Positions 1-46,992 of a DNA stretch of 46,992 bases are shown one piece after another (position 1 is the stretch's first letter; each line of letters begins with the position of its first letter). The stretch is from Solirubrobacterales bacterium (GTDB lineage: Bacteria; Actinomycetota; Thermoleophilia; Solirubrobacterales; Solirubrobacteraceae): NCBI GenBank assembly GCA_019240115.1, contig JAFAYV010000064.1:1-46992 (forward strand). The letters run 5' to 3'. The notes below the pieces were generated by a model. The model was not told the DNA's origin and made no database searches. It was given only the letters and a program-made list of their open reading frames with translations. A program made the translations under genes and the position numbers.

Positions 1-61
1 TCCCGCACCCGGCCACCGCGAGCGCAAGGGCACCCGCTACCGCCGCCGTCCACCGCCTCAT
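1..61 (-). CDS. modA: Molybdate ABC transporter substrate-binding lipoprotein, N-terminus only (ModA-like)
   Basis: Only the first 20 codons are inside the window. They encode a start with Arg at positions 2-3, an Ala/Val/Leu-rich hydrophobic stretch and a lipobox LAVAGCG, so the mature protein should be a lipoprotein anchored through the Cys at residue 19. The ATG at 61-59 overlaps the stop of the preceding regulator gene as ATGA, which implies one transcript and translational coupling. Identification as ModA rests on context: the coupled gene encodes a TOBE-domain regulator and a molbindin lies just beyond. Any other solute-binding lipoprotein would look the same over this length. The sequence to the left of the window would settle it. 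Confidence 0.6.
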   Translation of the reverse strand, partial: MRRWTAAVAGALALAVAGCG

Positions 62-453
62 GACACTTCCCTTTCGATCATCACCGACGTTGCCTTGACC
101 GTCGCTGTCGCCTCTACGCCTTCCGCCAGGCCGAGCTCCTCGACCGAGTCACGGGTCACCGCCGCCGTGATCAGAAACGGCCCCGCCTCGATCTCCACCA
201 GCGCCATCACCCCGTCGACCTCGACCGAGCGCACGACGCCGGCCATCCGGTTGCGCGCCGAGAGCTGAGACCCCGCCCTGTGCCGGCGGCGGCGGCGCCG
301 GCTGAGCCGCGCCACCTCGTCGGCCGAGACCATGCGGCGATTGCGCGCGTCGCGGAAGGTCTCGAGCTTGCCGGCGCGATCCCAACGGCGCAGTGTGTCC
401 GGGCTGACGCCGATCGCGCTCGCCGCCTCGCCCAACGTGAGATTCGTCTCCAC
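58..453 (-). CDS. Helix-turn-helix regulator with C-terminal TOBE (molybdate-binding) domain
   Basis: A 131-residue protein starting at GTG 453. Residues about 4-50 form an excisionase/MerR-type helix-turn-helix (TLGEAASAIGVSPDTLRRWD, followed by an NRRM segment), the layout seen in small molybdenum-responsive regulators. An Arg-rich linker follows, then a TOBE/Mop domain (SARNRMAGVVRSVEVDG... ending EGVEATATVKATSVMI), the fold that binds molybdate or tungstate. Likely role: molybdate-sensing control of the coupled modA and perhaps of the divergent molbindin gene. The longer upstream reading frame was not used because it would run through the divergent gene on the other strand. The HTH and TOBE assignments come from sequence patterns; the ligand is inferred from the family and neighbours. 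Confidence 0.85.
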   Translation of the reverse strand: METNLTLGEAASAIGVSPDTLRRWDRAGKLETFRDARNRRMVSADEVARLSRRRRRRHRAGSQLSARNRMAGVVRSVEVDGVMALVEIEAGPFLITAAVTRDSVEELGLAEGVEATATVKATSVMIEREVS

Positions 454-526
454 GCGATAAACATTGCACAGCGGCGGGACGGCCGCCAGCCCGACCCGAC
501 CTCGTCCCCCTCCCAGGAGAGTCAGC
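454..526. promoter_or_regulatory. Divergent intergenic region between the TOBE regulator and the molbindin gene
   Basis: This 73-bp gap separates two divergent molybdenum genes. Positions 455-468 (CGATAAACATTGCA) are clearly richer in A and T than the surroundings and could hold a -10 element or operator. No clean inverted repeat like a classical ModE box is visible. The Shine-Dalgarno AGGAGA at 515-520 serves the molbindin gene. Confidence 0.3.
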
Positions 527-733
527 ATGAAGCTCAGCGCGCGCAACCAGCTCAGCGGCACGATCGTCGAGATCCATCGTGGCGAGGCGATCGCCAATGT
601 CGTGCTCGATTTCGCCGGCCAACGGCTCGTCTCCTCGATTACGGTCGAGGCGGTCGACGAGATGGGGCTCACGGAGGGCCGACCGGCGACGGCGGTCGTC
701 AAGGCGTCCGACGTCATCATCGCGATCGACTGA
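527..733 (+). CDS. mop: Molbindin, single Mop/TOBE-domain protein
   Basis: A 68-residue protein made of one Mop/TOBE domain (MKLSARNQLSGTIVEIHRGE, ending RPATAVVKASDVIIAID). Members of this family oligomerise and bind molybdate or tungstate oxyanions in the cytoplasm, for storage or buffering. The ATG at 527 has a good Shine-Dalgarno, AGGAGA, six bases upstream; the longer in-frame ORF starting at 464 has none and would extend into the divergent promoter. The TOBE domain of the divergent regulator is clearly related (SARNxxxGxV at its start, a TATVKATSVMI-like end), which suggests a shared ligand. The glutamate decarboxylase gene starts 8 bp after the stop and may be on the same transcript. 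Confidence 0.9.
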   Translation: MKLSARNQLSGTIVEIHRGEAIANVVLDFAGQRLVSSITVEAVDEMGLTEGRPATAVVKASDVIIAID

Positions 734-740
734 GCGCGTC

Positions 741-2132
741 ATGCCCCTGAGCGCCCGGCGCCCCGAGCGGGCGCACAACCGCACCCTGAGCCTGTCGACG
801 TTCGGTCACGGCGGCGAGATGCCGATCGACCAGCTGGCGCAGACCGGCATCGGCCCCGATGCCGCCTATGAGGTGATCAGCTCCGAGCTCCTGCTCGACG
901 GCCAGTCGCGGCTGAATCTGGCGACGTTCGTGACGACCTGGATGCCCTCGGCGGGCGCACGGCTGATGGCCGACACCGCCGACAAGAACATGATCGACAA
1001 GGACGAGTACCCGCAGACCGCGCTCATCGAGTCGCGGTGCGTCAACATCCTCGCCGACCTGTGGGGCTCGCCCGAGAGCGAGCACGCGACCGGATGCTCG
1101 ACGACCGGTTCCAGCGAGGCGGCGATGCTCGCCGGGCTGGCGCTGAAATGGCGCTGGCGCGAGCGGGCACAGGCCGCGGGCCGTCCAACCGACCGCCCGA
1201 ACCTCGTCATGGGAGTCAACGTCCAGGTCTGCTGGGAGAAGTTCTGCCGCTACTGGGAGGTCGAGCCGCGGCTCGTCCCGATGGAGGGTGACACCTACCA
1301 CCTGACCCCCGAGCGCGCGGTCGCCCACTGCGACGAGAACACGATCGGGGTGGTGGCGATCCTCGGCTCGACGTTCGACGGCAGCTACGAGCCCGTCCGG
1401 GAGATCTCGGACGCGCTCGACGCGCTCGAGGCCGACCGGGGGCTGCACGTGCCGATGCACGTCGACGCCGCCTCGGGCGGGTTCGTCGCGCCGTTCATCG
1501 ATCGCGGGCTCGAGTGGGACTTCCGCCTGCCCCGCGTGCAGTCGATCAACGCCTCCGGCCACAAGTACGGCCTCGTCTATCCCGGCGTCGGTTGGGCGAT
1601 CTGGCGCGACGAGGCGGCGCTGCCGCGCGACCTCGTCTTCGACGTCAACTACCTCGGTGGTCACATGCCGACGTTCTCGCTGAACTTCTCGCGGCCGGGC
1701 AGCGAGGTCATCGCCCAGTACTTCATGCTGACCTCGCTCGGGCGCGAGGGCTTCACCGAGCTGATGGAGGGCCTGCGCGAGACGGCGATGCGGATCTCGC
1801 GCGGCGTCTCGGAGCTCGGGCCGTATCGGCTCATCTCCGACGGCTCCCAGCTGCCGGTGTTCGCCTTCGCGCTGGACTCCGACGTCACCAACTACACCGA
1901 GTTCGACGTCTCGGACCGCCTCCGCGAGCGGGGGTGGCTCGTGCCCGCGTACACGTTCCCGCCCAACCGCCAGGATCTCAGCGTCCTTCGGGTCGTGGTG
2001 CGATCGGGCATGCATCCCGAGATGGCCGACCAGCTCCTGTTCGACCTGCGCGCGATCACCGAGCAGCTGCAGGCACTCGACGCGCCGCTGCCCCGCCCGC
2101 TGGCCTCGAGCACGCAGGCGTTCGCGCACTGA
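741..2132 (+). CDS. gadB: Glutamate decarboxylase (PLP-dependent)
   Basis: A 463-residue group II PLP decarboxylase, close in length to E. coli GadB (466). It converts glutamate to GABA and CO2 and consumes a proton. The motif SASGHKYG-type sequence INASGHKYGLVYPGVGW carries the PLP-binding lysine, and HVDAASGGFVAPF supplies the conserved Asp that contacts the pyridine nitrogen. CSTTGSSEAAMLAG is the phosphate-contacting region. ATG 741 was chosen because it follows the molbindin stop by 7 bp; the open frame extends further upstream but overlaps that gene. No glutamate/GABA antiporter is in the window, so a role in acid resistance as opposed to GABA metabolism cannot be read from context. Confidence 0.95.
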   Translation: MPLSARRPERAHNRTLSLSTFGHGGEMPIDQLAQTGIGPDAAYEVISSELLLDGQSRLNLATFVTTWMPSAGARLMADTADKNMIDKDEYPQTALIESRCVNILADLWGSPESEHATGCSTTGSSEAAMLAGLALKWRWRERAQAAGRPTDRPNLVMGVNVQVCWEKFCRYWEVEPRLVPMEGDTYHLTPERAVAHCDENTIGVVAILGSTFDGSYEPVREISDALDALEADRGLHVPMHVDAASGGFVAPFIDRGLEWDFRLPRVQSINASGHKYGLVYPGVGWAIWRDEAALPRDLVFDVNYLGGHMPTFSLNFSRPGSEVIAQYFMLTSLGREGFTELMEGLRETAMRISRGVSELGPYRLISDGSQLPVFAFALDSDVTNYTEFDVSDRLRERGWLVPAYTFPPNRQDLSVLRVVVRSGMHPEMADQLLFDLRAITEQLQALDAPLPRPLASSTQAFAH

Positions 2133-2187
2133 CACATCTTCGACACGGGGTGGCAGCCGGAACGTTGTCTCCCACCGGCTTATTGGC

Positions 2188-2289
2188 GGCCACCCCCGGG
2201 CCGCCCGGCGCCTGGATCACTGGCCACCCCCGGGCCACCCGGCGCCTGGATCACTGGCCACCCCCGGGCCGCCCGGCGCCTAGATCACC
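2188..2289. repeat. 34-bp tandem repeat, three copies, at convergent gene ends
   Basis: Three near-identical 34-bp units start at 2188, 2222 and 2256 (GGCCACCCCCGGGCCGCCCG then GCGCCTGGATCACT). The third unit contains the last codons and the TAG stop of the glycerate kinase gene, so the array looks like a duplicated 3-prime end of that gene. Copies differ by single bases. The period is not a multiple of three. The array fills most of the gap between gadB and the convergent kinase gene and contains CCGGGC/GCCCGG self-complementary segments, so it might act as a bidirectional terminator. Confidence 0.9.
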
Positions 2290-3272
2290 TCGGCAAGCGC
2301 GCGTCCGGCGGCCTTCAGCTGAGCCACGGTCCCGGCCTCGAGCACCCGCTCGAGGTCGAGCACCCGGGCGCCCATCGCATCGAGCTCACGGCAGCCGACG
2401 ACGGCGTCGCAGGGCACGCCGGACTGGCGCGCGCGGGTGGCGATCTCGGAGACGACCTTGCCGACGAGGCTCTGCTCGTCGAGGCGGCCCTCGCCGGTGA
2501 CGACGGCGCGAGCGGCGCGCATCCGCTCGTCGAAGCCGATCGCGTCGAGGATGAACGAGGCGCCGGAGACGAGCTCGGCGCCGTGGACGGCCCACAGCCC
2601 GCCCGACAGCCCGCCGGCGGCCCCGCTCATCGGCTCTCCGCGGGGGTCGCGGGGCAGGCGGCGCGCCTGCGCGTGCAGCCGCGCGGTCAGCTTGCGCACG
2701 ACGTCGGGGTCGGCGCCCTTCTGCGGTCCGAACACCCGCGCCGCGTCGGCGAACGTCGTGCGCACGTCGCAGAGGACGACGAGGCGCGTCCCGCCCAGCC
2801 CGCCGGCGCGCCGGATCGCCTCAAGCGCCCCGGAGCCGCCGTCGGAGGTGGCGCTGCCGCCGACGCCGAGCAGCACCGTCTGCGCCCCGTCGGCGACCGC
2901 GGCCATGATCAGCTCGCCGGTGCCGGCGGTGCAGGCGGCCTGCGGATCGCGCTCGGACTCGGCGACGAGGTGCAGACCGCTCGCCGCGGCGGTCTCGACG
3001 ATCGCGGTCGAGCCCGACATCGCGTAGTGCGCTTCGATCGGCCGCCCGAGCGGGTCGGTCACCTCCGCGGTCCGCAGCTCGCCGCCGAGCGCCGCCAGCA
3101 GCGCGTCGAGGGTTCCCTCGCCGCCGTCGGCGGCCGGGCAGACATCGGCGGGCCGCCCGCCGTCGCGCAGGCCGGCGGCGATCGCCTCGGCCACCTCGCT
3201 GGCGGTGAAGGTGCCCTTGAACGAGTCCGGCGCAACCAGCACCGTCTCACGGATGCCGGCGAGCGGGCTCAC
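2280..3272 (-). CDS. glxK: Glycerate kinase, type 1 family
   Basis: A 330-residue protein of the GarK/GlxK family, somewhat shorter than the usual 370-380. It phosphorylates D-glycerate (2-phosphoglycerate product in most GarK/GlxK enzymes) in glyoxylate/glycerate catabolism. Diagnostic segments are VLVAPDSFKGTFTASEVAEA at the N-terminus, CPAADGGEGTLDALLAAL, LGVGGSATSDGGSGAL in the middle and VVTGEGRLDEQSLVGK near the C-terminus. The start is GTG 3272, seven bases downstream of a GATACT hexamer. Its 3-prime end, stop included, lies inside a 34-bp tandem array. No other glyoxylate gene is adjacent. Confidence 0.92.
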   Translation of the reverse strand: MSPLAGIRETVLVAPDSFKGTFTASEVAEAIAAGLRDGGRPADVCPAADGGEGTLDALLAALGGELRTAEVTDPLGRPIEAHYAMSGSTAIVETAAASGLHLVAESERDPQAACTAGTGELIMAAVADGAQTVLLGVGGSATSDGGSGALEAIRRAGGLGGTRLVVLCDVRTTFADAARVFGPQKGADPDVVRKLTARLHAQARRLPRDPRGEPMSGAAGGLSGGLWAVHGAELVSGASFILDAIGFDERMRAARAVVTGEGRLDEQSLVGKVVSEIATRARQSGVPCDAVVGCRELDAMGARVLDLERVLEAGTVAQLKAAGRALAEVI

Positions 3273-3279
3273 GGGTGGC

Positions 3280-3285
3280 AGTATC
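3280..3285 (-). promoter_or_regulatory. -10-like hexamer GATACT before glycerate kinase
   Basis: On the minus strand GATACT lies 7 nt before the GTG start at 3272. It is a one-base variant of the TANNNT boxes found at the same distance before many genes here, and suggests a leaderless transcript. Confidence 0.35.
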
Positions 3286-3302
3286 CGTCATCCTGAGCGG
3301 CG

Positions 3303-4310
3303 ATGACCGAGTACGTGCTGATCGACGCCGGCGAGCGGGAGGTCCGGATCTCGAGCCCCGACAAGCTCATCTTCGCGCAGGCGCAGATCACCAAGCGCGA
3401 CCTCATCGGCTACTACCTGACCCTCGCCGAGCCGGTCATCAACCACCTGCGCGACCGCCCGACCGTGCTCAAGCGCTTTCCCAACGGCGCCGGCGCCGAG
3501 CCCTTCTTCCAGAAGCGGATCCCCGACTCGGCGCCCGACTGGCTGCAGACGACGGTCGTCACCTTCCCGAGCGGCCGCGCGGCGCGCGAGCTGACGCCCA
3601 ACGACGCCGCCCACCTCGTCTGGGGGGTCAACCTCGGGGTGATCGACTGGAACCCGTGGCCGGCCCGGGTCCCTGAGCTCGACCGGCCCGACGAGCTGCG
3701 CGTCGACCTCGACCCGACGCCCGACGCAAGCTGGGACGACGTCCGCCGAGTCGCGCTCGTCTGCGGGGAGGTGCTGCGCGACCACGGCCTGATCGGCTAT
3801 CCGAAGACGAGCGGGTCGCGCGGGATCCACATCAACGTGCGGATCGCGCCCGCGCACGATTTCGTCGCCGCGCGCCGGGCGGCGCTCGCGCTCGCGCGCG
3901 AGGTCGAGCGCCGCGCGCCCGAGATCGCGACCAGCAAGTGGTGGAAGGAGGAGCGCCACGGCGTGTTCGTCGACTACAACCAGAACATCCGCGATCGCAC
4001 CGTGGCCAGCGCCTACAGCGTCCGCCCGACGCCCGACGCCCGCATCTCCACGCCGCTGCGCTGGGACGAGGTCGCCGACGTGGAGCCAGGCGAGCTGCGT
4101 CTGGACACGGTGCCGGCGCTCGTCGCCGGCCGGGGCGACCCGAGCGCCGACATCGACGACCATCCGGGGTCGCTCGACGGGCTGCTCGAGCTCAGCCGGA
4201 TCGACGAGGAGGAGCGGGGGCTCGGCGACGCGCCGTGGCCCCCGCACTTCAGAAAGCAGCGGGGCGAGCCCAAGCGCGTCCAGCCGAGCCGCGCCCGCCC
4301 CGACCCCTGA
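3303..4310 (+). CDS. Stand-alone LigD-type polymerase/primase (NHEJ PolDom)
   Basis: A 335-residue archaeo-eukaryotic primase-superfamily protein matching the LigD polymerase domain and nothing else: no ligase or phosphoesterase module is fused. LRVDLDP supplies two catalytic aspartates (D135, D137), and SGSRGIHINVRI is the conserved SGxxGxHI segment that binds the nucleotide triphosphate. Family members add ribo- or deoxynucleotides and fill gaps during non-homologous end joining or other repair. An ATP-dependent DNA ligase gene lies 0.5 kb away on the opposite strand, so the neighbourhood is a split NHEJ toolkit; no Ku gene is in the window. The C-terminus is basic and proline-rich. ATG 3303 fits the domain start, although no strong ribosome site precedes it. 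Confidence 0.93.
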   Translation: MTEYVLIDAGEREVRISSPDKLIFAQAQITKRDLIGYYLTLAEPVINHLRDRPTVLKRFPNGAGAEPFFQKRIPDSAPDWLQTTVVTFPSGRAARELTPNDAAHLVWGVNLGVIDWNPWPARVPELDRPDELRVDLDPTPDASWDDVRRVALVCGEVLRDHGLIGYPKTSGSRGIHINVRIAPAHDFVAARRAALALAREVERRAPEIATSKWWKEERHGVFVDYNQNIRDRTVASAYSVRPTPDARISTPLRWDEVADVEPGELRLDTVPALVAGRGDPSADIDDHPGSLDGLLELSRIDEEERGLGDAPWPPHFRKQRGEPKRVQPSRARPDP

Positions 4311-4313
4311 GCC

Positions 4314-4751
4314 TCAGGCCGCCGGCTCGAGCACGAAGACCGGGATCTGGCGGTCGGTCTTCTTCTGATACTCGTCGTAGTCCGGCCACACCTCGGTGGC
4401 GCGCGCCCACCAGGTCGCGCGCTCGTCGCCCGAGAGCTCGCGGGCGGTGAAGTCGCCCTTCTCGGTCTTGTCCTGGACCTCGACGAGCGGGTTGACGACG
4501 AGGTTGCGATACCACGCCGGGTTGTCGGGCGCGCCGCCCTTGGAGGCGACCGCCGCATAGGCGCCGTCGTGCTCGATCCGGACCAGCGGGTTCTTGCGCA
4601 GCTTGCCCGACGAGGCGCCCTTCGAGGTCACGATGATGCATGGCGTCCCCTGCAGCTCGGTCCCGCGTGTGCCGCCCGAGCCCTCGTACTCCTCGACCTG
4701 CTCCCGAGCCCAGTCGGTGGGGCTCGGCGCGTACTCACCCTGCAGTGGCAT
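4314..4751 (-). CDS. Deazaflavin (F420)-dependent nitroreductase family protein
   Basis: A 145-residue split-barrel protein of the Ddn/DUF385 family. Members use F420H2 to reduce quinones, nitroimidazoles and other acceptors. The pattern [29 protein letters not shown], then [15 protein letters not shown] and [19 protein letters not shown], is characteristic. It is one of the few genes here with a full Shine-Dalgarno, AAGGAGG at 4762-4756, four bases before the ATG. It is transcribed downstream of the DNA ligase (24-bp gap) and converges on the LigD-type polymerase gene with only 3 bp between stops. The substrate cannot be inferred; the F420 dependence implies an organism that makes this cofactor. 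Confidence 0.9.
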
Positions 4752-4775
4752 GTCGCCTCCTTGTGCTTGACAGCG

Positions 4776-5735
4776 TCACGATTGCATCTGCGCCAGCGCG
4801 CACTCGCTTGGCGGCTTGTCCTCGCGCCAGCGCAGGATCTTCGTCCCGTGGCGGATCCGGCCGCCCGAGGCGTGGTCGAAGGTCACTTCGACGACGAGCT
4901 CGGGGCGCAGCGCGATCCACTCGAGGTCCTTCTCGCTCTTCCAGCGGCTCGGGTCGCCGTAGCCGCGCTCGCCGGTCTCGTAGGGCGCCAGCCGCGAGAC
5001 GAGGGCCTTCTTCTCCGCCGCGCGCAGCCCCGATGAGTGCCCGACGACGCGCAGCCGGCCGCTGTCGTCGTAGAGGCCGAGGATGAGCGAGCCGACGGTA
5101 CCCGCCTCCTGGCCGGGCCGGTAGCCGACGACGACGGCGTCGATCGTCCGCACGCGCTTGACCTTGACCATGCCCTTGCGCTCACCGGGCCGATAGGCGG
5201 CGCGGACGTCCTTGGCGACGACGCCCTCGCCGCGCGCGAGCCACGGCTCGGTGCCGTCGGGCTCGCGCGTCAGCGGCGTGAGATCGATCCCGAGCGCGCC
5301 GGTGAGCCGCTCGAGCGCCTCGCGGCGCGCCGCGAAGGGCTCGCCGAGCAGCGAGTCGTCGTCGAGCGCGAGCAGGTCGAAGCCGACGTAGCGGGCGGGC
5401 GTCTGCTCGGCGAGCATGGTGATCCGGCTCTCCGCCGGATGGATGCGCTGCTGCAGAGCGCCGAAGTCCTGAGCGTCGCCGTCGCCGTCGCCGTCGCCGT
5501 CGATGACGATCTCCCCGTCGATGACGTAGCGCCCGGCCGGGAAGCTCACCTCGGGGAAGTAGCGCCCGAGCGGCTTGCCGCTGCGCGACTGGATCGTCAG
5601 CTCGTAGCCGTCGACGAACGCAATCGCCCGAAAGCCGTCGAACTTGGGTTCGTACGCCCAGTGGTCGGCGACCGGCAGCTCCTTCGCCGAGCGGGCGAGC
5701 TGAGGATCGAGCGGCGGCGTCAGCGGCAGGCTCAT
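4776..5735 (-). CDS. ATP-dependent DNA ligase, LigC-like
   Basis: A 319-residue ATP-dependent DNA ligase with adenylation and OB domains only. Motif I is EPKFDGF with the nucleotidyl-lysine at K31; YVGFDLLAL corresponds to motif IIIa, EGVVAKD to motif IV and MVKVKR to motif V. Size matches stand-alone LigC-type ligases that seal nicks during repair. ATG 5735 was chosen because motif I then falls at the normal distance and a TAGGAT -10 hexamer lies 8 nt upstream. The frame stays open to 5882 but that part has no ligase similarity. Between DGEIV and the conserved DF..LQ segment there is an unusual run of Asp-Gly dipeptides (D79-D87). With the nearby polymerase gene it suggests split NHEJ or base-excision functions. 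Confidence 0.94.
   Translation of the reverse strand: MSLPLTPPLDPQLARSAKELPVADHWAYEPKFDGFRAIAFVDGYELTIQSRSGKPLGRYFPEVSFPAGRYVIDGEIVIDGDGDGDGDAQDFGALQQRIHPAESRITMLAEQTPARYVGFDLLALDDDSLLGEPFAARREALERLTGALGIDLTPLTREPDGTEPWLARGEGVVAKDVRAAYRPGERKGMVKVKRVRTIDAVVVGYRPGQEAGTVGSLILGLYDDSGRLRVVGHSSGLRAAEKKALVSRLAPYETGERGYGDPSRWKSEKDLEWIALRPELVVEVTFDHASGGRIRHGTKILRWREDKPPSECALAQMQS
5475..5501 (-). repeat. GTCGCC hexanucleotide repeat inside the ligase gene
   Basis: Four consecutive GTCGCC units (minus-strand GGCGAC) encode the Asp-Gly run D79-D87 in the ligase. Because the unit is six bases, slippage would change the number of DG pairs without shifting the frame. Confidence 0.85.
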
Positions 5736-5743
5736 CGCCGCCG

Positions 5744-5749
5744 ATCCTA
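5744..5749 (-). promoter_or_regulatory. -10 box TAGGAT, 8 nt before the ligase start
   Basis: TAGGAT on the minus strand lies 8 nt before ATG 5735. This spacing would place the transcript start at or next to the A of the ATG. No good -35 is visible. Confidence 0.5.
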
Positions 5750-5892
5750 GTGTCCTCGTCCGCGAGTCGTGCTTTGCCCTGGCGGCGCAAGCTCGATCCG
5801 CGGCCAGCCGCGCGTGGTGGGCGTGGCAGAGCGTCCGGGTCCATCCGACACCCGCCGGCGCGTCACGCCCTGGTGACGCCACCGCCGGCCGG

Positions 5893-5898
5893 TAGGAT
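5893..5898 (+). promoter_or_regulatory. -10 box TAGGAT, 7 nt before the DtxR/MntR gene
   Basis: TAGGAT at 5893-5898 is followed by 7 nt and ATG 5906. A -35-like CTGGTG at 5870-5875 lies 17 bp upstream. The arrangement predicts a leaderless mRNA. Confidence 0.55.
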
Positions 5899-5905
5899 CA
5901 CCGCG

Positions 5906-6613
5906 ATGGCCGAGCATGCGACCGACGCCGAGGAGGAGTATCTCGAGTCGCTGTTCTGGCTGTTCGAGGCCGGGCTGCCGATGTCCGGCGCCAACCTCGC
6001 CAAGGCGATGCAGCTGTCGGCTCCGACGGTGCACGAGATGCTCCGGCGGCTCGAGCGCGACGGCTACATCTCGCGCGAGGGGCGCACGATCGAGTTCACC
6101 GACTCCGGGCGCACGCACGCCGAGCTCGTCGTCGGGCGCCACCGGATGATCGAGCGCTTCCTCACCGACGTCGTCGGCGTGCCGTGGGATGACGTGCACG
6201 AGGAGGCCGAGAAGCTCGAGCACGCGATGACGCCGCGCTTCGAGGCCTACGTGCGCAACGCCGTCGGCGACGCGACGACCTGCCCGCACGGCCATCCCAT
6301 CAAGGTCGGGAAGCGTATCGAGGGCGTCCCCCTCGCCGACTGCGAGGTCGGCGCGTCGGTGCGGATCCTGCGGCTGGAGAACGAGGCCGAGGACCTCCTG
6401 CACTACCTGCGGGCGGCCGAGCTCGCGCCCGGCGTCGAGGGCACGGTCAAGGCCAACGACGGGGAGACGGTCGAGGTCGACCGCGGCGGGGAGTCCAGCG
6501 CGATCGACTTCAGCGTCGCCGAAACGGTCTCGGTCATCGCCGACCCCTCTCCGCCGCCGCGCACCGCGCTGCCCGACCAGCTCAAGCTCGGGCGCGAGCG
6601 CTACGGACGCTGA
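5906..6613 (+). CDS. DtxR/MntR family metal-dependent repressor with C-terminal FeoA-like domain
   Basis: A 235-residue protein with the full three-domain DtxR layout: winged helix (residues 1-70), dimerisation/metal domain (71-140, including CPHGHPI) and a C-terminal SH3/FeoA-like domain. Ancillary-site ligands H79, E83 and H98 match DtxR numbering exactly. At the primary site DtxR has Cys102-Glu105-His106; here the residues are E102, E105 and H106, and the N-terminal ligand position is E11. Glu at 102 is the MntR choice, so manganese sensing is more likely than iron (inference). ATG 5906 lies 7 nt after a TAGGAT box. Targets are unknown; neither neighbour is a metal transporter. The stop codon is inside a 17-bp tandem array. 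Confidence 0.93.
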   Translation: MAEHATDAEEEYLESLFWLFEAGLPMSGANLAKAMQLSAPTVHEMLRRLERDGYISREGRTIEFTDSGRTHAELVVGRHRMIERFLTDVVGVPWDDVHEEAEKLEHAMTPRFEAYVRNAVGDATTCPHGHPIKVGKRIEGVPLADCEVGASVRILRLENEAEDLLHYLRAAELAPGVEGTVKANDGETVEVDRGGESSAIDFSVAETVSVIADPSPPPRTALPDQLKLGRERYGR

Positions 6614-6689
6614 CCGCCGCCGGGCGCTGACCGCCGCCCGGCGCTGACCGCCGCGGGACGCTGACCGCCGCTGGACGCTGCCCGCGCTC
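6605..6689. repeat. 17-bp tandem repeat, five copies, filling a convergent gene junction
   Basis: Units of GGACGCTGACCGCCGCC and variants start at 6605, 6622, 6639, 6656 and 6673 (the last is degenerate). The first unit contains the TGA stop of the DtxR/MntR gene, and the array runs to within a base of the end of the convergent aminotransferase's stop codon. Four units contain TGA. As 17 is not a multiple of three, stops occur in all three forward frames. Confidence 0.92.
6618..6643. terminator. Perfect 9-bp hairpin inside the 17-bp repeat array
   Basis: CGCCGGGCG at 6618-6626 and CGCCCGGCG at 6635-6643 pair perfectly around an 8-nt loop. The pairing depends on sequence differences between adjacent repeat units. 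There is no T tract, so it could be a GC-only bidirectional terminator for the two converging genes. Confidence 0.5.
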
Positions 6690-14529: not shown

Positions 14530-15266
14530 GCGCGCCGCGGCGCCCGCAGCGCCCCGCGTTCTACGCGTTGGCCCCGGGCGGCTGGCGCGATCTCGTCACG
14601 CTGCTGCACCCGCCGTATACGGCCTGGCATCTCAGCTACGTCGCGCTCGGGGCGGCGGCGGCGCCGCATCTGCACGGCGTTCGTCTCGGCGCCGCCGTGG
14701 CGGCCTTCGGCCTCGCAGTCGGGATCGCCGCGCACGCGCTCGACGAGCTGCGCGGCCATCCGCTGCAGACCCGGCTGCGCGACCGGACGCTGGTCGGACT
14801 GGCCTCGGTGGGCCTGGGCGGCGCGATCGCGATCGGCGCGCTCGGCGCGGCGACCGTCTCGCTCCTGCTCACCCCGCTCGTCGTCCTCGGGGCGTGGCTG
14901 GCGCTCGCATACAACCTCGAGCTCGTCGGCGGGCGGTTTCACACCGACGCCTGGTTCGCGCTCGGCTGGGGCGCGTTCCCGGCCTTCACCGGCTTCTTCG
15001 TCAACGCGTTGACGATCACGCCGGCGGGCCTGCTCGTGACCGCCGGCTGCTGCCTGCTCAGCGTCGCCCAGCGGCGGCTCAGCACGCCCGTCCGCGAGCT
15101 GCGCCGGCGCACCGCCTCGGTCCACGGCGAGCTGACGCTCCACGACGGCGAGGCCCGCGAGCTGACCGCGGCTCGGCTCGCCGAGCCGCTCGAGGGCGCG
15201 CTGCGGGCGATCTGGCCGGCGCTCGTGCTGCTCGCCGTGGGCGCGGTCGCGGTCCGGCTCGGGTAG
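14526..15266 (+). CDS. UbiA-like polytopic membrane protein
   Basis: A 246-residue integral membrane protein with about seven hydrophobic segments. It is not a canonical UbiA, yet its layout is similar: an early segment TAWHLSYVALGAA, then AHALDELRGHPLQTRLRD where UbiA proteins carry the first Asp-rich NDxxDxxxD motif, and later AYNLELVGGRFHTDAWFALGWGAFPAFTGFF where UbiA has YT..LKR..... GxxxGxxPLxG. Only some acidic residues of the first motif are conserved. Coupling to the MenG-like gene (GTGA at 14526-14529) suggests quinone or isoprenoid metabolism. It could equally be an unrelated membrane protein. Its stop lies in a 20-22-bp tandem array. Confidence 0.55.
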   Translation: MSAPRRPQRPAFYALAPGGWRDLVTLLHPPYTAWHLSYVALGAAAAPHLHGVRLGAAVAAFGLAVGIAAHALDELRGHPLQTRLRDRTLVGLASVGLGGAIAIGALGAATVSLLLTPLVVLGAWLALAYNLELVGGRFHTDAWFALGWGAFPAFTGFFVNALTITPAGLLVTAGCCLLSVAQRRLSTPVRELRRRTASVHGELTLHDGEARELTAARLAEPLEGALRAIWPALVLLAVGAVAVRLG

Positions 15267-15335
15267 CGCCGGTCCGGCTCGGGTAGCGCCCGGTCCGGCT
15301 CGAGTGAGCGCCCCGTCCGGCTCGAGTGAGCGCCG
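15251..15335. repeat. 20-22-bp tandem repeat, four copies, spanning the UbiA-like stop codon
   Basis: Units GGTCCGGCTCGGGTAGCGCC start at 15251 and 15271, followed by two variants at 15292 and 15314 in which GGGTAG became GAGTGAG. The first TAG is the gene's real stop (15264-15266), and each later unit contains TAG or TGA in other frames. The array fills the gap to the convergent cysN. Confidence 0.9.
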
Positions 15336-15336
15336 G

Positions 15337-15350
15337 GTCCGCCGGCGGAC
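15337..15350. terminator. 14-bp perfect palindrome between convergent genes
   Basis: GTCCGCCGGCGGAC is its own reverse complement and ends 2 bp before the cysN stop codon. Together with the tandem array it could stop transcription from both sides; there is no T tract. Confidence 0.4.
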
Positions 15351-15352
15351 GG

Positions 15353-16687
15353 CTAGCCGGCGGTCAGCACCATGCCGGCGGCGACGGTGTCGTTGGTCGC
15401 CTCGTCGATGAGGATGAAGCTGCCGGTGGTGCGGTTGCGGCTGTAGGCGTCGACCATGAGCGGCGCCGAGCAGCGCAGCGTGACGCGACCGATCTCGTTC
15501 AGCCCCAGCTGCGGCGCCGCGAGGTGCTCGAGCGTGTTGATGTCGACGCGATACTCGATCTCCTCGACGACCGCGCGCGCCGAGCGGGTGGTGTGCTTGA
15601 TCGCGTACCGGCCGCGCGGTTGCAGCGGCGTCTCGGACATCCAGCAGAGCATCGCCTCGAGCTCGCGGGCCGCCGTCGGCTGGTCCTCGGCCTCGACGAT
15701 CATGTCCCCGCGCGAGACGTCGACCTGGTCAGCGAGCCGGACCGCCACCGACATCGTCGGGAAGGCTGCGGGCACCTCACCCTCGTGGGTGTCGATTCCG
15801 GCGATCGTCGAGCGCCGGCCGCCGGGGAGCACCAGCACCTCGGCGCCCGGACGCAGGATCCCGCCCGCCACCTGCCCCGCATAGCCGCGGTAATCGTGGT
15901 GCTCGGAGGAATACGGCCGGATGCACCACTGGATCGGGAAGCGGAGGTCGGAGAGGTTGCGGTCGGGGGCGATGACGACGTGCTCGAGGTGGTAGAGCAG
16001 GGTCGAGGCTCCGTACCACTGCATCCGATCCGAGGGCTCGACGACGTTGTCGCCCCGCAGCGCCGAGATCGGGACGAAGGTGATGTCCGGGATCTGCAGC
16101 CGCGAGGCCCAGTCGGTCATCTCCTCGAGGATGTCGTAGAAGACGCTCTCGTCGTATTTGACGAGGTCCATCTTGTTGACGGCGACGACGAGGTGGGGGA
16201 TGCGCAGCAGCGAGGCGAGGTAGGCGTGCCGGCGCGTCTGCTCCGAGACGCCCTTGCGCGCGTCGATCAGGACGATCGAGACATCGGCGGTCGAGGCCCC
16301 GGTGACCATGTTGCGCGTGTACTGCTCGTGGCCGGGGGTGTCGGCGATGATGAACTTGCGCAGCGGGGTCTGGAAGTAGCGGTAGGCGACGTCGATCGTG
16401 ATCCCCTGCTCACGCTCGGCGCGCAGCCCGTCGGTCAGCAGCGCGAGGTTGACGTAGCCGTCCCCCCGGCGCTCCGAGGTCTGCACGACGTGGTCGAGCT
16501 GGTCGGCGAGGATCGCCTTGGAGTCGTAGAGCAGGCGCCCGATCAGCGTCGACTTGCCGTCGTCAACCGAGCCGGCGGTGGCGATCCGCAGCAGCTCGGT
16601 GCGTCGCCGGGGCATTGCGTACGGCTCCCGCCCGCCCCGCCCCTCCCGCGCGGCTTCGGAGGCGCCGTTCTGAGTGACCGCCGCCAT
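15353..16687 (-). CDS. cysN: Sulfate adenylyltransferase subunit 1 (GTPase)
   Basis: A 444-residue translation-factor-type GTPase that drives ATP sulfurylase. G1 is ATAGSVDDGKSTLIGRLLYD, G2 includes EREQGITIDVAYRYF, G3 is DTPGHEQYTRNM, G4 is VNKMDL and G5 follows in ISALRGDN. The C-terminus is the usual pair of beta-barrel domains and ends shortly after SFILIDEATNDTVAAG, so no APS kinase (CysC) domain is fused, unlike NodQ. The ATG at 16687 overlaps the TAA stop of cysD. With CysD it makes APS from sulfate and ATP. Confidence 0.97.
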   Translation of the reverse strand: MAAVTQNGASEAAREGRGGREPYAMPRRRTELLRIATAGSVDDGKSTLIGRLLYDSKAILADQLDHVVQTSERRGDGYVNLALLTDGLRAEREQGITIDVAYRYFQTPLRKFIIADTPGHEQYTRNMVTGASTADVSIVLIDARKGVSEQTRRHAYLASLLRIPHLVVAVNKMDLVKYDESVFYDILEEMTDWASRLQIPDITFVPISALRGDNVVEPSDRMQWYGASTLLYHLEHVVIAPDRNLSDLRFPIQWCIRPYSSEHHDYRGYAGQVAGGILRPGAEVLVLPGGRRSTIAGIDTHEGEVPAAFPTMSVAVRLADQVDVSRGDMIVEAEDQPTAARELEAMLCWMSETPLQPRGRYAIKHTTRSARAVVEEIEYRVDINTLEHLAAPQLGLNEIGRVTLRCSAPLMVDAYSRNRTTGSFILIDEATNDTVAAGMVLTAG

Positions 16688-17601
16688 TAGAAGTAGCCCT
16701 CCCGCTTGCGATCCTCCATCGCCGCCTCGGTGACGCGATCGTCGGCGCGGGTCTCGCCGCGCTCGGTGATCCGGGTGGCGGCGATCTCGGCGACGACCTC
16801 CTGCAGCGTCGCCGCCGTCGAGCGCACCGCGCCGGTGCAGGTCATGTCGCCGACGGTGCGATAGCGCACCGACTCGGCGAACGGCTCCTCCCCGTCGATC
16901 AGCTGCACGAACTCGTTGTGGGCGTAGAGCATCCCGTCGCGGGCGAACACCTGGCGCTCGTGGGAGAAGTAGATCGACGGGATCTCGAGCCGCTGCTCGG
17001 CGATGTACTGCCACACGTCGAGCTCGGTCCAGTTGGAGATCGGGAACACGCGCACGTGCTCGCCGCGGCGGATGCGCCCGTTGTAGAGCGCCCACAGCTC
17101 GGGCCGCTGGGCCTTGGGGTCCCACTGCCCGAAGTCGTCGCGGAAGGAGAACACCCGCTCCTTGGCCCGGGCACGCTCCTCGTCGCGGCGGGCGCCGCCG
17201 AACGCCGCATCGAAGCCGTGCTCCTCGATCGCGTCGAGTAGCGTCGTCGTCTGCAGGCGGTTGCGCGAGGCGCGCGGGCCGATCTCCTCGGTCACCCGCC
17301 CCGAGTCGATCGAGTCCTGGACGCTGGCGATGATGAGGCGCTCGCCGAGCGCGTCCGTGATCCGGTCGCGGAACGCGACGACCTCGGAGAAGTTGTGCCC
17401 GGTGTCGACGTGCATGATCGGGAACGGGAACCGCCCGGGACGAAACGCCTTCTCCGCGAGGCGGAGCAGCACGATCGAGTCCTTGCCCCCGCTGAACAGG
17501 AGCACGGGGCGCTCGAACTCGGCGGCGACCTCGCGGAAGATGTGGATCGACTCCGCCTCGAGCGCCTGCAGGTGGGAGAGCTCGTAGCGGACGGCGGTCA
17601 C
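16687..17601 (-). CDS. cysD: Sulfate adenylyltransferase subunit 2
   Basis: A 304-residue ATP sulfurylase catalytic subunit of the PP-loop family. LLFSGGKDSIVLLRLAEKAF is the PP motif; FPIMHVDTGHNFSEVVAFRD and GGARRDEERARAKERVFSFRD are conserved active-site regions; the C-terminal RKREGYF is typical. Start GTG 17601 overlaps the stop of cysH as GTGA, and the stop overlaps cysN, so the three genes are translationally coupled. Acts in the cytoplasm with CysN as a heterodimer. Confidence 0.97.
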   Translation of the reverse strand: MTAVRYELSHLQALEAESIHIFREVAAEFERPVLLFSGGKDSIVLLRLAEKAFRPGRFPFPIMHVDTGHNFSEVVAFRDRITDALGERLIIASVQDSIDSGRVTEEIGPRASRNRLQTTTLLDAIEEHGFDAAFGGARRDEERARAKERVFSFRDDFGQWDPKAQRPELWALYNGRIRRGEHVRVFPISNWTELDVWQYIAEQRLEIPSIYFSHERQVFARDGMLYAHNEFVQLIDGEEPFAESVRYRTVGDMTCTGAVRSTAATLQEVVAEIAATRITERGETRADDRVTEAAMEDRKREGYF

Positions 17602-18230
17602 AGATGGATCCCGCACTCGGTCTTGTCCTGGCCGGTCCAGCGACCCTCGCGGCCGGTGCCCGGGAGCGTGCACGGCGCGCAGCCGATCGACGCGTACCCG
17701 GCGTCGTGGAGCGGGTTGTACGGCAGCTCGTGCTCGAAGATGTAGCGCCAGACGTCCTTGTCGGACCAGTCGGCGAGCGGGTTGAGCTTGACGATGCCGC
17801 GTCGCGCATCGAGCTCGACCTTCGCGCTGCCCGAGCGGATCGCCGACTGCTCGCGGCGGATGCCGGTCGTCCACGCGTCGACATCGCCGAGCGCCTGCGC
17901 CAGCGCGTGCACCTTGGCCTCGCCGCAGCAGCGGTCGGCCGTCCACGGCCGGTCGGAGCTGCTCGCGTCGTAGACGTCGATCGGCAGCCCGAACCGCTCC
18001 TCGAAGCGCTTCCACGTCGCGAGCGTCTCGACGAACAGCACGCCGGTGTCGATGACGAACGCGCGCGCACCCGGCTCGAGCTCGGAGAGCATGTGGAAGA
18101 GGACCGACTCCTCCTTCTGAAACGAGCAGGCCATGGTCAGCCGCGGGTGGAAGCGCTGCAGCCCGTAGGCCAGGACCTCCTGGGCCGATCTGCACTCCAG
18201 ATCCGGAAGCGTGGTACTCAGACCGCGCAC
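17598..18230 (-). CDS. cysH: APS reductase (assimilatory, Fe-S type CysH)
   Basis: About 210 residues. ACSFQKEESVLFHML is the PP-loop-like nucleotide site, and the C-terminal ECGIHL contains the catalytic cysteine. A Cys-Cys pair (DRCCGEAKV) and a CxxC (IGCAPCTLPG) together are the 4Fe-4S ligand pattern of adenylylsulfate reductases; PAPS-specific enzymes lack them. It therefore should reduce APS to sulfite with thioredoxin. The start is uncertain: GTG 18230 overlaps the end of sir by 13 bp, while CTG 18221 has AGGGGAG at a better distance. No ATG is available. Confidence 0.93.
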   Translation of the reverse strand: MRGLSTTLPDLECRSAQEVLAYGLQRFHPRLTMACSFQKEESVLFHMLSELEPGARAFVIDTGVLFVETLATWKRFEERFGLPIDVYDASSSDRPWTADRCCGEAKVHALAQALGDVDAWTTGIRREQSAIRSGSAKVELDARRGIVKLNPLADWSDKDVWRYIFEHELPYNPLHDAGYASIGCAPCTLPGTGREGRWTGQDKTECGIHL

Positions 18231-20032
18231 TCCCCTTCGCCGCGCTGGACCTCGAAGGGCGTGTCGCGGTTGAAGTCGATGAACTGGTTCATGTTCTGCA
18301 GGGTGAATTCGATCGGCAGCGTCAGATCCCTCACGCGCTCCTCGAACGCCGGCGCGCCGACCCGGTCGACGAAGGCGCGGAACGCCTCGCCCTCGGACCG
18401 CTCGGATTCGTAGAAGCGTAGCCAACGCTGCACCGCCTCCGGGACCCGCTTGGCGGGCAGCCGGGTCTTCAACCGCTGCCCGTAGCGGACGTCGCCGCCC
18501 TCGTAGGCGCCGCCGACGTGGGGGATGTAGGCCGGGATCGTGCGCTCGCCGACCTTGATCGAGGCGCCGTAGAAGCCGATGTCGGCGATGTGATGCTGGC
18601 CGCAGCCGTTCGGGCAGCCGCTCATCTTGACGTGGGTGCGGCGCGTCAGCGGGTCGGTGATATCCATCTCCACGAGCCGCTCGGAGACGGCCTGATTGAG
18701 CCCCATCGAGCTCGTGATCCCGAGCTTGCACGAGTCGGTGCCGGGGCAGCTGACGACGTCGGTGACCTCGTCGGCGCCGGCGTCGCCGAGGCCGAGGGCC
18801 GCCAGCGCGCGCCACACCTCGTAGACCGACTCGTCGCGCACCCAGCGCAGCACGAGGTTCTGGTGCACGGTCGTGCGCGCCGCGCCGCCGCAGTAGCGGC
18901 GCATGATCTCGCCGAGCCCGCGCAGCTGCTCGGGCGTCAGGTCGCCGCGGGGGATCATGACCTCGACCGTCGAGAAGCCGGCCTGGCGCTGGCTGGCGAC
19001 GTTGGACTCGCCGAAGCGGTCAAACGCGCGGCGGTCGCCGTTGGGCGAGTCGTACGCGGCGCCGCGGCCCGGCGCATCGGCCTCCTCGTCGTGGTGATAG
19101 AGGATCTCGTCCACGGAGAAGTCGCGCTCGGCCACCCAGTCGCCCTCGAGCTCCTCCTCGACCAGCTCGCGGAAGGCGTCGATGCCGATCTTGTCGACGA
19201 GGACCTTGATCCGCGCGCGGGCGCGGTTGACGCGCAGGAAGTCCTGGCGGTCGAAGATCCGCACGACCGCCTCGGTGACCTTCAGGTAGTCGCCGTTGTC
19301 GAGCTCGACGAATTCAAACAGCGCCAGCGCCACCCGGGGCATGATCGAGGTGCCGCCGCCGACCCGGACCTCGACGCCGCGCACGCCGTCGCGCACCCGC
19401 GGCAGGAACGCGATGTCGTGGATGCCGGTGATCGCGTTGTCGGCGTCGGTGGCCGCGAACGCGGTCTTGAACTTGCGGGGCATCGACTGGGTCGTCGGAT
19501 GGCGCACGAAGTAGCGCACGTACGCGCCCGCGTACGGGGTGATGTCGAACGGCTCGTCGGGGAGCGTCCCCGCGCGCGGGTCGCCGGTGACGTTGCGCAT
19601 GGTGTTGCCGCAGCCCTCGCGCGACGACAGCCCGGCGTCGCCGAGCTCGCGGATGAGCTGCGCGGCGTCGGGCAGCGGGACGTGGTGCATCTGGATGTTC
19701 TGCCGCGTGGTGATGTGACCCTTGCGCAGCGGGACGTGGCGCTCGATGCCCCCGGCGAACGCGTCGAGCTGGTCGGGGGTGACGCCGCCCAGCGGCAGCT
19801 TGACCCGGACCATCTGCACGTCGGGCTGGCGCTGGCCGTAGACGCCCTGCTTGAGGCGGAACTTGATGAACTCGTCGGCCTCGAGCTGGCCCGCGAGGTA
19901 CCGCGTCGACTCGGTGTCGAAGTCGTCGAACTCCCGCTCGAGGATCGGGATCACGTGGCCGGGGACGTTCTCGACGACCTCGGGGTTCTCGAGCGAACCG
20001 GCCTTCTGCTGGTGAATCGAAGCGGGCTCCAT
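18218..20032 (-). CDS. sir: Ferredoxin-type sulfite reductase (siroheme, 4Fe-4S)
   Basis: A 604-residue nitrite/sulfite reductase family protein with the two-fold repeat of ferredoxin-like half domains and siroheme domains. Cluster and siroheme ligands are CPGTDSCKLGI and, further on, MSGCPNGCGQHH; RxGHxxTRQNIQ-type sequence LRKGHITTRQNIQMHHVPL contacts the substrate and cofactor. As first gene of a sir-cysH-cysD-cysN operon it is taken as assimilatory sulfite reductase, not nitrite reductase. ATG 20032 has a clear AAAGAGGT ribosome site upstream. The promoter region 20033-20150 is unusually AT-rich. Confidence 0.93.
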   Translation of the reverse strand: MEPASIHQQKAGSLENPEVVENVPGHVIPILEREFDDFDTESTRYLAGQLEADEFIKFRLKQGVYGQRQPDVQMVRVKLPLGGVTPDQLDAFAGGIERHVPLRKGHITTRQNIQMHHVPLPDAAQLIRELGDAGLSSREGCGNTMRNVTGDPRAGTLPDEPFDITPYAGAYVRYFVRHPTTQSMPRKFKTAFAATDADNAITGIHDIAFLPRVRDGVRGVEVRVGGGTSIMPRVALALFEFVELDNGDYLKVTEAVVRIFDRQDFLRVNRARARIKVLVDKIGIDAFRELVEEELEGDWVAERDFSVDEILYHHDEEADAPGRGAAYDSPNGDRRAFDRFGESNVASQRQAGFSTVEVMIPRGDLTPEQLRGLGEIMRRYCGGAARTTVHQNLVLRWVRDESVYEVWRALAALGLGDAGADEVTDVVSCPGTDSCKLGITSSMGLNQAVSERLVEMDITDPLTRRTHVKMSGCPNGCGQHHIADIGFYGASIKVGERTIPAYIPHVGGAYEGGDVRYGQRLKTRLPAKRVPEAVQRWLRFYESERSEGEAFRAFVDRVGAPAFEERVRDLTLPIEFTLQNMNQFIDFNRDTPFEVQRGEGECAV

Positions 20033-20076
20033 CCGGGGACCTCTTTCGGTGGCTGACGGCTCGTGCGTCCACCATC

Positions 20077-20105
20077 AAACTACCAAAACGCAGTCGGGAT
20101 AAGCC
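20077..20105 (-). promoter_or_regulatory. AT-rich promoter/operator candidate of the sulfate-assimilation operon
   Basis: Read on the minus strand, this segment starts GGCTTATCCCGACTGCG and ends with TAGTTT, a possible -10 about 38 nt before a leadered, Shine-Dalgarno-bearing mRNA. TATCCCGACT resembles half of the Rrf2/IscR-type pattern (ATnCCGACT...AGTCGGnAT); the second half is only weakly present. Resemblance is from memory of the family, not from a motif search. Confidence 0.35.
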
Positions 20106-20150
20106 TATTTTCGCGCCGCGACCTCCCGTTGACGGAGGCGCTCGCCCGCG

Positions 20151-20363
20151 TCAGCGCCAGGGCTCGACGGGCGCGGGCTGGCGCGTGACGCCCTCGTGCA
20201 GCGCCGCCCGCTGCCACGGACTCGGTGCCCACCCGGCCGCCGGCGGCGGCGCGGGCACCGGAGCGGTGTCGCGCATGAAACGCTCGAGCGCCGCGACGAC
20301 CGCCGCCGCCTCCTCGGGCGAGGCGTCGGGGGCGGTGATCGACAGCTTCGGGCGCCGGTTCAT
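20151..20363 (-). CDS. Small acyl-CoA carboxylase epsilon-like subunit
   Basis: A 70-residue protein with the layout of actinobacterial acyl-CoA carboxylase epsilon subunits: a short N-terminal strand (KLSITAPDASPEEAAAVVAALER), a proline/alanine-rich linker and a C-terminal segment with PSPWQRAAL. These peptides bind the beta carboxyltransferase and modulate it. The beta gene (21854-23425) is 1.5 kb away on the same strand, separated by a gene on the other strand. ATG 20363 is 10 nt after TACCCT, which overlaps the divergent promoter of the next gene. The family call rests on pattern and context because the protein is so short. Confidence 0.7.
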   Translation of the reverse strand: MNRRPKLSITAPDASPEEAAAVVAALERFMRDTAPVPAPPPAAGWAPSPWQRAALHEGVTRQPAPVEPWR

Positions 20364-20373
20364 GCGTGCGCCG

Positions 20374-20379
20374 AGGGTA
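20374..20379 (-). promoter_or_regulatory. -10 box TACCCT for the epsilon-like gene
   Basis: Minus-strand TACCCT is separated by 10 nt from ATG 20363. Its TA pair (20378-20379) is shared with the opposite -10 box TATCGT. Confidence 0.45.
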
Positions 20380-20383
20380 TCGT
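20378..20383 (+). promoter_or_regulatory. -10 box TATCGT driving a leaderless micro-ORF
   Basis: TATCGT at 20378-20383 is followed by 8 nt and a GTG at 20392 that opens a nine-codon ORF. Confidence 0.45.
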
Positions 20384-20391
20384 CCGCGGCC

Positions 20392-20421
20392 GTGATCGAG
20401 TCTCCCCTTCCCGCCGCATGA
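20392..20421 (+). CDS. Putative leaderless leader peptide VIESPLPAA, coupled to the next gene
   Basis: GTG 20392 begins nine codons (VIESPLPAA, initiator Val read as Met) and stops at TGA 20419-20421. The stop overlaps ATG 20418 of the following gene as ATGA. The GTG is 8 nt after TATCGT, the same geometry as leaderless genes in this window. A leaderless mRNA would let ribosomes load here and re-initiate on the main gene, which has no Shine-Dalgarno of its own. Translation of the peptide is a prediction. Confidence 0.4.
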   Translation: MIESPLPAA

Positions 20422-21362
20422 CCCCGCTGCCCGTCCTCGGGCACTCGGCCGTGCTGGCCGCGGTCTCGCCCGCCGAGGCGATCGACCGGGTCGCCGACGC
20501 GTTTCGCCGCCACCACGCGGGCGAGTGGACGATGCCCGCCAAGGTCTATCTGCAGAGCCCGCCGTTCGGCGACTTCCGCGCCATGCCGGCGCGTGGCGGC
20601 GGCCTCGCCCTGCTCAAGTGGATCACCTCCTTCCCGTCCAACCCCGCGCGCGGGCTCCCGACCGTCCAGGGGCTCGTCTGCCTCTCCGACGCGGAGACGG
20701 GGACGCCGCTCATGCTCCTCGACGCTCGCTCGGTGACCGCGCTGCGCACCGGCGCCGTCGCCGCCGTCGCCACCCGAGCGTTCGCCCCCGCCGACGCCGA
20801 GTCGGTCGGGATCGTCGGCTGCGGTCTGCACGGAATGTGGGCCGCCCGGTGCCTGCGCGCCGCCGGCTACCGCGGCGGGATCGCCTGCGACGTGCGCGCG
20901 CGGGCCGCCACCGACGTCGCCGCCGAGCTCGAGGCGTCGGTTGGCGACCGCGCGCAGGCGCTCGCCTGCGACGTCGTCTGCTGCGTCACCCCCGGAACCG
21001 AGCCGGTCGTCGAGCACGCCGACCTGCACCCGGGGCTGCACCTCAACATGCTCGGCGCCGACGGCCCCGGCAAGGCCGAGGCGAGCGTCGACGCGGTCGC
21101 CGCCTGTCGGCTGTTCTGCGACGAGTGGGAGCAGGCCGTCCACGGCGGCGAGCTGACCGGCGCGGTGACCGCCGGCCGCGTGCAGCGCGACCAGGTCGGC
21201 GAGCTTGGGGCGGTGCTCGACGGCGCCCCCGGTCGGGTCAACCCCGAGGAGGTCACGATGTTCGACTCGACCGGCCTCGCGATCCAGGATCTTGCGGTGG
21301 CCGCGGCCGCTTACGAGGCGTGGCGGCTTGGCGCTGTGGCGGCCCAGACGGTGTCGCTGTAG
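20418..21362 (+). CDS. Ornithine cyclodeaminase / mu-crystallin family protein
   Basis: A 314-residue NAD(P)-binding protein of the OCD/mu-crystallin family, whose members include ornithine cyclodeaminase, alanine dehydrogenase and imine reductases. VGIVGCGLHGMWAARCLRA is the Rossmann nucleotide loop; MPAKVYLQSPPFGDFRAMPA and SVTALRTGAVAAVATR are the conserved substrate-domain segments; HLNMLGADGPGKAEA and FDSTGLAIQDLAVA are near the C-terminus. The substrate is not predictable. ATG 20418 overlaps the stop of a putative leader peptide; the frame is open further upstream, but that part overlaps the divergent promoter and the epsilon-like gene. Confidence 0.88.
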   Translation: MTPLPVLGHSAVLAAVSPAEAIDRVADAFRRHHAGEWTMPAKVYLQSPPFGDFRAMPARGGGLALLKWITSFPSNPARGLPTVQGLVCLSDAETGTPLMLLDARSVTALRTGAVAAVATRAFAPADAESVGIVGCGLHGMWAARCLRAAGYRGGIACDVRARAATDVAAELEASVGDRAQALACDVVCCVTPGTEPVVEHADLHPGLHLNMLGADGPGKAEASVDAVAACRLFCDEWEQAVHGGELTGAVTAGRVQRDQVGELGAVLDGAPGRVNPEEVTMFDSTGLAIQDLAVAAAAYEAWRLGAVAAQTVSL

Positions 21363-21385
21363 TGGTTGTTCGCATGCGGGCTGAG

Positions 21386-21476
21386 ACGGGCGCCCGTTCG
21401 GCGCAGCGCGTTATGTGGGGGCGCGTGGGGGCGTTGGGGCGCGAGCGAACACAAGCTGCGCCGAACGGGGCCCCGT
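21386..21476. repeat. 22-bp inverted arms, each with an internal 12-bp palindrome
   Basis: The left arm at 21386-21407 is the palindrome ACGGGCGCCCGT followed by TCGGCGCAGC. The right arm at 21455-21476 is GCTGCGCCGA followed by the palindrome ACGGGGCCCCGT. The arms are inverted copies with two mismatches in the centre of the palindrome, and 47 bp lie between them. The structure resembles a REP doublet or a tiny element with terminal inverted repeats; no target duplication was recognised. Confidence 0.85.
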
Positions 21477-21574
21477 CCAGCCCGCCGCGCATCGGGCAAC
21501 GAGACGTCTGGGGCACGGGACGTGGTGGCGACCGCCAGCCGCGTCGGCGGCCGGGCCATGGCCGCTCGTCGCCT

Positions 21575-21654
21575 GGGCGGGGGCTGGGACGCTCGCGGCC
21601 GGGGCGGGGGCTGGGACGCTCGCGGCCGGGGCGGGGGCTGGAACGCTCGCGGCC
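21575..21654. repeat. 27-bp tandem repeat, about three copies
   Basis: CTGGGACGCTCGCGGCC recurs at 21584 and 21611 and, with one change, at 21638, each preceded by GGGCGGGGG. The period is exactly 27 bp. Confidence 0.9.
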
Positions 21655-21785
21655 GCGAGCTGCGGCGGGTCGGGGCTCAGAGCCGGTGGGGGCGCGGGGC
21701 GGCTCGGTGCTCGCCGGCACCGCCCCCCTTGAGTCGCTTGCGCCCCCGACCCCGCCGCGCGCCCGGAGTCGTTGGGGGCGGTGCT

Positions 21786-21849
21786 GGCGACGCATCGGGC
21801 CGCCCCGCGCCCGGGACGGCGACGCATGGGGCCGTCCCGTGGGGCCAGG
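21786..21849. repeat. 32-bp direct repeat, two copies, next to the carboxylase beta stop
   Basis: GGCGACGCATCGGGCCGCCC at 21786 recurs at 21818 with a few substitutions. The second copy ends a few bases from the stop codon of the carboxylase beta gene (21854-21856). Confidence 0.8.
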
Positions 21850-21853
21850 GCGC

Positions 21854-23425
21854 TCAGAGCGGGATGTTGCCGTGCTTGCGCCGGGGGCCGGGGTCGCGCT
21901 TGGTCTGCAGCGTGTGCAGGGCGGTGATGACCGTGGGGCGGGTGTCGGAGGGGACGATGACGTCGTCGAGGTAGCCGCGCTCGGCGGCGACGTAGGGACT
22001 GGCGAAATGGGCCTTGTAGTCCTCGATCAGCGTCGCGCGGCGGGAGTCGGGCGTCGGGGAGGCCGCGATGTCGCGGCGGTAGATGATGTTGACCGCGCCG
22101 TCGGGGCCCATGACGGCGACCTCGGCGCTCGGCCACGCGAAGTTGAAGTCGGCGGCGAGGTGCTTGGAGCCCATGACGTCGTAGGCGCCGCCGTAGGCCT
22201 TGCGGGTGATGATCGTGATCTTCGGCACGGTCGCCTCGGCGTAGGCGTACAGGAGCTTGGCGCCGTGGCGGATGATCCCGCCCCATTCCTGGGTGGTGCC
22301 GGGGAGGAAGCCCGGGACGTCGCAGAAGGTGAGGATCGGGATGTTGAACGCGTCGCAGGTCCGGATGAAGCGCGCCGCCTTCTCCGAGGACTCGATGTCG
22401 AGCACGCCGGCGAGCTGCGCCGGCTGGTTGCCGACCACCCCGATGGAGAAGCCGTCGAGGCGGGCGAAGCCGACCACGATGTTGCGCGCGTAGTGCTCGT
22501 GGACCTCGAGGAACTCGCCGTCGTCGACGATGCGGCGGATGACCTCGCGCATGTCGTAGGGCTTGTTCGGGCTGTCGGGGACGATCGTGTCGAGCTCGGG
22601 ATCGCGTCGCTGCGAGTCGTCGGTGGTCATGACCCGAGGCGGGATCTCAAGGTTGTTCTGCGGCAGGTAGGAGAGCAGATAGCGCGCGTCCTGCAGGCAC
22701 CCGTCCTCGTCGTCGGCGGCGAAGTGGGCGACGCCCGACCTCGAGTTGTGCGACATCGCGCCGCCGAGGTCCTCAAAGCCGACCTCCTCGCCGGTGACCG
22801 TCCTGATCACGTCGGGTCCCGTGATGAACATGTGGGAGGTCTCCTTGACCATGAAGATGAAGTCGGTGATCGCCGGCGAGTAGACCGCGCCGCCCGCGCA
22901 GGGGCCCATCACGAGGCTGATCTGCGGGATGACGCCGCTGCAGCGCACGTTGCGCAGGAAGACGTCGCCGTAGGCGCCGAGGGAGACGACCCCCTCCTGG
23001 ATCCGTGCGCCGCCCGAGTCGTTGATGCCGATCACGGGGCAGCCGATCCTGGCCGCGAGATCCATGATCTTGCACATCTTCTCGGCCATCACCTCGCCGA
23101 GCGAGCCGCCGAACACCGTGAAGTCCTGGCTGAAGACGCACACGCGGCGGCCGTCGATCGTCCCGTGGCCGGTGACGACCGCGTCGCCCCAGGGACGGTT
23201 GCGCTGCATGTCGAACTCGAGCGTGCGGTGGCGGACGAACGCGTCGAGCTCCTGGAAGGAGCCGGGGTCCAGGAGCTTGGCGATCCGCTCGCGGGCGGTC
23301 AGCTTGCCCTTCTCGTGCTGCTTGTCAACGGCGGCCTGGCCGGCGTTGTGGACCGCCTCCTCGCGCAGCTCCTGCAGCCGCGCGAGCTTGTCCTCGGAGG
23401 TCTCGGGAGCGTGGTCGCGCGTCAT
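21854..23425 (-). CDS. Acyl-CoA (propionyl/acetyl) carboxylase beta subunit, carboxyltransferase
   Basis: A 523-residue carboxyltransferase with N- and C-terminal crotonase-like halves. [22 protein letters not shown] is the N-terminal signature; [20 protein letters not shown] and [17 protein letters not shown] form the first oxyanion region; [23 protein letters not shown] and [14 protein letters not shown] form the second. It transfers the carboxyl group from biotin on the alpha subunit to acetyl- or propionyl-CoA. With a mutase and SucCD in the window, propionyl-CoA is a natural substrate, but specificity was not derived residue by residue. ATG 23425 is 9 nt after TAGACT. Confidence 0.95.
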
Positions 23426-23434
23426 GCGAGCGCG

Positions 23435-23440
23435 AGTCTA
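23435..23440 (-). promoter_or_regulatory. -10 box TAGACT, 9 nt before the carboxylase beta gene
   Basis: Minus-strand TAGACT is separated by 9 nt from ATG 23425, predicting a leaderless mRNA. Confidence 0.5.
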
Positions 23441-23516
23441 AGTGGTCGGTGCCGTGAGTACGGCCGCTGCGACGCCGAGTTCCAGCCTCCGGCCGACGGC
23501 GGTGACGACCGGGACG

Positions 23517-24185
23517 TCAGGCGCGCGAGTACGGCCGGTGGTGGGCCTGGCCGAGGCTGTCCAGCGCCTGGCTGAGCAGCTCCAGGGTCTCGTCGTCGAC
23601 GGGCTCGGGCGGCGCCACCGGCGCGGGCGGCTCGGGCTCGGCGACCGGCGCGGGCAGCGGAGCCACGGCGACCGCCCGGGAGCGGCGCCGGCGCCACCGG
23701 GCGAGCACGCGCTCCCACAGCCGCCGCGCTCGCCCGCGAGGGGCCTGCGGGTCAGGGTCGGGCGCGCCCTCGTAGTCGGGGGCCTCGCGCGTTTCGGGCG
23801 CCAGCGCCTCGGGCGCCAACGCCTCGGGCGCCAGCGTCTCGGGCGCCAACGTCTCGGGCGCCAACGTCTCGGGCGCCAGCGTCTCGGGCGCCAAGGTCTC
23901 GGGGTCGCGCGCCGGCGTTCCGGGCGCCGGCGTCTCGGGCGCCGGCGGGATGTCGGTCCGGACCGCCGTCAGCACGACGCGCGTCCCCCAGCCGGCGGGC
24001 TCGAGCCGCACCGTGCCGCGCGCGGCAGCGCCCTCCCAGGCGACGGTGGACTCGGGCTCAAGGCTGGTGACGCGGATGTCCCTGAAATTGCCAAGATGAC
24101 GCGCCAGCGAGGCCGCGTCGCTGCATTCCGACCAGAGTTCGGGGGCGGACTTCAACAGGGTCCGGCTGACTTCGAGCTCTCCCAT
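23517..24185 (-). CDS. SRPBCC-like protein with a pentapeptide PETLA repeat region
   Basis: A 222-residue protein. Residues 1-80 (MGELEVSRTLLKSAPELWSE; LARHLGNFRDIRVTSLEPES; RGTVRLEPAGWGTRVVLTAV) look like a shortened SRPBCC/polyketide-cyclase fold, which usually forms a hydrophobic ligand pocket. It is followed by about eight copies of a five-residue unit (APETL/APEAL), an Arg-rich stretch (RGRARRLWERVLARWRRRRSR) and a proline-rich acidic tail ending in a short helix (DDETLELLSQALDSLGQA). The basic stretch could bind nucleic acid or membrane; that is speculation. The start is ATG 24185, with no clear ribosome site. It lies downstream of the GGDEF/HD-GYP gene (71-bp gap), possibly on its transcript. 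Confidence 0.7.
   Translation of the reverse strand: MGELEVSRTLLKSAPELWSECSDAASLARHLGNFRDIRVTSLEPESTVAWEGAAARGTVRLEPAGWGTRVVLTAVRTDIPPAPETPAPGTPARDPETLAPETLAPETLAPETLAPETLAPEALAPEALAPETREAPDYEGAPDPDPQAPRGRARRLWERVLARWRRRRSRAVAVAPLPAPVAEPEPPAPVAPPEPVDDETLELLSQALDSLGQAHHRPYSRA
23794..23898 (-). repeat. 15-bp tandem repeat encoding the PETLA region
   Basis: Seven consecutive 15-bp units (plus strand TCGGGCGCCARCGYC) run from 23794 to 23898, with more diverged units to about 23950. Units differ mostly at two positions, one of which is silent and one of which alternates Thr and Ala. The unit is a multiple of three, so copy-number change keeps the frame. Confidence 0.93.
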
Positions 24186-24256
24186 TGCGATCGATGTTCG
24201 CCCGGGCGGCGGCGACTCCTTCCCGGCGCCGGGAGTTCTGCAGTCGGGCCGCCGAC

Positions 24257-26278
24257 TCACCGTGCGGCGATCGGCGCCTCGGGGAGGGGGGTGGCCGACT
24301 CCTGCAGCGCGCTTGCCCGCGACCACGCGTCGACGGCCCCGGTGGCCAACAGCGCGCACAGCGCGTCGGTGGCGATCGGCTTGAACTGCCGGCCGGTGAG
24401 CTCGACACACCGCTCGACGGCGTCGGCGACGGAGCTCGCGGGGCTGTACACGCGCCGGGTGACGATCGCCTCGAACGCGTCGGCCAGGGCGAGCAGCGCC
24501 GCGCCGTCATCGATCTGCTCGGCGATCAGGCCGTCGGGGTAGCCGGCGCCGTCGGGTCGCTCGTGGTGACCGCGCACCCAGCCGACCTGCTGCGCCGAGA
24601 GCACGCCGTCGAGCATCTCGGCGCCGAGCAGCGCGTGGCGCTGCATCTGCGCCATCTCCTCGTCGTCCAGCGCCCCCGGCTTGAGCAGGATCGCGTCCGG
24701 GATGCCGATCTTGCCGACGTCGTGGACGAGCGCCGCCTGGTGCAGCGCGCCGATCGCCTCCGGCGACCAGCCGGCGACGGTCGCCAGCCGGGTGCAGAGC
24801 GCCGCCACGCGCTCGGAGTGACGCCGGGTGGCGGGGTGCTTGGCGTCGATCGCCCGCGCGAGCGCGGTGATGCCGACGAGCGCACTGCTGCGCTCGGGGT
24901 GCAGCGCGCGCTCGGCGGCGCTCGGCTGGCGCACGACCGCTGGGTCGAAGATGCACGAGCGCGTGCGGCCGTGCGCCTTGCTCCAGCACAGCGCACTGCC
25001 CGCCCGCTCGACGAGGCGCTCGACGCCTCCGGCGCGGTCGAGGTCGCAGATCCCCGCCGAGGCGGTGATCGACACGCCCTCGGAGTCGGCGACCGCGCTG
25101 ACGAGCGCCGCTCGTGCGCGCTCGACGATGGCCATCGTGCCGACCGCGTCGACGCCGTGCAGCAGCAGCGCGAACTCGTCGCCGCCGAGCCGGGCGAGCA
25201 CGTCGCCCTCGCCGGCCGCGAACTCGCCCAGCGTCAGCGCCACCGTGCTCAGCAGACGTTCGCCGGCGTGGTGGCCGCGCACCTCGTTGAGCAGGCGGAA
25301 GTCGTCGACGTCGAGGATCGCCAGCGAGAGCGGCCGCCCGGCCCGCCGGGCGCGCTCGATCTCCACCCGCGCGCGATCGTGGAAGGCGCGATGGTTGGCC
25401 AGTCCGGTGAGCGGATCGGTCGTCGCCTCGCGGAGCAGCTGCGCGTGGCCCTCGAGGTTGCCGATCGCCACGCCGGCGAGCTCGGAGAGCTCGCGCTGGC
25501 GTTCGGCGTCGTCGCCGAGGAACGCCCCGGGGTTCATCGACGCCGTCACCAGCGCCCCCCAGCGCTGGCCGCCGGCATCGATCGGGACCGCGAGTGACGC
25601 CTGGCAGCCCGCCCGGGCGAAGATCGGGCCGAGCGTGCCGTCGGCTGCGCTGCAGCGAACCGGTCTCCCCTCGAGGATCGCGCGGCGAAAGCCGTGTCGC
25701 GGGTCGGCGCGGTAGACGCCGGGCGCAAGCTCGAGGTCGCAGTCCGAGGTCCAGATCCCGAGCAGCTCGGCGTGCGTGCCGTCGCGGTCGCGCGCCACCG
25801 CCGTGACGCAGACCGCGAGGAGCTGGCCGAGCTCACGAGCGATCGTCGCCAACAGCTCGGCCGTCGGGGCGCTGCGGACCGCCGCTTCGGCGACGCGGCG
25901 CAACATCGTCTGGGCGTCGGCGAGGCGGGCCGCCCGCAGCTCGGCGCGCCTGTGCTCGGTGACGTCGACGAGCGACACCAGCAGGCCCTCCTCGCGGGGG
26001 CAGATGTGGACGCGGTACCAGCCGCCGACGCCGTCGACGACGTACTCGTGCTCCTCGTCGTCGCGCATGACGGCGCGGAGGTGCGGCTCGGAGTGGCTGC
26101 CGATCAGGACCGGCAGCCGGTCCCAGATCGTCTGCCCGATGTCCTCGTCGGAGATGCCGAAGCGCCGGCGGTAGTCGCCGTTGGCGTAGACGAGCCGCCA
26201 GTCGCGGTCGATGGCGGCCAGCGCGACGGGGGCGGCATCGAGCACCGCCTCGTCATCCCACCCCCGAACGCCTTGCAC
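24257..26278 (-). CDS. PAS-GAF-GGDEF-HD-GYP signalling protein
   Basis: A 673-residue cytoplasmic sensor with four domains: PAS (about 12-110), GAF (about 125-275), GGDEF (about 285-440) and HD-GYP (about 460-640). The GGDEF motif is intact at 365-369 (ARLGGDEFALLL), though the metal/guanine segment reads DVDDFRLLNEVRGHHAGE instead of the usual ND and GD, and no RxxD inhibitory site precedes it. The HD-GYP motifs are intact: HDVGKIGIPD (HD 519-520) and HHERPDGAGYPDG (571-583). It could make and hydrolyse cyclic di-GMP, or act only as phosphodiesterase. GTG 26278 is supported by TAGTGT 9 nt upstream. There is no membrane segment. Confidence 0.93.
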   Translation of the reverse strand: MQGVRGWDDEAVLDAAPVALAAIDRDWRLVYANGDYRRRFGISDEDIGQTIWDRLPVLIGSHSEPHLRAVMRDDEEHEYVVDGVGGWYRVHICPREEGLLVSLVDVTEHRRAELRAARLADAQTMLRRVAEAAVRSAPTAELLATIARELGQLLAVCVTAVARDRDGTHAELLGIWTSDCDLELAPGVYRADPRHGFRRAILEGRPVRCSAADGTLGPIFARAGCQASLAVPIDAGGQRWGALVTASMNPGAFLGDDAERQRELSELAGVAIGNLEGHAQLLREATTDPLTGLANHRAFHDRARVEIERARRAGRPLSLAILDVDDFRLLNEVRGHHAGERLLSTVALTLGEFAAGEGDVLARLGGDEFALLLHGVDAVGTMAIVERARAALVSAVADSEGVSITASAGICDLDRAGGVERLVERAGSALCWSKAHGRTRSCIFDPAVVRQPSAAERALHPERSSALVGITALARAIDAKHPATRRHSERVAALCTRLATVAGWSPEAIGALHQAALVHDVGKIGIPDAILLKPGALDDEEMAQMQRHALLGAEMLDGVLSAQQVGWVRGHHERPDGAGYPDGLIAEQIDDGAALLALADAFEAIVTRRVYSPASSVADAVERCVELTGRQFKPIATDALCALLATGAVDAWSRASALQESATPLPEAPIAAR

Positions 26279-26287
26279 AGACCCGAC

Positions 26288-26293
26288 ACACTA
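26288..26293 (-). promoter_or_regulatory. -10 box TAGTGT, 9 nt before the GGDEF/HD-GYP gene
   Basis: Minus-strand TAGTGT is separated by 9 nt from GTG 26278 and supports that start over the later in-frame GTG. Confidence 0.5.
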
Positions 26294-26370
26294 ACGGTTC
26301 CGGCGCCGTCCGCCTCACCAAGAATGATGCGCTATGCAGCGGTTTTAGCAGCTCTGAACGCGCGCGGGCC

Positions 26371-26880
26371 TCAGGCGCCGGCGTGCGTGGCCATGAGGAA
26401 CACCGTGACCACGACGATCAGCGACTGGAGCGCGCCGCCGATCGTGACCTGATTGAGCACCCGCCGGTACTCGTCGCTGTAGGAGAAGGTTGTCGTCCCG
26501 CCGCCGCTCCCGGGCGCCCCGGCGAGCTCGCGACCCGAGAGCTCGATCAGCCGCCTGACCCGCGGCGCCATCACCGCCCCCTCGATCCCGCCGAGCACGA
26601 GCACCGCGAAGATGCCCCACTGGGTGTAGAAGGCGTGGAACTGGTCCTCCTTGCCGGCGAGGTAGATCCCCGCGACGAGGACGACGATCAGCCCGGGATA
26701 GATCAGCCGCCGGGCGATCAGCTGCATGATCGCAAAGAACCAGGGCATCGCCGCCGGATCCAGCCGCGCCCCGGCGCCGAGGAAGATCGGATAGGCGAAG
26801 GTCGCGCCGAAGCCGATGACCGCGGCGAGGATGTGGACGGCGAGGACGAGGTCGACGAGCTCGACGGCGCAGATCGTCAT
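26371..26880 (-). CDS. Integral membrane protein, DUF2269-like
   Basis: A 169-residue protein with four predicted membrane helices: LVLAVHILAAVIGFGATFAY, IYPGLIVVLVAGIYLAG, WGIFAVLVLGGIEGAVM and SLIVVVTVFLMATH. The first helix, with His followed by a Gly-Phe-Gly pattern, and the overall spacing match the DUF2269 family of unknown function. A glycine-rich loop (APGSGGGTTTF) precedes the last helix. The ATG follows the methylmalonyl-CoA mutase stop by 13 bp, so it is probably the second gene of that operon; no mechanistic link is known to me. Confidence 0.72.
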   Translation of the reverse strand: MTICAVELVDLVLAVHILAAVIGFGATFAYPIFLGAGARLDPAAMPWFFAIMQLIARRLIYPGLIVVLVAGIYLAGKEDQFHAFYTQWGIFAVLVLGGIEGAVMAPRVRRLIELSGRELAGAPGSGGGTTTFSYSDEYRRVLNQVTIGGALQSLIVVVTVFLMATHAGA

Positions 26881-26893
26881 CTGTGGCCGGCCG

Positions 26894-28513
<1,620 letters not shown>

Positions 28514-28523
28514 CGGGCGTCAG

Positions 28524-28529
28524 AGACTA
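28524..28529 (-). promoter_or_regulatory. -10 box TAGTCT, 10 nt before the mutase gene
   Basis: Minus-strand TAGTCT is separated by 10 nt from ATG 28513. There is no room for a cobalamin riboswitch between it and the start. Confidence 0.5.
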
Positions 28530-28621
28530 CTGGTAGCGCGAGCCCGGCTCGGCGGTCGACACGGCTCTCGAACGGCGCCCACGGGCCGCGTCGCCTGACC
28601 GTGGCGAGCGGGGTCGGGCAG

Positions 28622-28673
28622 GATCGGGCGGATCGGGCGGATCGGGCGGGATCGGGCGGGCGGGATCGGGCGG
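28622..28673. repeat. GATCGGGCG short tandem repeat in a divergent promoter region
   Basis: GATCGGGCG occurs at 28622, 28631, 28640, 28650 and 28664, so spacing is 9, 9, 10 and 14 bp. It sits between the two divergent -10 boxes of the mutase and moaX genes. Confidence 0.9.
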
Positions 28674-28692
28674 CGCGGCGTACCCGAGGGCG

Positions 28693-28698
28693 TAGCCT
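28693..28698 (+). promoter_or_regulatory. -10 box TAGCCT, 7 nt before moaX
   Basis: TAGCCT at 28693-28698 is followed by 7 nt and GTG 28706. Confidence 0.5.
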
Positions 28699-28705
28699 TC
28701 GGGTC

Positions 28706-29341
28706 GTGGAGGTACGAATCCGGATGTTCGCCAGCCTGCGCGAGCGCGCCGGGACCGACGAGGTGGCGGTCGATCTGCCCGAGGGCGCGACGGTCTCGGA
28801 CGCGCTGGCGACGTTGCGGGAGCTGATCGACGGCCTGCCGGTCGTGATGGCCGTCAACCGCGAGTACGCCGACGCCGACCAGCCGCTGAGCGCGGGCGAC
28901 GAGCTGGCGCTCATCCCGCCGGTGTCCGGAGGGTCGGTGGCGATCGCTCACGTCCGGGTCACCCGCGAGCCGATCGGCCTCGACGGCGTCACGGCGCGGG
29001 TGGGCGATCCGCGGGCGGGCGCCGTGGTCACCTTCAGCGGGGTCACCCGCGAGGTGCCCGAGCTGGGCTACGAGGCCTATGTCGAGATGGCCGAGGCGAT
29101 GATGCGCGAGATCGTCTCGGCGGCGATCGAGCGGCACGGACTGTGCGCTGCGGCCGCCGAGCACCGCATCGGCACCGTCCCGCTGTCCGAGCCCTCGGTC
29201 ACCGTCGCCGCGTCGGCCCCGCACCGCGCCGAGGCGTTCGCCGGCGCGCGCGAGATCATCGACGAGATCAAGGCTCGCGCTCCGATCTGGAAGCAGGAGG
29301 AAGGCGCCTGGAAGCATCACGGCCAGCCGCCCCGCCGATAG
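28706..29341 (+). CDS. moaX: MoaD-MoaE fusion (molybdopterin synthase, MoaX-like)
   Basis: A 211-residue fusion of both molybdopterin-synthase subunits. Residues 1-76 are MoaD (ubiquitin-like; [20 protein letters not shown], ending LIPPVSGG), and residues 79-211 are MoaE ([46 protein letters not shown] with the catalytic lysines). MoaD needs a free C-terminal Gly-Gly to carry the thiocarboxylate, but here Gly75-Gly76 is internal, as in M. tuberculosis MoaX, which is cleaved after that pair. The GTG start is set by TAGCCT 7 nt upstream. The TAG stop is also the start of the next gene's -10 box. Confidence 0.95.
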
Positions 29342-29344
29342 CCT
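29339..29344 (+). promoter_or_regulatory. -10 box TAGCCT overlapping the moaX stop codon
   Basis: Bases 29339-29341 are the moaX TAG stop; with the next three they form TAGCCT, 8 nt before ATG 29353. Confidence 0.5.
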
Positions 29345-29352
29345 GGCCGACC

Positions 29353-30300
29353 ATGCCCACCTGTCTGGTCACCGGCGGCGCCGGCTTCCTCGGCTCGCAC
29401 CTGTGCGACGAGCTGCTGGCTCGCGGCAACCGCGTCCTGTGCATCGACAACTTCGAGACCGGCTCGCTGGAGAACATCGAGCACATCCGCACCGACCGGT
29501 TCGTCTATCGACAGGTCGACATCATCGAGCCCTACTACGTCGACGAGCCGATCGACTTCGTCTACCACTTCGCCTCGCCCGCATCGCCGATCGACTACCT
29601 GCGCCTTCCGCTGCACACGCTCAAGGTCGGCTCCTACGGAACCCACCACACGCTCGGCCTCGCCAAGAAGCACCGCGCGCGCTTCATCACCGCCTCGACG
29701 AGCGAGGTCTACGGCGACCCCCAGGTCCACCCCCAGCCCGAGACCTACTGGGGCCACGTCAACCCGATCGGGCCCCGCGGCGTCTACGACGAGGCCAAGC
29801 GCTACGCCGAGGCGCTGACGATGGCCTACCACCGCCAGCAGGGCGTCGACACCGCGATCGTGCGCATCTTCAACACCTTCGGCGCGAGGATGCGCCCCTA
29901 TGACGGCCGTGCGATCCCGACGTTCCTGCGCCAGGCGCTCCAGGATCGGCCGATCACCGTCTTCGGCGACGGGTCGCAGACGCGGTCGTTCTGCTATGTC
30001 GACGACCTCATCCGCGGCATCATCGCGCTGTCGCAGTCCGGTTACCACGACCCGGTCAACATCGGCAACCCCGATGAGTTCACGCTGCTCGAGCTGGCCG
30101 AGACGGTGATCGAGGTCACCGGCTCGAAGTCGGAGATCGTCTATGAGGCGCTGCCCACCGACGATCCCCAGGTGCGCCGACCCGACATCACGCTCGCCAC
30201 CGAGCTGCTCGGCTGGAAGCCCGAGGTCGAGCTGCGCGAGGGGCTGCGGCGCACGCTGCAGGAGTCGGGCGAGGAGGCCCTGATCGGGCCGTCCCGCTGA
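29353..30300 (+). CDS. NAD-dependent epimerase/decarboxylase, UDP-glucuronate decarboxylase (UXS)-like
   Basis: A 315-residue extended short-chain dehydrogenase. [20 protein letters not shown] is the NAD-binding loop, [22 protein letters not shown] is nearly diagnostic of UDP-xylose synthases, [20 protein letters not shown] continues that subgroup, and YDEAKR contains the YxxxK catalytic pair. It should convert UDP-glucuronate to UDP-xylose, a sugar donor for extracellular polysaccharide. The next gene is an undecaprenyl-phosphate sugar transferase, which fits. ATG 29353 is 8 nt after TAGCCT; the frame extends upstream only through the moaX gene. Confidence 0.93.
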
Positions 30301-30337
30301 GGCCGGGGGAAGCTTCTCCGGAACTTCGCAGACGGGA

Positions 30338-30343
30338 TACCGT
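30338..30343 (+). promoter_or_regulatory. Possible -10 TACCGT of the sugar transferase gene
   Basis: TACCGT at 30338-30343 lies in an AT-richer patch 46 nt before ATG 30390, so this would be a leadered transcript. GAAGCTTC upstream and the GCTTCT/AGAAGC pair around the box form an inverted repeat. Confidence 0.3.
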
Positions 30344-30389
30344 TAGAAGCTGCGGGCGGGCTCCCGGTGACACCCCGCACGTTCTCCCG

Positions 30390-31916
30390 ATGGACCACGA
30401 ACACGTACTCCAGAGCCGGGCCGACGGAGCGTATGGAGACTCCGGTCGCTCGTCGCGGGCCCCGCTGTCGGATCGCGACGTCCGCCGCCGGCGCGCGCCG
30501 ATTCTGAGCTTCCTGCTGCGGCGGATGACGCTGCGCCGCGTCTCCAGCGTCGTGACGCTGCTGGCGATCGACTTCGTGGGGGTGGCCGGCGCGATGTTCA
30601 CCGCGCTCGCCCTGAAGCTGGTCTCGCGCGGCGACTTCAGCGCTCACGCGGCGTGGGCGAACATGCGATCGTCGCTGGCGTTCGCCTACCTGCTCGTCGT
30701 GCTGATGTTCGCCCGCGCCGACCTGTACGCGGACCGGCCGCGGCGGCCCGGACTGACCAAGCTCGTCACCGCGCTCACCCAGGCGACGCTGCTCGGCCTC
30801 GTCTTCTCGCTGGCCAACGGCGACCATTTCTCGAGCTACTTCCTCTTCTACGGCTCGCTGTTCTTCGGCCTCGTCTACATCGGTGGGATGCGCGCGGCCT
30901 ACACCTCGGCCACCGGGTGGCTGCTCGAGCAGGCCGGCTATCGCCGGCGCGCGCTGCTCGTCGGCTCCGGGCACCATCTCGACGCCGTCGCCCACGCGCT
31001 GGGCAGTCGCTCGCACACCCAGGTCGAGCTCGTTGGCGCGGTCTCGTTGACCGCCGAGCCGCCGCGCGGGCTGCGACTCGTGGGCGAGCTGCACCACCTC
31101 GACGAGGTGCTCGCCCGCCAGCGGGTCGACGAGGTGATCATCACCGACCCCGAGTTCCCGCACGAGCACGCGCTCGAGCTCGTCGACCGCTGTCACCAGC
31201 GGGGCGTGACCGTCCACGTCGCCCCCTCGACGATGGAGATCCTCCTCGATCGCGCCGAGTTCAGCCCCGGGGAGTCGGTGCCGCTGTTCACGCTGCGCCC
31301 CCCGGTGTTCGACGGCGTCCAGTTTGCCGCCAAGCGGACGTTCGATCTCATCCTCGCCTCGCTCGGGATGCTGCTCATCTCGCCGATCCTGATCGCGTGC
31401 GCGGCGGCGGTGCGGTTCTCCAGTCGGGGCCCGATCATCTACCGCTCGCTGCGTCCCGGGATCGCGGGCAAGCCCTTCTACTGCTTCAAGTTCCGCACCA
31501 TGCGCGTCGACTCGGGGCTGAGCACGGAGGTGCTCGAGCAGCTCAACGAGTCCTCGGGGGCGCTGTTCAAGATCCGCGACGACCCCCGGCTGACCCCGGT
31601 GGGGCGGCTGCTGCGGCGGTTCTCGCTCGACGAGCTCCCTCAGCTGGCCAACGTCGTGCGGGGCGAGATGTCGCTCGTCGGGCCGCGTCCGCTGCCGATG
31701 CGCGACTTCGAGCATCTCGAGGACTGGCACAAGCAGCGCTATCAGGTGCTGCCGGGGATCACCGGCCTGTGGCAGGTGTCGGGTCGCTCGGAGCTCGACT
31801 TCGACGACCTCGTGCGGCTCGACTTCCTCTACCTGGAGCGGTGGTCGGTGTTCCTCGACCTGTCGATCCTGCTCAAGACGATCCCCGCCGTCCTGACCCG
31901 CCGCGGCGCCTACTGA
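30390..31916 (+). CDS. Polyprenyl-phosphate sugar-1-phosphate transferase (exopolysaccharide initiation)
   Basis: A 508-residue membrane enzyme of the WbaP/CpsE class. Four N-terminal membrane helices (about 50-165) are followed by a nucleotide-binding-like cytoplasmic domain (about 185-290), a re-entrant membrane segment (FDLILASLGMLLISPILIAC) and the catalytic bacterial sugar transferase domain. Its signatures are CFKFRTMR, LTPVGRLLRRFSLDELPQLA and GEMSLVGPRPLP, ending in GITGLWQVSGRSELDFDDLV. It attaches the first sugar phosphate to undecaprenyl phosphate. Its stop lies in a two-copy 20-bp repeat. It follows the UXS-like gene by 90 bp. Confidence 0.93.
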   Translation: MDHEHVLQSRADGAYGDSGRSSRAPLSDRDVRRRRAPILSFLLRRMTLRRVSSVVTLLAIDFVGVAGAMFTALALKLVSRGDFSAHAAWANMRSSLAFAYLLVVLMFARADLYADRPRRPGLTKLVTALTQATLLGLVFSLANGDHFSSYFLFYGSLFFGLVYIGGMRAAYTSATGWLLEQAGYRRRALLVGSGHHLDAVAHALGSRSHTQVELVGAVSLTAEPPRGLRLVGELHHLDEVLARQRVDEVIITDPEFPHEHALELVDRCHQRGVTVHVAPSTMEILLDRAEFSPGESVPLFTLRPPVFDGVQFAAKRTFDLILASLGMLLISPILIACAAAVRFSSRGPIIYRSLRPGIAGKPFYCFKFRTMRVDSGLSTEVLEQLNESSGALFKIRDDPRLTPVGRLLRRFSLDELPQLANVVRGEMSLVGPRPLPMRDFEHLEDWHKQRYQVLPGITGLWQVSGRSELDFDDLVRLDFLYLERWSVFLDLSILLKTIPAVLTRRGAY

Positions 31917-31932
31917 CCCGCCGCGACGCCTA
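31893..31932. repeat. 20-bp tandem duplication over the sugar transferase stop codon
   Basis: CTGACCCGCCGCGGCGCCTA at 31893-31912 is repeated at 31913-31932 with one substitution. The TGA stop (31914-31916) is created at the junction, where the second copy starts in a different frame. Confidence 0.9.
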
Positions 31933-31953
31933 TTGAGCGGCTCCGGCGCGGTG

Positions 31954-31959
31954 TAGGCT
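31954..31959 (+). promoter_or_regulatory. -10 box TAGGCT, 9 nt before the orphan acidic protein
   Basis: TAGGCT at 31954-31959 is followed by 9 nt and ATG 31969. A TTGAGC lies 15 bp upstream of the box. Confidence 0.5.
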
Positions 31960-31968
31960 GCGGCGGGC

Positions 31969-32634
31969 ATGCCGCCCACCGATCGGTTCGTGATCAGCTT
32001 CGCCGCCGAGCCGCCGCAGGAGGCGCTCGCCCAGGGACGCTGGGCGCAGACGCTCGGCGAGCACTTCCTCCTCGCCTGCCGGCAGATCGATGCCGACGGT
32101 GAGGATCTCGGCGAGGCGGGCGAGATCGCGTGGTTCCCGGACCGCACGTTCGCGGGGCGAACGTACGTGCCCGCGGTCGCACGGACGACGACCGGCTACG
32201 AGCTGTTCGGCTTCGTCGCCTTCAGCGAGGGGGGCGGCGGTCCGGCCGACTTCGAGTCCCGTGCCGACTTCACCTCCGAGACCGCTGAGTCCAACCCGGA
32301 TTGGAAGCTCGATCTCTCAGACGACGTCATCGGGGCCTGGCGCGGCGAGGCGGGCGAGACCGCCGAGATGACGCTCGTGTGGGGCGTGCCGATGATCTCC
32401 GGCGGCGAGACGGTCACCGCCGAGCTCTCCGGAGCCGTCGTCGACCAGTGCACGCTCATGGACGAGCGCTTCACGCTGCTCGCGCCCGACAACTACCGCT
32501 CGGACTTCCTCGAGATCAAGCTGTGGGCGGCCGCGGGCGACGAGCTCGCCGCCGAATCGCTCTACGTCGACGAGGAGGACCCGGACGACGAGGCCGACCC
32601 GGACGACGACGAGGACCCGGACCACCCTGGCTAG
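31969..32634 (+). CDS. Orphan acidic protein with Asp-rich tail
   Basis: A 221-residue protein I do not recognise. It has no signal peptide or membrane helix. The body is rich in short beta-like segments with aromatic residues (FVISFAAEPP, EHFLLACRQIDADGEDLGEA, YELFGFVAFSEGG, AEMTLVWGVPMISGG, NYRSDFLEIKLWAA). The protein is strongly acidic throughout and ends in a low-complexity tail (residues about 199-221, DEEDPDDEADPDDDEDPD then HPG). Such a tail might bind calcium or cationic partners; that is a guess. Its own -10 box makes it a separate unit even though the sugar transferase gene is just upstream. It converges on the ABC ATPase gene with 20 bp between stops. Confidence 0.7.
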   Translation: MPPTDRFVISFAAEPPQEALAQGRWAQTLGEHFLLACRQIDADGEDLGEAGEIAWFPDRTFAGRTYVPAVARTTTGYELFGFVAFSEGGGGPADFESRADFTSETAESNPDWKLDLSDDVIGAWRGEAGETAEMTLVWGVPMISGGETVTAELSGAVVDQCTLMDERFTLLAPDNYRSDFLEIKLWAAAGDELAAESLYVDEEDPDDEADPDDDEDPDHPG

Positions 32635-32654
32635 AACCTGCGACGACGCGCGCT

Positions 32655-34718
32655 TCAGGGCCGGGCGTCCTTCGCGGATTGCGCCGGCCGAAGGGGGAAG
32701 TGGCAGGCGGCAAGATGTCCGGGTCCGAACGTGCGCAGCGGCGGCTCTTGTTCGCCGCACACGTCGCGAGCCCGCGGACAGCGCGTCCTGAACCGACAGC
32801 CCGACGGCGGATGGACCGGACTGGGCAGCTGTCCCCGAATGCCGGGACCCGTCTTGGCGCGTTCTGCCGCCGGGTCGGGAAGCGGGATCGTCTTGATGAG
32901 CGCGTCGGTGTACGGATGGGTCGGCCGGAGGTAGATGTCGTCGCCGCTGCCGAGCTCCACGAGCTTGCCGAGGTACATCACGCCGATACGATCGGCGAGG
33001 TACTTGACCACGGCCAGATCGTGGGAGATGACGACCGAGGCCATCTCGCGTTCGGCCTGCAGGCGCTTCATCAGATTGAGCACCTGCGAGCGGATCGACA
33101 CGTCGAGCGCGCTCACCGGCTCATCGGCGACGATCACCCGGGGCTCGAGCATCAGCGTCCTGGCCAGCCCGATCCGCTGTCGCTGACCCCCGGAGAACTC
33201 GTGCGGGTATCGCTCCAGGGCGTTGCGCGGCAGACCCACCTCCTCGAGGAGGTGCACGACGCGCGCCTCCTGCTCACGACGGCTGCCGATCCCCTGGATG
33301 GCCAGGGGCTCGCGCAGGATCGCGGCGACGCGCATCCGCGGATCGAGCGACGCATAGGGGTCTTGGAACATCATCTGCAGGTCTCGACGCGCCCGGCGCA
33401 GGCGACCGCCGCGCAGCTTGAAGACCTCGCGGCCTTCGAGCGCGATCCGTCCGGCGTCGGGCTTCTCGATGCCGACGATGAGCTTGCCCAGCGTCGTCTT
33501 ACCGCACCCGGACTCGCCGACCAGACCCAATGTCTCGCCCGTGTCCAGGTGCAGTGAGATGTCGGAGACGGCCTTGACCGAAGCCACCCGGCGCTGCAGG
33601 ATCGCGCCGGCGGTGACCGGATATTCGCGCACCGCACCCGTCACCTCGAGCAGGTGGGCGCCGTGGTCTCCGTCGCTGGGCCGCGTGTCCTGCAGGAAGG
33701 ACTCGGTGATCGTCTCACCCACCGTGAGCTCGGGGGGCCTCGTGATCGGCCCGTCCACCGGGTGCCAGCAGGCGAACAGGTGCCCGCGGTCGTCGCCGGT
33801 CAGCGGCGGCTCGTGCTCGCGGCACTGCCCGGTGGCCCGCGGGCAGCGGGCGGCGAACCGGCAGCCCGGGGGCGGATCGGTCAGGTCGGGCGGGATCCCC
33901 GGGACCGATGCCAGCGCCTTGCTCCTGTCGGAGTCCAGGCGCGGGATCGAACCCAGGAGCGCCTGGGTGTAGGGGTGTCGCATCGCCGAGAACAGCTCCG
34001 CCGTCGGCGCGGTCTCGACGATTCGTCCCGCGTACATGACGTTGATCCGCTTCGTGCGTCCGGCGACGACTCCCATGTCGTGGGTGACGAGCAGCGTGGC
34101 CATCCCCAGTCGTGATCGCAGGTCGTCGAGCAGAGCCAGGATCTGGGCCTGGATCGTGACGTCGAGTGCGGTCGTCGGCTCATCCGCGAGCAGCACCCGA
34201 GGCTCACAGGCGAGCGCGATCGCGATCATCACGCGCTGACGCAGGCCGCCCGACAGCTGGTGCGGGAAGTCGTCGAGCCGCTCCTTCGGCCGCGGCATGC
34301 CGACGAGCTCGAGCACCTCGAGCGCGCGGTTGTTCGCCGTGGCCTTCGACGCCCCGCGGTGCAGGCGCACCGGCTCTGCGACCTGCTCGCCGATCGTCTT
34401 CGTCGGGTTCAGCGAGGACTGGGAGTCCTGAAAGATCATCGCGACCGCGTCGCCCCGGATCTTGCGCATCTCAGGCTCGGAGAGGCCGACGAGCTCCCGG
34501 CCGTCAAGGCACACCGACCCGTCGACGATCCGCCCGCCGCCCGGGAGCAGCCCGAGAACCGACAGCGCCAGCATCGACTTGCCCGAGCCCGACTCACCCA
34601 CGAGGCCGACGGTCTCGCCGGCCTCAATGCTGAGATCGACGTTGCCGACGGCGTGCACGAGCGAGCGGGTGAGCTCGATCTCGGTCGTCAGATCGCGAAC
34701 CTGGAGCGCGGGGGTCAT
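32655..34718 (-). CDS. Dipeptide/oligopeptide ABC transporter, fused double ATPase (OppD-OppF)
   Basis: A 687-residue protein with two complete ABC ATPase domains, normally separate OppD and OppF. Domain 1 has Walker [11 protein letters not shown], signature [10 protein letters not shown] and Walker [14 protein letters not shown]; domain 2 has [22 protein letters not shown] and [13 protein letters not shown]. Each is followed by the oligopeptide-type C-terminal extension with Cys ([20 protein letters not shown] and [20 protein letters not shown]), where some members bind an Fe-S cluster. ATG 34718 sits 7 bp after the stop of the permease gene. It powers import through the two permeases just upstream in the operon. 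Confidence 0.95.
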
Positions 34719-34725
34719 GACGGGC

Positions 34726-35673
34726 TCAACGGCGGCGGATGCGGACGTCGAGGGCGTCGCGGAGCGCATCCCCGATCAGGTTGGCGGCCAGCACGACCGC
34801 GACCAGGCAGCCCCCGACCGGGTAGACGAGCCACCAGTACCCCGACGAGACGTACTGCTGGGCGTTGCCGAGCATGTCCCCCCACGACGTCGCCGGGTAC
34901 TGCAGCCCGAAGCCGAGGAAGCCCAGGAACGCCAGGATGATGATCGCGTCGGCGACCTGGAATGTGATGTTGACGATCACGACCGACAGGGCGTTGGGGA
35001 TGAGGTGGCGGTACACCAGGCGGCCGCGGCCCGACCCCATCACCCTCGCGGCCGAGACGAAGTCGCGCACCCGCAGCGTCAGCACCTCCCCCCGCACGAG
35101 CCGCGCCGGGATCAGCCACGTGTATGCGCCGATGATCGCGCTCTCGTCGAGCACCGTGGAGTGGTACTTGGTGGCGAGAACGAGCACGATGAACAGGAGC
35201 GGGATCGACAGGAAGACGTCGAGGATGCGCATCATGATCCCGTCGACGATCCCCCCGGCCAGGCCCGAGATCGCCCCGTACAGGGTGCCGACGACCGTGG
35301 CGATGAACGCCGAGAAGAACCCGATCTCGAGCGCCGTCTGACCGCCCTTCATGATCCGGCCGAGCTCGTCGAAGCCGTTCTCGTCGGTCCCCAGGGGATG
35401 GGCGCCGCCGGGATGCAGGTCGGTGATCAGCGGGTTGGTGAGCGACTGGTTGGTGTGATAGACGAGTGGCCCGACGAAGCAGAACAGCACGAAGAACACG
35501 ATCACGGCGAAGCCGACCACCGCCAGCCGGTTGTCCAGAAATTCGCGCAGCGCCAGCTTCCAGCCGCTCGCCGTGACATGGACGTCGCCGCCCTCGGGCG
35601 CCGTGGGCGGAACGCTGACCGTGCCGGCGAGGCCCGGCTGGATGTCCGCCAGGGGCCTGGTCGAGTCAGGCAA
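34726..35673 (-). CDS. ABC transporter permease, DppC/OppC type
   Basis: A 315-residue inner-membrane permease. An N-terminal helix (AVVGFAVIVFFVLFCFVGPLV) is followed by a periplasmic segment HPLGTDENGFDELGRIMKGG, typical of DppC (HPLGTDxxGRDxxSR), and five further helices with the EAA-type cytoplasmic loop (ISAARVMGSGRGRLVYRHLIPNAL; written here FVSAARVMG...). The likely start is TTG 35673, overlapping the upstream permease by 8 bp, because no ATG or GTG precedes the first helix more closely. It pairs with the DppB-type permease. Confidence 0.92.
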   Translation of the reverse strand: MPDSTRPLADIQPGLAGTVSVPPTAPEGGDVHVTASGWKLALREFLDNRLAVVGFAVIVFFVLFCFVGPLVYHTNQSLTNPLITDLHPGGAHPLGTDENGFDELGRIMKGGQTALEIGFFSAFIATVVGTLYGAISGLAGGIVDGIMMRILDVFLSIPLLFIVLVLATKYHSTVLDESAIIGAYTWLIPARLVRGEVLTLRVRDFVSAARVMGSGRGRLVYRHLIPNALSVVIVNITFQVADAIIILAFLGFLGFGLQYPATSWGDMLGNAQQYVSSGYWWLVYPVGGCLVAVVLAANLIGDALRDALDVRIRRR

Positions 35674-36616
35674 GGCGCACCCTCGGGTCGGCGACGGTGA
35701 CCGCGACGTCGGCGGCGAGGTTGCCCAGCACGGTCAGGACCCCGCCCAGCACCGTATAGGCGAGCAGGATGTTGTAGTCCGAGTTCCCGAGCGCGTTGTA
35801 GAACAGCAGCCCGAGGCCCGGGAAGTTGAACAGGACCTCGATCAGCAGGTTGCCCGCCAGCAGCGTCGGGATCGAAAGCCCGGTGAGCGTGATCATCGGC
35901 AGGCACGCGTTGCGCAGCAGGTGGCGGAACAGCACGGCGCGCTCGGACAGGCCCTTGGCGCGGGCGAGGCGGATGTAGTCCTGGGCGAGGTTGTCCAGGG
36001 CCGAGGAGCGCATGTAGCGCGAGAACGACGCGATGTTGATCCCCGCCAGGGTGAGAATCGGCAGCGTCAGCTGCAGCGGGTGGGTGAACGCCTGCCCCGC
36101 GGTGGTGATCGAGTCCGACACCGTCGGCGGGAAGATGTTGAGGTCCAGGGCGAAGATCTGGATGAGGATCAGCCCGAGGAAGAACGACGGCATCGAGTAC
36201 AGGACGAAGTTCAGCGTCGTGGCGGCGTAGTCGCCGACGCTGTTGCGCTTGACCGCCTGCCAGATGCCGAGCGGCATGGCGACGATCAGCGAGAGCACGA
36301 GCGCCGCCCCGGTGAGATATGCGCTGCGGCCGGCGTTCTCGTTGAACAGCGCGCCGACGCTCTGGTCGAGCTTGTAGGAGTAGCCGAAGTTGAGGTGGGC
36401 GAGCTTGCCGAGGTAGCTGATCATCTGCGCCAGCTCGGAGCGGTCGTAGCCGTGCTGCCGGTTCCAGACCGCGACCGCAGCGGGCTGAGCCTTCGGGCCC
36501 AGGACCGCGTAGACGGGGCTCGGTTGCAGCCAGTGCAGCAGCAGGAACGTGAAGATCGCGATCCCGATGACGACGATGACCGCGACGGCGAGCCGGCGGA
36601 GGACGTAGCCGATCAT
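35666..36616 (-). CDS. ABC transporter permease, DppB/OppB type
   Basis: A 316-residue permease. MIGYVLRRLAVAVIVVIGIAIF is the characteristic first helix of DppB proteins, followed by a periplasmic loop, NFGYSYKLDQSV and five more helices. The EAA-type loop is DNLAQDYIRLARAKGLSERA VLFRHLLRNACLPMI. It forms the membrane channel with the DppC-type protein. It starts 20 bp after the binding-protein stop, within a four-gene operon. Confidence 0.93.
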   Translation of the reverse strand: MIGYVLRRLAVAVIVVIGIAIFTFLLLHWLQPSPVYAVLGPKAQPAAVAVWNRQHGYDRSELAQMISYLGKLAHLNFGYSYKLDQSVGALFNENAGRSAYLTGAALVLSLIVAMPLGIWQAVKRNSVGDYAATTLNFVLYSMPSFFLGLILIQIFALDLNIFPPTVSDSITTAGQAFTHPLQLTLPILTLAGINIASFSRYMRSSALDNLAQDYIRLARAKGLSERAVLFRHLLRNACLPMITLTGLSIPTLLAGNLLIEVLFNFPGLGLLFYNALGNSDYNILLAYTVLGGVLTVLGNLAADVAVTVADPRVRLA

Positions 36617-36635
36617 CCGCGCGGCCCGGGCCCGG

Positions 36636-38579
36636 CTACTTGAGCAGGTACCAGTACTGCGGGAACCACTGCTGCTGGGTCATCGCCATCCAGCCGTCGG
36701 GAGGGCCGCCGACGGTCTTCGTGTTCGCCGCGAGCAGGTAGTCGTAATCGGGCAGGTAGAACACCGGCAGGCTCTTGCTCAGGTAGGCGGCCTCGCTCTT
36801 GACCGCGCTCGGGTCGCCGCTGTGCACCGACGCGTTGATCAGCCGGTTGGCCGTCGGATCGTCGTAGGCGCCGGTGTTGAGCCCCCCGCCGACGTTGTCG
36901 GTCCCGTCCTGGGTGGGGTAGTAGTCAAAGAACAGGCCACCGTAGTTGTTGACGCCCCACTGGTTCGTGTACTTGGCGTTGGCGGGGTTGACGTCGTTGT
37001 AGTTCGAGGTCAGGAAGTTGAACGTCTTCGTCTGCAGGATGATGTTGATCCCGGCCGCCTGCTTGGCGATCGAGGACACGGCCTCGGACTCCAGCGCTCC
37101 GATGCTCTGCACCGACTCGGGCTGGTTGGCCCATGTGAACCTCAGCGGCGTGCCCGCCGGGATGCCGGCCCCGCACTCGGTCGCGGCCGTCCCCGCCTTG
37201 GCGCACGTCGTCTGGCCGTTGGGCACGACCTTCCAGCCGTGGGACTTGAGCAGCGACACCGCCGTCGACGGGCTGTACGGGTAGATCGCGGTGGTCGCCG
37301 TCGACGGCGCGTACGGCGACGTCGGCGCCGAGGGAACGGGCCCGTACGCGGGCACCGCGGCGGTCTTGTTGACGCCCTGGATGATGCCCGGCTGGTCGAT
37401 CAGATGCTCGATCGCCGCCCGGACGTACGGCTGGGCGATCACCTTGTCGAAGTGGTCGGTCGTGTCCTTGAAGTTGATGATCCCGCCGTACCAGCCCCAG
37501 CTCGGGCCGCCCCAGATCGTGATCCCCTGCTGCTTGAGCGCGGGCGCCTCGGCGAGCTGCGACGGATCGATCCCGACCGCGACGTCGACGCTGCCGCTCT
37601 TGGCCGCGTTGAGCTCGGACGTGAACCCGGTGTAGGTGTTGACGTCGAGCTGCGAGTAGACGGGTTTCGGCGTGCCGCCGTACGTCGGGTTCGGGACCAG
37701 GACGTACGAGCTGTTGGTGGCGCTGAAGCTCCGAAGCTTGAACGGCCCCGAGACGTCCTTCCACAGCGGGTCCGAGGCGAAGGTGGCCACTGACGTGCCC
37801 TGCTTCTCGAGGTAGTCATAGATCTTCTTGGCCACCGCCGGATTGCTCCAGTCGGTCAGGTGCGGGCCCGAGGCCGAGTCGACGTTCCAGTCGGTGCTCG
37901 GGAGCGCGAACACCTGGTTGGTGTCGGCGAGCTGGTTGTTCTCGACGTAGCCCGGGTTGTACGGGGCGTTGAAGTGCAGTACCACGGTGTGGCTGTTCGG
38001 CGCGCTGGCGCTGACGACGTTCTGCGGGAACCGGCCGGGCGAGAGCTGCGCCCAGTTGGCCGGGCTCTCCTTGATCGCCGCCTTGAGCAGGTCAAAGAAG
38101 AACAGGAAGTCGTTGGCGGTGACCGGCGCGCCGTTTGACCATTTCAGGTTCGGCTTGAGCGGGATCGTGAACGTCTTGTCCCCGTCGCTGGGAGCCGGCG
38201 GGCCGCTGGCCGCGCTCAGCCCGAAGTCGACCATCGGCCGCGCGCCGGTGGGGCCGGCGTAGAGCGGCATGTACAGCTCGCTCTGGAACGAGACGGTCCC
38301 CGTCGTGACGTTGGACGTGTTCGTGATGGGAAACACCTGGACGGGCGTCTGGCCGGTCAGCTGGCCCTGCGTGATCGTCCCCCCCATCTTCGGGGTGCCG
38401 ACCGGGGGCAGCGAGCCGTACAGCACGGTGCCGAGCGCGGCGGAAGCCTTGCCTCCCGCACTGCTCGAGCTGCCCTTGCTCTTGCTGCTGCCGCCGCACG
38501 CGGCGACCGCGAGCACGATCACCGCGATGGACGCGCACAGAGCAAACGGGCGCCCCAGCGCCCGGAATCGTCCAGTCAT
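36636..38579 (-). CDS. ABC transporter substrate-binding lipoprotein, SBP_bac_5 (peptide) family
   Basis: A 647-residue lipoprotein. The signal peptide contains PFALCASIAVIVLAVAACGG, whose lipobox ends in AAC, so the protein is tethered to the membrane surface. The linker is Ser/Lys/Gly-rich. KFTIPLKPNLKWSNGAPVTA-type sequence (here KTFTIPLKPNLKWSNGAPVT) is the family 5 signature, and the remainder is a two-lobed periplasmic-binding-protein fold. Larger than most family members (about 520-550). The ligand may be an oligopeptide or another compound of similar size. ATG 38579 was preferred over the GTG six bases earlier because AGAGGG is at a normal distance. Confidence 0.93.
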   Translation of the reverse strand: MTGRFRALGRPFALCASIAVIVLAVAACGGSSKSKGSSSSAGGKASAALGTVLYGSLPPVGTPKMGGTITQGQLTGQTPVQVFPITNTSNVTTGTVSFQSELYMPLYAGPTGARPMVDFGLSAASGPPAPSDGDKTFTIPLKPNLKWSNGAPVTANDFLFFFDLLKAAIKESPANWAQLSPGRFPQNVVSASAPNSHTVVLHFNAPYNPGYVENNQLADTNQVFALPSTDWNVDSASGPHLTDWSNPAVAKKIYDYLEKQGTSVATFASDPLWKDVSGPFKLRSFSATNSSYVLVPNPTYGGTPKPVYSQLDVNTYTGFTSELNAAKSGSVDVAVGIDPSQLAEAPALKQQGITIWGGPSWGWYGGIINFKDTTDHFDKVIAQPYVRAAIEHLIDQPGIIQGVNKTAAVPAYGPVPSAPTSPYAPSTATTAIYPYSPSTAVSLLKSHGWKVVPNGQTTCAKAGTAATECGAGIPAGTPLRFTWANQPESVQSIGALESEAVSSIAKQAAGINIILQTKTFNFLTSNYNDVNPANAKYTNQWGVNNYGGLFFDYYPTQDGTDNVGGGLNTGAYDDPTANRLINASVHSGDPSAVKSEAAYLSKSLPVFYLPDYDYLLAANTKTVGGPPDGWMAMTQQQWFPQYWYLLK

Positions 38580-38644
38580 GTCCACCCTCTAGCCGTGTTG
38601 TGTAGAGCGCCGTTTCCCCGACGGCAGACCCCTCAGCGCGCGAG

Positions 38645-38673
38645 ATGTTCACATCAGGGCCCTGCGCTGTCAA
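38645..38673 (-). promoter_or_regulatory. Promoter TTGACA-17-GAACAT for the peptide ABC transporter operon
   Basis: A consensus -35, TTGACA (minus strand 38673-38668), is followed by 17 bp and GAACAT (38650-38645). The leader of about 60 nt ends with the Shine-Dalgarno AGAGGG. This is a conventional leadered promoter, unlike most in the window. Confidence 0.5.
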
Positions 38674-38715
38674 GCATCGCAGATTGCGGGGAGATTAGTT
38701 GCAGCTGCCGCCGGA

Positions 38716-38721
38716 TACGCT
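38716..38721 (+). promoter_or_regulatory. -10 box TACGCT, 11 nt before tRNA-Arg
   Basis: TACGCT lies 11 bp before the mature 5-prime end of the tRNA, giving a very short 5-prime precursor. No convincing -35 at 16-18 bp. Confidence 0.4.
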
Positions 38722-38732
38722 GGTGCAGGCGA

Positions 38733-38804
38733 GCCCTCGTAGCTCAACGGATAGAGCACGCGCCTCCTAAGCGCGGGATGCAGGTTCGATTCCTGCCGGG
38801 GGCA
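38733..38804 (+). tRNA. tRNA-Arg, anticodon CCT
   Basis: A 72-base cloverleaf including the discriminator base. Acceptor stem GCCCTCG pairs with CGGGGGC (one G-T pair). The D arm has GCTC/GAGC, and the anticodon stem CGCGC/GCGCG encloses loop CTCCTAA, giving anticodon CCT at 38766-38768, which reads AGG. The T arm is GCAGG-TTCGATT-CCTGC. The discriminator is A804 and CCA is not encoded. AGG is rare in GC-rich genes, so this is a minor isoacceptor. Confidence 0.96.
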
Positions 38805-38854
38805 CGTTCGCGGGGTGATCGGCGCCGACCCACCCCCGGGCACGCCGGCCTGCG

Positions 38855-38860
38855 TAAAGT
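38855..38860 (+). promoter_or_regulatory. -10 box TAAAGT driving a leaderless micro-ORF
   Basis: TAAAGT at 38855-38860 is followed by 8 nt and GTG 38869, which opens an 18-codon ORF ending at the deacetylase start. Confidence 0.45.
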
Positions 38861-38868
38861 CCGGCAGC

Positions 38869-38925
38869 GTGCCGGGTGAAGGTCAGGCGAGCATCGGGCC
38901 GTCTCGGCGATGGAGGCGTCGATGA
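38869..38925 (+). CDS. Putative leaderless leader peptide, 18 codons, coupled to the deacetylase gene
   Basis: GTG 38869 opens VPGEGQASIGPSRRWRRR and stops at TGA 38923-38925, overlapping ATG 38922 of the deacetylase as ATGA. The GTG is 8 nt after TAAAGT. The arrangement is the same as at 20392-20421. The C-terminal run of Arg and Trp codons could slow ribosomes. Translation is predicted only. Confidence 0.35.
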   Translation: MPGEGQASIGPSRRWRRR

Positions 38926-39827
38926 CCGGCCCGCTGGCCGAGACACCGGCCCGGCGTCGAGGAGGGGTGCGCCGCCGGCGGGCCGTCGCCTTGGTGACGC
39001 TCGTGGTGCTGATGGTCTTCGGGGTCGTGGCCGCGGCCGCCGGCGGAGGAGGCAGCTCACGACCAGCGGCTCGCTTGCCCCGACCGCCCGTCACGATCGC
39101 CCGCCGCAGGACGGGGCGTTCCCTCGGGCCGAGTCTGGCGGCGCGCGAGAATGCCGCGATCACCCGGCTCGAGCGCCGCCAGCCGTTCATCCGCATCGGC
39201 GGCTCGCAGCGGCGCGAGATCGCGTTGACCTTCGACGACGGCCCCGGTCCCTACACCCCTCGGATCCTCGACGCGCTGGCGCGAGTGCACGCCCCGGCGA
39301 CGTTCTTTGAGATCGGGTTCATGATCCATTACTTCAACGACTCGCTGCGCCGCGAGTTGCGCATGGGGATGGCCATCGGCGATCACACCGAGACCCACCC
39401 GATGATGGCCGCGCTCTCCCCCGCCGGCCAGCGCGCGGAGATCGTCGACCAGACCGAGCATCTCCGCCGCTACGGCGGCCCGTTCCCGCGCCTGTACCGC
39501 CCGCCCTACGGCTCCTATGACCAGACCACGTTGGCGCTGCTGCGCAAGCTCAGGATGCTGATGGTCCTCTGGACGGTGGACACCAGCGACTTCCTGCAGC
39601 CCGGCGTCGGGGCGATCGTGCACAGGACGATGGCGGGCGCGCGACCCGGAGCGATCATCCTCATGCATGACGCCGGCGGCACCCGCACCCAGGAGATCGC
39701 TGCGGTGCCGATCATCGTCAACGCGCTGCGCGCCCGCGGCTACACGCTGGTCACCGTCCCCCGCCTGATCCTCGACGACCCGCCACCCCACGCCGAGAGC
39801 CTGCCCCGACGCCTGTCCGGCGACTGA
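38922..39827 (+). CDS. Polysaccharide deacetylase (NodB homology, membrane-anchored)
   Basis: A 301-residue protein with an Arg-rich N-terminus, one membrane anchor (AVALVTLVVLMVFGVVAAAAG) and an extracytoplasmic carbohydrate esterase family 4 domain. Motifs: ALTFDDGPGPYTP with the catalytic Asp and first metal ligand, IGDHTETHPMMA with the HxxxH pair, LYRPPYGSYD as motif 3, and IILMHDAGG with the late His. It should remove N-acetyl groups from peptidoglycan or another envelope glycan. ATG 38922 is chosen over ATG 38910 because it overlaps the micro-ORF stop; the four extra residues do not affect the call. Confidence 0.92.
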   Translation: MTGPLAETPARRRGGVRRRRAVALVTLVVLMVFGVVAAAAGGGGSSRPAARLPRPPVTIARRRTGRSLGPSLAARENAAITRLERRQPFIRIGGSQRREIALTFDDGPGPYTPRILDALARVHAPATFFEIGFMIHYFNDSLRRELRMGMAIGDHTETHPMMAALSPAGQRAEIVDQTEHLRRYGGPFPRLYRPPYGSYDQTTLALLRKLRMLMVLWTVDTSDFLQPGVGAIVHRTMAGARPGAIILMHDAGGTRTQEIAAVPIIVNALRARGYTLVTVPRLILDDPPPHAESLPRRLSGD

Positions 39828-39869
39828 TCGCTCGCCCGTCGGCGCACTTCTGAGGTTCGGACCGCGTGC

Positions 39870-39875
39870 TACGGT
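39870..39875 (+). promoter_or_regulatory. -10 box TACGGT, 9 nt before the GT-C-like gene
   Basis: TACGGT at 39870-39875 is followed by 9 nt and the TTG codon at 39885. It supports this start, although leaderless TTG starts are unusual. Confidence 0.4.
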
Positions 39876-39884
39876 CGGCGCGCT

Positions 39885-41381
39885 TTGCCCGAGACCACGG
39901 TGCAGGAGCCACCCGTCGGGCGCGCGAGCGTCCCGGCGCCCGAACTGCCGGCCGCCGCGGAGCCGTGGACGCTGCGGCGCTTCGCCCGCCGCCACCCGTG
40001 GTGGACGACGGCGATCGGCGTGGTCGTCCTCTCGGTGGCGGTCGTGCTGTGGGCGGGCACCCGGCCCGGCTTCGATCCCTACGGGTGGCTGACCTGGGGC
40101 CACCAGACGCTGCGCGGCTCGCTGGACACCAACGCCGCGCCGTCGTGGAAGCCGCTGCCCTACCTGTTCACCGTCGCGTTCGCCTTCGCCGGGCACTACG
40201 AGATGCGCCTGTGGATGTTCGCCTCGGCGGCGATCTCGCTCTCGGGCGTCGTGTTCGCGGCGCGCGTCGCCCATCGGCTGACCGAGGCGCCGCCGCAGCG
40301 GCGGTGGGCGGCGGTCGTCGCGGGCGCGTTCGCCGGCCTGGCGCTGCTCGGGATGCGCGACGAGCTGAACGACGGCTACTTCCACTACATCCTCAGCGCG
40401 CAGTCCGATCCGATGATCGTCGCGCTCTGCCTCGGCGCGATCGATCGTCATCTCTCGGGTCATCCGCGGTGGGCGTTCGCGCTCGGCTGGCTCGCCGCGC
40501 TCGGGCGCCCCGAGGTGTGGCCGTTCCTCGCGCTGTACTCGGTGTGGGCGTGGCGAGCGCGCTCCGCGCCCGCGCAGCTTCTGATCGGCGGCTGGGTGGC
40601 GCTCGTGCTCCTGTGGTTCGGGATCCCGGCGATCACCTCGCGGACGCCGTTCGTCTCGGCCTCCAACGCTCTGTACTCGGGCCGGGCGCCCCGCGGCGAC
40701 CGGGTCACCGCGGTCATCCACCGCTTCGTCGACCTGCACCACTGGCCGCTCGAGATCGCCGCCCTGCTCGGGCTCGCCGTCGCCGCGCTGCGGCGCGACC
40801 GCGTCACGCTCGTCCTCGTCACGGGGATCGTCGTCTGGGTGATCATCGAGATCGCCTTCGCGCTGCACGGCTGGCCGGGCCTCGGGCGCTACATGTTCGA
40901 GGCCGCCGGCGTCGTGGTCGTCCTTGCCGGGACGTTCGTCGGGCGGGTCCTCGCCGATCCCTCGCTCGGCGGTCGGCTGCGCGGCCTGCCGTCGTGGGCG
41001 GGGATCCCGGTGGTCGCCCTGCTCGTTCTCTCGCTCGCCGGACCCGCGCTGTCGGCCGCCCGCGCCGAGCACCGGGACATCGCCCACCAGCGGCGGCGCA
41101 CCGCCGAGATCGACCGGCTCTCGGGCGTGCTCTCAGAGCTCGGGGGCGCCGCGCGCGTCCGAGCGTGCGGCGAGTCGGTGACCCGCCTGACCTATCAGAC
41201 GGTGCTCGCCTACTCGATCGGCGAGAACGTGTCGGCGATCGGCTTCAAGTACGCGCAGGCGATCGGCCACGGCAACCCGATCATCCTGTTCACGCCGTAC
41301 GTGACCGGCACCGGCTGGCAGGTGCGCGCGCTCCACCAGGTCACGCCCGAGTGCCGGACGCTGCCGCCGATCAACCGCTGA
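39885..41381 (+). CDS. Polytopic membrane protein, probable GT-C-type glycosyltransferase
   Basis: A 498-residue protein with about ten membrane helices. After a proline-rich cytoplasmic N-terminus the first helix (TTAIGVVVLSVAVVLWAG) is followed by TRPGFDPYGWLTWGHQTLRG; the acidic residue after helix 1 is the usual catalytic site of polyprenol-dependent GT-C enzymes. The C-terminal 100 residues are extracytoplasmic (VRACGESVTRLTYQTVLAYS and onwards). A role in envelope glycan or lipid glycosylation is plausible; donor and acceptor are unknown. The start is TTG 39885 or GTG 39900. Its end overlaps pyrE, on the other strand, by 11 bp. Confidence 0.65.
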   Translation: MPETTVQEPPVGRASVPAPELPAAAEPWTLRRFARRHPWWTTAIGVVVLSVAVVLWAGTRPGFDPYGWLTWGHQTLRGSLDTNAAPSWKPLPYLFTVAFAFAGHYEMRLWMFASAAISLSGVVFAARVAHRLTEAPPQRRWAAVVAGAFAGLALLGMRDELNDGYFHYILSAQSDPMIVALCLGAIDRHLSGHPRWAFALGWLAALGRPEVWPFLALYSVWAWRARSAPAQLLIGGWVALVLLWFGIPAITSRTPFVSASNALYSGRAPRGDRVTAVIHRFVDLHHWPLEIAALLGLAVAALRRDRVTLVLVTGIVVWVIIEIAFALHGWPGLGRYMFEAAGVVVVLAGTFVGRVLADPSLGGRLRGLPSWAGIPVVALLVLSLAGPALSAARAEHRDIAHQRRRTAEIDRLSGVLSELGGAARVRACGESVTRLTYQTVLAYSIGENVSAIGFKYAQAIGHGNPIILFTPYVTGTGWQVRALHQVTPECRTLPPINR

Positions 41382-41952
41382 CGCGGTCGGGGCGCTCCGG
41401 GTAGATCTCGTCGATCGTCGTCAGCGAACGGTAGGGGACCCCGGCGGCTCGCTCGATCGCCGCGCCGCCCCCGGCGAGCCGATCGCAGAGCGCCAGCACC
41501 CCGACGATCTCCACGCCCTCGTCGCGCACCGCCTCGAGCGCCCGGATCGTCGAGCCGCCCGTCGTGACGACGTCCTCGACGAGCAGGCAGCGGTCCTCGC
41601 CCGCGACGAGGACCGGCCCCTCGATGCGCCGCCCGAGGCCGTGCGCCTTGACCTCGGTGCGCACGAAGAACGCCTTGACCAGGGCGCCGCCGGCGAGCGC
41701 CGCGCAGGCGATCGGATCGGCGCCCATCGTCATCCCGCCGACCGCCGTCGCCGAGCATTCGGTCGCGTGCGCGGCGACCAGCTGCGCCAGCGCGCGAAAG
41801 CCGACCGGGAGCAGGATCGCCCGCTTGGCATCGACGAGGTATTGCGCGGTCGCGCCGCTTGACAGCACGACCTCGCCGATGACGAGCGCGTGCGCGCGCA
41901 GCGCGGCGACGAGCCGGTCGCGGGCCGGCTCGTCGGCGGGCGGCGATGACAC
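41371..41952 (-). CDS. pyrE: Orotate phosphoribosyltransferase
   Basis: A 193-residue type I phosphoribosyltransferase. The PRPP loop is CLLVEDVVTTGGSTIRALEA, with VEDVVTTGGS diagnostic; FFVRTEVKAHGLGRRIEG carries the catalytic lysine and flexible loop; SSGATAQYLVDAKRAIL is the orotate-side N-terminus. It makes OMP from orotate and PRPP in pyrimidine synthesis. GTG 41952 starts 4 bp after the stop of the L,D-transpeptidase gene, so co-transcription is likely; a TATCAA hexamer 7 nt upstream (41965-41960) may add a local start. Confidence 0.92.
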   Translation of the reverse strand: MSSPPADEPARDRLVAALRAHALVIGEVVLSSGATAQYLVDAKRAILLPVGFRALAQLVAAHATECSATAVGGMTMGADPIACAALAGGALVKAFFVRTEVKAHGLGRRIEGPVLVAGEDRCLLVEDVVTTGGSTIRALEAVRDEGVEIVGVLALCDRLAGGGAAIERAAGVPYRSLTTIDEIYPERPDRVSG

Positions 41953-41956
41953 GCGG

Positions 41957-43021
41957 CTATTGATACACGTCGACCCCGACGCCGATGCTCAGCCAGTTCC
42001 AGACCGAGATCGCGTCCGAGATCGGCAGGCGCAGGCAGCCGTGGCTCGCTGCATAGTCCGGCGCCGGGTCATAGCCGTGGATCGCGTACCCCCGGATGAA
42101 GTAGTCCGAGTAGTACATCCCCTCGCTGTTGTAGCCGGGCTCGCGCAGGTAGACGTGGAAGCGGCCGAGGATCGTCGGCGTCGACGGCTTGCCCGAGCTG
42201 ATCGGATACAGCGCCTGCACCTTGGAGCCGACGATGAGCGCGAGCACCTGGCTGCCGAGGTCGGCCTCGACGTGGCGGCCGTCCTGCGGATAGCGGACCG
42301 CGAAGGCGCCGCGCTCGTCGAGCAGCTCGGAGATGGTCAGCCCGTCGAGCGCCTGCGAGGTTCCGTGGTGCAGGAGCCGGTGGTAGGCGTCGATCGCCAA
42401 GCCGGTCTGCAGGTCGTAGACCCCGGTCTGCGGAATGTAGAAGTGCAGCTGGGCGAGCTGTGACTGGATGAGCGCCACGAACGCGCCGCGGTCTCCGGGG
42501 GAGGCATGGGGGCGCAGCGAGGCGATCGTGCGCGTCGCGGTGAAGGCCGGCATCCGCGGCGTCGCGACGTGGATGACCGTGACGTGGAGGAGCCCGGGCC
42601 GCGGGGCCCTGACGCGGGCGATGAAGCGCCCGTCCCGGCGGTCGCGCGACGGCCTGACCGACAGCGTGTGGCTCGAGATGAGCTCGTGCCCGAGATAGGC
42701 CTTGACGACGACGGCCTGGCCCGGCGCGTAGGGGCTGACCACTCCGGTGATGTGCAGCGCGCGCTCTGGGACGGTGAGCGTCTGGCGCGCGGCGAAGAAC
42801 GCGTCGAAGGCGAACAGGTGGACGTGGACCCCGGGGGTCGGCTTGCGCTTGGGCCTGCCCGGTCTCGGCGGCTTCTTCGCGGCCTGGCCGGCGGGAGCGG
42901 GCGCGAGCGACGGGGCGGTCATGGTGCCGGTGGAGATGGCGGCGGCGGCGCCGGCACACAGCCCCAGCGTCGCGACGGCGGTGCCGAGCACCGCGCAGAT
43001 GGAGGCGAGATGACGACGCAT
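41957..43021 (-). CDS. Secreted L,D-transpeptidase (YkuD) with peptidoglycan-binding domain
   Basis: A 354-residue exported protein. A signal peptide (SICAVLGTAVATLGLCAGAAAA) is followed by a basic Pro-rich linker, a beta-rich domain (about 70-170), a PG_binding_1-type repeat (GDRGAFVALIQSQLAQLHFY and following) and a C-terminal YkuD catalytic domain. The catalytic signature is IHGYDPAPDYAASHGCLRLP, with His and the nucleophilic Cys. Such enzymes form 3-3 cross-links in peptidoglycan or attach proteins to it. ATG 43021 has TTTACT eight bases upstream, close to the leaderless pattern but lacking the A at position 2. Confidence 0.93.
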   Translation of the reverse strand: MRRHLASICAVLGTAVATLGLCAGAAAAISTGTMTAPSLAPAPAGQAAKKPPRPGRPKRKPTPGVHVHLFAFDAFFAARQTLTVPERALHITGVVSPYAPGQAVVVKAYLGHELISSHTLSVRPSRDRRDGRFIARVRAPRPGLLHVTVIHVATPRMPAFTATRTIASLRPHASPGDRGAFVALIQSQLAQLHFYIPQTGVYDLQTGLAIDAYHRLLHHGTSQALDGLTISELLDERGAFAVRYPQDGRHVEADLGSQVLALIVGSKVQALYPISSGKPSTPTILGRFHVYLREPGYNSEGMYYSDYFIRGYAIHGYDPAPDYAASHGCLRLPISDAISVWNWLSIGVGVDVYQ

Positions 43022-43110
43022 GGGCGGGAAGTAAACCAGCGCGGTAAAGCCGCGCGGGCCGGTTCGCGACGCGCCCGTGCACGCATTCGTGCACGGGGCG
43101 GGACCGCCGC

Positions 43111-43938
43111 TCAGGCCGGTCGCGGCGTCCGGGCCGCGAGCGGGCCGACGACGGCGGCGATCACCGCCCAGGAGAGGATCATCAGGCCGAGGACCTCCCC
43201 GCCCGACCAGTGCAGCTGGTTGACGCCGAGCGCGAGCGCGTTGTTGGCCGAGTGCATCGCCATGCCGGGGTACAGCGAGTCGGTCTTCCAGCGCACCAGG
43301 CAGAGCACGAACCCGAGGATCCCGAGCGGCACCAGGTACTGCGGCGACGCCGAGCCGGTGTGGGCAAGCCCGAACAGCAGCGCGGTCACGAGCGCGGCGA
43401 TCCACGGCCCGAGCTGCACGCCGAACAGCTCGGCGTGCAGCCGCCGCAGGCCCCCGAAGACGAAGCCGCGGAAGAAGGTCTCCTCGGCCATCGGGGCCAC
43501 GGCGCAGACGTAGACGGTGGCGACCACGAGCGCGGGCGTGCTGTGGTGCGCGATCAGCTCGGAGGGGAGCTTGTCCTTGCCGCGCAGCGAGAACACCTCG
43601 GCGTAGATCGCGGTGACCAGGTAGTAGCCGGCCATCGCCGTCAGCCCGGCGGCGATCCCCGAGCGCCAGGTGATGCGCCGGAAGCCGAAGTCCGCGGCGT
43701 GCGGCCGCACGGCGGCCACCGAGGCCATCATGATCGCGGCGGCGACGAACGCGGCCTCGAAGCCGATGTCGCCGGCGACCGAGGTCACCGCCGAGGGGTG
43801 CGAGAGGCTCGAGCCGCCGAAATGCCCGACGAACTCGATCAGGATCGTCACCAGCGTGCCGAGGACGAGGCCCAGGACGATGCCCGCGGGGACCATCCAC
43901 AGCCGCCACGGCGGCACGCGATCGGGCCACGACTTCAT
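43111..43938 (-). CDS. CPBP family intramembrane metalloprotease
   Basis: A 275-residue protein with about eight membrane helices and the complete CPBP/Abi signature: MAEETFFRGFVFGGLRR (EExxxR), LFGLAHTG (FxxxH) and MAMHSANNALAL (HxxxN/B). Family members cleave membrane-bound prenylated or signalling proteins; substrates of bacterial members are mostly unknown. ATG 43938 was chosen because it directly precedes the first helix region and is 8 nt after TACGCT; the frame extends upstream into low-value sequence. No bacteriocin cluster is adjacent. Confidence 0.92.
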   Translation of the reverse strand: MKSWPDRVPPWRLWMVPAGIVLGLVLGTLVTILIEFVGHFGGSSLSHPSAVTSVAGDIGFEAAFVAAAIMMASVAAVRPHAADFGFRRITWRSGIAAGLTAMAGYYLVTAIYAEVFSLRGKDKLPSELIAHHSTPALVVATVYVCAVAPMAEETFFRGFVFGGLRRLHAELFGVQLGPWIAALVTALLFGLAHTGSASPQYLVPLGILGFVLCLVRWKTDSLYPGMAMHSANNALALGVNQLHWSGGEVLGLMILSWAVIAAVVGPLAARTPRPA

Positions 43939-43946
43939 CGCGGATG

Positions 43947-43952
43947 AGCGTA
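43947..43952 (-). promoter_or_regulatory. -10 box TACGCT, 8 nt before the CPBP gene
   Basis: Minus-strand TACGCT is separated by 8 nt from ATG 43938. Confidence 0.5.
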
Positions 43953-43994
43953 GATGGTCGCCTGGCTCGTGCCCCTCCGCGCTCGGGCGAGCTT

Positions 43995-44660
43995 TCAGAG
44001 CTCGGCGAGCGAGACGATCGTCGTCACCCCGGCGCGGCGCACGCCACCCCGGGACAGCAGCACCGCCTGCAGGCCGCACGCGCGGGCGCCCACCACGTCT
44101 TCGTCGAAGGTGTCCCCGACGTGACGGGCCCGCTGCGGTCCCACCCCGGCGAGGGCGAGCGCGTGCTCGAAGATCGCGGCGCTCGGCTTGCGCGCGCCGA
44201 CCGCGGCCGAGGTGACCACGCCGTGCAGCAGCGGGGCCAGGCCGACGCGCTCGAGCACCTCGATCAGCGACACGTCCCAGTTGGAGACGACGATCACCGC
44301 CGCCCCGTGCGACCGGGCCGCGAGGAGCGCCCCCCGGGCGTCCTCGAAGGCGTCGAAGCGCAGGCTCGCGAGCAGCACCTCGGTCATCGCGTCGAGGTCG
44401 GCGGGCACGGCCCCACGCGGCAGCGCGTCGCGCAGGACGCCGGCGCAGGCCCGGCGCAGGCGAGCCACGCTCGCGGCGTCGCGCCCGCTGTCCATGTGGG
44501 CGCGGTAGTAGCCGATCTCGGCGCGCAGCGCCCGGCCCGCCTCCGCCTCGGACACCGAGGCCCCGAACCGCGTCGCCAGCTCGCGCGCCAGGTGCGGCGC
44601 CGGCGGTTGCAGCGCGACGAGCGTCCCCAGCCCGTCGATGAGCAGCGCTCGATCGTGCAT
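43995..44660 (-). CDS. HAD superfamily hydrolase with altered motif I
   Basis: A 221-residue HAD protein of subclass IA with a helical cap (about residues 18-85). Motif I reads ALLIDGLGTLV: the nucleophile Asp is present but the second Asp of DxDGT, the general acid/base of phosphatases, is Leu. Motif II is VIVVSNWDVSL, motif III GARKPSAAIFEHAL and motif IV HVGDTFDEDVVGA. It may be a phosphatase with reduced activity or act on other substrates. ATG 44660 has no -10 box at the leaderless distance. It is divergent from the PBP gene. Confidence 0.85.
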   Translation of the reverse strand: MHDRALLIDGLGTLVALQPPAPHLARELATRFGASVSEAEAGRALRAEIGYYRAHMDSGRDAASVARLRRACAGVLRDALPRGAVPADLDAMTEVLLASLRFDAFEDARGALLAARSHGAAVIVVSNWDVSLIEVLERVGLAPLLHGVVTSAAVGARKPSAAIFEHALALAGVGPQRARHVGDTFDEDVVGARACGLQAVLLSRGGVRRAGVTTIVSLAEL

Positions 44661-44724
44661 GGCGCCGTGCGATGATCGCAGGCGGGAAGGAGCCCGACGC
44701 AGCGGGCCGAAAAGCGGTGCCGGT

Positions 44725-44730
44725 TAGACT
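44725..44730 (+). promoter_or_regulatory. Possible -10 TAGACT of the PBP gene
   Basis: TAGACT at 44725-44730 lies 59 nt before ATG 44790 (32 nt before the alternative in-frame GTG 44763), implying a leadered transcript. No good -35. Confidence 0.3.
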
Positions 44731-44789
44731 TGCCGCGGCCCCGGGAGCGGGCGCCGCAACCCGTGCTCCCAGGCAGGCTGCCCTCGTAC

Positions 44790-46992
44790 ATGAGCCGACG
44801 TGATCGACAGCGCCGTCGCCGGCGCAACCGCGGTTCGCCGCTCGGGCGCGTCGTCGGATTGGGCGCGGTGCTCGTCCTCGCCGGCGTCGCCGTCGGCGCG
44901 CTGGCGATCACCGGCTGGGTCGTCAACGTCGCGCAGTCGGCGCCGAACCTGTCGTCGCTGCACCGGCGGATCCCGGGGTCGCCGTCGCAGGTGTTCGCCG
45001 CCGACGGGACCTCGCTCGGCTACATCTGGTCGCCGAGCGTGCACACCACGGTCGCCGGCCGCGACATCCCGCGCGTCGTCAAGCAGGCGACGGTGGCGAT
45101 CGAGGACCGCCGCTTCTATCACCACGGCGCGCTCGACTACCAGGGGATCGTGCGCGCGGCGATCAAGGACGCGGTCAACGGCCACAGCCTCCAGGGCGCG
45201 TCGACGCTCACGATGCAGCTCGTCGACAACAGCTACCTGCCCAAGCGCTACCAGCAGGCCCGTCAGGCCCACGACCTCCGCTACAAAATCGTCCAGGCCA
45301 AGCTCGCCGAACAGCTCGAGTCCGACCACACGAAGAACTGGATCCTCTCGAGCTACCTCAACGACGTGCCCTACGGCACCGTCCGCGGCCAGACCGCGTA
45401 CGGCGTCGGCGCCGCGGCGTGGATGTTCTTCGACGAGCCCGTCGGCAAGCTGACGCTCGACCAGGCGGCGCTGCTCGCCGGCCTGCCGCAGGCCCCGTCG
45501 GAGTACAACCCGTTCATCGACCGCCGGGCGGCGCGGCGGCGGCGCACCGAGGTGCTCGAGGCGATGGTGGCCGCCGGCGACCTCACCCAGGCGCGCGCGA
45601 ACGCCGCCGCCCGGCGGCCGCTGGCGGTCAAGTTCGATCAGCGCTACGCGGTCAAGAAGGACCCGTTCGTGTTCGACTACATCGAGCAGTCGGTTGCCCG
45701 TGACCTGTGCCCCCGGCATCCGCTGAAGTGCCCGCCGCTCATCCACGGCGGGTTGAAGATCTACACGACGATCGATCTGCGCAAGCAGGCGCTCGCCCGC
45801 CAGGCGATCCTCAACCACGAGTCGACCCTTGCGCAGCAGGGAGGACCGGGCACCGCGGCCGCCGCGTTGGCCTCGGTGGACCCCACCAACGGCCACATCC
45901 TCGCGATCGCGTCGTCGGCCGACTACCGGCAGACGAGCTTTGACTACGCCACCCAGGCCCACCGCCAGCCGGGGTCGTCGTTCAAGACGTTCGTGCTGAT
46001 GACGCTCATTCACGACTTCAACGGCGACCCCGACAACACGTACTACAACTCCCACGCGCTCTCCGCCGGCTGGCTGCCGGGCTATCCCACCTACTCGGTG
46101 CACACCGCCGAGGACAGCTACCAGGGCGACATCAGCGTCACCAAGGCGACGGTCCTCTCCGACAACACCGTGTTCGCGCAGCTCGACGCGGACCTGACCC
46201 CGCCGAAGGTGACCGCGACGGCGTACGCGATGGGCGTGACCACGCACCTGGATTCCCTGCCGGCGGAGGCGATCGGCGGCCTGCGAACCGGGGTCACCCC
46301 GCTCGAGATGGCCGACGCCTACTCGACCCTGGCCAACGGCGGCACCCACGTCCCGGCGACGATCATCGACCGGGTCGCGTTTGCCAGCGGCGCGGTGAAG
46401 TACTTCGGCAATCCGCCCGGCACGAGCGTGTTCTCGCCCGGCGAGGCGTACGCCGGCACCAAGGTGCTGCGGGGCGTCATCAGCTCGGGCACCGGCACCG
46501 CGGCCAACTACGGCTGCCCGGCGGCCGGCAAGACCGGAACCGCCGAGAACTTCGAGAACGCGTGGTTCGTCGGCTACTCGCCGCGGATGTCGACCGCCGT
46601 CTGGGTCGGGTACCCCCAGGGGAACATCCCGATGGCCGACGGCTTCGGCGGCACGCTCGCGGCCCCGATCTGGCACGACTACATGCAGACGGCGTCCGCG
46701 GGCTACTGCGGTGACTTCCCCAAGCCCGCGGTGCCGTTCGCCGGGACCGCCTATCACGGCTCCCGCACCGTGGCCAGCGGCTCGAACTCGGTCGCCAAGA
46801 ACGGCTCCTCCGGCGGCTCCCCCGCGCCGACGAACGGCGGGACCCCCACCGCGACGACGACCGCGCCGAGCCCGGCGCCGCCGACCACCCCGAGCCCCGG
46901 CAACGGGGGCGGGGGCAGCCACGCGGGGCACGGCGGCGGGAGCGGCGGCGGCCACGGCGGCGCGGGCGGCGGCGGGGGCGGCGGCCACGGCG
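44790..46992 (+). CDS. Class A penicillin-binding protein (bifunctional), C-terminus truncated by the window
   Basis: An open frame of 734 codons that runs off the end. A basic cytoplasmic tail (MSRRDRQRRRRRNRG) and one membrane anchor (VVGLGAVLVLAGVAVGALAI) precede a GT51 glycosyltransferase domain with catalytic Glu105 in VAIEDRRFYHHG and the QGASTLTMQLV segment. The transpeptidase domain follows, with SxxK at S396-K399 (QPGSSFKTF), SxN at 457-459 (SDN) and KTG at 581-583. It polymerises and cross-links peptidoglycan outside the membrane. After about residue 665 the protein becomes Ser/Pro/Thr-rich and then almost pure Gly/His. An in-frame GTG at 44763 is an alternative start. Confidence 0.95.
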   Translation, partial: MSRRDRQRRRRRNRGSPLGRVVGLGAVLVLAGVAVGALAITGWVVNVAQSAPNLSSLHRRIPGSPSQVFAADGTSLGYIWSPSVHTTVAGRDIPRVVKQATVAIEDRRFYHHGALDYQGIVRAAIKDAVNGHSLQGASTLTMQLVDNSYLPKRYQQARQAHDLRYKIVQAKLAEQLESDHTKNWILSSYLNDVPYGTVRGQTAYGVGAAAWMFFDEPVGKLTLDQAALLAGLPQAPSEYNPFIDRRAARRRRTEVLEAMVAAGDLTQARANAAARRPLAVKFDQRYAVKKDPFVFDYIEQSVARDLCPRHPLKCPPLIHGGLKIYTTIDLRKQALARQAILNHESTLAQQGGPGTAAAALASVDPTNGHILAIASSADYRQTSFDYATQAHRQPGSSFKTFVLMTLIHDFNGDPDNTYYNSHALSAGWLPGYPTYSVHTAEDSYQGDISVTKATVLSDNTVFAQLDADLTPPKVTATAYAMGVTTHLDSLPAEAIGGLRTGVTPLEMADAYSTLANGGTHVPATIIDRVAFASGAVKYFGNPPGTSVFSPGEAYAGTKVLRGVISSGTGTAANYGCPAAGKTGTAENFENAWFVGYSPRMSTAVWVGYPQGNIPMADGFGGTLAAPIWHDYMQTASAGYCGDFPKPAVPFAGTAYHGSRTVASGSNSVAKNGSSGGSPAPTNGGTPTATTTAPSPAPPTTPSPGNGGGGSHAGHGGGSGGGHGGAGGGGGGGHG

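Follow-up and report, generated by a model that had tools for sequence, protein, structure and literature searches.

Comparison of 5′ ends across relatives points to a displaced leaderless start in a Solirubrobacterales genome. An insertion of about 26 nt appears to have moved the first codon of an OCD-like gene away from its promoter, so that the old GTG would now open a nine-codon micro-ORF and the gene itself would be read by reinitiation; we rate this combined reading as somewhat better than even. Judged from aligned sequences, the mini frame most likely arose once, as a side effect of the 26-base insertion, and not as an element conserved for control. The window (the whole 46,992-nt stretch analysed, from contig JAFAYV010000064.1) belongs to a 4.03-Mb draft genome in 99 contigs, and its closest named relatives are Solirubrobacterales/Thermoleophilia metagenome-assembled genomes (MAGs). 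The features on which the argument turns are as follows.

20151..20363, − strand: divergent 70-aa ORF, probable acyl-CoA carboxylase epsilon subunit (accE-like); PF13822 match below cut-off, same divergent position in 29 relatives.
20378..20383, + strand: −10 box TATCGT (TANNNT type); TANNNT 6–10 nt before the main start in 49/68 relatives, TATCGT exact in 21, genome-wide TANNNT peak.
20392..20421, + strand: nine-codon micro-ORF, opened by the GTG from which the OCD-family gene probably once started as a leaderless gene; GTG 8 nt past the −10 box, like the main starts of relatives, and GAG as codon 3.
20401..20426 (exact borders inferred), + strand: probable insertion of about 26 nt, private to this genome, holding the new ATG; −10-to-ATG spacing and divergent start gap.
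20418..21362, + strand: intact OCD/mu-crystallin-family gene, 314 aa, start ATG 20418; PF02423 match, residue 1 at the ortholog start, codon-position differences.

The OCD-like gene, its neighbours and its promoter

The product of the main gene matches the OCD/mu-crystallin family (Pfam PF02423) with 205.4 bits (E = 1.3e-60) against a gathering cut-off of 24, which places it in the family. Among curated NCBIfam equivalog models none reaches its cut-off, that for ornithine cyclodeaminase proper included; the top model, alanine dehydrogenase (TIGR02371), scores 217 bits against a cut-off of 409, or about half. Residue 1 aligns with the first residue of the orthologs, and differences from the nearest relative run at 0.17, 0.16 and 0.39 for codon positions 1, 2 and 3, a pattern that fits purifying selection. 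Being under such constraint, the gene is presumably expressed. The divergent 70-aa ORF reaches 14.8 bits against PF13822 (E = 0.046; cut-off 25), and a similar ORF keeps the same divergent position beside the OCD-like gene in 29 relatives, so that an accE-like identity is probable. This ORF is parted from its likely carboxyltransferase (21854–23425, −) by the opposite-strand OCD-like gene. Two further features of the window lie close by: a dispersed intergenic inverted repeat of about 65–110 nt at 21376–21488 (CGGCGCAGCGCGTT ... ACAAGCTGCGCCG), and an ORF (23517–24410, −) whose central part contains a series of near-identical LAPET/LAPEA repeats. The inverted repeat has about eight similar copies (73–81%) in the same genome (L002–L008) and no match in Rfam, and is possibly a REP-like element or a terminator family.

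Upstream of the OCD-like gene, direct reading of the window bears out the letters, frame, spacing and overlap that the first-pass annotation had described. TATCGT (20378–20383) is followed by 8 nt (CCGCGGCC, 20384–20391) and by the micro-ORF, GTG ATC GAG TCT CCC CTT CCC GCC GCA TGA (20392–20421, +), whose TGA (20419–20421) overlaps the ATG of the main gene (20418–20420) to give ATGA at 20418–20421. As had also been claimed, no Shine–Dalgarno (SD)-like purine run lies directly 5′ of ATG 20418. The 5′ end of the gene carries no Rfam element. A programmed −1 frameshift fusing the micro-ORF with the gene was considered and dropped, because no slippery heptamer was seen by eye.

The annotation had likened the 8-nt spacing to that of leaderless genes, and the wider genome agrees. 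In 661 kb of the same genome (431 predicted genes, called by codon-position G+C), TANNNT peaks 6–10 nt before starts, with 79 genes carrying it at 5–9 nt against 14–19 for each of six AT-only control motifs; for GTG starts the peak lies at 7 nt. The box at this site is very probably real, because TATCGT itself is conserved in place at 21 orthologous 5′ ends. A transcript start at the GTG of the micro-ORF is credible, given the −10 box and its spacing. Leaderless genes led by TANNNT are typical of Actinobacteria and account for around 20% of the actinobacterial genes studied (BMC Genomics 2011, PMC3160421). The window shares their type of −10 box and their spacing and differs from them in that its putative leaderless codon now opens a micro-ORF rather than a gene.

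Comparison with relatives and the origin of the spacing

Orthologs were gathered from family, genus and public genome contigs, and those with a start near residue 1 gave 69 distinct aligned 5′ ends, namely the window and 68 relatives (the row L087 was left out of one alignment, the wrong stretch having been aligned). In 49 of the 68, a TANNNT box, often exactly TATCGT, ends 6–10 nt before the main start, so that in these relatives the OCD gene is itself the leaderless one. All 11 same-genus orthologs with a readable start (L085–L095) have the box at 7–10 nt. About half of the other 19 relatives carry, on visual inspection, a box that is altered by one or two bases but keeps its position, and the rest are mostly distant. 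A spacing of 34 nt is found in the window only, and neither the micro-ORF frame nor the overlap was seen in any of the 68. The annotation had looked to conservation of the GTG, the frame and the ATGA overlap to bear out its leader; these are absent from all aligned relatives, most of which would read the main gene as leaderless from the same −10 box. On the aligned 5′ ends a conserved leader peptide was rejected, and the distance of the main ATG from its promoter is, by this alignment, a derived trait of one genome.

The same absence weighs on the idea, put forward in the first-pass annotation, of a control point at two Pro codons. In its full form this would be a conserved attenuating leader peptide that senses proline, or ribosome speed, and controls the OCD-like gene. 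Two separate CCC codons do stand at positions 5 and 7 of the nine, and some OCD-family enzymes make proline. The peptide, however, occurs in no aligned relative; proline synthesis is not indicated for a product that falls below every NCBIfam cut-off and has alanine dehydrogenase as its best model; and the overlapping ORFs leave no intervening room for terminator and antiterminator hairpins. Two separate Pro codons are also not the conserved codon run of an amino-acid attenuator. Beyond the presence of both codons the control point finds no support, and we regard it as next to negligible.

An insertion in the lineage of the window is the simplest account of both the spacing and the divergent gap. 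Since 34 nt separate box and start here against 6–10 nt in most relatives, about 26 nt were probably inserted between promoter and coding start in this lineage alone. The divergent start-to-start gap is likewise longer: 54 nt against 20–31 nt in 22 of the 29 relatives with the pair, at least 23 nt more, with starts that are crude. The GTG ATC GAG of the micro-ORF occupies the position of the relatives' start codons (GTG/ATG xxx GAG); in 27 of 59 relatives codon 3 is GAG, as in the micro-ORF. From this position and this third codon, we take GTG ATC GAG to be the probable former start of the OCD-like gene, now out of frame, with the insert probably following at 20401–20426.

We therefore picture an ancestral gene read from a leaderless mRNA, its first codon 6–10 nt past a TANNNT box. 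Some 26 nt, a length indivisible by three, would then have entered close behind the original start, probably following GTG ATC GAG, and thrown the old GTG out of frame; a new ATG inside the insert would keep the gene alive, and the old frame would run into the TGA that overlaps it. The displaced-start history is supported by the comparison with relatives, and we infer the insertion point and a duplication origin. For that origin the indications are suggestive only. In gapped comparisons the insert shows a weak likeness to family codons 4–12 (shuffle P 0.003–0.09 for relatives and consensus), with P = 0.7 against the window's own codons 4–12; an ungapped test of a tandem flank duplication gave P = 0.20 and 0.94 for the window's own flanks and a borderline 0.05 for the family consensus. 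The insert may thus be an old, decayed partial tandem duplication of codons 4–12. A search of the genome that allowed up to 3 mismatches gave no second copy, and an origin as a repeat copied from elsewhere in it was rejected.

That the window is the sole aligned sequence with a 34-nt spacing, in a draft genome of many contigs, would also suit an assembly or sequencing error that hides the usual leaderless start. Short-read errors do not typically take the form of a unique 26-nt insert with no second copy in the genome, however, and we consider an error very unlikely.

Translation of the main gene

If the GTG is indeed 5′-terminal, ribosomes would most likely load on it, translate nine codons, stop at the TGA and start again at the ATG that it overlaps. 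Leaderless initiation in mycobacteria requires an RTG at the 5′ end of the mRNA, such an RTG suffices for it, and a 5′-terminal GTG is an efficient leaderless start (PLoS Genet 2015, PMC4633059); stop/start overlaps such as ATGA support termination–reinitiation in bacteria (Nat Commun 2019, PMC6728339). The window has the overlap geometry of the latter ATGA/TGATG systems, which are ordinary gene pairs, including some with SD motifs inside the upstream gene, whereas here the upstream frame has nine codons and no SD.

The competing view treats the GTG micro-ORF as incidental: the transcript would have a 26-nt leader with no SD, and ribosomes would start straight at ATG 20418. Such starts would not be out of place in this genome, where 212 of the 431 predicted genes (starts crude) have neither an SD nor a TANNNT at a suitable distance from any candidate start; coupled leaderless micro-ORFs are not in genome-wide excess over control motifs, and RTGA arises commonly by chance. 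Against it, the efficiency of 5′-terminal GTG in mycobacteria (PMC4633059) suggests that ribosomes probably load there first, and the AUG is predicted to be paired: the predicted fold places it in a stem and leaves the first 21 nt open, with a weak z of −1.7. With no SD and the AUG in a predicted stem, reinitiation after nine codons seems likelier than direct SD-less initiation, its main rival, which we consider rather unlikely. Of the loading and reinitiation that the first-pass annotation had proposed, the geometry of the coupling is credible, as are the promoter and a leaderless GTG, and the reinitiation step, deduced from that geometry, is plausible; what falls away is a conserved loading device, since relatives lack it.

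Coupling, chance expectation and class membership

Because 26 leaves a remainder of 2 on division by 3, the old frame reads any main-frame ATG as A-TGN, which becomes a stop codon when an A follows. In simulation, when a random 26-nt insert provides a new in-frame start, RTGA coupling results in about 10% of cases, and an A comes directly after 29 of 89 leaderless-type RTG starts in this genome, which together make the coupling no striking coincidence. With TANNNT, leaderless-type coupled micro-ORFs precede 11 of the 431 genes, and with control motifs 4–12, so that a genome-wide strategy of this kind shows no clear enrichment and was set aside. On these figures, the ATGA-coupled micro-ORF does not stand out clearly from what chance would give. 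A second leaderless-type candidate lies at 38855–38925 (+) of the window (TAAAGT, 8 nt, GTG, 18 codons, TGA overlapping ATG 38922); it has GGAGG ahead of the ATG and is within chance expectation.

By form, the nine-codon frame nonetheless falls within a recognised class. RTGA-coupled leaderless small ORFs, over-represented in mycobacteria (PMC4633059), consist of a 5′-terminal RTG ORF of 5–50 codons with its TGA over the main RTG, and nine codons with ATGA fit that size and overlap. In mycobacteria the linkage occurs more often than expected and in some cases persists across species, whereas that of the window is confined to one genome and not enriched genome-wide; conservation of the linkage among orthologs is seen in some members of the class and is not a strict requirement, over-representation being a property of the class rather than of every member.

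The case is a lineage-private rearrangement that happens to yield a member of this known class. That it records the birth of a coupled leaderless micro-ORF, in which a frameshifting insertion made a leaderless start into a mini frame and reinitiation at a new ATGA rescued the gene, we hold to be possible at somewhat less than even chances; otherwise it is a lineage-private 5′-end rearrangement of an ordinary enzyme gene. If the former is true, no selection for regulation is needed to produce RTGA-coupled leaderless small ORFs, since displaced leaderless starts can leave them behind as relics, and caution would be due before every such ORF is taken for a control element.
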